Shown here in pieces: positions 1 through 47,949 of a stretch of 47,949 nt of DNA. Each line of letters opens with the position of its first letter. The stretch's first letter is position 1. A program made the translations under genes and the position numbers. This DNA is from a virus, in IMG/VR virus record IMGVR_UViG_3300027985_000960, positions 1 through 47,949 of that record; one strand, written 5' to 3'. Under the pieces are notes generated by a model. That model did no database searches, was not told where the DNA came from, and was given only the letters and a program-made list of their open reading frames with translations.

Positions 1-268
1 TCGTTTGTATATTTTTGGCATTTTTTGCCAAAGGGGAGTAACATATTAATAATGAATAAGTTATAAATACGCAACCCTCCCCCTTCCATCAACTCACTCA
101 AAATCAGCAATTTACACGACACAAAAAACGGCTGTTAAAAATCCAAACTGTTTGTTAAAAATTTAACATTTGAAAAATCCCAAAAGGGTATTTGCCATAA
201 GGGGAGATGAAACTAACATCCTGAGTATTAATGTAATAAAAAATAGACCAAAGATAGTTTTTAGTAAA
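1..268. other. Non-coding leader with repeats
   Basis: No credible gene lies here. A hairpin is formed by TTGGCA and TGCCAA around 15-31. A direct repeat, TTTGCCA(T)AAGGGGAG, occurs at 24-38 and 191-206. The decamer TGTTAAAAAT occurs twice around 132-161. Paired repeats and a small palindrome upstream of the early promoter suggest protein-binding sites such as operators or origin iterons, but this is inference. The sequence does not show which. Confidence 0.4.
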
Positions 269-300
269 TTTGGTAAAATGTAAAAAAGTGCCTAATTTTG
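269..300 (+). promoter_or_regulatory. Early promoter, Bacteroidota type
   Basis: TTTG at 269-272 and TAATTTTG at 293-300 are separated by exactly 20 bases. This matches the -33 TTTG / -7 TAnnTTTG consensus of the Bacteroidota housekeeping sigma factor. It lies 28 bases before the first gene and should drive the early block. Confidence 0.75.
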
Positions 301-327
301 CATAGAAATAATTAAAAACAAGAAAAT

Positions 328-663
328 ATGGATAAAAATGAAATTGTAAAAAAACTTGAAGAGTGCCTTGATGTATACAATGAGGCCATAGAAAGAGGAG
401 GGATGTCTTACGAGAACGTTGAAACTTTCTTAAAGTACCTTGTGGAAAAGGATATTGACTGTGGTGTGTGTTATTGGTTTGCCGCTAACTGTGTTGGCGA
501 TACATACTTTGGTGTGATTGACACCATATCTAAGTACATTGACGCCTGTGTTTTTGTGTGTGAACCACCAATTATGTCAACCAATAAGCAAGAACAACTG
601 TCTGCACTCAAGGTAAGAGTTAAATTGCTTGAAAAAATGATTAATGGAGAGAAAGATGAATAA
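328..663 (+). CDS. Hypothetical early protein
   Basis: This 111-residue protein is not recognised. It is the first gene behind the early promoter. The middle has a cysteine and aromatic-rich stretch (DCGVCYWF) and the end is a charged helix (LKVRVKLLEKMI). The same layout, with a similar core and a similar final helix, appears in the protein at 2540-2905, so the two look like distant paralogues. It overlaps the next gene by 8 bases, which supports translational coupling. No function can be assigned. Confidence 0.75.
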   Translation: MDKNEIVKKLEECLDVYNEAIERGGMSYENVETFLKYLVEKDIDCGVCYWFAANCVGDTYFGVIDTISKYIDACVFVCEPPIMSTNKQEQLSALKVRVKLLEKMINGEKDE

Positions 664-943
664 GTTAATTTTTATAGCAGCGGCAACTCTAATCACCTCA
701 TGTGGTATCAGGGGAACGAAAGAGCCAATATGGGAAGTTAGTCAGGCTTGTGAATACGACATGTATGGCGATAGATTGCAGCTTACTGTTGAAACAAAAT
801 GCCGTATTGAGTACAGTAATGGTAATGTCTATTCTTTTATTTGTGGAGGCGTTGCCAAGAACGACATTGAAAAATACGAGCTTATGAAAGAACAGCTTGT
901 GTTTGTGGACAGTATAATAAAAATTGGAAATAAATTTAGATAG
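656..943 (+). CDS. Small lipoprotein
   Basis: A 95-residue protein. The start at 656 (MNKLIFIAAATL) is preferred over the in-frame ATG at 644 because it begins directly with a signal peptide: two early residues, one Lys, a hydrophobic stretch, then the lipobox LITSC with Cys at about residue 16. The mature part has two further cysteines and no recognised domain. Phage lipoproteins are often exported to the cell envelope and can block superinfecting phage, but that role here is inference only. It overlaps the preceding gene by 8 bases. Confidence 0.75.
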   Translation: MNKLIFIAAATLITSCGIRGTKEPIWEVSQACEYDMYGDRLQLTVETKCRIEYSNGNVYSFICGGVAKNDIEKYELMKEQLVFVDSIIKIGNKFR

Positions 944-945
944 TT

Positions 946-1317
946 ATGGAATTACAAAGAGTTAAACTAGAAGCAGCGAAGCAGCTCAGAGAAGCTAACT
1001 TCCCCTTCTCATACAGTAATTGGGTGTATGAGGATGGGCTATTGGTTAAAGGTAAAACCTTTCCATTTAGTAGCCCCAGCGATTATGGGGACAAGTATCA
1101 ACCTGCTCCCACATTAGAGTTAGTTAAGATGTGGTTTAGGGAGAGTCACAACATCCACATTGAGCCTATGCTTGGTGGCTTCATTGGAAGCGAAAAGTGT
1201 GATGAATATTTTTGTATGGTGCAAGATGACGATCTAGATATAGGGTTCTCAACCTACAATGAAGCCCTTGAAGCAGGTATTGTTAAAGCAATTAAAATCT
1301 TAAGAAATGAAGATTAA
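946..1317 (+). CDS. Conserved phage hypothetical protein
   Basis: This 123-residue protein has a layout I associate with a widespread phage family of unknown function: a PAPTLELVKMWFRE motif in the middle, a hydrophilic strand region, and a closing helix (YNEALEAGIVKAIKIL). It begins 3 bases after the lipoprotein and overlaps the next gene by 11 bases, so it is in the early operon. No catalytic motif is visible. Confidence 0.75.
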   Translation: MELQRVKLEAAKQLREANFPFSYSNWVYEDGLLVKGKTFPFSSPSDYGDKYQPAPTLELVKMWFRESHNIHIEPMLGGFIGSEKCDEYFCMVQDDDLDIGFSTYNEALEAGIVKAIKILRNED

Positions 1318-1561
1318 GATATATGTCAATAAGTACTCTTTTACAATCTTCGATGTGCTATCTAAAACAGATAAGGCAATAGAGGTTCAAAACAAAAGAG
1401 GCCATATATGGCTACCATTAAAAGCTTTAGAGAAGACTTGCGAAGCTATTGATGGAACTAACATAACACCCCATGAGGTATATAAGCTTGATGAGTGGTT
1501 CTTAAAGAAAGCAAGCAGAGAACAATTGTATGTATTATATTTAGAAGAATTATTAGATTAA
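1307..1561 (+). CDS. Hypothetical protein
   Basis: This 84-residue basic protein has strand-forming segments at the start (IKIYVNKYSFTIF) and a helical end rich in Leu and Glu. It is not recognised. Its overlap with the upstream gene and 3-base gap to the ThyX-like gene place it in the early operon. Confidence 0.65.
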   Translation: MKIKIYVNKYSFTIFDVLSKTDKAIEVQNKRGHIWLPLKALEKTCEAIDGTNITPHEVYKLDEWFLKKASREQLYVLYLEELLD

Positions 1562-1564
1562 ATT

Positions 1565-2245
1565 ATGGTATTTTCAACTTCAAAAATCTTTCCTGATGGG
1601 AAAGTTAGACACGTGTCAGTTAGCAAACATACTGACGTAGACCTCATGAGGAGTTCATGTGAGATGACATTTAATGGCAAGAGTAAACAATCTCTCCTTT
1701 CTATGTATGTTTCAGAGCACTCCCCAACTAGAACTCAAATGTTTTGGCTTGAGTTAAAAAATATTCCCCTCTACGTATCAACACACCTACTTCGTCATCA
1801 TGTTGGCTCTCAACCATTTGCGCTAACACATAGAAATGACAGAATGGGCGGTGGATATGATCTACCAACACTGGTTAATGAGATTAAGGGTATGATGGAC
1901 AATGTAGAGAGTGATAGTGACTACGAAGCTGTAAAAGATAAGCTTGACTTTATTTCAGATAACTGTGGTCGCAACACACCAACAGATCTTGGTTTGTGGA
2001 TAAATGCTCAGTCTCTTATTGATATGGCAAAATCTCGCATTTGTTTGATGGCATCCAAGGAAACTCGCGATATTTTTGATATGGTCAAATCTACTATAAT
2101 TGAAGTAGATCCAGATTTAGCCAAAATGCTTGTTCCTAAGTGTGTTTATCGAAATGGATTATGTGGAGAAGGCAAGAACTGTTGTGGCTTAAATAAGCGC
2201 ATAGAATCGTCTGAATTTGCTTACTATAAAGAATTATTTTCGTAG
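1565..2245 (+). CDS. thyX: ThyX-like protein (FAD-dependent thymidylate synthase family)
   Basis: This 226-residue protein matches the length of flavin-dependent thymidylate synthases, which make dTMP from dUMP. Around residues 77-93 it has RHHVGSQPFALTHRNDR, aligning with the ThyX signature RHRxxSxxxxSxR. The helix SLIDMAKSRICLMASKETR near residue 150 is also family-like. The canonical second Arg of RHR is His here and the signature is otherwise loose, so it may be a diverged member. The C-terminus carries several cysteines (CGEGKNCCG), which is unusual. Early phage operons often carry nucleotide metabolism genes. Confidence 0.7.
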   Translation: MVFSTSKIFPDGKVRHVSVSKHTDVDLMRSSCEMTFNGKSKQSLLSMYVSEHSPTRTQMFWLELKNIPLYVSTHLLRHHVGSQPFALTHRNDRMGGGYDLPTLVNEIKGMMDNVESDSDYEAVKDKLDFISDNCGRNTPTDLGLWINAQSLIDMAKSRICLMASKETRDIFDMVKSTIIEVDPDLAKMLVPKCVYRNGLCGEGKNCCGLNKRIESSEFAYYKELFS

Positions 2246-2272
2246 AGTGAAGGTGGCGTTAAAACAAATAAC

Positions 2273-2431
2273 ATGAAAACATTTACATTTATTTTGGTTT
2301 GCATGGCTATGTCCTTAGTTGGGTTATTCTTTGACGAAATTGGGATTTTTTCAACAGTAATAACTTACACATGTGGTACTGCTATTGGTGTCATATTGAG
2401 AGACAATTACAACAACAGGAATGTGTACTGA
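2273..2431 (+). CDS. Small membrane protein
   Basis: A 52-residue ORF starting MKTFTFILVCMAM. It has two hydrophobic segments (about residues 4-20 and 24-43) and a short charged tail. It sits 27 bases after the ThyX-like gene and before a terminator, so it is the last gene of the first operon. The family is not recognised. Confidence 0.5.
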   Translation: MKTFTFILVCMAMSLVGLFFDEIGIFSTVITYTCGTAIGVILRDNYNNRNVY

Positions 2432-2462
2432 TAGTTTTAAATAACGTTTCTTTTACTAAATT

Positions 2463-2490
2463 TCCTCACCATTTATTTGGTGGGGATTTT
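2463..2490 (+). terminator. Intrinsic terminator
   Basis: A hairpin of CCTCACC and GGTGGGG around a short AT loop is followed by ATTTTTTAT. It closes the first operon. Its loop and right arm contain the -33 element of the next promoter. Confidence 0.7.
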
Positions 2491-2507
2491 TTATTTACGT
2501 AACTTTG
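2476..2507 (+). promoter_or_regulatory. Promoter, Bacteroidota type, overlapping a terminator
   Basis: TTTG at 2476-2479 and TAACTTTG at 2500-2507 are 20 bases apart, a full match to the phylum consensus. The -33 box lies inside the preceding terminator. The gene at 2540 follows. Confidence 0.75.
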
Positions 2508-2539
2508 TATTGAAATATTAATTACTTAAAATTTACAGT

Positions 2540-2905
2540 ATGAGGAATTTATTTAAAGAGCATGGTGCAAGTATGGCTGATTTCAGTAGGGCTTTGTCTA
2601 AAGTTAAGCCATTGTATCAAGATGCCATTGACATCACAAAAGATGGCAATTTGAGGTTGTTTAAAGAAAGACGGCTTTCTTTTAGTTACATTGCAAAAAA
2701 CAATATACAGGCTGGACTGTGTTGGGCTTTGTGTAAAAATGGGGTCTTAAAATCATACGACATTATATCTGACTTTACCGACAAGGTTATTATATACAAA
2801 TGCGCAGACTGTACGTCAAACTTACACGACTTCATTTCAAGCCTTGAAGCTAGAGTTGAATTAATAGAACAGCTAGAAAACTACATTAAAAAATTGGAGG
2901 AATAG
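2540..2905 (+). CDS. Hypothetical protein, paralogue of the first gene
   Basis: A 121-residue protein that begins the second early operon. It resembles the protein at 328-663 in its core (NNIQAGLCWALCKNG against DIDCGVCYWFAANC) and its final helix (LEARVELIEQLENYI against LKVRVKLLEKMI). It is mostly helical with a charged end. Function is unknown; it may be an early regulator, but nothing in the sequence shows that. Confidence 0.7.
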   Translation: MRNLFKEHGASMADFSRALSKVKPLYQDAIDITKDGNLRLFKERRLSFSYIAKNNIQAGLCWALCKNGVLKSYDIISDFTDKVIIYKCADCTSNLHDFISSLEARVELIEQLENYIKKLEE

Positions 2906-2907
2906 GT

Positions 2908-3348
2908 ATGGGTTATAAAGAGTTTTTTGAAGAAGATTGCAGCATGAGTCTATCACAAGATTTACCACCTCATGAAGTAGAAGATTTTCCTTATTATGAG
3001 GAAATTGAGGAAGATGAAAAAATACAACAAATTGAGATGGATGCTGCTGAGTTCCAACAACTTATTGCAGGTGGTCAAGAAAAAGTGGAACAACAAAACC
3101 CCATCCTGCTTACGTTTAAAACTTGGCTTGGTAGAGGTATAGATAAGACATTTTTCATTAAGTGTATTGAAGCTGGAGAGGAAGCCAATTTAGGCTATGA
3201 ATTGATGGATCTAGATACATTTCCACGTAATGAGAGTGGTCATTTGATGGCAACTTCTGAATTTTGGTATCAAATTTACGAAACAATAAAACTACAACAA
3301 ATTCTAAAGAAAGAGGAGCAGGATGGACAAAGAAAAATTGGATTCTGA
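2908..3348 (+). CDS. Acidic hypothetical protein
   Basis: 146 residues. The first 60 are strongly acidic and Gln-rich. The rest looks globular (LTFKTWLGRGIDKTFFIKCIEAGEEANLG in outline). It starts 2 bases after the upstream gene and overlaps the next by 26 bases. It is not recognised. The location just before replication genes suggests an accessory replication role, as inference. Confidence 0.65.
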   Translation: MGYKEFFEEDCSMSLSQDLPPHEVEDFPYYEEIEEDEKIQQIEMDAAEFQQLIAGGQEKVEQQNPILLTFKTWLGRGIDKTFFIKCIEAGEEANLGYELMDLDTFPRNESGHLMATSEFWYQIYETIKLQQILKKEEQDGQRKIGF

Positions 3349-3622
3349 GACAAGCAATAAAGATGGCATTTTAGCTGAATATGTTTACTCAAGGCTGTCA
3401 AACTACACATCTTTTTTAAATAAAGATAGATCTATAACACTATATATGTCAGTAACTTCTCCAGTTGGATACCATTCAGTTGGAGAATTGCATATAGACA
3501 AGAATCTAGACATGTCTTTGGTTATAGCAAAGGAAGAAATGCTTATGCGAGAGGATTTTGGCATAAAAGACGAATTAGATGAAAGGGGCATGAAATTAAT
3601 ATTTGATGACGATGAACAATAA
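3323..3622 (+). CDS. Hypothetical protein
   Basis: A 99-residue acidic protein between the acidic protein and the replisome organiser, overlapping both neighbours. The overlaps suggest tight coupling with replication genes. No domain is recognised; the end is highly acidic (FDDDEQ). Confidence 0.6.
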   Translation: MDKEKLDSETSNKDGILAEYVYSRLSNYTSFLNKDRSITLYMSVTSPVGYHSVGELHIDKNLDMSLVIAKEEMLMREDFGIKDELDERGMKLIFDDDEQ

Positions 3623-4649
3623 AGGGTGGGTAAAATATCATAGAAATCTATCAGACCACCCATGTTTGCAATCAAAACTCCCAATGACAGAAAAAGAAGC
3701 CTTTGTTGAGCTTTTAGCTTGTGTAAACTTCAAGGATACTGAAACAAAGGTTTGTGGGTTTAAGGTAACTTGCAAGAGGGGGCAGTCATTCAATTCATAC
3801 AGAACTTGGGGGGCAATTTTTAGGTGGTCACACACAAAAGTTAAGCGATTTTTTGAAGAGTTGAGAGACAATGGAGACATCAAAATAGAGTACTTTTTTG
3901 TGGACAGAAATGGCCTTTCGAACGAGCTAAAAAGCGAAACTTCGAACGCGCACAAAAACACTAAGTCGTCATTGTGCATAACTGTCTGTAATTATGAGGA
4001 TTACAAGGGTGGCAATTTTCGAACGGAGGACTTTGAGTCCTATCGAACGCTACTGACTAAAGATAATAATAATAGATTATTAACTAAAGTTAATAATTGT
4101 CATTTGTCTGACGACAAAGTGACAAACAATAATTCTAAAAAATTACCCCATGAAGATAATACTTTTCATAAGGTGAAAGAAGTCATGGAGTATCTAAATC
4201 TCAAAACGTGTCGTGACGGTCGCAGAAAGTTGCGACCAGAATCCAAATCATCAAAATACATTCGCGCAAGATTCAAGGATGGGTACGATGTGGGTATATT
4301 GAAGCTTGTGGTTGACTTGAAGTGCAATGATTGGTTGGGTGATAAGAAAATGGAAAAGTACTTGAAACCAGATACGCTTTTCAACGCAGAGAAATTCGAG
4401 AAGTACTTGGATGAACTCCTTGAGTCAGATCTAATGAAGGTTAGTGCAGCAAACCTCTCATTCGGTGATCTGCTTACAAACGAAATCCTTGATGAGTTTG
4501 AAGATGATGATGTGATGATTGTTGATTCAAAATCTTTCGATGAAGATGTTTCTCCAAACAGAACTGGTGCTAGAATGACAGTAAAGAGCATAAAAGGCGG
4601 CATTAAATTGAAGCGTGGAGAATACTTCTTCGTAGAGATGGTAAATTAG
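3612..4649 (+). CDS. Replisome organiser-like protein (DnaD-like / Phg_2220_C)
   Basis: 345 residues from the ATG at 3612; TTG at 3603 and ATG at 3606 are alternatives. The N-terminus (GWVKYHRNLSDHPC, then KEAFVELLACVNF) resembles phage replication initiators with a winged-helix domain. Residues about 190-270 resemble the conserved phage C-terminal domain: VMEYLN, then IRARFKDGYDVGILKLV, then DWLGDKKMEKYLKPDTLF. Such proteins bind origin DNA and help load the replicative helicase. The primase-helicase gene follows directly. The middle (about residues 100-180) is Asn, Ser and Lys-rich and probably a linker. Confidence 0.75.
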   Translation: MNNKGWVKYHRNLSDHPCLQSKLPMTEKEAFVELLACVNFKDTETKVCGFKVTCKRGQSFNSYRTWGAIFRWSHTKVKRFFEELRDNGDIKIEYFFVDRNGLSNELKSETSNAHKNTKSSLCITVCNYEDYKGGNFRTEDFESYRTLLTKDNNNRLLTKVNNCHLSDDKVTNNNSKKLPHEDNTFHKVKEVMEYLNLKTCRDGRRKLRPESKSSKYIRARFKDGYDVGILKLVVDLKCNDWLGDKKMEKYLKPDTLFNAEKFEKYLDELLESDLMKVSAANLSFGDLLTNEILDEFEDDDVMIVDSKSFDEDVSPNRTGARMTVKSIKGGIKLKRGEYFFVEMVN

Positions 4650-4733
4650 GCTATTTTTAGCCTCTTTTAAGCAATTTAAGTATATAAGTGGTATATTGTA
4701 TCCACTTTGGTAAAAATAGAGGCTAAAATAGCC
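4649..4733. repeat. Nested inverted repeats before the primase-helicase
   Basis: An outer inverted repeat pairs GGCTATTTTTAGCCTC at 4649-4664 with GAGGCTAAAATAGCC at 4719-4733, one base shorter. An inner repeat pairs AAGTGG at 4686-4691 with CCACTT at 4702-4707. It fills the gap between the organiser and helicase genes. It could be an operator, attenuator or origin structure. Confidence 0.55.
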
Positions 4734-4748
4734 CTTAAAATGATTTTT

Positions 4749-6626
4749 ATGAGTAATTTTGATTTTGAAACTGAAATTAGCTACTTTCCATCCCAAGTTA
4801 GCAAGGATTATGCAGAAAAATGTTCAGTTGATGATTTTATTGAAATTGTTCGGAGTTGTGGCTATTCTGAGCAAATTGAAGCCCTAAGAGCAGGAGATGA
4901 GGAAGTAAAAAGGCTATCTTTGCCGACTTTCTCCCTTCATGGGGTGTTTGAGGGTCAAAGATTGAAGAAAAACTTCCATTCCCCAACAGGGATAATTATT
5001 GTAGATGTAGATGATGTCGAATTTGATGCTTTAGAGGCTCATAAATCGACTATAATGTGTGAAGTGGATAGTTGTATCGCTTGCTTTATTTCACCGTCAG
5101 GAAACGGCTTAAAATGCCTTTATTTGGTTGACGAAGAAATTGTAACTGTTGATAATTATCGTCAGATTGGGAGAGAGGTTGCTAAAAAATTTGAAAAATA
5201 TGGCAAAACTGACACATTGTCAGTAACAGATTGCTTGATAGTATCATGTGATGCCAACATTTTGGTAAATGAAGACGTAATGCCTGATTACCATATAGTT
5301 GTAAAGGAGTCAAAAAAGGTCTCAGAGTTACCAAATTTAGAGAAAAGGGACGAGAGTTTTGAACTATACGATGACCCTGAAGAGTTTTTTGAAGATGTTT
5401 TGTATGAAGAAATAGCAGAAAGGTCTGATAACAACTATCATTTTATCCAAATGTCTGTGTTTGAGCTTGCTAAGTTTGGTTTTCATCATTCCAACAGCGA
5501 TCTTTCATTCATAGTGGATATATCTGAACATTTGTTCAAAAAAAGCAAAGAAAATGGACGTAGGTTGAAAGAAGCTGCTGAAAATGCAAAACAAATATAT
5601 CAAACCAAATGGCCTTATGACTTTAGAGCAGGTAGAAAGAGGTCAAAGCTTGGCTCTGATGCTAAAAAAGAAACATTTGATGGTGATTGCGGTGCTGATT
5701 TAAGCGAAGATGACTACGATGATGATGGTGAAGCTGTAAATATCTCAACAGATGATTTATGGAAGGGGTTTTTAGATGTATTGGAGCAAGGAGATAGGGT
5801 TGGTGCAGAAACCTCATTCAGTAACCTTAATGAGTGCTTTAGGTTTAATTATGGGTTAATGTCTGTGATTGCTAAGCCTGGTGACGGTAAGACTGAGATG
5901 GTGGATGCATATTCATTGGATTTAAGTAGACTTAACGGATGGAAGCATGGCGTGAGTGGCTTTGAGCAGACTGAGGGCGAACACATCATGAAGCTTGTCC
6001 GTAAAACATTGGGATTCAATGTTTCAAGTGAGAATGCAGATAGATCAGAGATGAAAAACGCATTTGATTTTGTCACAAAACACTTTCATTACGTAGATGG
6101 AGAGCAGACGAGTGGGGATGTTAGAAAGATTCTTAGAGCTTTTGAGATAATGATAGAAAAATATGGGTGCAAACACTTTATAGTAGATCCATTCAATTTA
6201 CTTAATCTCAAAACAAGAGCTGTTGGACATGAGAAGGTTAACGAAATACTTAAACTCCTTGTTCATTTTACAAAGAAACATAAAGTCTTGATGACGCTTG
6301 TAGTTCATCCCACAAAGATGGATAAAGATGAAAAAACGGGTAAGTATAAGATGCCAACATTTTATGACGCAAAGGGGTCTTCAGCTTTTTTTGAGATGTG
6401 TTATCATGGACTTAGCCTTTATCGCGATGATGAGGATGAATTTACTCCAGTGACAGTTAAGGTTCTTAAAGTGAAGCAAAATAATCTTGGAACAACTGGC
6501 TCTGAATGTTACTTTAGATACCTCAAAGGCTCAGGTAGATACGTTCCAGTGACAAAAGATGGAGAAGATATTCCTGGTGATTGGAATAAAAAAAATTGGC
6601 ATAAACTTGCACAGGAAGAAAAATAG
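4749..6626 (+). CDS. Primase-helicase (VirE_N-type domain plus RecA-like helicase)
   Basis: About 625 residues; an in-frame ATG at 4740 is an alternative start and the TTG at 4707 is unlikely because it lies inside the inverted repeat. The N-terminal half has a primase-like VirE_N/BT4734 domain: GIIIVDVDDVEF with acidic metal-binding residues, then CFISPSGNGLKC and TDTLSVTD. The C-terminal half is a RecA/DnaB-like ATPase: Walker A AKPGDGKTE near residue 375, a Walker B-like HFIVDPFNLL, and LVVHPTKMDK. The order matches Twinkle-like replicative primase-helicases acting at the fork. No DNA polymerase gene is seen, so host polymerase is presumably used. Confidence 0.8.
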   Translation: MSNFDFETEISYFPSQVSKDYAEKCSVDDFIEIVRSCGYSEQIEALRAGDEEVKRLSLPTFSLHGVFEGQRLKKNFHSPTGIIIVDVDDVEFDALEAHKSTIMCEVDSCIACFISPSGNGLKCLYLVDEEIVTVDNYRQIGREVAKKFEKYGKTDTLSVTDCLIVSCDANILVNEDVMPDYHIVVKESKKVSELPNLEKRDESFELYDDPEEFFEDVLYEEIAERSDNNYHFIQMSVFELAKFGFHHSNSDLSFIVDISEHLFKKSKENGRRLKEAAENAKQIYQTKWPYDFRAGRKRSKLGSDAKKETFDGDCGADLSEDDYDDDGEAVNISTDDLWKGFLDVLEQGDRVGAETSFSNLNECFRFNYGLMSVIAKPGDGKTEMVDAYSLDLSRLNGWKHGVSGFEQTEGEHIMKLVRKTLGFNVSSENADRSEMKNAFDFVTKHFHYVDGEQTSGDVRKILRAFEIMIEKYGCKHFIVDPFNLLNLKTRAVGHEKVNEILKLLVHFTKKHKVLMTLVVHPTKMDKDEKTGKYKMPTFYDAKGSSAFFEMCYHGLSLYRDDEDEFTPVTVKVLKVKQNNLGTTGSECYFRYLKGSGRYVPVTKDGEDIPGDWNKKNWHKLAQEEK

Positions 6627-6637
6627 CATTACCTTTG
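6606..6637 (+). promoter_or_regulatory. Promoter leading into cassette array 1
   Basis: CTTG at 6606-6609 and TACCTTTG at 6630-6637 are 20 bases apart, with a full -7 match and one mismatch in -33. The string TACCTTTGTACA is shared with the promoter ahead of array 2. Between 6638 and 6730 there is no gene; TGACGTTTAGTGTATGG at about 6648-6664 resembles the left arm of element G and may be a decayed attC-like half. Confidence 0.6.
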
Positions 6638-6730
6638 TACAATGAATTTGACGTTTAGTGTATGGTTAGTTATCTGTTGAATAACCCACTAACCTTAATG
6701 CGAGTGATTAACTTTAAAATATAATGTGAG

Positions 6731-7030
6731 ATGGAATTAAAAATTTTAGTAGAAGAAAACGAGAAAGCAGAACTAGATAAATTTATAGAAACCTGCAAAG
6801 AACACGGAATGCAACTTACAAGAGAAGGCGGTGGCAGACTACCTAATTTTAGTGGCCACTATGCTGAATTTAAAGGCGTGCGGTGGCAAAAAGATAATAC
6901 GGTAGATAGGCAATTAACTATACCTGATGTTAACAATCTGGCTAAATTAGCTGAGTTTGTTAGACAGCAAAAAGATTTGCCGCTTGAGATAAATGATATA
7001 GTTAATGACAACTTTTGGGATTTAATTTAG
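6731..7030 (+). CDS. Hypothetical protein, promoter-proximal gene of array 1
   Basis: 99 residues, hydrophilic, with a Gly-rich centre (REGGGRLPNFSGHY) and an acidic C-terminus. It is not recognised. It follows the promoter at 6606 and ends 3 bases before attC-like element 1, so it is either the first cassette or the anchoring gene of the array. Element 1's left end (TTGTTAAC) has no clear upstream partner, so this gene may not be mobile by itself. Confidence 0.55.
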   Translation: MELKILVEENEKAELDKFIETCKEHGMQLTREGGGRLPNFSGHYAEFKGVRWQKDNTVDRQLTIPDVNNLAKLAEFVRQQKDLPLEINDIVNDNFWDLI

Positions 7031-7033
7031 CTT

Positions 7034-7171
7034 GTTGTTAACGGCCTAGTGTATGAGTAGTGCGGGATTTAACCACACTAAACTTTCAAGCCGATATAAT
7101 GCTCAAATATAAACATTTACGTTCAAAATTTGCACTTTGCCCCGCATTACTTATGACACTTTGTTAGCGTG
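7034..7171 (+). repeat. attC-like element 1
   Basis: Left end TTGTTAACGG; right end GTTAGCGTG at 7163. The arms pair TGTATGAGTAGTGCGGG with CCCGCATTACTTATGACA, with bulges. The loop is about 75 bases. Its right overhang pairs with the left end of element 2. Confidence 0.75.
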
Positions 7172-7182
7172 TCGTTTTTATC

Positions 7183-7734
7183 TTATTTTTTATTATTAAC
7201 CGAGGATTTTATTTTATTTTCTATGTCACCGTGCTTGAAGCTATAATTCTGTTGAAGATATAAGCCCACAATCACAACTAGAATTGCAACAATAAATCCC
7301 CAAAAAAACTTAGATATGAATGCAATAAAAGAACTATATAATTTCCCCCAAATACTTTTTTCATTCGCAATTGGATGGCTATCTGCATTAATATACGTCT
7401 TAATAGTGGAAGTTTTGTCGGTATTGCGGTCAAATGATTGAGTTCCATAATTGTCGCCACCAACATAATTATCAGCATTGATTGTTGTTTGATTCAGGAT
7501 AGTTTTGTTTTCAAGCTCTTTCATTTCTTGATATTTAGCCATTGACCCTGCTTCAATAGTTTTGAAGCCTTTTTCACTGACAGACCAATTATTGGGAGAA
7601 GTCTCCTCAATAAACCCATTTAGTTTGCAATATTCAAACTCTTCTTTTTCAGGATGTTGCTTGTAAGAACTAAATCTTTTGTCTTTATATTTGATCAGAA
7701 AATCTACAATTTTTGAGTCAAATCCTTGATTCAT
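7183..7734 (-). CDS. Tail-anchored membrane protein with winged-helix-like N-terminus
   Basis: 183 residues. Residues 1-65 look like a small helical or winged-helix domain (ending NNWSVSEKGFKTIEAG). A linker with INADNYVGGDNYG follows. One transmembrane segment lies near residues 137-162 (FFWGFIVAILVVIVGLYL), with a short basic tail. With the next gene it is the only minus-strand pair among the called genes, in one cassette. Its start is 15 bases after the stop of the gene at 7750-8238, so they form a two-gene operon. I suspect a membrane-linked defence or exclusion pair, but there is no recognised domain. Confidence 0.7.
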   Translation of the reverse strand: MNQGFDSKIVDFLIKYKDKRFSSYKQHPEKEEFEYCKLNGFIEETSPNNWSVSEKGFKTIEAGSMAKYQEMKELENKTILNQTTINADNYVGGDNYGTQSFDRNTDKTSTIKTYINADSHPIANEKSIWGKLYSSFIAFISKFFWGFIVAILVVIVGLYLQQNYSFKHGDIENKIKSSVNNKK

Positions 7735-7749
7735 AGTTGTTTAAAATTA

Positions 7750-8238
7750 TTAATTACTTAAAATAGAATTATTATGAACTTCAATAATATTTTTAATCTC
7801 GGGCTTATTGTTTGCCTGTCTTTTAATCTCGGTTTTGTTATCGGTCAAATTGTTGGGCTTCTCAGTAAGTTTGGAACTACTGCAACAAATGTTCCCATAA
7901 AAAACACCTGATGTAAATATGAGTCCCACCACCACAGTCAAAATAGACCAAACTAAAGCTGGATTTTGTCTGTCAACCAGTTTCCATATTGAGTTTGGTC
8001 TATATAAGCCAATGCCCTTTATAGTTTGAATACAGTCATTTAGATAAGCTTTGTAGTCAAAGCTTTCATTGTCAAAATACATGCCTGTAATCAACATGTA
8101 TTCATGGGATTCGATGCCGAAGAAATATTCAATGTTTGATTTAATTTTCGCCCTCCAAATTTGATTAGGGGCTGATTTAAAGCTAGAGAACTCACCCATC
8201 CTATCTTGCAGTATTTTAACTGCCTTCTTTTTATTCAT
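7750..8238 (-). CDS. Membrane protein, first gene of a minus-strand pair
   Basis: 162 residues. The N-terminal ~85 residues look helical, with W and FG landmarks (IWRAKIKSNIEYFFGIESHEY). A transmembrane segment lies near residues 94-115 (LVWSILTVVVGLIFTSGVFYG), and then a polar Asn and Lys-rich tail of about 45 residues. I do not recognise the family with certainty. It must be transcribed from the region overlapping attC-like element 2, though no TAnnTTTG was found there on the minus strand. Confidence 0.7.
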   Translation of the reverse strand: MNKKKAVKILQDRMGEFSSFKSAPNQIWRAKIKSNIEYFFGIESHEYMLITGMYFDNESFDYKAYLNDCIQTIKGIGLYRPNSIWKLVDRQNPALVWSILTVVVGLIFTSGVFYGNICCSSSKLTEKPNNLTDNKTEIKRQANNKPEIKNIIEVHNNSILSN

Positions 8239-8284
8239 ATTGTTTATTCAGTATGTCTATAATTATGTTACGCTTTGCTTAATG

Positions 8285-8383
8285 CACGCTAACGGTCAGC
8301 TATATGAAAAGTAGCCTAACCACAAACTTTAAATAAATGAACGGCTGTAACATAGGCTATTTTTTATATAGCGTGTTACCGCC
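8285..8383 (+). repeat. attC-like element 2
   Basis: Left end CACGCTAACG; right end GTTACCGCC at 8375. The arms GCTATATGAAAAGTAGCC and GGCTATTTTTTATATAGC pair almost completely. The loop contains ACAAACTTTAAATAAATG, which resembles the conserved cassette leader. Left end pairs perfectly with the right overhang of element 1. Confidence 0.8.
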
Positions 8384-8416
8384 AGTACGGATTATTAACA
8401 GAAAAACTTAAATAAA

Positions 8417-8716
8417 ATGAGACACGAAAAAATAGTAAAAAGAGAAGATGGTACGCAATACCAAATTTGCGTAAATGCCTACTTAGATTCTTATAGAAAT
8501 GATGCGATGAAATATAGAGTGGATGTTTTTTATAAGCAAAAAGGTAAACGCAAATGGCTTAATGTGGATAAGGAAATTTACGACCATGAATATAGTAGAT
8601 TAAGCATGGATGAACGTAGAGAGTATGATAATAAGAATATTCTCCGATTTGTAACCAAAGAGGAAATTTACGATGCCAAAATTGAACTCTGGGATTTATT
8701 AAAACCGCAAAAGTAG
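8417..8716 (+). CDS. Cassette gene, hypothetical
   Basis: 99 residues, charged, with many Tyr and Asp (YRVDVFYKQKGKRKWLNVD, then LSMDERREYD, then IYDAKIELWDLLKP). I have the impression of a small family seen in phages and cassettes, but cannot name it. It sits between elements 2 and 3, whose facing ends are perfectly complementary, so this 346-base unit is a complete cassette. Confidence 0.65.
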   Translation: MRHEKIVKREDGTQYQICVNAYLDSYRNDAMKYRVDVFYKQKGKRKWLNVDKEIYDHEYSRLSMDERREYDNKNILRFVTKEEIYDAKIELWDLLKPQK

Positions 8717-8720
8717 TATT

Positions 8721-9039
8721 GGCGGTAACGTGCCTGTTGTATATTGTCGGTTGCCATCCAACTACCCACATACTTTGATACGGGGCGCAAATGTTGAATG
8801 TTTAAAATTAGTGAGCTATGAGCAAATGGACTAAAGAAGAGCTGGAAAATATGCTTGAAGATGTGGTTAATGAATTAGAACTAAGTGATAGTGCGGTGGA
8901 AAAACACGGACAATTAGGCACTGCACCTGCTGAATTAGTAAGGTTAGTATTAGATGAAAAAGACCTTAGAATACGTGCGTTGGATGCGAACGTTGTTGAT
9001 GCGAGCAAAAGCAACTGCAATATACAACGTGTTAGCGAT
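8721..9039 (+). repeat. attC-like element 3 with a coding loop
   Basis: Left end GGCGGTAACG at 8721; right end GTTAGCGATG at 9031. The arms TGTTGTATATTG and CAATATACAACG pair over 11-12 bases, extended by GTTGC and GCAAC. The loop is about 240 bases, far beyond usual attC sizes, and contains the start of an ORF at 8818. Confidence 0.65.
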
Positions 9040-9138
9040 GCGGTTTGCCATTACAGGCATTGCTTAGACCAATATAAAGGGAAATGTATAAACGGAACTT
9101 ATTGGCAGAATTGCCATAATAGGCAAACTGAACGCTAA
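8818..9138 (+). CDS. In-loop ORF running into the next cassette
   Basis: 106 residues. The first ~60 look like a helical, acidic protein (MSKWTKEELENMLEDVV). The rest reads through the right arm of element 3 and its GTT (as Val-Ser), then through a short cassette giving a Cys and His-rich tail (CHYRHCLDQYKGKC). The stop codon TAA lies inside the left end of element 4. The natural protein may be the N-terminal part only, with a tail supplied by whichever cassette is next. Confidence 0.5.
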   Translation: MSKWTKEELENMLEDVVNELELSDSAVEKHGQLGTAPAELVRLVLDEKDLRIRALDANVVDASKSNCNIQRVSDAVCHYRHCLDQYKGKCINGTYWQNCHNRQTER

Positions 9139-9203
9139 CGTGATGAATATGTGGCGGCTTGTGTTGCGCCTGCGGCAAGCTGACATATATTTGGTGTTAG
9201 CTG
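9133..9203 (+). repeat. attC-like element 4
   Basis: A compact 71-base element with ends CGCTAACG and GTTAGCTG. The arms ATATGTGGCGGCTTG and CAAGCTGACATAT pair with bulges. TATATTTG in the right arm matches a -7 promoter box, with only a weak -33 (GTTG, 19 bases upstream). Its left end pairs with the overhang of element 3 over 7 bases. Confidence 0.8.
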
Positions 9204-9245
9204 ACTGGTGCGGAAAATTTAGTACAAACTTTAATAAATGAACGA

Positions 9246-10013
9246 ATGATAGTAAAAGAAAAAATAGGGGGGCTTTTTTTAGACCTTAGAATTTGTGACA
9301 ATTTAGATTTGATGGCAGAAATGCAAGACAATACAGTAGATTTAATTTACTGCGATATACTTTACGGTACAGGTAGGAAGTTTAAAGACTACCAAGATTT
9401 AAAACCGATACGAACCGAAATTGAAAGCCACTATATACCACGAATAAAAGAAATGCACCGAATATTGAAGCCAACTGGTAGTATTTATTTGCAAATGGAT
9501 ACAAAAATAAATCATTGGATTAGGTGTATTATGGATGCCATTTTTGGGTATAGCAATATGCGAAATGAAATAGTTTGGCACTATAAAGGAACTGGTGTTT
9601 CAAAAGCATTTGTAAGTAAACACGATATTATTTTGTTATACTCAAAAACAGATATTTTTAATCACAATACCATCTATGTGCCATCAGCGAAAAAGACTGG
9701 ATGGGGAGGGAAAAACGAAAAGAGGTGCGATGATGTTTGGAGTGATATAAATACTATATTTCAATCGAAAGAAAGAGGAACACAAATTTATGATACCCAA
9801 AAACCAAAAGCATTAATTGAGCGAATAATAAAAGCAAGTAGTAACGAAGGTGATTTGGTTGCAGACTTTTATAGTGGGAGTTTTACGACAGCAGAAGTTT
9901 GTAAGGATTTGAAACGAAGTTTTATTGGTTGCGATATAAACCCTAATTGCCTTGAAAAGGCAAAAGCGCGTGGGCTTTTTTCTTTTACGGATGATACACA
10001 GAAAGCTGATTAA
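9246..10013 (+). CDS. DNA methyltransferase, beta-type, divergent motifs
   Basis: 255 residues; a site-specific adenine-N6 or cytosine-N4 methyltransferase with motif IV before motif I. Catalytic motif IV is DLIYCDILYGTG, with DILY in place of the usual DPPY. The SAM-binding motif I, near the C-terminus, is DFYSGSFTTAEVC, with Phe in place of the expected second Gly of the FxGxG core. IVWHYKGTG and QKPKALIERII are family-like. The substitutions may lower activity. The first ~10 and last ~15 residues match those of the methyltransferase at 45775-46536, although the middles differ. It probably methylates phage DNA against host restriction. Confidence 0.8.
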   Translation: MIVKEKIGGLFLDLRICDNLDLMAEMQDNTVDLIYCDILYGTGRKFKDYQDLKPIRTEIESHYIPRIKEMHRILKPTGSIYLQMDTKINHWIRCIMDAIFGYSNMRNEIVWHYKGTGVSKAFVSKHDIILLYSKTDIFNHNTIYVPSAKKTGWGGKNEKRCDDVWSDINTIFQSKERGTQIYDTQKPKALIERIIKASSNEGDLVADFYSGSFTTAEVCKDLKRSFIGCDINPNCLEKAKARGLFSFTDDTQKAD

Positions 10014-10032
10014 GTGAACGAATGTAGCACTT

Positions 10033-10092
10033 GCAGCTAACGGCTCGTGTAAACGGTCGTTTTAATGCCGTTTTACACATTGTTGTGTGTAG
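10033..10092 (+). repeat. attC-like element 5
   Basis: Sixty bases. Ends are GCAGCTAACG and GTTGTGTGTAG. The arms GTGTAAACGG and CCGTTTTACAC pair. The left end is complementary to the overhang GTTAGCTG of element 4 over 8 bases. Confidence 0.8.
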
Positions 10093-10131
10093 TACGGTAA
10101 AATTTAGTAGAAACTTAAAAACAGAGATAAA

Positions 10132-10395
10132 ATGAAAAATTGGATTATTAGAACATTCGGACTTAAAGGCTCTTGGAAATGGGCAAAGAAACAAATGCTT
10201 AATGGTAAAATTGTAAGGTGTAAACATTGGAGTGGTACACTTAAACTACGAATTGATAGCAAGGAAAATAAACTTCTGCAATGCAATTTTACAAGTACAC
10301 CAAAACCAATTCATAAAGGTGATAGATTGTGGGAAACTTCAAACTGGCACATTTCATATGAAGAATTTACAGACTATGAAGTGTTCGAGTGGTAG
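10132..10395 (+). CDS. Cassette gene, possible DUF2829/Tad2-like protein
   Basis: 87 residues. The pattern WKWAKKQMLNGKIVRCKHWSG near the N-terminus, then strands, and a final DYEVFEW recall DUF2829 proteins, whose usual form is FxxALxxMKxGKkVxRxgW with a C-terminal DWxVxE. That family includes Tad2, which sequesters the Thoeris signal molecule. The resemblance is by eye only. It is bounded by elements 5 and 6, whose facing ends match over 10 bases. Confidence 0.45.
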   Translation: MKNWIIRTFGLKGSWKWAKKQMLNGKIVRCKHWSGTLKLRIDSKENKLLQCNFTSTPKPIHKGDRLWETSNWHISYEEFTDYEVFEW

Positions 10396-10397
10396 TA

Positions 10398-10467
10398 TTA
10401 CACACAACGGTGGTAATATGATGCAGCGAAGCGACCCGTAGGGTGCATTATATTACGTGTTATGTAC
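10398..10467 (+). repeat. attC-like element 6
   Basis: Ends TTACACACAACG and GTTATGTAC. The arms GGTAATATGATGCA and TGCATTATATTACG pair, with a GC-rich loop. The two ends of this element do not match each other, but each matches its neighbour's end perfectly. This is strong evidence for cassette-by-cassette assembly. Confidence 0.85.
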
Positions 10468-10525
10468 TGGCACGGTAAATACAGTACAAAGTTGATTAAG
10501 AGTACTAACGTAATAATTTTTAAAA

Positions 10526-11341
10526 ATGAGCGACGGCAAATATGCTTTTGAAAAAAGCAAAATAATACAAGGTGATTGCCTTGAAAAGATGAAACTGATA
10601 CCTGATGGAAGTATTGATATGATACTTGCTGATTTACCTTATGGAACTACTGCTTGCAAGTGGGACACAATAATTCCATTTGAGCCGCTTTGGGAACAAT
10701 ACGAAAGAATAATAAAGCCAAACGGAGCAATAGTATTGACCGCTTCACAGCCTTTTACAAGTGCTTTAATAATGAGTAACCCTAAATTGTTTAGGTATGA
10801 ACTTATTTATGAAAAAACACTTGCCAGTAATTTTGTACATGCAAATTACCAACCTTTAAAATGCCACGAAAACATATTAATATTTTCAAAAAGCGGAGCA
10901 GCTCAAGGAACAAAATCACCAATGAAATACTTTCCGATACATGAAGTTGGAACGCCTTATGATAAAGGTATAAGCAATAAAAAGAGAGAAGGTTTAGCAA
11001 ACGGGATGAATGGGGCGGTTTTAATAAATAAAAATGGTGATAGAAAACCGAGAAGTGTAATGAAATTTTCAAATGCTGACAGGAGAAATATATTACATCC
11101 AACTCAAAAACCAGTAGCTTTGTTTGAATACTTAATTAAGACCTACACCAATGAGGGTGATGTAGTGATTGACAATGTTGCAGGAAGCGGAACAACGGCA
11201 GAGGCTTGCATAAACCTAAACAGAGACTTTATACTAATTGAAAAAGAACCTAATTATTACGAAGTAATAATAGAGAGGGTGGGAAAAATTTTTAAAGATT
11301 ATGGACTTGACCTACAACCTTTATTAGATGAACGGATGTAG
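10526..11341 (+). CDS. DNA methyltransferase, beta-type
   Basis: 271 residues. It begins with IIQGDCLEKMKLIPDGSIDMILADLPYGTT, containing catalytic DLPY near residue 37. It ends with the SAM-binding motif DNVAGSGTTAEAC and ERVGKIF. HPTQKPVALFEYLIKTYTNEGD is a hallmark of phage and restriction-type N4/N6 methyltransferases. No restriction endonuclease is beside it, so it is an orphan enzyme that likely protects phage DNA. It is bounded by elements 6 and 7. Confidence 0.85.
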   Translation: MSDGKYAFEKSKIIQGDCLEKMKLIPDGSIDMILADLPYGTTACKWDTIIPFEPLWEQYERIIKPNGAIVLTASQPFTSALIMSNPKLFRYELIYEKTLASNFVHANYQPLKCHENILIFSKSGAAQGTKSPMKYFPIHEVGTPYDKGISNKKREGLANGMNGAVLINKNGDRKPRSVMKFSNADRRNILHPTQKPVALFEYLIKTYTNEGDVVIDNVAGSGTTAEACINLNRDFILIEKEPNYYEVIIERVGKIFKDYGLDLQPLLDERM

Positions 11342-11346
11342 TGCTT

Positions 11347-11480
11347 GTACATAACGTTGAGTATATAATTTCGGTGGCGATTGATTGCAGAACTTTTCGC
11401 ATACCGACAAACTTACAAGACTGCACAGTGGTTTAATTAGACCTTATAACGCCACTGAATTATATACATTGTTATAGGGC
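11347..11480 (+). repeat. attC-like element 7
   Basis: Ends GTACATAACG and GTTATAGGGC. The arms GTATATAATTTCGGTGGCG and CGCCACTGAATTATATAC pair. The loop is about 75 bases. Its left end pairs over 9 bases with the overhang of element 6. Its right end is identical to that of element G in array 2. Confidence 0.85.
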
Positions 11481-11489
11481 GTTTTTATT

Positions 11490-11648
11490 ATGTGTTGTGA
11501 ACCAAGTGGATATAGAGAAGATGAAATAAATGGCGAGTGCCCAGTATGTGGTGAGCCAACAGTTGACGGTGATGCCTACGAAAAATGTGGTTATTCGCCA
11601 GTAGAATGTGAAGAGTGCGGATGGGCACCTTGCGACCAAAGTTGCTAA
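11490..11648 (+). CDS. Small cysteine-rich zinc-ribbon-like cassette protein
   Basis: 52 residues, with 10 Cys. It starts MCCEPSGYRED, has CPVCGEP, then CGYSPVECEECGW, and ends CDQSC. The pairs CxxC and CxxxxxxxCxxC suggest two small zinc-binding knuckles. It starts 10 bases after the overhang of element 7 and stops 2 bases before the left end of element 8, so it fills its cassette exactly. The function is not known; it may bind nucleic acid or protein. Confidence 0.65.
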   Translation: MCCEPSGYREDEINGECPVCGEPTVDGDAYEKCGYSPVECEECGWAPCDQSC

Positions 11649-11650
11649 AT

Positions 11651-11677
11651 GCCCTATAACTAAAGTATATAACAACC
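11651..11677 (+). repeat. attC-like element 8, truncated
   Basis: The left end GCCCTATAACT at 11651-11661 pairs perfectly over 10 bases with the overhang of element 7. A left arm (AAGTATATAACAACC) follows. No right arm or GTT end is found before the next gene, so the array ends in a half element. A 22-residue ORF (11697-11765) lies after it and contains the inverted repeat CAACTCTCAA / TTGAGAGTTG at 11716-11751; I doubt it is a gene. Confidence 0.6.
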
Positions 11678-11768
11678 TTTGTGTAAATAATTGATTATGA
11701 ATGAGAAAAGTAAGGCAACTCTCAAAAAGTTTAAAAAAGAATTGAGAGTTGAAAAACAAAACTAAAGC

Positions 11769-11957
11769 ATGGGAATAAAAAAGATATTAACAGACGAAGA
11801 ATTTAGAAATGTGTGTATCAACAAAGGAATAACAAATACATACGAGATAGTTAAACGCTACCAAAACTACTTGATGGCATTTAGGGGAATGAATGACGGC
11901 AGAACCTCTCATGAGGTAGGAGCTAATGTAAGAGAGGAGGATTTGAATGAAGATTAG
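11769..11957 (+). CDS. Hypothetical protein
   Basis: 62 residues, starting MGIKKILTDEEF. Helical and charged, with no recognised domain. It overlaps the following gene by 11 bases, and GAGGAG (11935-11940) lies just before that gene's start, which suggests coupled translation. It marks the return to the phage backbone after array 1. Confidence 0.55.
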   Translation: MGIKKILTDEEFRNVCINKGITNTYEIVKRYQNYLMAFRGMNDGRTSHEVGANVREEDLNED

Positions 11958-12549
11958 TTTGCCAAGTGCTACAATAATGCACGAATACCTGCTTGTATAT
12001 GGAGAAGGGTGGGTCTGTGAAAGGTATAGTATCACAGGAGATAAAATAGATGAAATTTTATATGGATTCACGTTACCAACAGAAGACAGGAACGCAAATA
12101 AAGTAAGAAAAGCTTTTATGTGTGACGAAGAAAGGGGCAAAAGAAGAACCCTATCCATGTACTTTGAGGATAGGATATGGATAAGAGAGTGCGACATGAA
12201 CTCAAAGGAAAAAAGATGTGCAAACTCAGAAAGCCAAGACGCACCTGCATTAAGTGAAGAATGTCTAAACGACTTACTTGCATTTTATAGAGGGCAAATG
12301 TCAAGTGATATGATTTTTCATGGAAACGTCATGAGAAGTAATTGTTGGGGGCTTGGGAGTAGAAAAATGATAAAGGAGACATCCAAGACATCTGATGATA
12401 AAATCCATGATGTTGTTTTAGATTGCTTAATCAAAGGAAAGTTGTCAGAGCATGTTGTTAACAATGTGCGTAAAATTAACGATTTTTATTCTGATAAAAA
12501 TAATTTTGGCAAAAAACACTACGATTTGTCTATTCGACAACTCTATTAA
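11947..12549 (+). CDS. Hypothetical protein
   Basis: 200 residues, not recognised. The first half looks globular and strand-rich (MHEYLLVYGEGWVCERYSI). The second half is helical (DKIHDVVLDCLIKGKLSEHVVNNVR). It is preceded by a purine-rich Shine-Dalgarno-like sequence. The stop codon sits in the 12-base palindrome TCTATTAATAGA. Confidence 0.6.
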   Translation: MKISLPSATIMHEYLLVYGEGWVCERYSITGDKIDEILYGFTLPTEDRNANKVRKAFMCDEERGKRRTLSMYFEDRIWIRECDMNSKEKRCANSESQDAPALSEECLNDLLAFYRGQMSSDMIFHGNVMRSNCWGLGSRKMIKETSKTSDDKIHDVVLDCLIKGKLSEHVVNNVRKINDFYSDKNNFGKKHYDLSIRQLY

Positions 12550-12812
12550 TAGAGGCTTGTGTTTAAAAATACAGCAAGAGGGGGTTGGGATTGAAATTGT
12601 TTCCATCCTTCCCCCTAAAGATATACCCCAATTGATTTAGTTCAGTTGGGGCTTGTGTGTTTAATTAAATTTAGTAGATGGTAAGTGCTGTTAAGTCAGC
12701 ATACCATAAAACTCTCTTCGACACCACTCAAAGAGTGGATGACATGGCTCAGAGACATTGTTCTTGTACTCGCATTGCCTTAAATTGCGCGACCACTTAA
12801 GGGGTGGTAACT
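12550..12812 (+). ncRNA. Hairpin-dense non-coding region upstream of tRNA
   Basis: No gene is seen. At least five stem-loops follow one another: AGGGGG at 12579 with CCCCCT at 12611, CCCCAATTG with CAGTTGGGG at 12626-12651, TGGTAnnGCTG with CAGCnTACCA around 12678-12706, CCACTC with GAGTGG around 12724-12738, and ACCACTT with GGGTGGT at 12792-12808. The second may act as a weak terminator. The rest could be a structured RNA or decayed tRNA genes. No standard tRNA could be folded from it by hand. Confidence 0.4.
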
Positions 12813-12886
12813 ATAGATGTTATGCAGAGGCTATACAACGTTACCTTGGACGTAACGGTTCGTTGGTTCGAATCCAACCATCTATA
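12813..12886 (+). tRNA. tRNA-Pro (anticodon TGG), D arm irregular
   Basis: The acceptor stem ATAGATG / CATCTAT is perfect. The anticodon stem is GTTAC / GTAAC with loop CTTGGAC, giving anticodon TGG. The T arm GTTGG-TTCGAAT-CCAAC is canonical. The D arm is poor: TATG / TATA around CAGAGGC gives only a weak stem. CCA is not encoded. The gene may be functional with a weak D arm or may be decaying. Confidence 0.6.
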
Positions 12887-12909
12887 CAAATATTAATCAG
12901 AGCGAAATT

Positions 12910-13071
12910 ATGGAAAAGAAGTTTGTTATCACGGAGAGAGCATTGAATGTTCTCTACGAATGCTTTGTTGATTGCTACGATGGAGTTACAGCAAGTGTTT
13001 TAGACAGTTATGTAAAAAATAACGTTGAAGAATTAAAAGAAGAAACTAAATGTTCGGAGGATGCAGAGTAA
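12910..13071 (+). CDS. Small acidic hypothetical protein
   Basis: 53 residues, starting MEKKFVITERALNVLYECF and ending in an acidic Glu-rich helix. It lies between the tRNA and a membrane protein gene, which it overlaps by 11 bases. The reading frame is clean and fits the gap. No family is recognised. Confidence 0.5.
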   Translation: MEKKFVITERALNVLYECFVDCYDGVTASVLDSYVKNNVEELKEETKCSEDAE

Positions 13072-13354
13072 AGAAAACACTAGAAAAGCTATTTCAGTTC
13101 TCTTTACAGTCCAAATATTACTTGTCTCATTTGTGGCTATGTATAGCCCCTTTATGGCAGTCAATTTTACCTCATTTATTTTTACCAATACTTTATCATT
13201 CTTTGCTCTTGCATTCTACCTTTTTGATTTAAAGAATGTTAAAGGTTGGTGGAACAGAAAGATTTTTGAGGCAAAAAGAAACATGAAGCATCGTGAAGAT
13301 GTGAAAAAAAGGATTGCTAAAGAGAAAGGGATGGGGTACGATAGTTTGTACTGA
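13061..13354 (+). CDS. Membrane protein with two transmembrane segments
   Basis: 97 residues. Two hydrophobic segments lie near residues 10-30 (AISVLFTVQILLVSFVAMY) and 33-53, joined by a short loop. A basic cytoplasmic-type tail of about 40 residues follows (KIFEAKRNMKHREDVKKR). It overlaps the neighbours at both ends. The role is unknown. Confidence 0.6.
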   Translation: MQSKENTRKAISVLFTVQILLVSFVAMYSPFMAVNFTSFIFTNTLSFFALAFYLFDLKNVKGWWNRKIFEAKRNMKHREDVKKRIAKEKGMGYDSLY

Positions 13355-13725
13355 TGAAAAGGCTTAGGGGAAAGAAGCCGTCTAAGATGGCATGGGAGAA
13401 AGAGAAGATAAGTAAAGGCTTTACTGACTTATCAAAGTCTGGTTTCTACTATTCAACTAGATGGATAAATGTTAGGAAATATGTCCTTGATAATGAGCCT
13501 TTATGTAGAAGGTGTTTGGAGAACGATGTTACAAAGGTTGCAACAGTGGTCGATCACATAACCCCAATATGTCAATCAAGTAGCGATGAGCTTAAGTTCG
13601 GGTTAGAGAATTTAAGGCCACTTTGCTTTAAGTGTCACACTATAATTACGAATCAAAATAGAGGTAAGGGTAGTGCTGCAAATAGGGTGAGAGGCAAGGC
13701 TTTAATGAAAGATCTAGAAAATTAG
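13354..13725 (+). CDS. HNH endonuclease
   Basis: 123 residues with a clear HNH fold: zinc ligands C51 and C54 (CRRC), catalytic region D67-H68 (VVDHITPI), Asn86 (LENLRPL), and C91, C94, H95 (CFKCH). Phage HNH nucleases next to terminase genes assist DNA cleavage during packaging in several cos-type siphoviruses. Its place just before the terminase genes fits that role. It shares one base with the upstream gene's stop. Confidence 0.9.
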   Translation: MKRLRGKKPSKMAWEKEKISKGFTDLSKSGFYYSTRWINVRKYVLDNEPLCRRCLENDVTKVATVVDHITPICQSSSDELKFGLENLRPLCFKCHTIITNQNRGKGSAANRVRGKALMKDLEN

Positions 13726-13756
13726 TCCATACTTTCAATTTTTATATTGCGATTGC

Positions 13757-13848
13757 CTGTAAAGACGCTCAACTGTGATAGGGTGTTTGTTTTTTACAGG
13801 TTTTTAGCTAATAAAAGAGAGATCGTCACAGCAATCTCTCTTTTTTTT
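13757..13848 (+). terminator. Leader hairpin followed by intrinsic terminator
   Basis: CCTGTAAA and TTTACAGG (about 13757-13800) can pair over a long loop. A terminator follows: AGAGAGAT at 13816-13823, ATCTCTCT at 13834-13841 and eight T. It ends one base before the ribosome binding site of the next gene, so it could be an attenuator in the packaging operon's leader. Confidence 0.6.
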
Positions 13849-13859
13849 GGAGGAAAAAA

Positions 13860-14216
13860 ATGAATTATAGTGAATTAAATAAAGCTGAACTTAAAACATT
13901 GTGTGAAGACAATGGCGTTGAGTTTACAGATAAAGACACAAAGAAGTCTTTGGTCGAAAAATTGGAGTCATTGCAAAATGTTGAGATTGATGCAAATGAG
14001 ACACCTAACACCGAAACTATTGTTGATAATGACTCTGCAAAAGTCACAAGTGAAGCCTTTCATACAGTAGATTCGGACAAAAAGGTCGTTTTGTATTTTT
14101 CTAAACAAAGATGGCATAAATTGGGGGAGTTTGACTCTCAAGAAGATATTGAGAAGGCTGTTGCAAGAAAAGGCATCAGTGTGTGGTGTATAGAAGGTGA
14201 ATGTGATGATAAGTAA
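13860..14216 (+). CDS. HeH/SAP-like domain protein
   Basis: 118 residues. Residues 1-38 (YSELNKAELKTLCEDNGVEF, then KSLVEKL) match the short helix-extended-helix SAP/LEM-like motif found in phage proteins near head and tail genes. The rest is a linker and a small strand-rich domain with WHKLGEF. The start has a rare strong Shine-Dalgarno sequence, GGAGG at 13849-13853, with 6 bases of spacing. It overlaps the small terminase gene. Confidence 0.7.
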   Translation: MNYSELNKAELKTLCEDNGVEFTDKDTKKSLVEKLESLQNVEIDANETPNTETIVDNDSAKVTSEAFHTVDSDKKVVLYFSKQRWHKLGEFDSQEDIEKAVARKGISVWCIEGECDDK

Positions 14217-14523
14217 AAAACAACTTAAAGAGCTACTTAACACAAACGGCCAGTTGAAGGAGGGAGACATATTCTTGATTGATGAGTTTTACCACAACAT
14301 GAAGATGATGAAAGACGCTAAGACTCACATTAATGATAAGGGGATTTTGGCTCAAGGTGACAAAGATGGAAAAATCTTCTATCAATCACCAGCGATAAAG
14401 ATATATAACGACTCATTCAGTAATCTGTTGAAAATATCCCAAAAACTTGGCTTGTCCCCTTATGATAGGGGGAAAATTTTAGCTGAAGTAAAGGGGACTG
14501 TTGATGATGGGTTTGACGACTAA
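14206..14523 (+). CDS. Terminase small subunit, P27 family
   Basis: 105 residues from the ATG at 14206; GTG at 14197 is an alternative. The pattern matches P27-type small terminases: a helix with FLIDEFYHNMKMMKDA, THINDKG, then AIKIYNDSFSNLLKISQKLGLSPYDRGKIL. This subunit recognises phage DNA and delivers it to the large subunit, whose gene overlaps it by 20 bases. Confidence 0.85.
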   Translation: MISKKQLKELLNTNGQLKEGDIFLIDEFYHNMKMMKDAKTHINDKGILAQGDKDGKIFYQSPAIKIYNDSFSNLLKISQKLGLSPYDRGKILAEVKGTVDDGFDD

Positions 14524-17305
14524 TGCAGAGAATAGAAAAAAGCAAAAAGAAGCCTATATAGATGCTCAGATTGAAAAAGCAAAGCAGTATGAGCAAGATG
14601 TTCTTTCAGGCAAAAAAATAGCCTCACAATGGATAAAAAAAGCCGTTGTTCGCAGAGAGAGGTTAGCAGATAAGTATTTTTTTAGCGAAGATAAAGCCAG
14701 AGAAGCATTTGGCTTTTTCTATTATGTGAAAATAGTAATAGGGGCTAAGCCTGAAAGATTTGTGCCATTAGATTGGATGGCATGGATAACATACAACATC
14801 TATGGTTTGTATAGGGACGAGACTTGTAGAAAAAAACTGTTTCGTTTTTCAAATATATGGGTAGCCAGGAAGAGCGCGAAAGCACTAAGTCTTGATACAA
14901 GAATACCAACTCCATCAGGATGGACTACTATGGGTGAAATATCTGTAGGAGATGAGATTTTTTCAGTAGATGGAAGCGTCACTAGAGTGACAGGGGTGTC
15001 AGAAATCTCATATCACAGGAAGTTGTATGAGGTTGAGTTTGAGGATGGAGAGAAAATAAAAGCTTGCGAAGATCACTTGTGGGAGGTGGAGACTAGAGAT
15101 TCTAGAAGAAGGGTTAGAGGAAAAAAAGACCCATCTGTTGATTTTGAGAGTGGCTACTTTAAGGATGGGTTTGTTTTGACAACAAAAGACATGCTTCATG
15201 ATGTGTATAGAGATAGGGCTGATGAAAAAGGGCGAGAATATAAATATCGAGTTCCTGTTGCAAAGCCTTTAGAGTTGCCTGAAAAAGACTTACCTGTTGA
15301 CCCCTATCTGCTTGGATGTTGGTTGGGTGGTGGAGATAGTAGTTGTGCTAGAATATCATCTAGTGTTGACGATATTGATATGTATAAGTTTTTAGAAAAT
15401 GATGGTAGGTATAGCGTTTCTTACAGTAGAGACAAGAGAAACAAGTCAATACACATCAACATATCAACAAAAGAGACTTGCTTTAAGAGCGAATTGAGAG
15501 ACTTGGGTCTACTGAACAACAAGCACATTCCAAAAGATTATTTGAGAGCAAGTAGGGAGCAGAGGTTAGCTTTACTTCAAGGGCTTATGGATACAGATGG
15601 AACGGTTTCATTGAATGGAAAATGTGTTTTTACTCAAAAATCAGCCTCAGTTTCTCATGGGGTAAGTGAGTTACTTTCGTCTTTGGGAATAAAACATTCA
15701 ATTAAGATGAAGGAAGGGAAGATTGGAGATGTTAGCTATGGTAATTTTTTTTACATCTTATTCTTTACTGACAAAACACTTCCTTGTTTTAGGTTAGAAA
15801 GAAAATTTAATAGACTTAAAGATAGACTTAGTTCTAGAATGAAGAATAAGTCTATTGTTTCAATAAAAGAGATACCAGTTGAGCCAATGCGCTGCATATC
15901 TGTTGATCATGAAAGCAAGTTGTATTTGTCGGGCGATAGGATGACAGCCACTCATAATACAACATACGCCTCAGTATTAGCACTTTATGCATTAACAAAA
16001 GGGGAATATGATGCAGAGGTTTACTTCTGTGCAACAACAAAAGATCAAGCATCTCAAGCACTAAGGTATCTTAAGTCAATGGTTGGTGTGTCTCCTGCAT
16101 TAAATAAGAGAGTTAAGCGTCAACAATATAGGCTTAAGTATGAGTCTGACGAAAGAGGCTCTTGTATTGCAAGACCAGTTGCAAATGAGCCTGATACACT
16201 AGATGGGTTAAAGCCATCTTTTGCGATTGTTGATGAGAAGCACGCATTGCCAGACAACGACCTGTTTAATATCATGAAAACAGGTATGCTTGCATGTGAA
16301 GATCCGCAAATTGTAACAATATCCACAGCAGGGTTTAATAGAGATTACCCTTTCTATAAGGAACTTGAATTGGGCAAGAAAGTTCTTGATGAAGAGTTGG
16401 ATGACGATAGCACATTCTATGCATTTTATACATTAGATGATGAGAGTGAGATAGGTGATCCAGAAATGTGGATTAAGTCAAATCCCTCTCTAAAAGACGA
16501 GAATGGTATAGGTACAATGTGGTTGGATGATTTGGTTGTAGATTACAAGAAGGCTTGTATGACACTTGTAGACAAAAATAACTTTATCACAAAGAACTTG
16601 AATGTCTATACAGATTCAGTTGATTCATGGATACCAGACGCAGCATACAAGAAGTGCTTCAATGAGGTTGATGTGGAGTCATTGAGAGGATGTGATGCAT
16701 ATATGGGTATTGACTTGTCGAGAACACGAGATTTAGCTTCACTTGTGGTTGTGGTTAAAGATCCAGAGACAGGTAGAATGAAGGTGATACCAGAGTTCTT
16801 TTTTCCAACTGAAGCAGGGGAGAATAAGATAAGGGAATCTGGGATTGACTTGACTGAGTGGATTGATGCAGGGTGGATACAGCCCCATTACGGCAATATT
16901 ATAGATTACAATGAGGTGTTTGAAAGAATCAAATATTATTCAGAGTATTTTAATCTAATCTCATGTGGTTATGATAGTTGGTTTGCTGCTCAACTAATAG
17001 CTATGGTTGAGTCAGAGATTATGCTTGATATGATACCATTGAAGCAGAATACAGGAACGTTTACGTTTCCTATGAAGTATTTTGAGAGACTTGTTTTTAG
17101 TGAAGATATAGATTGTTCAAAGAGTCCTGTTTTAAGGTGGAATATAAGAAATTGTGTTCCATATTATGGGGGCAATGATGATTGTAAGTTGATGAAAAAT
17201 AAATCACTTGATTCAATTGATGGTGCAGTTGCATTGCTTATGGCATTAGCCGTTTACGCTAATGACAACTTTGATGCATTAAATATGATAATGAACGGTG
17301 AATAA
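14504..17305 (+). CDS. terL: Terminase large subunit interrupted by an intein
   Basis: 933 residues from the ATG at 14504; TTG 14501 and ATG 14507 are possible. It belongs to the Terminase_1 family. Removing a 359-residue intein leaves about 574 residues, the usual family length, and rebuilds Walker A as ARKSAKTTYASV. Walker B is FAIVDEKHAL. The nuclease half starts at DAYMGIDLSRTRDLASLVVV, where D of GIDLS is a likely metal ligand. The enzyme pumps DNA into proheads with ATP and cuts the concatemer. Activity must depend on splicing, because the intein splits the ATP-binding loop. Confidence 0.9.
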   Translation: MMGLTTNAENRKKQKEAYIDAQIEKAKQYEQDVLSGKKIASQWIKKAVVRRERLADKYFFSEDKAREAFGFFYYVKIVIGAKPERFVPLDWMAWITYNIYGLYRDETCRKKLFRFSNIWVARKSAKALSLDTRIPTPSGWTTMGEISVGDEIFSVDGSVTRVTGVSEISYHRKLYEVEFEDGEKIKACEDHLWEVETRDSRRRVRGKKDPSVDFESGYFKDGFVLTTKDMLHDVYRDRADEKGREYKYRVPVAKPLELPEKDLPVDPYLLGCWLGGGDSSCARISSSVDDIDMYKFLENDGRYSVSYSRDKRNKSIHINISTKETCFKSELRDLGLLNNKHIPKDYLRASREQRLALLQGLMDTDGTVSLNGKCVFTQKSASVSHGVSELLSSLGIKHSIKMKEGKIGDVSYGNFFYILFFTDKTLPCFRLERKFNRLKDRLSSRMKNKSIVSIKEIPVEPMRCISVDHESKLYLSGDRMTATHNTTYASVLALYALTKGEYDAEVYFCATTKDQASQALRYLKSMVGVSPALNKRVKRQQYRLKYESDERGSCIARPVANEPDTLDGLKPSFAIVDEKHALPDNDLFNIMKTGMLACEDPQIVTISTAGFNRDYPFYKELELGKKVLDEELDDDSTFYAFYTLDDESEIGDPEMWIKSNPSLKDENGIGTMWLDDLVVDYKKACMTLVDKNNFITKNLNVYTDSVDSWIPDAAYKKCFNEVDVESLRGCDAYMGIDLSRTRDLASLVVVVKDPETGRMKVIPEFFFPTEAGENKIRESGIDLTEWIDAGWIQPHYGNIIDYNEVFERIKYYSEYFNLISCGYDSWFAAQLIAMVESEIMLDMIPLKQNTGTFTFPMKYFERLVFSEDIDCSKSPVLRWNIRNCVPYYGGNDDCKLMKNKSLDSIDGAVALLMALAVYANDNFDALNMIMNGE
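14882..15958 (+). other. Intein with LAGLIDADG endonuclease in Walker A of the terminase
   Basis: 359 residues. It begins ALSLDTRIPTPSGW, so residue 1 is Ala rather than Cys or Ser. Block B has DHLW. It ends SVDHESKLYLSGDRMTATHN with His-Asn, followed by extein Thr. The endonuclease has LLGCWLGGGDSS (first LAGLIDADG-type helix) and LLQGLMDTDGTVS (second). In the first helix Gly replaces the usual catalytic Asp (LGDG). The intein may therefore still splice but may not home. Confidence 0.85.
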
Positions 17306-17322
17306 AATTAAGCGTATAAAAT

Positions 17323-18624
17323 ATGTATATAACAGACCTTGCCTTTAGTTTTTTAGGCAATATTTTTAGCAGAGGAACTACTGTGAGGCATGCTGTGTAT
17401 ACCCCAGGCACTTCTTCCGCGAAACAAGAAGACATTGATGTAAATAACATCTCTGCTGTGTATATGTGTGCTAGGATATTGTCTAGCAGCATTAGCTCAA
17501 TGCCTGTGGAGGTCGTGAAAGATGGCCTGCCTTACGAAAATCACCCATTATACAAGAAACTTAAGTATAAGTTGAGTGATAAGTACAACAATCAGGAAAT
17601 ATTTTCAACACTTGAGTATCAACTTAATGTGTATGGTAATGCTTTGTTTCACTTTAATAGGGGTGAAATAATTCCACCAGAAACAATTACTGACTGGGAT
17701 TTTAAAGGTAAGGGTGGAACATTAAGATATGAGGTTGATTGGAGTAAGCGAGAAAACTCAGATAAGTTTGCTTCAAGAAAGACAGAGTGGATTAGCTCAA
17801 AAGATGTTTGGCACTTCAAAGGACTTTCCCCAGATGGGGTGTTTGGATTGCCACCAGTAATGGCAGCTTTTGCTGATATGTCTGTGATGAATGGAGCTAA
17901 TACAACATTGTCTAAATTTTATCAAAATAGGGCAATGTCACCATTAGCATTGGAGTCTACTGTACAAACGGCAGCATCAGCAAAGATGTTGAGAGAAGAG
18001 AAGGCTGAGTTTGACAGCAAGTACCAAGGTGCAATGAATGCAGGCAAAACTATTCAACTGCCACCAAATACAAAGCTGACTCCATTGTCTTTGAAATTTC
18101 ATGAAGCTGAATTAATAGCAACATTAAAACTGACTCGTGATAACGTGTGTTCAATGTATGGGCTTCCAAGCTTTATGTATAGTTCAACAGAGAACCCCCA
18201 ATTGGACGTAGAGCAACAATCATTGTCGTTTAGACTGTTTACGCTTTACCCAAAAATGAAGATCTACACAGAGGAGATAAAGAATAAGAGTTTGTCAGAA
18301 AAGGACTTTAAAGACAAAGTTGATGTGGTTTTTGATTCAAAGTCAATGATTGATGTAGACATGTCCTCTAAAGCAAATGCTTATGCTAAGTTAATTCAGA
18401 CGGGCATAGTGAGCCCAAATGAGGCAACTAAGGAGTTTGGGTTTACCCCATCTACCAGTGAGTATGCCAATAGTCACTATCTTCAGGCTCAGTTAATCCC
18501 AATAGAGGCCACAGGAAGCAATCCTTTAATTCAAGGAGGTGGTGACAATAAAGTCGATGGTGTAGGCAGTAAGGATAAAGATAACAAAACAAAAAATAAA
18601 ACCGATGAAGGAAACTCGGATTAA
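17323..18624 (+). CDS. Portal protein, HK97 family
   Basis: 433 residues. The opening VNNISAVYMCARILSSSISSMPVEVV, then EYQLNVYGNALFH, WHFKGLSPDGVFGLPPV and YGLPSFMY are typical of HK97-family portals. The portal forms the ring at the head vertex through which DNA passes and docks the terminase and neck. The C-terminal 40 residues are Gly, Asp and Lys-rich and probably disordered. It overlaps the protease gene by 20 bases. Confidence 0.9.
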   Translation: MYITDLAFSFLGNIFSRGTTVRHAVYTPGTSSAKQEDIDVNNISAVYMCARILSSSISSMPVEVVKDGLPYENHPLYKKLKYKLSDKYNNQEIFSTLEYQLNVYGNALFHFNRGEIIPPETITDWDFKGKGGTLRYEVDWSKRENSDKFASRKTEWISSKDVWHFKGLSPDGVFGLPPVMAAFADMSVMNGANTTLSKFYQNRAMSPLALESTVQTAASAKMLREEKAEFDSKYQGAMNAGKTIQLPPNTKLTPLSLKFHEAELIATLKLTRDNVCSMYGLPSFMYSSTENPQLDVEQQSLSFRLFTLYPKMKIYTEEIKNKSLSEKDFKDKVDVVFDSKSMIDVDMSSKANAYAKLIQTGIVSPNEATKEFGFTPSTSEYANSHYLQAQLIPIEATGSNPLIQGGGDNKVDGVGSKDKDNKTKNKTDEGNSD

Positions 18625-19216
18625 TAGCAATAAAGAATCCGTAAGCATTCGCTCTGACGAAAACGGGGGTTATACAGTTGAGGGCTGGGCTTCCGTTTTC
18701 AATCATCGGAGCAGGCTTATAGCGGAGGGAGGAAAGGTTTTTTATGAAACAATTAATCCCCAAGCATTCGATGAAGTCCTGAGAAGCGATAACCTAAACG
18801 TTATAGCCAACTTTCAGCACAAAGACGAGAATATGCTTGCAAGAACTAAGTCAGGAACACTAGCTCTTGAAGTTGATGATTATGGGTTGAGATATTCATT
18901 TGTTCCACCAAACACCTCATTAGGTAACGATATTGTAGAGTGGCTTCAGAGAGGTGATATAACCGAGTCGTCATTTAGGTTTAGTGTTAAGCCTTCAGAC
19001 ATTGTTTGGGGTAGAGCAGAAGATGGTATCTTGACTCGTGAGATTATGAAAGTGTCAGGCCTGTATGATGTGGCACTTGTTTTAACAGGCGCATTTAGCA
19101 ACACAGACGTTTCATTACGTGGATTGGATGAATTTGAAGCTAAGGAGGCAGAAGAGAGGAAGAAACGCAAGCAAGAGCTTGCAGATTACTATAAACAACT
19201 AGAAGAAAGAATCTAA
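18605..19216 (+). CDS. Prohead protease, HK97 family (S78)
   Basis: 203 residues. The landmarks are EGWASVFN, FYETINPQAFDEVL, catalytic His72 in FQHKDENMLART, and Ser122/123 in ITESSFRFSV. It cleaves the delta domain of the capsid protein during head maturation. The last 25 residues are charged and helical. The portal, protease, capsid order is the HK97-type arrangement, and the gene shares one base with the capsid gene. Confidence 0.9.
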   Translation: MKETRINSNKESVSIRSDENGGYTVEGWASVFNHRSRLIAEGGKVFYETINPQAFDEVLRSDNLNVIANFQHKDENMLARTKSGTLALEVDDYGLRYSFVPPNTSLGNDIVEWLQRGDITESSFRFSVKPSDIVWGRAEDGILTREIMKVSGLYDVALVLTGAFSNTDVSLRGLDEFEAKEAEERKKRKQELADYYKQLEERI

Positions 19217-20538
19217 TGAAAGAGACATTGGAATCAAAGCGTTCTGAGATGGAAAGTCTTGTAGCTCTTGCCAAAACTGAGGAGCGCGAATTGAGTAAGG
19301 ATGAGCAAATTAAATTTGACTCACTTGAAGTTGAAGTTCGCGAACTAGAGGCCAAGTTAGAAGCTGAAGAAAAAGAAGCAGAGCGTAAAGCTAAAGAAGC
19401 CGCTGAGGAGGCTGAAAGAAAAGCTAAAGAAGAAAAAGAAGCGATTGAGCGTAAAGCACAAGCAGAAGCAGAGCGCGCAGCTAAAGAGCAGGAAGAAGCT
19501 TTGGCTGTAGAACGCAAAGCCAATCAAGAGAAAATTGCTGAATTGGAAAGAAAACTCGCAGATGAGGCCGAGGCTAAAGAAGCTCTTCAAAAAGAAATTA
19601 AAGAAAGAAAATTAGAAGAAAACATGAGTAAAGAGAAGAATCTTTTATTTGAAGAAGTACGCAGCCAATTAGCGTCAGGAGCGCAAGGTGGTTCTGCAAT
19701 TACCGTTGAACGTGCTGCTGTTGATGGTGATACATCAGTTATGGGACAAGTGATTCCTAAAGGAGTTAAGCCTTTAGATATTCTTGGCTATGAGCCTTTA
19801 TGGAAGCAAATGGGTGTAGACTATATGCCAGGAGCTAAAGGAACTTACACACTTCCATTCCAATCACCAATTATCGGTGCTAAGTTAGCTGAGTTAGCTG
19901 CTATTACGAAAGATGTGGTTACTCCAGATGGGACATTAGTTACACCAAACCGTTACTCTGTACAGAAAGAGTTTACTTTAGAAACTTTAGCTTCTGCAAC
20001 TGACGAGTTTTTAAACAAGACTTTAGGTGACATGGTTAAAGGTTGTGATCGCGCAATCTCTCGCGATGTGTTTGCTAAAGCTGAGGCTGGTGCTACTGAG
20101 GTTGCTGCTGCAACTGCTGTAACTAAAGACAACTTTGACTTATTGATGGCTGGTGCTGAGATTGAGTATAGTGGAGCATTTATTTCACACAGATCACAGT
20201 TCTTCGCAGCTAAGGGGGTTGTAATTGATGCTGGTTCGGGTCGTTTCTTAATTGAGCGTATGTCTAATGACACTTTAGGTAAAGGTCAAACTTACGAAGG
20301 TGTTGATTATTGGTACTCTAACTTATTTGATCAGAATACTGCTGGTGCTGATGCAACTAACCGTATTGTGTATGGTGATATTTCACGAATACACGTTGCT
20401 GACTACGGAATGTTAGAGGTTATCTTAGATAAATACACTAAAGCTGGAGAAGGTAAGGTTATCGTGACTGTCAACAAGATTGCAGATGTAGCTTTATTAA
20501 ACCCAGGTGCATTTACAAAAACTGCCGTTATTGTCTAA
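19216..20538 (+). CDS. Major capsid protein, HK97 fold, with coiled-coil delta domain
   Basis: 440 residues. The first ~137 are an Ala, Glu and Lys-rich coiled coil that serves as internal scaffold. The protease probably cuts around residues 150-170, before the folded domain that starts near MGQVIPKGVKPLDILGY. The HK97-like core includes KGTYTLPFQSP, LETLASATDEFLNKTLGDMVKGCDRAISRDVF and ISHRSQFFA. A strong terminator follows, so capsid transcription can end independently. Confidence 0.9.
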   Translation: MKETLESKRSEMESLVALAKTEERELSKDEQIKFDSLEVEVRELEAKLEAEEKEAERKAKEAAEEAERKAKEEKEAIERKAQAEAERAAKEQEEALAVERKANQEKIAELERKLADEAEAKEALQKEIKERKLEENMSKEKNLLFEEVRSQLASGAQGGSAITVERAAVDGDTSVMGQVIPKGVKPLDILGYEPLWKQMGVDYMPGAKGTYTLPFQSPIIGAKLAELAAITKDVVTPDGTLVTPNRYSVQKEFTLETLASATDEFLNKTLGDMVKGCDRAISRDVFAKAEAGATEVAAATAVTKDNFDLLMAGAEIEYSGAFISHRSQFFAAKGVVIDAGSGRFLIERMSNDTLGKGQTYEGVDYWYSNLFDQNTAGADATNRIVYGDISRIHVADYGMLEVILDKYTKAGEGKVIVTVNKIADVALLNPGAFTKTAVIV

Positions 20539-20550
20539 TCTTTATATACT

Positions 20551-20585
20551 AAGCCTTCTCCTTTCGGGGAGGGCTTATTTTTTTA
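20551..20585 (+). terminator. Intrinsic terminator after capsid gene
   Basis: AAGCCTTCTCC and GGGGAGGGCTT pair around TTTC, followed by ATTTTTTT. It separates the head genes from the neck genes. Confidence 0.85.
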
Positions 20586-20595
20586 ATCTGTATTT

Positions 20596-21156
20596 ATGGG
20601 GTATTGTAATTTGATAAAAAAAGAGAAAGACTACAGCTTAGTAACGCTATATGACATAAAAAATCACCTAAATGTTGATTTTGATTTCACAGATGACGAT
20701 GTTCTTATTTCTGGGTACATAGAAAGTGCTGTGTCTTTAGCTGAAGATTACACAGGCATAGATATAGCTATTACAGACAATGAATTGACATACGTTGAAT
20801 TTGATGGCGATTCATTGAAAATTGAAGAGTGTCCATTTGTTGAAATAGAGAGTATATCATACATTGATTCTAATAACAATGTAGTTACACTAACGACAGA
20901 TGACTATAAAATAAAAATACAAAGAATTAGCTTTATGGTGTTGTTTGAATCAAACATAAAAACAGATGAGTTGATCGTTAAATTTAGAACAGGCTATAAC
21001 TGTGACACTGTGCCAAGGTCAATAAAGGCAGCAATTCTAATAAAAACAAATGACCTATATGATATGGAGAGAACTTCTCATACAGTGGGAGTTAACTTTA
21101 GGTCAACAGAAGCTTTTGAGCGATCACTAAATGGTCACGTTATAAATAGATGGTAA
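20596..21156 (+). CDS. Head-tail connector (gp6-like)
   Basis: 186 residues. The helical opening (VTLYDIKNHLNVDFDFTDDDVLISGYIESAVSLAEDYTG) is diagnostic of gp6-like connectors. These proteins form a ring below the portal. The C-terminal helix (VPRSIKAAILIKTNDLYDMER) also fits. The neighbours are a closure protein and a gp10-like protein in the standard order. Confidence 0.85.
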   Translation: MGYCNLIKKEKDYSLVTLYDIKNHLNVDFDFTDDDVLISGYIESAVSLAEDYTGIDIAITDNELTYVEFDGDSLKIEECPFVEIESISYIDSNNNVVTLTTDDYKIKIQRISFMVLFESNIKTDELIVKFRTGYNCDTVPRSIKAAILIKTNDLYDMERTSHTVGVNFRSTEAFERSLNGHVINRW

Positions 21157-21157
21157 T

Positions 21158-21481
21158 ATGAGCTTTAGATCAGGATCGTTAGTAAGAAGAGTTGAGTTGT
21201 GGAAGAAAACATCAACAAAAAACTCATTTGGTGAATATACTGAGGTTTGGAGTAAGAGTAAGGATCTTAGGTCTTATACATATAAAAAGAGTGGTGCTCA
21301 AACAGAGGCGAATGATGAAATATTTGATCTAATAAGATTGAGGATTAGGGTTAGAAATCAACATGATATAGATGAGCAAGATAGGATAAAGTATTATGGA
21401 AATATGTATCAGATTGAGTTCATACAGCCAGATGAGTCAAGGCGATGGTTAATGATTTTTTGTAATAGAATAAACGAATAG
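21158..21481 (+). CDS. Head closure protein (SPP1 gp16-like)
   Basis: 107 residues. It has the closure-protein opening (GSLVRRVELWKKTSTKNSFGEYTEVWSK), a central INDI/QHDI-like strand region and YYGNMYQIEFI. It plugs the connector and provides the tail-docking surface. It starts 1 base after the gp6-like gene. Confidence 0.8.
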   Translation: MSFRSGSLVRRVELWKKTSTKNSFGEYTEVWSKSKDLRSYTYKKSGAQTEANDEIFDLIRLRIRVRNQHDIDEQDRIKYYGNMYQIEFIQPDESRRWLMIFCNRINE

Positions 21482-21482
21482 T

Positions 21483-22004
21483 ATGACAGATAGTGGATTT
21501 AAGATAACAAACTTCAAGCAGGTAATGAAACATTTGGAAGATCTTGATCTCACTAACCCCAAAGTAATTAAGCCTGTCAGAAAAGCATTGAAAGACCCAT
21601 TCTACCAGATGAGGAAGACTTCAAGACAAAACTTGGAATCGCAAGGGTCTATAGACACAAAGAATTTGTACGAAGGACTGTCTGTTGGAAGTAAATTCTC
21701 AAAAACAAAAGGGTATCTGACAGTAGCTTATGGTGGAAGGCGTAGACCGAACCACAAGAAGAATAGGGGCGCAATAGGAAGCCACTTTCATTTAGTGAAC
21801 TCAGGAACTAAGGGGAGGTGGAGAAAAAACTGGCAATACACAGGTAAGGTTGGTAAGCGTAGGACAGTTAGAGACAATATGAATAAATCATTTAGGCTAG
21901 GTTTTGCAGATAAAGCTATTAGAGCTAGACTGAATGGCTTAGGGTCTTATTATACCAAAAGCTTCCAAAAAGTATTTGATGACATAAAAACAGCAGGGGT
22001 ATGA
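21483..22004 (+). CDS. HK97 gp10-like neck protein
   Basis: 173 residues. The beginning (FKQVMKHLEDLDLTNPKVIKPVRKALKDPFYQMRKTSRQNLES) resembles gp10-like minor tail or neck proteins. The middle is very basic (GRRRPNHKKNRG). The order closure, gp10-like, terminator, tube is standard for siphoviruses. It overlaps the next gene by 4 bases. Confidence 0.75.
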   Translation: MTDSGFKITNFKQVMKHLEDLDLTNPKVIKPVRKALKDPFYQMRKTSRQNLESQGSIDTKNLYEGLSVGSKFSKTKGYLTVAYGGRRRPNHKKNRGAIGSHFHLVNSGTKGRWRKNWQYTGKVGKRRTVRDNMNKSFRLGFADKAIRARLNGLGSYYTKSFQKVFDDIKTAGV

Positions 22005-22399
22005 TGATAAAGATATTAAAGTATGTATACAATGCGCTCTCAACCGATGTGGATGTATCTGCTGTTGTTGGGGACGATATATTCCCAGTAGTTGTTCCCG
22101 ATTCAAATGACAGTGACACACAAGTAAAGTTCCCTCATATAGTGATGCAAAGAACATCAATAGAGCCAACCCACACCAAGAATCCAGAATGCAGGAAAGA
22201 TGATGCAGTTGTTGAAGTGACGATTTGGGACACTTCTTACGGAAGGGGTGTTGATATAGCTGATTTGGTTGTAGAAGCTCTAGATAACAAAGGTGGTGTT
22301 TATGAAGATATTGTTGTAGATAGGGCTAGATTTCAAGGCGCAGCTGAGGGCTTTGAGGGTGTAGCCTATTACCAAAGTTTAACATTTTCATTTAGATAA
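22001..22399 (+). CDS. Tail terminator (DUF3168-like)
   Basis: 132 residues. The layout YNALSTDVDVSAVVGDDIFPVVVPD, then PHIVMQR, then VTIWDTSYGRGVDIADLVVEAL matches DUF3168-type tail completion proteins. These cap the tail tube at the head-proximal end. Its place directly before the tail-tube gene supports the call. Confidence 0.8.
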   Translation: MMIKILKYVYNALSTDVDVSAVVGDDIFPVVVPDSNDSDTQVKFPHIVMQRTSIEPTHTKNPECRKDDAVVEVTIWDTSYGRGVDIADLVVEALDNKGGVYEDIVVDRARFQGAAEGFEGVAYYQSLTFSFR

Positions 22400-22402
22400 T
22401 AT

Positions 22403-22858
22403 ATGGCTTTTTCAAATAGAGTTATTGATGGTGGAGATGTTTTACTAAAAGTCAATGGCAAGGTGTTGGGTTGTTCAACGTCCCACACTATCACAATATC
22501 ATCAGACATAATAAGTCTTGCGAACAAGGAGGACGGTGGATGGGCTGATGGAATACAAGGAACATTTTCATGGAGTGTTAGTACTGATGCATTATTTAAT
22601 ATGTATTCAGATACCAATAAGACAATGTACAGAGATCTTGTTGGGCTAATGCTAGGTAGGAACAACATAACAGTAATGTCCTCAATAGAGGAGGACGGCA
22701 GTACTTTCATAATGCAAGGGGCGGCAATAATAGTAGATATTTCCCAAAGTAGTCCCGATGCAGCAAATGCATCATACTCTGTAACCATGCAAGGGAGGGG
22801 CAGATTGTCAGTAGGTGCAGATTTCGATAATAGTTACAATAACAGTTTTTCAATTTAA
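22403..22858 (+). CDS. Major tail tube protein, copy 1
   Basis: 151 residues with the pattern DGGDVLLKVNGKVLGCSTSHTITISSD, WSVSTDALF and ASYSVTMQGRGRL, typical of tail tube proteins in Bacteroidota phages. It is clearly paralogous to the protein at 26336-26962 (opening DGGDILLQIDGKVLGCSTSHSIEI). Copy 1 lacks the C-terminal Ig-like extension that copy 2 has. Confidence 0.8.
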   Translation: MAFSNRVIDGGDVLLKVNGKVLGCSTSHTITISSDIISLANKEDGGWADGIQGTFSWSVSTDALFNMYSDTNKTMYRDLVGLMLGRNNITVMSSIEEDGSTFIMQGAAIIVDISQSSPDAANASYSVTMQGRGRLSVGADFDNSYNNSFSI

Positions 22859-22861
22859 TAT

Positions 22862-25507
22862 ATGGCTTGGGAAGATTTAAAACAGAGCATCACAGATGTA
22901 ATTTATACGAACAGTGTGAATGCTATTACAGGCGATGGCTTGCAGGGGGAGTTGCACAGAATATGTGATGCACTTGGAGAGAACGCCACATACGCTGGAG
23001 TTGCAGTTCCAGCAACAAACCCAGGAACACCAGATGGCACAGTTTACTACTTTGCATCTGAGATGGGAACATATACTCACTTCAGTGGAATCGTAATTAA
23101 TCAGCCAGATAAATTATATACGTTTAGTTGGAATGGAACATCATGGGATTCTGAGTTTATATTCACTGGTGGTGCAGATATAGATAATTTTTTAACGCCA
23201 TACAGTATAGCTGCTGCTCAAAGCGGAAACACTTACGCTAACTTTGAACAAAGAACTGACACATGGTTGAATTGGCAAGGGTCTAATGCAGCAACTAGAA
23301 GTTCGATTGGAGACAATCGTGCAAAGAATAGATCACTGTCTTACCATAGACAAACGAAAGAGGAGGTTAATTTTGTGTTTGGTGGTGGGCCTGCTGGAAG
23401 AGATGGCTTCATTAGAGTGATTTTAGATGGAGTTAGTTATGATGTTGCTGTTTCAAGTGGTGAAACATCAGACACATACCTATTATCATTAACAGCAGTA
23501 CCTTACGTTGGCTGGGTGGCTTTAGCTACACTAAGCGAAAGAACTATTACGTATAGAAAGTTGACACCAGGTGAAGGGTCTGTTGATTTAATTCCACATG
23601 CAGGGTTTGGCAACTTTGGTTTTACTAGAGAACAAGTTGTTGTGGGGGAAGATGCAATAATAACAGAAAAGTATACTTCTACCGAAGAAACAACGTCAGA
23701 GTGGACAAGTGATAACAATTGGAGAAACATAACCACAGATGATCAACTTGAGATATTAAATTCAAAAACAACAAATAATTCGTACAGCGAAGTTTCAAAT
23801 GAGAGCTTCATTAAGTTTCAGGATGATTCATGGTTTGTTCCCAACTCAAGCGGATCTGGATACAAGTCTTCTGTAAACTTGGCTTTATTTGAGACAGAAT
23901 ATGATTCAAATATAAATGGACTAGATGTTGTTGTAAGTAATGGTTGGATTACTGTAAATGGTGACTGGACTACAACTACTGTGGTGGGTGTGCCTATGAT
24001 TAGAGCACAGCATGATGTTAATGAGTATGCAACAGTAGCCATATTTTTTGAAGGCGATCCAGATGGTGTTTTATTTAGAGTAAATTATAGTGTTGGTGCA
24101 TATTATGACTTTAAAAATTTAAAAAGAGGTTGGAACTTTAAATCACTACCACAACCAGGTTCGTTAGAAGTTAGATATTCTGGGGAGTCCTTTACAAACA
24201 GGACAATTAATGATAAATTTTATGTTCATTATGAGCAAGGAGATTTCTCTCAGTCACATGAAGGTGTTTATGGGTGGGGAAAAGCTGGAACAACATTAGC
24301 AGCAGAGACAAAAACACTTATCGCTAACAGACCAGTCTTCTTTAGGAAAGGTGAGGCTTTATATGTCAGTGCAGGTATAAGTGGTAGGGTGTATTCAGCA
24401 GAATCTTCAGGTATATCCGAATCTAAAAGTGCAGATCATGTGTTTTCTGTTAACGACAAAGATGGCAATAGTGTTCTTAGTGTTGATAGGTTGGGGTATA
24501 CTTCATTAAAGAACGTAGACATTGAAGCAAGTAAGAGAAAAATTGATAGTCTTATTGATGATAAAATTGTGTTATGGGGAGACTCATTGACAATTGACAT
24601 CGCTCCAGTTTTACAAGGATATTTGAGTGGAATAGACTGTGTAAATGCAGCAACAGGTGGAGAAAATGTTTTTGACATAGCTTGCAGGCAAGGCGGCATC
24701 CCATTGAGATTGGAAAACCAAACAGTGTTACTTGGTGACGGATTTCGAGTTGCAGTTGGTGTCATTGACTCAGACAATGAAATTGACGGACTTGTTGTGT
24801 GGTGGAATGATAGTACCATTAGAGTCAAACAATTTCTTGCACAGGGAGATCAGGATACGATAAATCCATGCTATGTTGATGGAATAAAGTGTCACTTAAT
24901 TAGGGTGAGTCCTGGTGTTTTTTATTTAAATAGGTTGGATGTTGGAGAGGATAGAATTTTATTGCCTGGAACAATAATTGAAACAGCAGCCACAAGAAAT
25001 CTCAGAAATGCTATGTGCACAATAATGAATGTTGGACAAAATGGTGGATACACAAGCATACAAGACCTAATTAACATTTATGATGCTATGATAGATAATT
25101 TGAAGACAAAGGATTATATCATCATAGGGTTACATGCAGGTACAACACAGTTGGGCGGCACTGTGACTACAGCTCAAGTTAATGATGCACTAGAAAAGAG
25201 GTACGGATCAAGGTTTATAAACTTTTACAAATATGCCACAGAGCCAGTTAGTATTAATTATGGTGCTGGTAATGTTACTACAACAATGGCACTACATGAT
25301 GCTGGAATAACAACTCCAACATCATCTCCATATACAGCAAATTATGGCAGTGGTGATATTTCTTTTGATGGAGATGCAACCGATATATCAAACGGAAGAA
25401 TGCCATCTTCATTGCGTAGAGATGACACCCACTTAAATAGATTGGGGGATATTGTTATCAGTGAATTGATTGTGAAAAAACTAAAAGCTTTAGGGTATGT
25501 TGAATAA
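22862..25507 (+). CDS. Tail protein with SGNH/GDSL hydrolase domain
   Basis: 881 residues. The N-terminus (NAITGDGLQGELHRICDALGENATYAG, then PGTPDGTVYYFASEMGTYTHF) is a common tail-attachment module in Bacteroidota phages. The middle is strand-rich. The C-terminal ~310 residues form an SGNH hydrolase: LWGDSLT near residue 571 with the nucleophile Ser, IIIGLHAGT, and RDDTHLNRLGD near residue 853 with Asp and His. It probably deacetylates or de-esterifies a surface polysaccharide during adsorption. It lies between two tail-tube genes, an unusual place for a receptor-binding enzyme. Confidence 0.8.
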   Translation: MAWEDLKQSITDVIYTNSVNAITGDGLQGELHRICDALGENATYAGVAVPATNPGTPDGTVYYFASEMGTYTHFSGIVINQPDKLYTFSWNGTSWDSEFIFTGGADIDNFLTPYSIAAAQSGNTYANFEQRTDTWLNWQGSNAATRSSIGDNRAKNRSLSYHRQTKEEVNFVFGGGPAGRDGFIRVILDGVSYDVAVSSGETSDTYLLSLTAVPYVGWVALATLSERTITYRKLTPGEGSVDLIPHAGFGNFGFTREQVVVGEDAIITEKYTSTEETTSEWTSDNNWRNITTDDQLEILNSKTTNNSYSEVSNESFIKFQDDSWFVPNSSGSGYKSSVNLALFETEYDSNINGLDVVVSNGWITVNGDWTTTTVVGVPMIRAQHDVNEYATVAIFFEGDPDGVLFRVNYSVGAYYDFKNLKRGWNFKSLPQPGSLEVRYSGESFTNRTINDKFYVHYEQGDFSQSHEGVYGWGKAGTTLAAETKTLIANRPVFFRKGEALYVSAGISGRVYSAESSGISESKSADHVFSVNDKDGNSVLSVDRLGYTSLKNVDIEASKRKIDSLIDDKIVLWGDSLTIDIAPVLQGYLSGIDCVNAATGGENVFDIACRQGGIPLRLENQTVLLGDGFRVAVGVIDSDNEIDGLVVWWNDSTIRVKQFLAQGDQDTINPCYVDGIKCHLIRVSPGVFYLNRLDVGEDRILLPGTIIETAATRNLRNAMCTIMNVGQNGGYTSIQDLINIYDAMIDNLKTKDYIIIGLHAGTTQLGGTVTTAQVNDALEKRYGSRFINFYKYATEPVSINYGAGNVTTTMALHDAGITTPTSSPYTANYGSGDISFDGDATDISNGRMPSSLRRDDTHLNRLGDIVISELIVKKLKALGYVE

Positions 25508-26318
25508 CAAAAATATAGGCACTGATGCCACTGGGGGGACTGATTTAGATTCAGTTACCCTCACATTTAAGAAAGGTATATATACAATAGGGACAGAGCT
25601 TTTGGATGAAGGTGTTTCAGTTAATGGTAGCTACAGTTATACGTCAGATGCCCTTGGTGGCATCGTAATAGGAACACCCGTCACATCAGGTTCTTATTTA
25701 AAGGTGCTCGATGACACTATTGACATAACGTGGACTCGTTCAATTAGATTTGGTGAATCTACATTTAGATCAACAGCCTTTGTTAAAGTGAGTGATGAGG
25801 ATTACTTCAAGAACGATATTAATAAAATAAGGTTTGCTGATTTTTTAAATGCTGCTGTAAGTCCCAAAATCTTTAATAAAAGAATGGACATTAAAGATTT
25901 TAAGGGCAATTTGCAAATGGTAGCTACAAATAGCGAGCCATCAATTTTTTATGGCAAGATTGATGATCTTGAAAGGAATGGAGCAATTTATCAAAATTGG
26001 GTAGGTACAGGTGGAGACATGGGCTTAATACCAAATTGGTTTTGGGTTATAGGTACTTATGAGTACAAAACAAGACGTACAGATATGATAGATGCTCTAT
26101 CTAAAGGTATAGACACAATAGAGGTTCACTTAACTGACAACAATTTAGACAACCTATTGGCAGATTTAGCAACATACAATCCAGCAAATTTCAGAAAGAT
26201 TCATGTAAGTGGAAGAAGAACAAGTGCTTCTGACTCAGCAATTAGAACAATTAGAGCAGGTATGGGCACATTGAATGCATTTGCTGTCAATGGCTTAATT
26301 ATACCAACAGATTTTTAA
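25497..26318 (+). CDS. Structural protein of unknown function between tail-tube genes
   Basis: 273 residues, overlapping the hydrolase gene by 11 bases. The first ~90 residues are strand-rich and Gly and Ser-rich. A later part (IDTIEVHLTDNNLDNLLADLATYNPANFRKIHVSGRR) has a spaced Leu and Asn pattern that recalls a leucine-rich repeat-like surface. It probably acts with the hydrolase as part of a tail appendage. No family is recognised. Confidence 0.55.
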   Translation: MLNNKNIGTDATGGTDLDSVTLTFKKGIYTIGTELLDEGVSVNGSYSYTSDALGGIVIGTPVTSGSYLKVLDDTIDITWTRSIRFGESTFRSTAFVKVSDEDYFKNDINKIRFADFLNAAVSPKIFNKRMDIKDFKGNLQMVATNSEPSIFYGKIDDLERNGAIYQNWVGTGGDMGLIPNWFWVIGTYEYKTRRTDMIDALSKGIDTIEVHLTDNNLDNLLADLATYNPANFRKIHVSGRRTSASDSAIRTIRAGMGTLNAFAVNGLIIPTDF

Positions 26319-26335
26319 TATATTAAAATAGAATT

Positions 26336-26962
26336 ATGGCTTTTACAAACAAAGTTGTGGATGGTGGAGATATTTTGCTCCAAATAGACGGAAAGGTGCT
26401 TGGATGCTCAACGTCACATTCAATCGAAATTACATCAGCAGTTCGCGAGATCTCTTGCAAGGGGTCTGGTGATTGGACTGACTCAGAATATGCAAGGCTT
26501 TCATGGAGTGGTTCAACTGATGCATTATTTAACCCAGAGGGGTCTGGAACATTTGTGAGATACAGTGATCTTGTTAGCTTAATGACAACAAAACAAGTTG
26601 TTACCATCACATCAGTTTACACAGAAGGTGGTGAAACATTTTCTCAAACAGGAGATGTTGTAATCACATCAATTAACCAAACAGCAGGTGATTCAGAAAA
26701 CACTACCTTCAGTGTGTCGTTTCAAGGGAAGGGTGAGTTAATTACAACAAAGTCTGACGTTTACGAAGTAACGGTTACAGCGACAGGCGCTACTCATGTT
26801 GTAGTTGAGGAAACCAATGCAATTAAAGCGTACTCAGGTTCACCAGTAGTATTTACTTTAGCTAATGGATCGTATAACATTAAAGCATTCAATGCTACCC
26901 AAGATGGAAGAAGTTCCGTTGTTGTGAGTGGAGCAGACGAATCAGTTACAATTACATTATAG
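26336..26962 (+). CDS. Tail tube protein, copy 2, with Ig-like C-terminus
   Basis: 208 residues. Residues 1-135 parallel copy 1. Residues about 140-208 (YEVTVTATGATHVVVEETN, FTLANGSYNIKAFNATQDGRSS) add a strand-rich domain like the Ig-type decorations found on tail tubes of lambda-like phages. It ends at a terminator. One copy may be the major tube and the other a minor or alternative subunit. Confidence 0.75.
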   Translation: MAFTNKVVDGGDILLQIDGKVLGCSTSHSIEITSAVREISCKGSGDWTDSEYARLSWSGSTDALFNPEGSGTFVRYSDLVSLMTTKQVVTITSVYTEGGETFSQTGDVVITSINQTAGDSENTTFSVSFQGKGELITTKSDVYEVTVTATGATHVVVEETNAIKAYSGSPVVFTLANGSYNIKAFNATQDGRSSVVVSGADESVTITL

Positions 26963-26968
26963 TGTTAT

Positions 26969-26997
26969 AAGCCCCCTCTATTGGGGGCTTTTTATTT
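26969..26997 (+). terminator. Intrinsic terminator after tail tube copy 2
   Basis: AAGCCCCC and GGGGGCTT pair around TCTATT, followed by TTTTATTT. It is strong and lies between the tube gene and the chaperone gene. Confidence 0.85.
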
Positions 26998-27011
26998 GAT
27001 TTAAGAGCGAA

Positions 27012-27287
27012 ATGGGAAAAAATAGTATAAAGATTAAGGGAAAGGAATTTAATGTAAAAGAACACTCTTATAGAGCTTTTATGTTATTTGAAGACATGAC
27101 AGGAAAACTTATTCAATCAGCAACCACATTTGAAGATGGATTGAAGTACTTCTACTGTTTAGTTAAAGCAAGCAACACTGACTTTGAGTATGATTTTGAT
27201 GAGTGGGTGGATATTTTAGAGGAAGACCCTTCCATACTGTACGAGTTAAGGGAAATTTTAGATAAAAAAAAAAGACAGATAATATAG
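27012..27287 (+). CDS. Tail assembly chaperone, short form (gpG-like)
   Basis: 91 residues, acidic, located just before the tape measure gene where phages encode gpG. It contains KGKEFNVKEHSYRAFMLFEDMTG and ends KKKRQII after a run of ten A. Such chaperones bind the tape measure during tail assembly. The -1 frame after the A run is open into the next ORF, giving a gpG-GT fusion. Confidence 0.8.
   Translation: MGKNSIKIKGKEFNVKEHSYRAFMLFEDMTGKLIQSATTFEDGLKYFYCLVKASNTDFEYDFDEWVDILEEDPSILYELREILDKKKRQII
27264..27273 (+). promoter_or_regulatory. Programmed -1 frameshift site
   Basis: Ten consecutive A are read AAA AAA AAA A in frame 0. The -1 frame has a stop (TAA at 27263-27265) right before the run, then is open from 27266 to 27625. 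A slip back by one base within the run joins the two chaperone ORFs. The site allows A_AAA_AAA slippage. Confidence 0.8.
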
Positions 27288-27625
27288 AGGAAGATTCAGT
27301 AGATGAATCTGAATATATATCAGTAAAGAAAGTTTATGGAATTATAGTTTGTGGTTGTGGTGTAGACCCCAATTACTTTCTAGACGAAATGTCTCCATTT
27401 GAGGTAGAGGCATTAATGGAAGAACATTATAATATGTTTAAAAATGGGTGGGAGAGAACAAGGATGACAAACCACGCTATAATATCATCAAATGCATCAA
27501 AGCCAGTTAAAGTAACTGACGTTATGCAATTCCCTTGGGATAAGGATGACAATAAAGTAGAGAAGTCTCGTGAAATAAATCAAGAGACATTTGATAGATT
27601 TAAGAAGAAATTTAATTTAGCATAA
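27272..27625 (+). CDS. Tail assembly chaperone, frameshift extension (gpT-like)
   Basis: About 117 residues in the -1 frame from the A run; the first ATG is at 27389, well inside the conserved-looking region. The start of this frame (KTDNIEEDSVDESEYISVKKVYG) is acidic and continues into VDPNYFLDEMSPFEVEALMEEHYNMFKNGWERTRM. Members of the gpT role typically have this helical 'W-E-R-T-R' region and lie directly before the tape measure. It is expected only as part of the fusion with the upstream ORF. Confidence 0.75.
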   Translation, partial: KTDNIEEDSVDESEYISVKKVYGIIVCGCGVDPNYFLDEMSPFEVEALMEEHYNMFKNGWERTRMTNHAIISSNASKPVKVTDVMQFPWDKDDNKVEKSREINQETFDRFKKKFNLA

Positions 27626-27628
27626 GAT

Positions 27629-30226
27629 ATGGCAAAGGGTTTTTCTATAAGGGCTTGGCTTGGGCTTGATACTAAACAATTCTCAAAAGGATTAAAGACC
27701 GCACAAGGCAGAATGACAGCCTTTCAGAAAGGCTTACGTGCAACAAATGATGTTTTAAGGGGACTTAAGTTTGCTGCCGTTGGCGTAACAGCAGCAGGAG
27801 CTTTCTCTAGAGCAGTAACTACAGTAAAAGACTTCCAGACCCAAATGGCTAGGGTTGGGGTTATTTCTGATGCAAGTGAGAAGGATTTAGCAAAGCTTAG
27901 AGACACAGCTAAGACAATTGGAGAGACCACTATATTCTCAGCAGCAGAAGCAGCAGAGGGTTTACAGTTCTTAGCAATGGCTGGTTTAGATGTAAATGAG
28001 TCAATGGCAGCCCTACCATCCACACTTAATCTAGCAACAGCAGGAGCAATCTCATTAGGTGAATCTGCTGACATACTTACAAACATAATGGCAGGTTTTG
28101 GCTTAAGTGTTGGGGATGCAACTATGGTTGCAGATGTGTTTGCTCAAACATCAAGAAAATCTAACACCAATGTTCAAGAACTATATGCTGGTGTTGTTAA
28201 GTTAGCTCCAGCCTACAGTCAACTAGGGCTCTCCGTTAAGGATGCCGCTAGAGATATGGCATTGCTTGCAAACTCTGGCGTAAAGGCAGAAGAGGCTGGT
28301 ACTGCATTAACGGGAGGTTTAGCTAGGATGCTAAGACAGCCTGCTATGGTAGCTGATGCATTTAAGGCTCTTGGAGTTGAAATAAGTGAATCAACAATAC
28401 AAGTTGACAATGTTGTTGGAACTATAAAGAAGCTTAGTGATGCAGGCATAAGCGCAACTCAAATGTCAGAAGTTTTTGGACTTCACTGGAAGTCCATTGG
28501 AGCTATAGTTTCAAAAACAGATGAAGAAATTCAGCAGATAACCAAAGACATTGATAATGCTAGTGGTGCTGCTGAGGATATGGCAAAGAATGGCATTGGA
28601 GCTATAGATAGATCCATAAAAACATTTATGTCTGTTTTAGATAGCTTGTTTATCCAAATGGGTGAAGCAGGCTTAGAGGGAGTAATTGCAAGCATAATAG
28701 ATAAAGCTACAGACCTAATAAGATGGCTTAAGTCTCTATCAAAAGAGACAATTGCGATGCATGGAGCAATGCTTTTATTGATCAGAAGCTCTGGTCAGAT
28801 AAGTATGTTTTTTGGTACATTTGGGAAGTTTTTTTCAAAGTTACCAGCCACACTAAGATTGAGCACTAAGGGAATAAAAGCCTTTGGGGCTGCCGTTAAG
28901 GCATCAACAGGATATTTAGGTGCTATACTTCTAGCCATAGAGGGTGCAATGTTGGCATTTGAGCTTTACAATTCTCAAAACAAAACAGCTCAAGAAGAGG
29001 AGATTAAAAGACTTGAAAAATTAAAGACATTCAAAGAGAACATTTCTCCAAGAACGCTGAGTGATATACAAAAAGAGATTGCATACAACAAAAGACTAAT
29101 CTCTCAATATGAGTCTGAAATGAAGACTTTAGAGGAGAAGGGGAATACTGGCGAAAAATGGAAGGAGTACTCTAAGGAGCTTGACAATTTACGAATACAA
29201 CAAGAGTTGCTGTTGGCTGAAGAGACAGCTAGGCTTGATGAATCTGTAAAAAGAACCAAAGAAGCTGCCAAACAGAAAGCCATTGATCAACAAAAAATTG
29301 ATGAAGATGAGCGTAAGCGTAAGATAGCTGAAGAGGAGGAGATTCAAAAAAAACTAAGAGACAGGAAAAGCAAGGCTTACGAAGACTACCTAAAAGCAAG
29401 ATCTAAACAGAGAGAGATTGAGGGAGGAAAGGTGCTTGACTTCGAGTTAGAGATCTTAAAGATCCAGAAAGATAGGGCTTTGTCTAATGAAGAGTTAATT
29501 AAGGGAGAGAGGCTTGCCATCCTTGAGCAGTACTATGTAGATAGACTAAAGCTCATAAACAAATATGAGAACCAAGAGAAGAAGATCAAAACCTTCAACC
29601 AAAGAGAGGTTGACAAGATTGACACAACTAAGCTTGGTAAGGAAACTCAGGAATCTTTAGCTATAGCACAAGATGCAGCTAACAAGGAGAAGAAGATAGC
29701 TGAAGACAAGAAAAAGATATATGACTCCGTTGCTGGTGCTGCACAGTCAGCATATTCTTCTATTGGCGATTCTGCTACAGCAGGACTAAGGCAATCTGAG
29801 GACGCAGGGGAAAGGTTTCTTGGCGAGATGGCTAAAATGGTTACTGAGATGATGGCTATGTTGCTTGCTCAAGCAACTGCTTCAGCTATTGCAGGCGGTG
29901 CTTCGTCTGGATCAGGAACGGGACCAGCAGCAATCTTTACAACACCAGCCTTCATTGCAACTTTAGTTGGTGGTGTCATATCCGCTTTTGCTGCAATACC
30001 AAAATTTGAGACAGGTGGTATTGTTGGAGGAACATCTTATTCTGGAGACAATATAACAGCAAGAGTAAATTCAGGCGAGATGATACTAAACCAAAACCAA
30101 CAAGCCAATTTATTTAAAATGGCAAATGGTGGTGGAGGAACAGGTGGCTTGGTTGAGTTTGAAATAAGAGGAGACAGGTTGTATGGTATACTGCAAAAGC
30201 AAAACAATAAAAGAAAAACATTTTAA
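27629..30226 (+). CDS. Tape measure protein, TP901 family
   Basis: 865 residues. The TP901 core is at residues about 60-330 (FQTQMARVGVISDASEKDLAKLRDTAKTIGETTIFSAAEAAEGLQFLAMAG in outline). Hydrophobic segments follow near 375-445, then a long charged coiled coil (about 450-680) and a Gly and Ala-rich hydrophobic C-terminus. It sets tail length; using about 1.5 angstrom per residue, roughly 130 nm is inferred. Its gene follows the chaperones by 3 bases. Confidence 0.9.
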   Translation: MAKGFSIRAWLGLDTKQFSKGLKTAQGRMTAFQKGLRATNDVLRGLKFAAVGVTAAGAFSRAVTTVKDFQTQMARVGVISDASEKDLAKLRDTAKTIGETTIFSAAEAAEGLQFLAMAGLDVNESMAALPSTLNLATAGAISLGESADILTNIMAGFGLSVGDATMVADVFAQTSRKSNTNVQELYAGVVKLAPAYSQLGLSVKDAARDMALLANSGVKAEEAGTALTGGLARMLRQPAMVADAFKALGVEISESTIQVDNVVGTIKKLSDAGISATQMSEVFGLHWKSIGAIVSKTDEEIQQITKDIDNASGAAEDMAKNGIGAIDRSIKTFMSVLDSLFIQMGEAGLEGVIASIIDKATDLIRWLKSLSKETIAMHGAMLLLIRSSGQISMFFGTFGKFFSKLPATLRLSTKGIKAFGAAVKASTGYLGAILLAIEGAMLAFELYNSQNKTAQEEEIKRLEKLKTFKENISPRTLSDIQKEIAYNKRLISQYESEMKTLEEKGNTGEKWKEYSKELDNLRIQQELLLAEETARLDESVKRTKEAAKQKAIDQQKIDEDERKRKIAEEEEIQKKLRDRKSKAYEDYLKARSKQREIEGGKVLDFELEILKIQKDRALSNEELIKGERLAILEQYYVDRLKLINKYENQEKKIKTFNQREVDKIDTTKLGKETQESLAIAQDAANKEKKIAEDKKKIYDSVAGAAQSAYSSIGDSATAGLRQSEDAGERFLGEMAKMVTEMMAMLLAQATASAIAGGASSGSGTGPAAIFTTPAFIATLVGGVISAFAAIPKFETGGIVGGTSYSGDNITARVNSGEMILNQNQQANLFKMANGGGGTGGLVEFEIRGDRLYGILQKQNNKRKTF

Positions 30227-30238
30227 CTTTCATAAAGT

Positions 30239-32665
30239 ATGGCTTTAAAATATAGGTGGGAAGGTACAGATATTCAAGGAAAGTCAGTAAGGGTTGATAT
30301 TTATGACAACCTATATATGGGTGCAGAAATATTTCCATTAAATATAATGGAGAAGGGGATACATCTGGAGCAAAATGAAGATGAGTGGCTGATTGGATTT
30401 GGACTAACGTTAGATCTACTTGAAACCCCAAGTGATGATTATTACAGTATTGTTTCTGGGAGTGTGAATGAAAGGCGAATTGAACTTTATGTGGACAATG
30501 ATCTAATTTTTGAGGGCGAACCAGAAAAATCAACATTCTCATCATTAGTTTTTGAGAATAACAATACAGTTAAGGTAACATTTTCTGACAGAATTGTTGG
30601 GTTAAAGAACAGAGACTTTAAGATACTTTCTTTTAGTAATCAAAAATTAATGAGCATTATTTCAGGTGCATTGAATTTAATTAATATAAATGACGACATT
30701 TTTGTGAACTGTGATTTGTATGAAAAAAATGCACCAATAAGCTTAAATAACTCCCTTTATGACAAAACTTTTTTAAGCACTCAATCCTTCACAAGGGGCG
30801 ATGGCGATTCCTATAGTTTATTTGAAATAGTTGAGTCCATTGTTGCATCATTTCATTGTGTTTTATTTAGGCGAGGGAATAGAGTAATAATAGATAACAG
30901 AAATGATTACAATCAAGTTAGTGGTGATTTAAAAAGCTATGTCAGATATTATTATCCATCCTACAATACAGGTTACTATTCTACACTCTCCGACATCATC
31001 CCAAGTTTTACAGACCTAACATTCATTGGAGATGTTGAGAGATCTATGAACCCAAACAATAAGTCACTAAACATAACCGTTGAGCAAATGGATGTCTATG
31101 CGCCAAGTGAAGGTTTTGAGACATTGAGGGAATCAGCATTGGAAACAGGTTATTTTAATTCAAGCTACAATGTTTCAAACATAAGAGACCTGTCTTTTGG
31201 GAAATGGGGCAAAAGTGGAGACGTCAATCTTGTGTATCACGGAGAAAACAGCTCCCTTGTAACAGAGGTGCAGCCAGACCCAACAGCAACAGGTGCAGGG
31301 GATATTTACGATGAGTACGGGTACGTGTCTTTCGCCAGAACTATTTGGCAAGATCAAAGTGCTAGAATATTGTTTTTTAGAAAAACTGGAGTGTGGAATC
31401 AAACGTCAGGAGATACATCAGCACCATACGTTTTATCAAAACTAACAAATGGTTCTCAAATGACGCTTCAAGATTATGTTTCAGGGGCAGGAACTCAAAC
31501 ATTTGATATCGTTAATGTTAATTACAATTACGCTTATGTATTCATAGCCATAACAGTGACACATCCAGATATAAATGTTATAAACTACGTATTCACACAA
31601 CACAAGTATGCTGTTAAGTTTGGTAAAGATCAATATAGAGATGCCATAAGAGGAAATATTTTAATAACAGACATCTATGTAAAAGATGGAGATAGGCTTG
31701 TTGATGAAATAAGAATAGGGCATAATGTAGCTAATTATTTGCCAACAAACAATACAACTGGAGCACCAGCATTATGGTATGCTTCATCATTTGATGCAAT
31801 ATCACCAGAAGATGACAATAGCATAACAGTTAAATTTAAAGGTAAGGTTAGAGCCAATCTTGGAGATGAGTTAAACCACAAGAGATCATGGTGGTTCTTT
31901 TTGTATATATTGATTGAGGATGCAGATGGAAACTTGTGGAATCTCGGAAGAAATGGAATGCATGGACACACATTGATAGACAATTTTCAGACAGTAATAA
32001 ATACAAGCAATCACAACCTGTTTGCAATAGAATTTTCAGCAGGAGATGAGGTTGTTCCACCAGGCATAAAGGTTTATGAGTTTAACGTAAGTGAAACGGT
32101 GTATCTAAATAACATATTTGCCAACCTCAAGCAAAGTCAAAATAAAATATACTTTGGCATAACTCCAATATATAGAAGGAATGAGGGGAAAGGACAAGCA
32201 AATAAGTATTATGAGTACAACTACCTTGATATCAATGTAGATTATTTGGAGCTATATGATTTTAGTGTAGATTTACCGAGAAGTAAGGACTTAAATAACA
32301 ATTTTATTCTTGAAAACACAAGCTTAAATAAAGAGAGTGAAAAGAAGTTGAATTTACTTTTTGGAGACAAAGCTTCAATTTTTTATGTAAATGGGTATTT
32401 ATATGAAGATAATTTTGCAAGCAGAACTTCAGAGTGGAGAAGAGGAAGTACAGATGGATATTTGGGGTTAGGACAAATGCTTTTAGATGAGATGTATGAC
32501 AAAGTTGCTTTTGATAAAGACACTTACAACTTTACCACAAGGAATGGTTATAGCTTTAAGCCTCACAGTAGAGTTGATGTAGATGGTGAAATATATGTGA
32601 TCACCAGAGTTAGTTCCAATGTACTAATGTCTGAATATAATGTAAATATGGAAAAATGGCGATAA
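30239..32665 (+). CDS. Large tail tip protein
   Basis: 808 residues following the tape measure. The N-terminus (ALKYRWEGTDIQGKSVRVDIYDNLYMG, then VNERRIELYVDNDLIFEGEPEKSTF) is the kind found in distal-tail or baseplate hub proteins in Bacteroidota phages. The remainder is strand-rich. No enzymatic motif is visible. It is likely part of the tail tip complex. It overlaps the next gene by 10 bases. Confidence 0.65.
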   Translation: MALKYRWEGTDIQGKSVRVDIYDNLYMGAEIFPLNIMEKGIHLEQNEDEWLIGFGLTLDLLETPSDDYYSIVSGSVNERRIELYVDNDLIFEGEPEKSTFSSLVFENNNTVKVTFSDRIVGLKNRDFKILSFSNQKLMSIISGALNLININDDIFVNCDLYEKNAPISLNNSLYDKTFLSTQSFTRGDGDSYSLFEIVESIVASFHCVLFRRGNRVIIDNRNDYNQVSGDLKSYVRYYYPSYNTGYYSTLSDIIPSFTDLTFIGDVERSMNPNNKSLNITVEQMDVYAPSEGFETLRESALETGYFNSSYNVSNIRDLSFGKWGKSGDVNLVYHGENSSLVTEVQPDPTATGAGDIYDEYGYVSFARTIWQDQSARILFFRKTGVWNQTSGDTSAPYVLSKLTNGSQMTLQDYVSGAGTQTFDIVNVNYNYAYVFIAITVTHPDINVINYVFTQHKYAVKFGKDQYRDAIRGNILITDIYVKDGDRLVDEIRIGHNVANYLPTNNTTGAPALWYASSFDAISPEDDNSITVKFKGKVRANLGDELNHKRSWWFFLYILIEDADGNLWNLGRNGMHGHTLIDNFQTVINTSNHNLFAIEFSAGDEVVPPGIKVYEFNVSETVYLNNIFANLKQSQNKIYFGITPIYRRNEGKGQANKYYEYNYLDINVDYLELYDFSVDLPRSKDLNNNFILENTSLNKESEKKLNLLFGDKASIFYVNGYLYEDNFASRTSEWRRGSTDGYLGLGQMLLDEMYDKVAFDKDTYNFTTRNGYSFKPHSRVDVDGEIYVITRVSSNVLMSEYNVNMEKWR

Positions 32666-33717
32666 CTACAACAATTAAGGCAGTTAAAACAGTTCATCAG
32701 ATACAGAGAGATGGAGCTAATATACCTTCAAGCAGTATTGTCTCAACATCAGCGTCTTTCGATAAATATAACGCTCAAACAGTTAGTGGTGCATGGAATA
32801 TAGAAGATGAGCTATATGAAAGTGATGATGCTGTATTAACTTCAAGCAGTGCTGTTGGCGAAGGTTTTTTAAAAACTGACGACAACGCCACTATTACTGG
32901 GCTGTGGACATTTTCAAATAATCTAACAGCAAACACTTTCTCATTAAGTAACAATACAAATGTAATAAAGGAGAACATAAACTTTTCAAACAGTGTAGAT
33001 ATAGGTAACGACCCAAGCATTAGTGTGGTTTACTTGTTTGGGGGTGAGGTTGAGGTCGCTAGAGTGACTAGCTTAGGTATGTCAATGCAGTCAAGGCTTG
33101 TTGGGCAACAGGGGTCAGATATAGTGTCAACAAGTCAAGTGACATTAAATGGAACTAATAATGGGAACACTTACGTTATTACAGGTAACACTGAAATAAA
33201 TCTAATAAACATATTTCAATGGAAAGATGGAGCTAGAGTTACATTGAAGTTCTCAGGAACACCGAGAATTAGGCACAATCAGACAGCTAGTGGCTTTTAT
33301 TCGCCAATCCTCCTTGCAGCAGGTGAGGATTTGGTTATGGAAGCTGGAGACACATTGGATTTAGCTTTAATAGATGGCGAGTGGAATGAAGTGAGTAGAT
33401 CTCATAAAGTAAAAAACAAAAAAGTAACAACAACAATAGATTTTACAATAGTCAATACCCACAACGTATCATTGGCTATACCATCTTCAGCTACAATAAT
33501 TGGAGATATTGGTTTCTTCATAAAGCAAAACACAGGATCTACGCTTTATCCATATAACACAGTAAGTAGCACTTTTGTTAACCCTATGGTTAATTATAAT
33601 ATCTATGATAGTGCAGGAACTATGGCAATTCAAATAAATGTATTTGATGCAGGGTTTTTTGATAATGCTAATTACAATAATGCGCCAATTGAAATTAGTT
33701 TTCAATACAAAATTTAA
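32656..33717 (+). CDS. Tail fibre-like protein
   Basis: 353 residues, rich in Ser, Thr and Asn. It has phage-fibre repeats such as AQTVSGAWNIEDELYESDDAVL and LKTDDNATITGLWTF. The C-terminal ~90 residues (TTTIDFTIVNTHNVSLAI and onward) form a strand-rich domain. It is probably a fibre or tip accessory protein. Confidence 0.6.
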   Translation: MAITTTIKAVKTVHQIQRDGANIPSSSIVSTSASFDKYNAQTVSGAWNIEDELYESDDAVLTSSSAVGEGFLKTDDNATITGLWTFSNNLTANTFSLSNNTNVIKENINFSNSVDIGNDPSISVVYLFGGEVEVARVTSLGMSMQSRLVGQQGSDIVSTSQVTLNGTNNGNTYVITGNTEINLINIFQWKDGARVTLKFSGTPRIRHNQTASGFYSPILLAAGEDLVMEAGDTLDLALIDGEWNEVSRSHKVKNKKVTTTIDFTIVNTHNVSLAIPSSATIIGDIGFFIKQNTGSTLYPYNTVSSTFVNPMVNYNIYDSAGTMAIQINVFDAGFFDNANYNNAPIEISFQYKI

Positions 33718-33765
33718 CTTAACTTTCAACCAATTAAATCAGTCACAACATTAAACAAATACATA

Positions 33766-33972
33766 ATGAATAAAGCTTTTTTGAATTGGTTTATGGGCAT
33801 ATCCATGTCCATCCTACTAGGCTTTACGGCTTGGGTAGGGACAACACTTGTAGAACTAAAAGTTAATGTAGCCGAAATAAAGGTGAAGGTTACTCAACTA
33901 GAGAAGGGTCAACGGATTCTTGCTTACGAACCTGCAAGTGAAGCTAGATTAACAGAACAAAACGTGAGATAA
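33766..33972 (+). CDS. Small membrane-anchored coiled-coil protein
   Basis: 68 residues. One transmembrane segment (about residues 7-28, FLNWFMGISMSILLGFTAWVG) is followed by a heptad-like helix (VELKVNVAEIKVKVTQLEKGQ). The layout resembles XhlA-type or spanin-like lysis accessories. It shares one base with the next gene, a likely holin. Confidence 0.6.
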   Translation: MNKAFLNWFMGISMSILLGFTAWVGTTLVELKVNVAEIKVKVTQLEKGQRILAYEPASEARLTEQNVR

Positions 33973-34172
33973 TGGTAAACAAAATCACGACTGTATTAGG
34001 AGTGCTGCTTATAGCGGCAGCCTCCTATTCAGTATTTAGACTAGATAAGGTGATGTGGCTAGATGCATCATTTGGCATCGGAATGGGTGTGGGGCTAATC
34101 TATACAAAGAACAGTTCATTAAGTAGGAATTTGTTTGATTTGATAAACAACAAAAAAGATACATCTAAATAA
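33972..34172 (+). CDS. Putative holin
   Basis: 66 residues with two hydrophobic segments (about residues 6-22 and 30-46) and a charged tail (NNKKDTSK). The size and layout fit class II holins, which open the inner membrane for the lysozyme or amidase. It is coupled with the upstream coiled-coil membrane protein. The amidase gene is about 6.6 kb away, so the lysis genes are split. Confidence 0.5.
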   Translation: MVNKITTVLGVLLIAAASYSVFRLDKVMWLDASFGIGMGVGLIYTKNSSLSRNLFDLINNKKDTSK

Positions 34173-34181
34173 AAATACAAT

Positions 34182-35564
34182 ATGAATAGGTATCATAAGG
34201 GCACTGATATATTAAATACAATAACTGTAGAGAATGTAGATATTTCAACAGCAGTTAATGTGTATGTGATGGTTGTAACTCCACATGGAGAGAAAGTGAA
34301 GCAGATGGCTTTGTATTCAGAGGTGGGGTTCATTGACGGAGATCTTTCATTAAGTGGAGATGAGATTACCGTAAAAGTTCACAGAGCTGAAACATTATTG
34401 CTGGAATATGGCAAATATTACTATCAAGTGCTAGCTTCATTCTCAGATGCAGGATTTGAAGATGCAGTAAGAATTGATAGTGCATCAAAGTGCGCTTTCC
34501 AAGTCGTTAGAGACATTGAAGACACGGTTGACGGTAGAGATATTGAGATAGACTTACCTAAATACCAAGGCGAGTCATGTTATTTATATGTCGCTTATGC
34601 GAGCGATGATATTGGATCAGACTTCTCGTTAGTGCCAACAGATACCTTGAAATATAGAGCCGAGATTCAATCAAGAGTTGAATTAGTGCCACCAACAGAA
34701 GTTGACTTTAGTGGAGCTATTTGGGTAAAATATCTTGGAGAAGATGGAACAGGTAGTGGGGACGCTACATTGCAGGAAGACATTGAATCTATAGGTGTTG
34801 GAACGGTAGGTGGTATCAACGAGGGAGATATTTTGTTGACAGGAACAACATTTACTGAGTTCACAAAGCAGTTATTGCAAAAAGTAGTTCCACCAACATA
34901 CATCAATCCAACGCTATCATTATCTGTATCACCATCAGCATCACAAGAGATTGGAAGCACAACTAGCTTTACACTAACACCAAACTTCAATCAAAACGAT
35001 GCAGGAGCAGTAAACAGTGTTGTCTTTAAGAGAGCTGGGGTCACTATACACACCCAATCAAACCTAGCACCATTCGTTGATACAAACAGGACAGTTGATT
35101 ACTCATCACTTTTGTACTCTGTTGAAGTTAGTTATGATGATGGAGCTGTGAAAGACGATAATTTTGGCAACCCATATCCAATAGGGCAAATATTGGCTGG
35201 AACTATTGTTGGAAATAGAACAGTGACAGGAGATTACTATAATTGGTATGGAGCTTATGGAACATCTGCACCAACGCAAGGCAGTGATATTAGAACACTG
35301 AACTCAACATTCAATACATCATTTACTCTCAATACAGGAACTACAGCCTTATTTCACACAATAGCTGTTCCACAATATCTAGACCTAATAAGCGTAATTG
35401 ATCAAGATGCACTTAATGCAAACATAACTGTGGACTATCAGCTAAGTGGAACAATAACACAAGTTCCAGATGGAGGAGGAACATTAGTTCAATACAAAGT
35501 ATATACACTAGAAATAACAGTTCCATACAGTACAAACCATAGACACAATGTAGTAGTAGGATAA
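34182..35564 (+). CDS. Tail fibre / baseplate upper protein-like
   Basis: 460 residues. The first ~110 (MNRYHKGTDILNTITVENVDISTAVNVYVMVVTPHGE, then YYYQVLASFSDAGFEDAVR) resemble the BppU-type attachment domain of baseplate proteins. The rest is strand-rich with STTSFTLTPNF. It starts a set of fibre genes and lies 3 bases before the next. Confidence 0.6.
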   Translation: MNRYHKGTDILNTITVENVDISTAVNVYVMVVTPHGEKVKQMALYSEVGFIDGDLSLSGDEITVKVHRAETLLLEYGKYYYQVLASFSDAGFEDAVRIDSASKCAFQVVRDIEDTVDGRDIEIDLPKYQGESCYLYVAYASDDIGSDFSLVPTDTLKYRAEIQSRVELVPPTEVDFSGAIWVKYLGEDGTGSGDATLQEDIESIGVGTVGGINEGDILLTGTTFTEFTKQLLQKVVPPTYINPTLSLSVSPSASQEIGSTTSFTLTPNFNQNDAGAVNSVVFKRAGVTIHTQSNLAPFVDTNRTVDYSSLLYSVEVSYDDGAVKDDNFGNPYPIGQILAGTIVGNRTVTGDYYNWYGAYGTSAPTQGSDIRTLNSTFNTSFTLNTGTTALFHTIAVPQYLDLISVIDQDALNANITVDYQLSGTITQVPDGGGTLVQYKVYTLEITVPYSTNHRHNVVVG

Positions 35565-35567
35565 TAT

Positions 35568-37661
35568 ATGGCAAGTAATTTAGAATTAGTGGGTGGAGTT
35601 AAGACACTAAACCCACAACCAACAGACCCAAGGTCACATAGAGAAACGTTCGCTGAACTGCAAGCAGATGCTACTTACTACATAGGATACAGATCTATTC
35701 ATGTGGTTGAAGATGGAAAAGACTATAAGGTAACAGGTGGATCAGTTGGAGCTTGGGTACTTGAAGAAGTTGATGCTGGAGGTGGCGGAATAGAAGAAGC
35801 CCCAATAAACAATAGAGAGTATACTAGGCGAAACGGAGCTTGGGAGTCAGATGTATCAAGAGATGATGTTGTTATTACATTAGCTTTGGGGGAAGACACT
35901 AGTGATGTTAATGCTGTTCTAGACACCCTTCCAAGAAATAGACAGGGAAGTGCTATATATATCGCTTTGGAGGATGGAGCGCACACACTGACAGGTCAAT
36001 TGAGTTTAGATGGATTTTACAATGGAAGTATTGTAATTACAACATCAACACAGTCTTCAGATGACCCTACAGTAGCAAGACCAGCATCATTGCAGATGCC
36101 AGCATCTTGGGTAAACTATGTAAAAGGCAATGCAACATTAGAGTTTGTGGGTATTGAGTTTATTGTAAATACACCTTTACCAACTATAGTAACATCTCCA
36201 AAAAAGGTCGTTAATTTAAATAAATGTAGACTAAATTTTTCAACAAACCCAACTACAGGTCTAGCTTCCATATTAGAAGTGTTTTCATTAAGTACAGTAT
36301 CATTTGATAATATATACCTAATTCCATCTCCAACAGCTAGTGTCAATACGATAGCTTGGAGTTTAACAAATAGTGGCGATGCTGCTGGAAGTATAACACA
36401 TTTTAAGAACTGTATTTCAAATGGGGTTGATGATTTTGATTTCTTATATGTTGGAAAGGGGTCAATTGTTGATCATGCTGACAACACAGGCGTTGTTTAT
36501 CAGCACAATGGTTTAGCTACAGTTTTGTCCCCAACTGGAGGTGGTGGGGGAGATCAAAATATACCTGCATGGAATAACAGCACATCTTATGATACAGACT
36601 TTATTGTTCAGTACAACTCTAGACTATATTCATCAAAAGTTGACAGCAACTTAAACAATCAACCACCTGCAAGTGGTGAAGATGCTTTTTGGTTAGAGGT
36701 TAGTGCAAGTGAGACAACAACAACTCCATTGTGGAGTCCAGGTGTTTACAGTACAGAAAGATCAGAGGTTTTTTATTACGATGCAGCAAATGACAGGTAT
36801 GAGAAATATGTATTAAGGGCATCAGTGCCATTTACATCAAGTAACCTTGAGGTTGAGGCAGCGAATGGAAATTGGCAAACAACAAGCGAGTTTAATAACA
36901 TTTCAGACGTTGAGGCTTCAGATTTAACAAGTGGCACAAACAGTAATTTACACTTTCACTATTCAGATAGATCTAGATCCAATCACACAGGAACACAGAC
37001 ACATGATACAATAAGTGATTTTGACACTGCTGTAGCTTTGAATACGTCAGTTGTTGCCAACTCATTAAAGGTAAGTGCAGATGGAAGTATAAACACTCAC
37101 TCAGACGTAGATTTAACGGGATTGGCAGATGGTCAAATATTAAAGTACAATTCCACATCAGGTAACTTTGAGCCTACTGACGAGAGTGGCGGCGGCGGCC
37201 ACACTATACAAGACGAGGGGACGCCATTAACACAGCGTACTAATCTTAATTTTGTAGGAGATGCTGTAACAGTAACAGACGATAGTGGTAATGATGCTAC
37301 GGTAGTAACGATAAATGGCGGTGCTGCATTTCCACAATGGGAGCAAAAAACGGCAACGGCGTGGGATGGCTCGAATTATGCACCTAATGGGCTAGAAAGT
37401 GATTTACAAAAAAGAACTGTTAATAATGGCGTAAGTACACTTAATTTTATAGCACCTACAAACTTTCCGACAGATAGGAATGAGGTAGTAATTATTATTG
37501 ATAACTCAGCTAATAATACAGCAATAGGTATTATCAATTGGACAGGTTATGTATTCAAAGTTGGTGTTAGGCCAAGTGGTTTAGCAGCTAACGCACAGGC
37601 TACATTAAAGCTAAATAATGAGTATGGTGTTATTAAAGCGAATTGGGAGGTAGACGAATAA
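35568..37661 (+). CDS. Tail fibre with carbohydrate-binding module
   Basis: 697 residues. Residues about 330-380 (PAWNNSTSYDTDFIVQYNSRLYSSK, then FWLEVS) match the CBM5/12 fold, a chitin-binding-type module used in fibres to hold glycans. Repeats such as HDTISDFDTAVALNT and DLTGLADGQILKYNST are known from fibres. GHTIQDEGTPLTQRTNLNF begins a C-terminal domain. The stop shares one base with the next start. Confidence 0.7.
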   Translation: MASNLELVGGVKTLNPQPTDPRSHRETFAELQADATYYIGYRSIHVVEDGKDYKVTGGSVGAWVLEEVDAGGGGIEEAPINNREYTRRNGAWESDVSRDDVVITLALGEDTSDVNAVLDTLPRNRQGSAIYIALEDGAHTLTGQLSLDGFYNGSIVITTSTQSSDDPTVARPASLQMPASWVNYVKGNATLEFVGIEFIVNTPLPTIVTSPKKVVNLNKCRLNFSTNPTTGLASILEVFSLSTVSFDNIYLIPSPTASVNTIAWSLTNSGDAAGSITHFKNCISNGVDDFDFLYVGKGSIVDHADNTGVVYQHNGLATVLSPTGGGGGDQNIPAWNNSTSYDTDFIVQYNSRLYSSKVDSNLNNQPPASGEDAFWLEVSASETTTTPLWSPGVYSTERSEVFYYDAANDRYEKYVLRASVPFTSSNLEVEAANGNWQTTSEFNNISDVEASDLTSGTNSNLHFHYSDRSRSNHTGTQTHDTISDFDTAVALNTSVVANSLKVSADGSINTHSDVDLTGLADGQILKYNSTSGNFEPTDESGGGGHTIQDEGTPLTQRTNLNFVGDAVTVTDDSGNDATVVTINGGAAFPQWEQKTATAWDGSNYAPNGLESDLQKRTVNNGVSTLNFIAPTNFPTDRNEVVIIIDNSANNTAIGIINWTGYVFKVGVRPSGLAANAQATLKLNNEYGVIKANWEVDE

Positions 37662-40171
37662 TGAGCTATAAAAATAATCAACCCTTGCAAGTTCTCAATA
37701 AGTATGATGAGACTACAGGGGAAATGGTGACAGATCCTACTAATCCTATTAGTGATAAGTATGGAGATAGGAGAGAGGTTAGAGAGGGAAGGAGTCTTTA
37801 TTTTAATGAGACGTTAACCTACCTATATTACGGAGCTGTGGATATTACAAGCTGGACAGAGTTTGAGTTTTTTGTGCGGTTTAAAATGGATGTCACATTT
37901 ACTAATACGTCTTTTCGTATAGTGTCTATACAACACAGTGGAGGGGATGACATTCGACTGGCTTCTATATCTGATTTGGGAGTTTTATCTTTTACAATGG
38001 ACGACGGAACGGCTTTTGGTGCTCAATTACAGCAGGATTACACCGACGGGAATTGGCATTACGCTTTTTGCTCATGGAGTGAAACAACAAAACTACTTAG
38101 GGTTATTACCGATTTAGAGACCAGAGAACTAAATTACCCTAGTAATAGTTTTGATTTTTCTACCGCAACAGGTGCGACTGTAATAGCTAATAGAGCTGGC
38201 GGGTTGTCTGTAGATTTGTCATACAAGGGAGATGTAGAAAGCTTTGCATTAAAAAACACCTTATTTACAGAAGCAGAACGCACAGCGTTAATCGAGGGCT
38301 GTTTCAATAATATTAGTATTGAAATATACAGCACTTTAGAGGAAGAGGTTGGAACTATTGTATTTGATTTAACTAAAAATCATAATGCTACACTCATAAA
38401 TGCCTCATCTAACTCCTATAATACTGTGAATTTGTTTTGTTCAAGAGCTAACGATTACGGCTACACTCTATCAGATGGCTCAACTTATTATTACGATCAA
38501 GCTTTAACTCAATTAATACCTGCTAATGTAATTATACCTCGTGATGAAAGTAATACAACTAAATGTTGTGCCTACATTACAGGAGGTGTTCAAGCGGATT
38601 TACAATATAAAGGTGAAAATCCTTACCCTGCTAAAGTGGTGCAGAGTGGTTGTTTTGCAGGAACTGGTAGCAATTTGATTGACATAGGACTCATAACTGA
38701 TTTATTTGTAGATGATTTTATGTTTAAATTTAGATTTGAATTGAAAAATTTAAACGATATTGTTTTACAACGAATATTTAGAACTGGAAGTTATGGCGAA
38801 TCAAATGGATTTGTACTTAGAACATTAGATTCAGTCGGATTTCAGATGACAATAGGCAAGGGTCAGGTTAATTTAGCGGATCCGATTTCAAAGTGGAAGA
38901 TAGGTGTTCAATATTGTGTTGAAATAACAAAAATAGGAACAGCATTCAATTACACTAGAAAGGATCAACACGGGAATGTATTATACACTGAGGATAAGAT
39001 TCTAAACTCAGCAAGCATGGACTATTTGCCTACTACATCAACAATCATTTACGGTGAATCGGAGAGTATTTTGCTATGTGATTTCCAATGGATAGAACTT
39101 GATGGAGCGGGGGATGTTGTCGAAACAAGAGGTAATTGGCCACTTACTAATTTAGAATCAGATGGAACAACTTACTATGATGTATCAGGTAATGGTAATC
39201 ACGGTACTCTAATAAACGGTTCAAGCGCTAACTACGGTTTACAAGACGAGTTTCATTATTTACAGGATAAAGGCTTTAATATCGGAGAGCAGCGATTTTG
39301 GTATTCAACTGATTTCTCTATAGGGGTATGGGCAGCTAGATTTTTAACAAAAACAACTGGGCAGCCAGATGTCGATGGTGGAAACTTAGCGGTATTGATT
39401 ACTAATACAGCAGCAGCGGATTGTGAGTTAAGGCAGACTACTACAGTTGAAAATTTCAATGTATTATCAACTGTTAGTATTGTAGTGAAAGCAGGTACAT
39501 CCCCTTATGTATACCTTAGGGGCTTTGCAAATAATTATACTGTTATATTTAATGTAACAGATGAGACATATAGCATTACTAGTGGAACTGTTCAGTTAGC
39601 TAGTATAGTAGATATAGGAGATGGGTGGAAGTTATGTAAAGTAGTTGCAAATGGTATAGGTGGAGTTAACGGGCAGTTATATTCGTTCGGAGTTACGGAC
39701 AATATGACTCAAATAAATTCAACCACAATAGGTAATAGTATATATCTCTATAAACCACATTTTTATGAAACATCAATCGCGCCTAATGTAGTTCCAGTAG
39801 AAACAGAAGGGGTAGGGACTGAGGTTTATAACAGAAAAATACCAGCTAAAGAAGATAAATCCACAGACGTTTTCGCAAATACGATTTTCATACCTCAAAA
39901 CGGATATAGATTTCTAGACTCAGGAAGTAAGTTAAGACACCCTAAAGCACCTGCATTAATACAAGCAGATGAAAATAATATCCTATTCGATATATCAGGC
40001 GAACCGATAGATCAGGAATTTGATGATTTCACAACGAATAATTTATCAAACAATCAGCATTTTAACGATGTATCAAACACTAATTACATCGAACAAATGA
40101 GGTATCATAAACCTGACAATTTAGCAAGTCAGCAACAAATTAACACAGAAAAGAAGCTAACTAATAATTAA
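37661..40171 (+). CDS. Tail fibre with LamG-like domains
   Basis: 836 residues from the ATG at 37661; the TTG at 37643 is unlikely because it overlaps the previous gene. Two concanavalin-like (LamG) regions are visible: one near residues 45-200 (SLYFNETLTYLYYG, DGNWHYAFCSWSETTKLLRV) and one near 330-530 (GNWPLTNLESDGTTYYDVSGNGNHGTLING). Such domains bind glycans. It is probably a host-recognition protein. Confidence 0.7.
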   Translation: MSYKNNQPLQVLNKYDETTGEMVTDPTNPISDKYGDRREVREGRSLYFNETLTYLYYGAVDITSWTEFEFFVRFKMDVTFTNTSFRIVSIQHSGGDDIRLASISDLGVLSFTMDDGTAFGAQLQQDYTDGNWHYAFCSWSETTKLLRVITDLETRELNYPSNSFDFSTATGATVIANRAGGLSVDLSYKGDVESFALKNTLFTEAERTALIEGCFNNISIEIYSTLEEEVGTIVFDLTKNHNATLINASSNSYNTVNLFCSRANDYGYTLSDGSTYYYDQALTQLIPANVIIPRDESNTTKCCAYITGGVQADLQYKGENPYPAKVVQSGCFAGTGSNLIDIGLITDLFVDDFMFKFRFELKNLNDIVLQRIFRTGSYGESNGFVLRTLDSVGFQMTIGKGQVNLADPISKWKIGVQYCVEITKIGTAFNYTRKDQHGNVLYTEDKILNSASMDYLPTTSTIIYGESESILLCDFQWIELDGAGDVVETRGNWPLTNLESDGTTYYDVSGNGNHGTLINGSSANYGLQDEFHYLQDKGFNIGEQRFWYSTDFSIGVWAARFLTKTTGQPDVDGGNLAVLITNTAAADCELRQTTTVENFNVLSTVSIVVKAGTSPYVYLRGFANNYTVIFNVTDETYSITSGTVQLASIVDIGDGWKLCKVVANGIGGVNGQLYSFGVTDNMTQINSTTIGNSIYLYKPHFYETSIAPNVVPVETEGVGTEVYNRKIPAKEDKSTDVFANTIFIPQNGYRFLDSGSKLRHPKAPALIQADENNILFDISGEPIDQEFDDFTTNNLSNNQHFNDVSNTNYIEQMRYHKPDNLASQQQINTEKKLTNN

Positions 40172-40174
40172 GTA

Positions 40175-40792
40175 ATGAATAAGCCAGTTAGAGTAATAGT
40201 AAATAGAGAGTTAGTTAAGAACTTCACAAAAAGCAACCCTAACTCTAAAAAAGACAATGTTGCTGTGATGTTTAAGGATGATCTAATCACAGAGGGAAGC
40301 AGTAGGAGAAAGAATTCTGATTTATTAGTATGTGACCTTATTAGCGAAGGTTACGATTATATCACAGATTCTAAAGGCAGAGAGAGAAAAGTAAAAGTAA
40401 GTGAGGAAATTGATTTTGCGCCTATAAATTTACTATTCGTAGTTAATGACTTAGGGGGTGAGGTATATTTTTACAATCCTTATATTAAAGTAGCTGAGGC
40501 AAATATTGATGATGAGATTCCAGAAGGTTTACCCAATAGAACTTACACGGTTGTAATTGACGACTCAGACCCTGATAACATCATAACAGAAGAAAGAGTT
40601 CACACATGGCGGACATGGCGAGATGAAAATCATCCTTTAGGTGACGTTGTAAATGGTTATTATTACTTTATTTCAAATACTTTCTTTGATTACTTACTAG
40701 GGAGTGAATTGGTATTGATAAACAATGCTACAGGGGTAGAGATAATAAGTATTGAGCAGTATCAATCTGAAATGCCTGTTATTGAGATTTAA
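40175..40792 (+). CDS. Hypothetical protein of the fibre module
   Basis: 205 residues, acidic and strand-rich with aromatic pairs (VVNGYYYFISNTFFDYLLGSELVLI). It follows the LamG fibre by 3 bases and precedes the amidase. It may be a fibre chaperone or cap. No family is recognised. Confidence 0.55.
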   Translation: MNKPVRVIVNRELVKNFTKSNPNSKKDNVAVMFKDDLITEGSSRRKNSDLLVCDLISEGYDYITDSKGRERKVKVSEEIDFAPINLLFVVNDLGGEVYFYNPYIKVAEANIDDEIPEGLPNRTYTVVIDDSDPDNIITEERVHTWRTWRDENHPLGDVVNGYYYFISNTFFDYLLGSELVLINNATGVEIISIEQYQSEMPVIEI

Positions 40793-40802
40793 TACTATAA
40801 CC

Positions 40803-41267
40803 ATGAAACCAAGAGATTTAAATATAATTAAAGAAGCCATCTTTCACATCAATGACTCACCCCACCCCCATCACAATATTGATACTATAGATGGGGAAGG
40901 ATGGCATAAAGATAGATTCAACACAACTGCAAGCAAAGCACCCAAAGGCAAGTATCAGTATTGCGGATACCACTTCCTCATAAAGTTCGATGGAGAAGTA
41001 GAGGCAGGTAGGTTATTAGAGTATTATGGACAGCATTGCAAGGGACATAATTACAGATCTGTTGGCATTTGTTTTCAAGGAGACATATCAACAGAAATAA
41101 CTGATGAGCAATTGTTGTCAGCTAGAGAACTGTTAATAGAGTTGCGAGAAGGAAAGCTAAAAAACTTATCAAAAGCAACTCAGCATAGTGACTACGAACC
41201 CAAAAAACCCCATTGTGCAGGACTTACTAAATCACAACTACAATTACTAAATCAAGTTTTATTATAA
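40803..41267 (+). CDS. N-acetylmuramoyl-L-alanine amidase-like endolysin
   Basis: 154 residues from the ATG at 40803. The pattern is amidase_2-like: FHINDSPHPHHNIDTIDGEGWHKDRFNT, then CGYHFLIKFDGEVEAGR (with H of YHFLI as zinc ligand), GHNYRSVGICFQGD, and a C-terminal His in ATQHSDYEPKKPHCAGL with the late zinc-ligand pattern HxxxxxxxxxC. It cuts the amide bond between muramic acid and the peptide. It is single-domain with no binding repeat. Confidence 0.8.
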   Translation: MKPRDLNIIKEAIFHINDSPHPHHNIDTIDGEGWHKDRFNTTASKAPKGKYQYCGYHFLIKFDGEVEAGRLLEYYGQHCKGHNYRSVGICFQGDISTEITDEQLLSARELLIELREGKLKNLSKATQHSDYEPKKPHCAGLTKSQLQLLNQVLL

Positions 41268-41281
41268 AAATACAGAAATAA

Positions 41282-42703
41282 ATGGCTTTAAAATTTTTTA
41301 AGAGAGGTAATTTGTGGATATATCAAGGACATGGTGCAGAACTTGCTGAAGAAATATCTGTAACCTCTGGTTACTACAAAAGGGTAATAGATGGAAATAT
41401 TATAAGCATAGTTGGTATCAACACAGACACAAACGTGCTAATTAAAGAAGAGTTGGTTACAGATATAGTTAAAAATGACAATGGAGACTATTATGAATCA
41501 ATACTTGACTTTATTGCACTAACTGAACCATTTTTTGTTTCACAGTCTGTTTCTAGCGGCACTGACTATGCCAACAGAACATCAATGAATAGTGTGTTTG
41601 GTGAAAAATATGTTGGACACAGAAAGGTGAATGTTGCGTCTCAGTTTCAATACGGGTTTCCACAAGACGATGCCAATTCTAGTATTGTAGGATCTGGAAA
41701 TATAGGAATATCTGAAAGTATGCTGTATGTACAAACAGGTACAGACACAAATGGATATGCATCCATATCAAACAAAAAAGCGTTAAGGTATATACCTGGA
41801 CACGAAGCCTATATGTACTTTACAGCAGCTTTTACAGATGGTGTTGCAAACAGTTATCAGAGAGGTGGTATATTTGATGACAGTAATGGGTTTTTTGTAG
41901 GCTTTGAGGGGAGTCAGTTTTGTGTTTCTAGGAGGAGGTCTGGAGTAGACTATAATCACCAAATTGATGTAACTAAAGTATTTTCAGATGGGAGTTTTGA
42001 TCCAACAAAAGGTAATATCTACAAAATATCGTTTGGTTATTTAGGCTTTGCAAATATAAGCTTTGAAGTTTTGTCCCCAAAAGGCAACTGGGTTGTTATG
42101 TACTCTATTGAATATGCAGGCAAAAACATAGAAACCCACATAACAAACACAAACTTGCAACCAAGAATGGAGATTGGTAATACTGGCAACAACACAGACC
42201 TTACGTTGAAAACTGGTAGTTTTAGTGCAGGTGTTGTGGATGGTGGAAGTGCAAGTGACCCCTTAGCCAGAATGTTTGCTAAGTCATTGCCAAGCTTGAC
42301 TATTTCAGCAGGTGATTTTCACATCATAACATTTAGAAACAAAGATATATTTAATGGCATTAAAAACTATATAGAGTCATCCTTAAGGTTGTTATCTTTA
42401 TCTACAGATTTGAGCAAAAACAGTATAGTTTCGTTTAGAAAAAATGTTACAATAACAAATTCTCCAACATGGGTTGATGTTGATACCGCAAACAGTATTC
42501 ATGATTATGCACAAGATGTTACATTTTCTGGTGGAACAGAGGTTTTCTCAATAGCTTTAGCAAAGGTGTCTACATTCTTTGAAGATATGTATGATCAGAG
42601 AATCGAGTTACTACCAAACGAAACCATGACCATATCTATATATACACCACTTGGAACAAGTGGTACTATCGACCTGTCATTAAGGTGGGCTGAATTGTTT
42701 TAA
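41282..42703 (+). CDS. Fibre or spike-like protein
   Basis: 473 residues. It begins MALKFFKRGNLWIYQGHG. The middle has features of phage structural proteins (NRTSMNSVFGEKYVGHRKVNVASQFQYGF), and a strand-rich end is present. It closes the structural module and ends just before a terminator. No enzymatic motif is visible. Confidence 0.6.
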   Translation: MALKFFKRGNLWIYQGHGAELAEEISVTSGYYKRVIDGNIISIVGINTDTNVLIKEELVTDIVKNDNGDYYESILDFIALTEPFFVSQSVSSGTDYANRTSMNSVFGEKYVGHRKVNVASQFQYGFPQDDANSSIVGSGNIGISESMLYVQTGTDTNGYASISNKKALRYIPGHEAYMYFTAAFTDGVANSYQRGGIFDDSNGFFVGFEGSQFCVSRRRSGVDYNHQIDVTKVFSDGSFDPTKGNIYKISFGYLGFANISFEVLSPKGNWVVMYSIEYAGKNIETHITNTNLQPRMEIGNTGNNTDLTLKTGSFSAGVVDGGSASDPLARMFAKSLPSLTISAGDFHIITFRNKDIFNGIKNYIESSLRLLSLSTDLSKNSIVSFRKNVTITNSPTWVDVDTANSIHDYAQDVTFSGGTEVFSIALAKVSTFFEDMYDQRIELLPNETMTISIYTPLGTSGTIDLSLRWAELF

Positions 42704-42723
42704 AGTTTATTTATTTGTTTATC

Positions 42724-42754
42724 AGAGGATTCCTTACGGAGTCCTCTTTTTTTT
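42724..42754 (+). terminator. Intrinsic terminator at end of structural genes
   Basis: AGAGGATTCC and GGAGTCCTCT pair around TTAC, followed by eight T. It is strong and isolates the structural operon from array 2. Confidence 0.9.
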
Positions 42755-42775
42755 GTCTAAAAACTTTTGATTTCA

Positions 42776-42807
42776 TTTGGTGGTTAAAAATAAAACATTT
42801 ACCTTTG
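42776..42807 (+). promoter_or_regulatory. Promoter leading into cassette array 2
   Basis: TTTG at 42776-42779 and TACCTTTG at 42800-42807 are exactly 20 bases apart, a full match to the phylum consensus. It shares TACCTTTGTACA with the promoter ahead of array 1. It lies 23 bases before the next gene. Confidence 0.8.
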
Positions 42808-42830
42808 TACAGAATTTAAAAACATAAAAC

Positions 42831-43412
42831 ATGAAAGAGAGAATAATTAAATTTGTATCAGTAGCAATATTAGTAGTATTAGCTATGACATTTTACAAAC
42901 TATGGCAGTCATCAAGAGATGATGTTCGTAGGTGGGAAGAGAACTATAAACAAGTACAATCCGATTTAAGTGTAATACAGCTTGAATTGGGCGACTTTAA
43001 GGCGCACATGGATCAAAGTATAGACTCTGTATTAAAAGTGTCTAAAATCAAGCCTAAATGGGTAAAAAGCGTAACTGAAATAACAAACAATTACTCTGAC
43101 ACAGTTTATGTTGTTGCAAAGACAAAGAAAATTAACGACAGTCTGTACCTATGGAGCGACACTGTTGGGTGCGTTAAGGTTTGGGGAGACGTTAGAATTG
43201 AAGATAATGTGCCAACTGTAGCTATAAAAGAAAAGACATTTAAAAACAAATCTACTTTCATAAAGTATGACGCTAGAGCTAAACAGCCATTTCCAACAAA
43301 AAGGTTTGTGTTGTGGCATTGGAGACCATTCTGGAAAAGGAAGGGTAGGTTTGTGAAAGAGGTGACTGAGTGTGGAGAGACTAAATTTCATGAAGTTCAA
43401 GTGATTAGGTAG
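42831..43412 (+). CDS. Membrane-anchored protein, promoter-proximal gene of array 2 (DUF6549/spanin-like)
   Basis: 193 residues. A transmembrane anchor (about residues 7-26, FVSVAILVVLAMTFYKLW) is followed by a coiled coil (residues 28-75) and a strand-rich basic domain with RFVLWHWRPFWKRKGRF. The layout resembles phage proteins of the DUF6549 or Rz-like type that bridge the envelope at lysis. It ends 3 bases before attC-like element A. Confidence 0.6.
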   Translation: MKERIIKFVSVAILVVLAMTFYKLWQSSRDDVRRWEENYKQVQSDLSVIQLELGDFKAHMDQSIDSVLKVSKIKPKWVKSVTEITNNYSDTVYVVAKTKKINDSLYLWSDTVGCVKVWGDVRIEDNVPTVAIKEKTFKNKSTFIKYDARAKQPFPTKRFVLWHWRPFWKRKGRFVKEVTECGETKFHEVQVIR

Positions 43413-43415
43413 TGT

Positions 43416-43545
43416 CACCCTAACGTTCTGAATATGAAACGGTGGGATTTTACGCACCGACTTTGAAAATAATTACAAATGTAACTTAAATAGACTGGGC
43501 TAATTAGACACCCTGACACCCACTGTTTTATGTTTATTGTTAGGC
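43416..43545 (+). repeat. attC-like element A
   Basis: Left end CACCCTAACG; right end GTTAGGC at 43539. The arms AATATGAAACGGTGGG and CCCACTGTTTTATGTTTATT pair. The left end does not match its own right end but matches the overhang of element E (GTTAGGGTG). Positions 43420-43544 are repeated at 46583-46707 with one mismatch. Confidence 0.85.
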
Positions 43546-43589
43546 TTTCGTACTTTTTTAAAACAAATTTTAATCAATAATATAAAACA

Positions 43590-43940
43590 ATGGAAACTTT
43601 AAAAATTGAATTATCAGTTAAAGATTTAACTGAAATGGTAAAAGAAAATGTCGGAAATGCAGTTGCAAAATCGCTAAATGCTAATAAAGAACAAATTGAA
43701 AAATCAATTGACCAATATTTTAAAAAGTCAATTTATGACAACAAAGCATCTCAATTTGAAAATGCTTTAGATTGGGCTGTTGAAAATTCATTTAGGCATG
43801 GATTAGAACAAGCAATGACAGAGTTAAATTTTAAAGAATTAATAGCTCAAAAAGCTAAAGAAATTCTATCGGACAATAATTTTATTAAAGAATTGGCTGA
43901 AAAGAAAGTGCGGTCATCTCTTGGACTGCCGTCTCTTTAG
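43590..43940 (+). CDS. Cassette gene, hypothetical
   Basis: 116 residues, helical and Lys and Asn-rich (IELSVKDLTEMVKENVGNAVAKSL, then KASQFENALDWAVENSFRHGL). No domain is recognised. It lies between elements A and B, whose facing ends match over 9 bases, so it forms a complete cassette. Confidence 0.65.
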   Translation: METLKIELSVKDLTEMVKENVGNAVAKSLNANKEQIEKSIDQYFKKSIYDNKASQFENALDWAVENSFRHGLEQAMTELNFKELIAQKAKEILSDNNFIKELAEKKVRSSLGLPSL

Positions 43941-43944
43941 TATG

Positions 43945-44254
43945 AAGCCTAACGGCTTGTAATATGAAAATTTAAAAATACGGATTATGAAACACTACAG
44001 ATGCGGATATTGCGGAACACCAACAAATGAACAAGGCGACACTTTGAGCCTTGGCGAATGTAACAAACTAACAGAAGAGCAACTTAATAATGCCGAACTT
44101 GTACACGGCTATTGTTGCTACGAGGAACAGCAAGAAAGATTTCTAACAGTAACTAGAGATATGGCAACCGATGCTGGCGACTCCTCACTTGAAGGCGAGC
44201 GGTGGCGGTGGTAGGATGCTAGTATTTTTATTTTTTATATTACGTGTTACCACC
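43945..44254 (+). repeat. attC-like element B with a coding loop
   Basis: Left end AAGCCTAACG; right end GTTACCACC at 44246. The arms GTAATATGAAAATTTAAA and TTTATTTTTTATATTAC pair, as do AAATAC and GTATTT. The loop contains a complete 75-residue ORF (43987-44214), so the loop is about 240 bases. Confidence 0.7.
43987..44214 (+). CDS. In-loop cysteine-rich small protein
   Basis: 75 residues, starting MKHYRCGYCGTPTNEQGDTL, with a CxxC pair and two later Cys (GYCCYEEQQERF). A zinc-binding mini-protein is plausible. The leader TACGGATT before the ATG resembles the cassette leader. The ORF ends before the right arm of element B. The function is not known. Confidence 0.55.
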   Translation: MKHYRCGYCGTPTNEQGDTLSLGECNKLTEEQLNNAELVHGYCCYEEQQERFLTVTRDMATDAGDSSLEGERWRW

Positions 44255-44291
44255 AGTACGGCTTAATTATTAACAACTTAAATAAATTGAA

Positions 44292-44660
44292 ATGATAAAA
44301 ATTAACGCAGCAAAAGAGATACGAGAAAAGTTTGATTTTACCCACGTAGTAATATTAGGTATTGATAGCGAGGGTGGGCAGCACGTAGCAACCCACGGAC
44401 TAAGTAAACAAAACACCACCGACACCCAAATGGGTTATGATACGGTGTTAGCACCCGTTATTTTAGAAGAACTTAACGATGCTGAATTGCTTGAAATAGT
44501 AAATGACTTGCAAGGAGAAACGATTGCAGAAAGTAGTACAGTAAGGCAACTTGCAAAACAATATTTTGGTGGTGATTCGTTAACACAAATGATGTTTGTT
44601 GCACTAAAAGTATTACCGATTGTCGCAGAACGAATGAGATGTTATAGTCCGCACCTATAA
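44292..44660 (+). CDS. Cassette gene, hypothetical
   Basis: 122 residues, acidic, with a regular helix-strand pattern (FDFTHVVILGIDSEGGQHVATHGLSKQN). No family is recognised with certainty. It ends 2 bases before the left end of element C. Confidence 0.65.
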   Translation: MIKINAAKEIREKFDFTHVVILGIDSEGGQHVATHGLSKQNTTDTQMGYDTVLAPVILEELNDAELLEIVNDLQGETIAESSTVRQLAKQYFGGDSLTQMMFVALKVLPIVAERMRCYSPHL

Positions 44661-44662
44661 TG

Positions 44663-44795
44663 GGTGCTAACGTAAATAATAAATACAGTAACGACATGAA
44701 TATTATAGAAAAGATTATTAAAAAGTACGATGTACAAGCTATGCACAATGATAACTTTAGAAAAGAGTTATTGGATTTATTTAGTGTTAGCAACC
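44663..44795 (+). repeat. attC-like element C with coding loop
   Basis: Left end GGTGCTAACG; right end GTTAGCAACC at 44786. The arms GTAAATAATAAATACAGTAAC and GTTATTGGATTTATTTA pair loosely. An ORF at 44696 lies in the loop. Its left end matches the overhang of element B with one mismatch. Confidence 0.65.
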
Positions 44796-44809
44796 GTATT
44801 TTTAACTAA
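44696..44809 (+). CDS. In-loop mini-ORF crossing the recombination point
   Basis: 37 residues (MNIIEKIIKKYDVQAMHND at the start, then FRKELLDLFSVSNRIFN). The right arm is translated, and the GTT AGC of the right end is read as Val-Ser. It is short but resembles helical cassette peptides. Whether it is expressed is unknown. Confidence 0.4.
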   Translation: MNIIEKIIKKYDVQAMHNDNFRKELLDLFSVSNRIFN

Positions 44810-44823
44810 AACAGAATATACAA

Positions 44824-45546
44824 ATGAAATATATGGGAAATAAGAATCGGATAGCAAAAGAAATATTGCCGATTATACTTAAAGACAGAAAAGAAAACCA
44901 AACTTATGTTGAGCCGTTTTGTGGTGGATTAGGAACTATGGACAAGGTCATCGGCAATAGGATTGCAAATGATAAAAATAAATACTTGATAGCGATGTGG
45001 CGAGGGCTTCAAGAAAATCGTGAACGACCTTACCAAATAAGTAAAGATCTTTACTCTAAAGCAAGAACAGAGTATAACAACGGAACTAACATTGATTTTG
45101 ACGATTTCTTGATTGGATGGATTGGGTGGATGGGAAGCTATAACGGAAGATTTTTTGATGGTGGTTATTCTGGACATTGTGTAGGAAAAACAAAACGTGA
45201 TTATATAAGTGAGCAAATAAGGAACACAGAAAAACAGACTAACAAGATACAGGGGATTGATTTTAGAAGTTGTGATTATAGTGAATTTGAAATACCAAAT
45301 GAAAGTATAATTTATTGCGACATACCATACAAGGACACAAAGCAGTATGCAACTTCTAAAGGTTTTGACCACGTTTCGTTTTGGGATTGGTGCAGAGATA
45401 TGACAAAGCGAGGGCATCAAGTATTTATTTCTGAATACCAAGCACCTGACGATTTCATTTGCGTATGGCAAAAAGAAGTAACAAACTCAATGAATACAAC
45501 TAAAACTTATAAGCCTATGGAGAAGTTGTTTGTATATGGTGGGTAA
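44824..45546 (+). CDS. Dam-like DNA adenine methylase (D12 class)
   Basis: 240 residues. The N-terminus KYMGNKNRIAKEILP matches the SAM-binding K-G-K type opening, followed by motif I YVEPFCGGLGTMDKV. Motif IV is IIYCDIPYKDTKQY, with DIPY in place of DPPY. The enzyme methylates adenine N6. The stop codon TAA overlaps the left end of element D. It is an orphan methylase likely used against host restriction. Confidence 0.85.
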   Translation: MKYMGNKNRIAKEILPIILKDRKENQTYVEPFCGGLGTMDKVIGNRIANDKNKYLIAMWRGLQENRERPYQISKDLYSKARTEYNNGTNIDFDDFLIGWIGWMGSYNGRFFDGGYSGHCVGKTKRDYISEQIRNTEKQTNKIQGIDFRSCDYSEFEIPNESIIYCDIPYKDTKQYATSKGFDHVSFWDWCRDMTKRGHQVFISEYQAPDDFICVWQKEVTNSMNTTKTYKPMEKLFVYGG

Positions 45547-45732
45547 CGTAAATAATAAACACTGATTTTTAACGGATTAATAACGGATGAACATAGAAGA
45601 ACTAAGAAAACAGTACTTAACAGAGGTTGATGGTAGCAGCTACCTTGACTACACAGGTGTAAAAAGCGAGCAATACATACAATGGCTAGAACAACAGTTA
45701 GTAAAATTATTTGCTATACCTGTTGTTAGCTG
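45538..45732 (+). repeat. attC-like element D with coding loop
   Basis: Left end GGTGGGTAACG; right end GTTAGCTG at 45725. Arms are weaker than elsewhere; the best pairing is AAATAAT with ATTATTT. The loop contains a mini-ORF. The left end matches element C's overhang in 8 of 10 bases. Confidence 0.5.
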
Positions 45733-45733
45733 A
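45587..45733 (+). CDS. In-loop mini-ORF
   Basis: 48 residues (MNIEELRKQYLTEVDGSSYL at the start, then EQYIQWLEQQLVKLFAIP), ending Val-Val-Ser where the last GTT AGC belongs to the right end and TGA comes from the next cassette. The leader CACTGATTTTTAACGGATTAA is shared with the in-loop ORF of element F, which supports it as a real unit. Confidence 0.5.
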   Translation: MNIEELRKQYLTEVDGSSYLDYTGVKSEQYIQWLEQQLVKLFAIPVVS

Positions 45734-45774
45734 CTGGTGCGGAAAATTTAGTACAAACTTTAATAAAAGAACAA

Positions 45775-46536
45775 ATGATAGTAAAAGAAAAAATAGGGGA
45801 GCAATTTTTTGAATTAATACAAGGAGATTGTAATTTAATTGAAAATATACCGTGTTATGATTATATAATTAGCGATTTACCATATAATACTAATTATGCA
45901 AGTTGGGACAAAGGGGTTAAAGCTAATGAGGTATTTAATTTTAAAGCAAAAGGATATTTATTGTTTTGTGTACAACCTTTAACAACCGAACTGATTACCT
46001 CAAATATAAAACAATATAAGTACGATTTGGTATGGTGCAAGAATACATATAAGAGTAATTCATTTAAAACAAGAGTTGGTAGGCAACATGAAACAATACT
46101 TATATTTGGAGATTTACCTTATAACGCACAGCTTTTAAAAAGAACAGAAAAAGAAATGCAACGACTAAATTATGAACAGCGAAAAAAATATGAATATAAA
46201 AACCCAGGTAGTGTATTATTTTTTGATGCCATAAACAATCGCAATGGAAGCAGGACAGGACACCCAGCTGAAAAACCAGTAGCATTAATGGAGTGGTTGA
46301 TAAAAACTTATACAAATGAAGGCGATGTTATTTTTGACCCTTATATGGGTAGCGGAAGCACGGGTGTAGCTTGTAAAAATACCAACCGCAATTTTATTGG
46401 CATTGAAAAAGACGATAACTATTTTAATATAGCAGTAAGCCGAATTAGAGGAACTGAACCAAAACCCCAATTGGCTGATAAGCCAAAAGCGGGCGGGCTT
46501 TTTTCTTTTACGGATGAACCCACAAAGGCTGATTAA
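45775..46536 (+). CDS. DNA methyltransferase, beta-type
   Basis: 253 residues. Motif IV is IISDLPYNTNYASW, and the SAM motif is FDPYMGSGSTGVACKNTNR near the C-terminus, so motif IV precedes motif I. HPAEKPVALMEWLIKTYTNEGD is the conserved linker. Its leader, first ~10 residues, last ~15 residues and following 40 bases match those of the methyltransferase at 9246-10013, but the middle differs. It probably methylates phage DNA. Confidence 0.85.
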   Translation: MIVKEKIGEQFFELIQGDCNLIENIPCYDYIISDLPYNTNYASWDKGVKANEVFNFKAKGYLLFCVQPLTTELITSNIKQYKYDLVWCKNTYKSNSFKTRVGRQHETILIFGDLPYNAQLLKRTEKEMQRLNYEQRKKYEYKNPGSVLFFDAINNRNGSRTGHPAEKPVALMEWLIKTYTNEGDVIFDPYMGSGSTGVACKNTNRNFIGIEKDDNYFNIAVSRIRGTEPKPQLADKPKAGGLFSFTDEPTKAD

Positions 46537-46542
46537 AAGAGC

Positions 46543-46588
46543 GAATGTAGCACTTGCAGCTAACGGAATGTAGCACTTGCAGCTAACG
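46543..46588 (+). repeat. 23-base perfect tandem duplication
   Basis: The 23 bases at 46543-46565, ending GCAGCTAACG, recur without change at 46566-46588. Element E therefore has two candidate left ends. The same 23-base string occurs once at 10020-10042, before element 5. Confidence 0.9.
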
Positions 46589-46711
46589 TTCTGAATATGA
46601 AACGGTGGGATTTTACGCACCGACTTTGAAAATAATTACAAATGTAACTTAAATAGACTGGGCTAATTAGACACCCTGACACCCACTGTTTTATATTTAT
46701 TGTTAGGGTGC
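46556..46711 (+). repeat. attC-like element E
   Basis: Left end GCAGCTAACG (46556 or 46579); right end GTTAGGGTGC at 46702. The body is the same as element A. Its left end matches element D's overhang over 8 bases, and its right end matches the left ends of both F and A. Confidence 0.85.
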
Positions 46712-46721
46712 GTTAATTATT

Positions 46722-47045
46722 ATGCTTTACCGAAAATTGAAACGAACTTGGACGCACGGATATATCAATTATATGCCGAACTTCAAAAAGGCTTTTCCAG
46801 AACTTAACCAAGTAAGTAGTGAGGAAATGGCAGACCGATTTATTGAACTTGGATTAGATTACTTTACCGAAACAAAAACACCTGTTAAATGGTGGATTAG
46901 ATTTACTCTGCCATTTGCGTTATTGACAATGGTACTAATGTTTATAGGATTACCGATAGCCTTTTTGATTACAGGGCAATGGGGGTATGCTTTAGGTGAT
47001 AACAACTTTTTATACAACTGGCTTAAACAGCTTAGATTGTACTAA
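46722..47045 (+). CDS. Cassette gene, membrane protein
   Basis: 107 residues. After a helical N-terminus (SSEEMADRFIELGLDYFTET) a long hydrophobic region (residues about 65-92, FTLPFALLTMVLMFIGLPIAFLITG) may span the membrane once or twice. The ends of its cassette match over 10 bases. The function is unknown; membrane cargo could affect superinfection. Confidence 0.6.
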   Translation: MLYRKLKRTWTHGYINYMPNFKKAFPELNQVSSEEMADRFIELGLDYFTETKTPVKWWIRFTLPFALLTMVLMFIGLPIAFLITGQWGYALGDNNFLYNWLKQLRLY

Positions 47046-47046
47046 T

Positions 47047-47258
47047 GCACCCTAACGTTGAATGTATGCACTGATTTTTAACCGATTAAAAACACGAAAG
47101 ATGATAACGAAAGAAACAATAATGGAAGCATATTTATTTATGCGCAAAGAAAGCCAAAGCGTACCTAGCGAAACACTAGAGTTTATGAAAGATACCGCCC
47201 TTGCTGAATTGCAGAAATGTAAGGTTAAAAATTTGGGTATACATGGTGTTAGCAAGCC
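47047..47258 (+). repeat. attC-like element F with coding loop
   Basis: Left end GCACCCTAACG; right end GTTAGCAAGCC at 47248. The arms ATGTATGC and ATACAT, then ATTTTTAACC and GGTTAAAAATT, pair. The loop encodes most of an ORF that reads across the right end. Confidence 0.7.
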
Positions 47259-47361
47259 AAAGGGTACGTTTGTGCCTGACGATGTAAAGCTACCAAAAGA
47301 ACCAAGACCGATAAGTGTAAATACCCAAAGCGGTAAGCCAGTTACATTCAGGCACAAATGA
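47101..47361 (+). CDS. In-loop ORF fused to the next mini-cassette
   Basis: 86 residues from the ATG at 47101; the upstream in-frame ATG at 47062 lies in the left arm and is rejected. The first ~40 residues are helical (ETIMEAYLFMRKESQSVPSE). The arm and the GTT AGC are read as Gly-Val-Ser, and the tail (KPKGTFVPDDVKLPKEPRP) comes from a cassette of only about 110 bases. The tail would change if that cassette were exchanged. Confidence 0.5.
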   Translation: MITKETIMEAYLFMRKESQSVPSETLEFMKDTALAELQKCKVKNLGIHGVSKPKGTFVPDDVKLPKEPRPISVNTQSGKPVTFRHK

Positions 47362-47493
47362 TTGCTAACGTTTAGTATATGGCAAGGCAGGATTAAAAGC
47401 TGCAACCTACCGAACCAATAAAAAGTTAATTAGTAGCACAAAAATAGCAATACAGAACACGCCCCTGCTTTGCTATATACATTGTTATAGGGC
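47362..47493 (+). repeat. attC-like element G
   Basis: Left end TTGCTAACG; right end GTTATAGGGC at 47484. The arms TAGTATATGGCAAGGCAGG and CCTGCTTTGCTATATA pair well. The left end matches element F's overhang over 8 bases. Confidence 0.8.
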
Positions 47494-47503
47494 GTTTTTC
47501 TTT

Positions 47504-47707
47504 ATGATTATGATTTACGTATATGAGATTAATATAATGGATGCTGAAACTTACAAAGTAGCACATACCACCAGAAGTGAGGGTAAAAACCAAAAGGAAG
47601 CGGTTAAGAACTTTAGAAAGGAACAACCAGAGCTAAGAGCTAAATACATAGACAAAGGTGGTTTTTGCATTGGTTTGAAAAGAATATGCAAAGCTCCATT
47701 TCAGTAG
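47504..47707 (+). CDS. Cassette gene, hypothetical
   Basis: 67 residues. It looks like a small alpha-beta protein (YVYEINIMDAETYKVAHTT, EGKNQKEAVKNFRKEQPEL). The overhang and leader (GTTATAGGGCGTTTTT) match those of the zinc-ribbon cassette at 11471, yet the gene is different. It ends 9 bases before element H. Confidence 0.6.
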   Translation: MIMIYVYEINIMDAETYKVAHTTRSEGKNQKEAVKNFRKEQPELRAKYIDKGGFCIGLKRICKAPFQ

Positions 47708-47716
47708 GGATTAAAT

Positions 47717-47819
47717 GCCCTATAACGGATTGTGGTATGAAATCGAAACCGACAACACCGCAGCCCGAACAATGAGACTAAGCAAACAGAGGTTTTGTTT
47801 TATACCACTTGTTACCAAC
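47717..47819 (+). repeat. attC-like element H
   Basis: Left end GCCCTATAACG; right end GTTACCAACTGG at 47811. The arms GGTATGAAATCGAAACC and GGTTTTGTTTTATACC pair well. The left end matches G's overhang over 10 bases. Confidence 0.8.
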
Positions 47820-47878
47820 TGGCGGTTATCACGAACCTTGATTAAATGAACAGAAGTAATAATTAAATATTTTTAGCG

Positions 47879-47949
47879 ATGGGAATTGAAATAATTAATG
47901 ACACAAAAAAAGTAAAGGCAAGAAAAGCCCATGTATGTAACTGGTGTGG
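47879..47949 (+). CDS. Partial cassette gene, cut by the window end
   Basis: Only the first 23 residues are seen (MGIEIINDTKKV, then KARKAHVCNWCG). The Arg-Lys-x-His-x-Cys-x-x-Cys opening resembles small zinc-finger-like proteins common in phages. It begins about 60 bases after element H. The remainder lies outside the window. Confidence 0.5.
   Translation, partial: MGIEIINDTKKVKARKAHVCNWC

What the first reader, a model, noticed from the sequence alone, without database searches (positions are those of the whole stretch)
7163..11660. Integron-like cassette array 1 inside a phage genome
Seven complete attC-like inverted repeats plus one half element separate eight small accessory genes between the replication and packaging modules. 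Each has a left end NNNTAACG, imperfect arms and a right end GTT plus overhang. Complete integron-style cassette arrays within tailed-phage genomes are not something I know as described, so this is the prime candidate for a new mobile system.
Basis: partly seen in the sequence, partly recalled or inferred. Interest (0 to 1): 0.95.

Follow-up and report, generated by a model that had tools for sequence, protein, structure and literature searches.

The report
Phage gene-cassette arrays with own integrase
This phage carries rows of small genes separated by DNA hairpins, the window version without an integrase of its own; in related phages a dedicated, non-classical integrase sits at the end of the same kind of row, and cultured sister phages differ from each other only by whole gene cassettes gained or lost exactly at these hairpins.

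Summary
In detail: seven complete hairpin sites and one half site lie at 7040-11660, plus a second array at 43422-47949 that runs off the contig. The hairpins exceed chance (14 sites, 0.14 expected), show compensatory base changes, and each cassette's own two ends are mutually complementary. The array is integron-type. Cassette arrays without integrase were already reported in phages (Qi et al. 2023, including Polaribacter phage P12002L). What I did not find described is the machinery. In related phages a 266-aa tyrosine recombinase sits at the end of the same array behind a conserved attI-like half site (42 of 44 loci). It lacks the IntI-specific domain and falls outside the IntI clade. Flavobacteriaceae chromosomes carry a sister system with the same site class. 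Phage cassettes are inverted: genes point at the integrase and the hairpin is their 5' leader. Seven cultured Freya phages (three backbones compared: 99.998-100% identical) carry arrays A, AB, ABC, ABCD, ABEF, ABCE and ABCEF, each break at AAC|. So cassettes move as single units. The window itself has no integrase and only a diverged attI-like end: mobilised in trans, vestigial, or integrase beyond the contig end.

The parts
7040..7165 (+). attC-like hairpin s1 (first site of array 1; its left AAC belongs to the flanking phage DNA)
   Evidence: hairpin score 16.0; covariance model 58 bits
7163..8293 (-). cassette c1: two ORFs on the minus strand (7183-7734, 7750-8238), a minority orientation
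   Evidence: own ends complementary; ORFs; no Pfam match
8291..8377 (+). attC-like hairpin s2
   Evidence: score 18.6; circle-form bottom-strand fold z -4.4
8375..8729 (+). cassette c2 (ORF 8417-8716)
   Evidence: own ends GTTACCGCCAGTAC / GTATTGGCGGTAAC
8727..9033 (+). attC-like hairpin s3 with a 300-nt loop holding the start of ORF 8818-9138
   Evidence: score 15.8
9031..9139 (+). mini-cassette c3 (3' part of ORF 8818-9138)
   Evidence: own ends complementary
9137..9198 (+). attC-like hairpin s4
   Evidence: score 13.2
9196..10041 (+). cassette c4: N6/N4 DNA methyltransferase, ORF 9246-10013
   Evidence: PF01555 E 6e-46; homology to L004 begins at 9194
10039..10084 (+). attC-like hairpin s5
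   Evidence: score 11.2
10082..10408 (+). cassette c5 (ORF 10132-10395)
   Evidence: own ends GTTGTGTGTAGTAC / GTATTACACACAAC
10406..10461 (+). attC-like hairpin s6
   Evidence: score 12.1; fold z -4.0
10459..11355 (+). cassette c6: N6/N4 DNA methyltransferase, ORF 10526-11341
   Evidence: PF01555 E 5e-31; own ends complementary
11353..11473 (+). attC-like hairpin s7
   Evidence: score 15.5
11471..11660 (+). cassette c7 (ORF 11490-11648), last of array 1
   Evidence: own ends GTTATAGGGCGTTT / AAATGCCCTATAAC
11658..11676 (+). diverged attI-like half site AACTAAAGTATATAAC: where relatives have AACTATNATATAT followed by the integrase; no integrase follows here
   Evidence: 2 mismatches to AACTATNATATAT; relatives; no PF00589 in window
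43422..43541 (+). array 2 hairpin t1
   Evidence: score 14.9
43539..43953 (+). cassette d1 (ORF 43590-43940)
   Evidence: own ends complementary
43951..44248 (+). hairpin t2, 293-nt loop holding ORF 43987-44214
   Evidence: score 16.0
44246..44671 (+). cassette region d2/d2b (ORF 44292-44660; inner GTT at 44447 pairs with AAC at 44671)
44669..44788 (+). hairpin t3
   Evidence: score 12.1
44786..45547 (+). cassette d3: D12-class adenine methyltransferase, ORF 44824-45546
   Evidence: PF02086 E 7e-16; 74% DNA match 44785-45548 to L002 with ends exactly at T|GTT and AAC|G
45545..45725 (+). weak site t4
   Evidence: score 7.2, below threshold
45725..46564 (+). cassette d4: N6/N4 methyltransferase, ORF 45775-46536
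   Evidence: PF01555; homology to L003 and L004 ends exactly at 46564
46585..46704 (+). hairpin t5, nearly identical to t1
   Evidence: score 15.7; alignment A1
46702..47056 (+). cassette d5 (ORF 46722-47045)
   Evidence: own ends complementary
47054..47250 (+). hairpin t6, loop holds start of ORF 47062-47361
   Evidence: score 15.3
47248..47369 (+). mini-cassette d6
   Evidence: own ends match 5 nt beyond GTT
47367..47486 (+). hairpin t7
   Evidence: score 15.4
47484..47726 (+). cassette d7 (ORF 47504-47707)
   Evidence: own ends complementary
47724..47813 (+). hairpin t8; the next cassette runs off the contig end
   Evidence: score 15.0

Best explanation
An integron-type cassette array moved by a phage tyrosine recombinase that is not IntI. 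In reading direction each mobile unit is [hairpin + following gene]. A unit leaves or enters at the AAC|G point at the left end of the hairpin, and in the free circle its own two ends pair to complete a long recombination hairpin. The integrase gene, when present, lies at the right end of the array behind an attI-like half site (AAC-TATNATATAT in most phages, AAC-ACCCCTATAAC in Freya), and new cassettes enter there. Shown: the structure, the link with the integrase, single-unit gain and loss at AAC|. Inferred: single-strand recombination, circular intermediates, catalysis by this integrase, and in-trans mobilisation or decay of the window's own array, which has no integrase on the contig.
For: Hairpins far above chance with compensatory changes in all 10 pairs. 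Own-end complementarity. Hairpin within 1.7 kb upstream of the integrase in 42 of 44 loci against 0.7% background, and attI-like motif in 44 of 51. L086-L089: identical integrase, identity breaks at TAAC|TAT, and once at the left end of a hairpin. Seven Freya isolates differ by whole units at AAC|; the backbones compared, Freya_1, 6 and 10, are 99.998-100% identical. Window cassettes d3, d4 and c4 occur singly in other phages with matching ends. Integrase clade separate from IntI and without the IntI domain.
Against: The window contig has no integrase, and its attI-like end has two mismatches in a motif that occurs often by chance. Recombination was not tested. Several integrase loci are near-duplicates, so counts are not all independent. 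Predicted folding of circle forms is weak for the long-loop sites of the window. Qi et al. report that IntI1 can use a P12002L site, so a host IntI could also act.
Confidence: 0.9

Rival explanations
1. Ordinary CALIN: cassettes captured from bacterial integrons and mobilised only by a host-encoded canonical IntI.
For: Canonical IntI over the family cut-off occurs in 84 of 297 genomes sampled from the phylum of a Flavobacteriaceae (Lacinutrix) genome. Qi et al. 2023 (PMC9892861) report that IntI1 recombines a P12002L attC.
Against: In related phages the same site class is tied to a non-IntI integrase. Phage cassettes are inverted (196:6) relative to Flavobacteriaceae chromosomal cassettes of the same site class (2:50) and to the Vibrio control. 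The own-end pattern with fixed mismatch is absent from the Vibrio control.
Confidence: 0.07
2. The hairpins are transcription terminators or RNA elements, and cassette differences come from homologous recombination between repeats.
For: Covarying hairpins between genes; some hairpins are near-identical repeats (t1 and t5).
Against: Own-end complementarity across whole cassettes, a specific integrase at the array end, exact breaks at AAC| in otherwise identical phages, and loops holding start codons in 67 of 250 sites.
Confidence: 0.02
3. The integrase next to the arrays is an ordinary lysogeny integrase that happens to be adjacent.
For: Bartlau et al. 2021 (PMC8776804) read the integrase of Freya, Leef and Ingeline as a sign of a temperate life style.
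Against: Adjacency holds in 42 of 44 loci and across 35-70% identical integrases; the closest chromosomal clade is also next to arrays of the same site class; cassette changes in Freya abut the integrase.
Confidence: 0.06

Closest known systems
Canonical integron (IntI, attI, attC cassettes; class 1, Vibrio)
   Same: Tandem cassettes, AAC/GTT hairpin sites, attI-like site beside the integrase, single-cassette gain and loss
   Different: Integrase lacks the IntI-specific domain and lies outside the IntI clade; genes are inverted relative to the site; paired own ends are longer, with a fixed mismatch at position 8
Phage CALINs of Qi et al. 2023 (PMC9892861), e.g. Polaribacter phage P12002L
   Same: Clusters of attC-like sites with methyltransferase genes in a flavophage; P12002L has three hairpins of this class (L028)
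   Different: They report arrays without integrase in virulent phages; here a related non-IntI integrase and attI-like site are found in other phages, and isolates with cassette differences
Flavobacteriaceae chromosomal arrays with a ~380-aa recombinase (L138-L147)
   Same: Same hairpin class, same own-end pattern with fixed mismatch, related integrase clade
   Different: Genes in canonical orientation (50:2); integrase transcribed toward the array. I found no description of these in the papers searched
Treponema integrons (PMC3607928)
   Same: Atypical integrase orientation relative to the cassettes
   Different: Described there as integron integrases (IntI); not compared here by tree

Membership tests
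Canonical integron | IntI integrase with the IntI-specific additional domain | tested here: not met
   Window has no PF00589 protein; integrases of related phages lack the ~43-aa insertion, score 139-143 bits against a TIGR02249 cut-off of 265, and fall outside the IntI clade
Canonical integron | attC sites with AAC/GTT ends that fold into a hairpin | tested here: met
Canonical integron | attI site next to the integrase, where cassettes enter | tested here: met
   In relatives: conserved half site before the integrase, junctions there. In the window only a diverged half site
Canonical integron | Cassettes gained and lost as single units at the sites | tested here: met
   (in relatives and isolates, not in the window phage itself)
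Canonical integron | Cassette genes run away from the integrase, site at their 3' end | tested here: not met
   196 of 202 phage cassettes have the gene in the opposite orientation
Canonical integron | Bottom-strand single-stranded recombination | not testable with these tools
   needs an experiment
CALIN (attC cluster without integrase) | At least two attC sites and no integrase gene | tested here: met
   14 sites, no PF00589 in the window; but the contig is linear and array 2 is cut by its end
CALIN (attC cluster without integrase) | Sites recognised by the IntegronFinder or HattCI attC models | not tested
   those models were not available; a covariance model built from these sites themselves was used

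The most novel reading that the evidence does not exclude
A second class of integron, built on a tyrosine recombinase clade without the IntI domain, exists in Flavobacteriaceae chromosomes and in a phage-dedicated form in which cassettes are inverted so that the recombination hairpin serves as the 5' leader of each gene; phages use it to swap counter-defence and other accessory genes in nature.
Probability: 0.6. Interest if true: 0.93.

Novelty: new variant of a known kind. Interest (0 to 1): 0.87.

Why it matters
Integrons are known as platforms of bacteria moved by IntI. Here related phages carry their own cassette-capture machine with a different integrase, and cultured isolates of one phage species that differ in cassettes make it directly testable. 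It would explain how flavophages exchange methyltransferases and other small accessory genes, would change the reading of some phage integrases taken as lysogeny genes, and would let one ask what an integrase needs to use hairpin sites, since the IntI-specific domain is absent.

Tried and rejected
Rfam: no family for these hairpins. Integrase in the window: none. Relatives of the window phage by primase, portal and structural protein: none useful (portal hits about 24% identity on contigs of 5-26 kb). The idea that the hairpin belongs to the gene on its left: rejected, because exchange breaks fall at the left end of the hairpin and 67 ORFs cross the right end against 8 the left. The idea that the long own-end complementarity is unique to phages: rejected, the Flavobacteriaceae chromosomal arrays share it. 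Canonical IntI as the linked enzyme: not supported by the short stretches around the IntI genes examined nor by the tree. Terminase model phrog_2 matched only 6 of 17 integrase-bearing contigs, so their phage nature rests on IMG/VR and on the isolated phages. Papers: the nine searches found no description of this integrase class with arrays; preprints and most subscription journals are not held.

Full report
What is in the window. The window is a linear virus record of 47,949 bases with tailed-phage genes: terminase, portal, head protease, tape measure. Between the replication genes and the packaging genes, at 7040-11660, seven complete inverted repeats and one half repeat separate small accessory genes. 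A second array of the same kind fills 43422-47949 and is cut by the contig end. A scan for AACG, paired arms and TGTT finds 14 sites scoring 11 or more in the two arrays, against 0.14 on average in 100 dinucleotide shuffles, and one lone site elsewhere. The cargo includes four DNA methyltransferase genes; most other cassette proteins matched no Pfam family. No tyrosine recombinase is encoded in the window.

Anatomy. In an alignment of 78 sites from 19 sources all ten predicted pairs have compensatory changes. Each cassette's start (GTT and what follows) is complementary to its own end (what precedes AAC): in the window 5.7 nt beyond GTT against 1.6 for other combinations, not reached in 100,000 permutations. 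Over 218-221 phage cassettes the match runs over positions 1-7, fails at position 8 (7%), and resumes at 9-12. Two ends of one cassette meet only in a free circle, so this is the mark of an excised cassette whose joined ends complete a long hairpin (inference). Folding of circle forms with DNA parameters gives mean z of -5.4 and -4.0 for the two strands over 40 sites, but several long-loop sites of the window do not fold better than shuffles.

The integrase. A relative of the window's array, L002, has a 266-aa tyrosine recombinase directly after the last half site, and L004 likewise. A viral scan with that protein gave 44 loci, most of them with hairpins on the same strand upstream and almost none downstream. 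A second scan with the L004 protein gave 8 loci, two of which, L215 and L217, repeat contigs already held (L004 and L074), so six were new; the hairpin positions in these are. With the two sets pooled and those two repeats left out, 42 of 44 loci having at least 600 nt upstream have a hairpin within 1.7 kb upstream (background 0.7%), and 44 of 51 have an attI-like motif within 130 nt upstream (background 6%). Some of these loci are near-copies of each other. Isolated phages Leef_1, Freya_1 and Ingeline_1 have hairpins upstream of their annotated integrase. Whole-contig searches with the covariance model hit 15 of 15 integrase-bearing records, mostly in one or two clusters.

Which enzyme it is. 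The phage proteins score 139-143 bits on the integron integrase model, cut-off 265, while Vibrio IntIA scores 494. The alignment shows that the IntI-specific insertion is missing and the catalytic residues are kept. In the tree the 22 IntI form one clade (100/100), and the phage array integrases with the Flavobacteriaceae chromosomal ones form another (92/78). The root is not settled, so I do not claim an independent origin. Flavobacteriaceae chromosomes carry arrays of the same hairpin class next to these recombinases with the same own-end pattern.

Orientation. Read on the reverse strand the sites have the canonical form AACA...CGTT. Phage genes run against that direction in 196 of 202 cassettes; in Flavobacteriaceae chromosomes 50 of 52 run with it, and in the Vibrio control 7 of 8. 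In 67 of 250 phage sites an ORF starts inside the loop and crosses the right end; 8 cross the left end. So the mobile unit is hairpin plus following gene.

Exchange. L086-L089 share an identical integrase region, and identity to the left stops at TAAC|TATCATATATC with three different cassettes; L086 and L088 agree through one whole cassette and part at the left end of its hairpin. Window cassettes occur singly elsewhere: d3 matches L002 from T|GTT to AAC|G at 74%, and d4 matches L003 and L004 ending at its AAC. The strongest case is the isolated Polaribacter phage Freya. Freya_1 and Freya_10 are 100.000% identical over 42,600 nt of backbone, and Freya_6 and Freya_10 99.998% over 42,500 nt; the backbones of Freya_2, 5, 8 and 9 were not compared, and Freya_3, 4 and 7 were not fetched. 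The arrays of seven isolates are A (Freya_1), AB (2), ABC (5), ABCD (6), ABEF (8), ABCE (9) and ABCEF (10), with every break at AAC and the 700 nt to the right of the attI-like site identical in all seven. The source paper takes the integrase as a sign of a temperate life style and does not mention integrons or cassettes (PMC8776804).

Prior work. Phage CALINs, among them Polaribacter P12002L with methyltransferases, were reported in 2023 with recombination assays using IntI1 (PMC9892861). IntegronFinder identifies IntI by two profiles, one for the IntI-specific domain (PMC9668308), so the enzyme found here would probably not be called. I found no description of this class in nine paper searches.

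Limits. No recombination was tested. For the window itself the state of the system (in trans, decayed, or integrase beyond the contig end) is open.

Noticed in passing
window 14501-17305: The terminase large subunit ORF (934 aa) looks interrupted by an intein-like insert (KSAKA|LSLDTRIPT...HN|TTYAS), judged by eye from the translation and from the split family matches.
   Followed up: no
window 12813-12887: tRNA-Pro (TGG) gene just right of array 1.
   Followed up: no
window 46543-46587: A 21-bp tandem copy of the end of cassette d4 (GAATGTAGCACTTGCAGCTAACG), possibly a trace of recombination.
   Followed up: no
window 9196-10041 and 45725-46564: Two methyltransferase cassettes share nearly the same start and end but differ in the middle.
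   Followed up: partly
L229 and L230 (Polaribacter phages Danklef_1 and Danklef_5): Array with five hairpins beside an ORF annotated integrase of only 132 nt, apparently a broken integrase: a possible model for arrays left without an enzyme.
   Followed up: partly
L138-L147: Flavobacteriaceae chromosomes carry long arrays of the same hairpin class next to a ~380-aa recombinase; I found no description of them.
   Followed up: partly
G540, G541, G542, G545, G551 (contigs behind L074, L077, L078, L091, L106): Several integrase-bearing phages have a second array elsewhere on the same strand, like the two arrays of the window.
   Followed up: no
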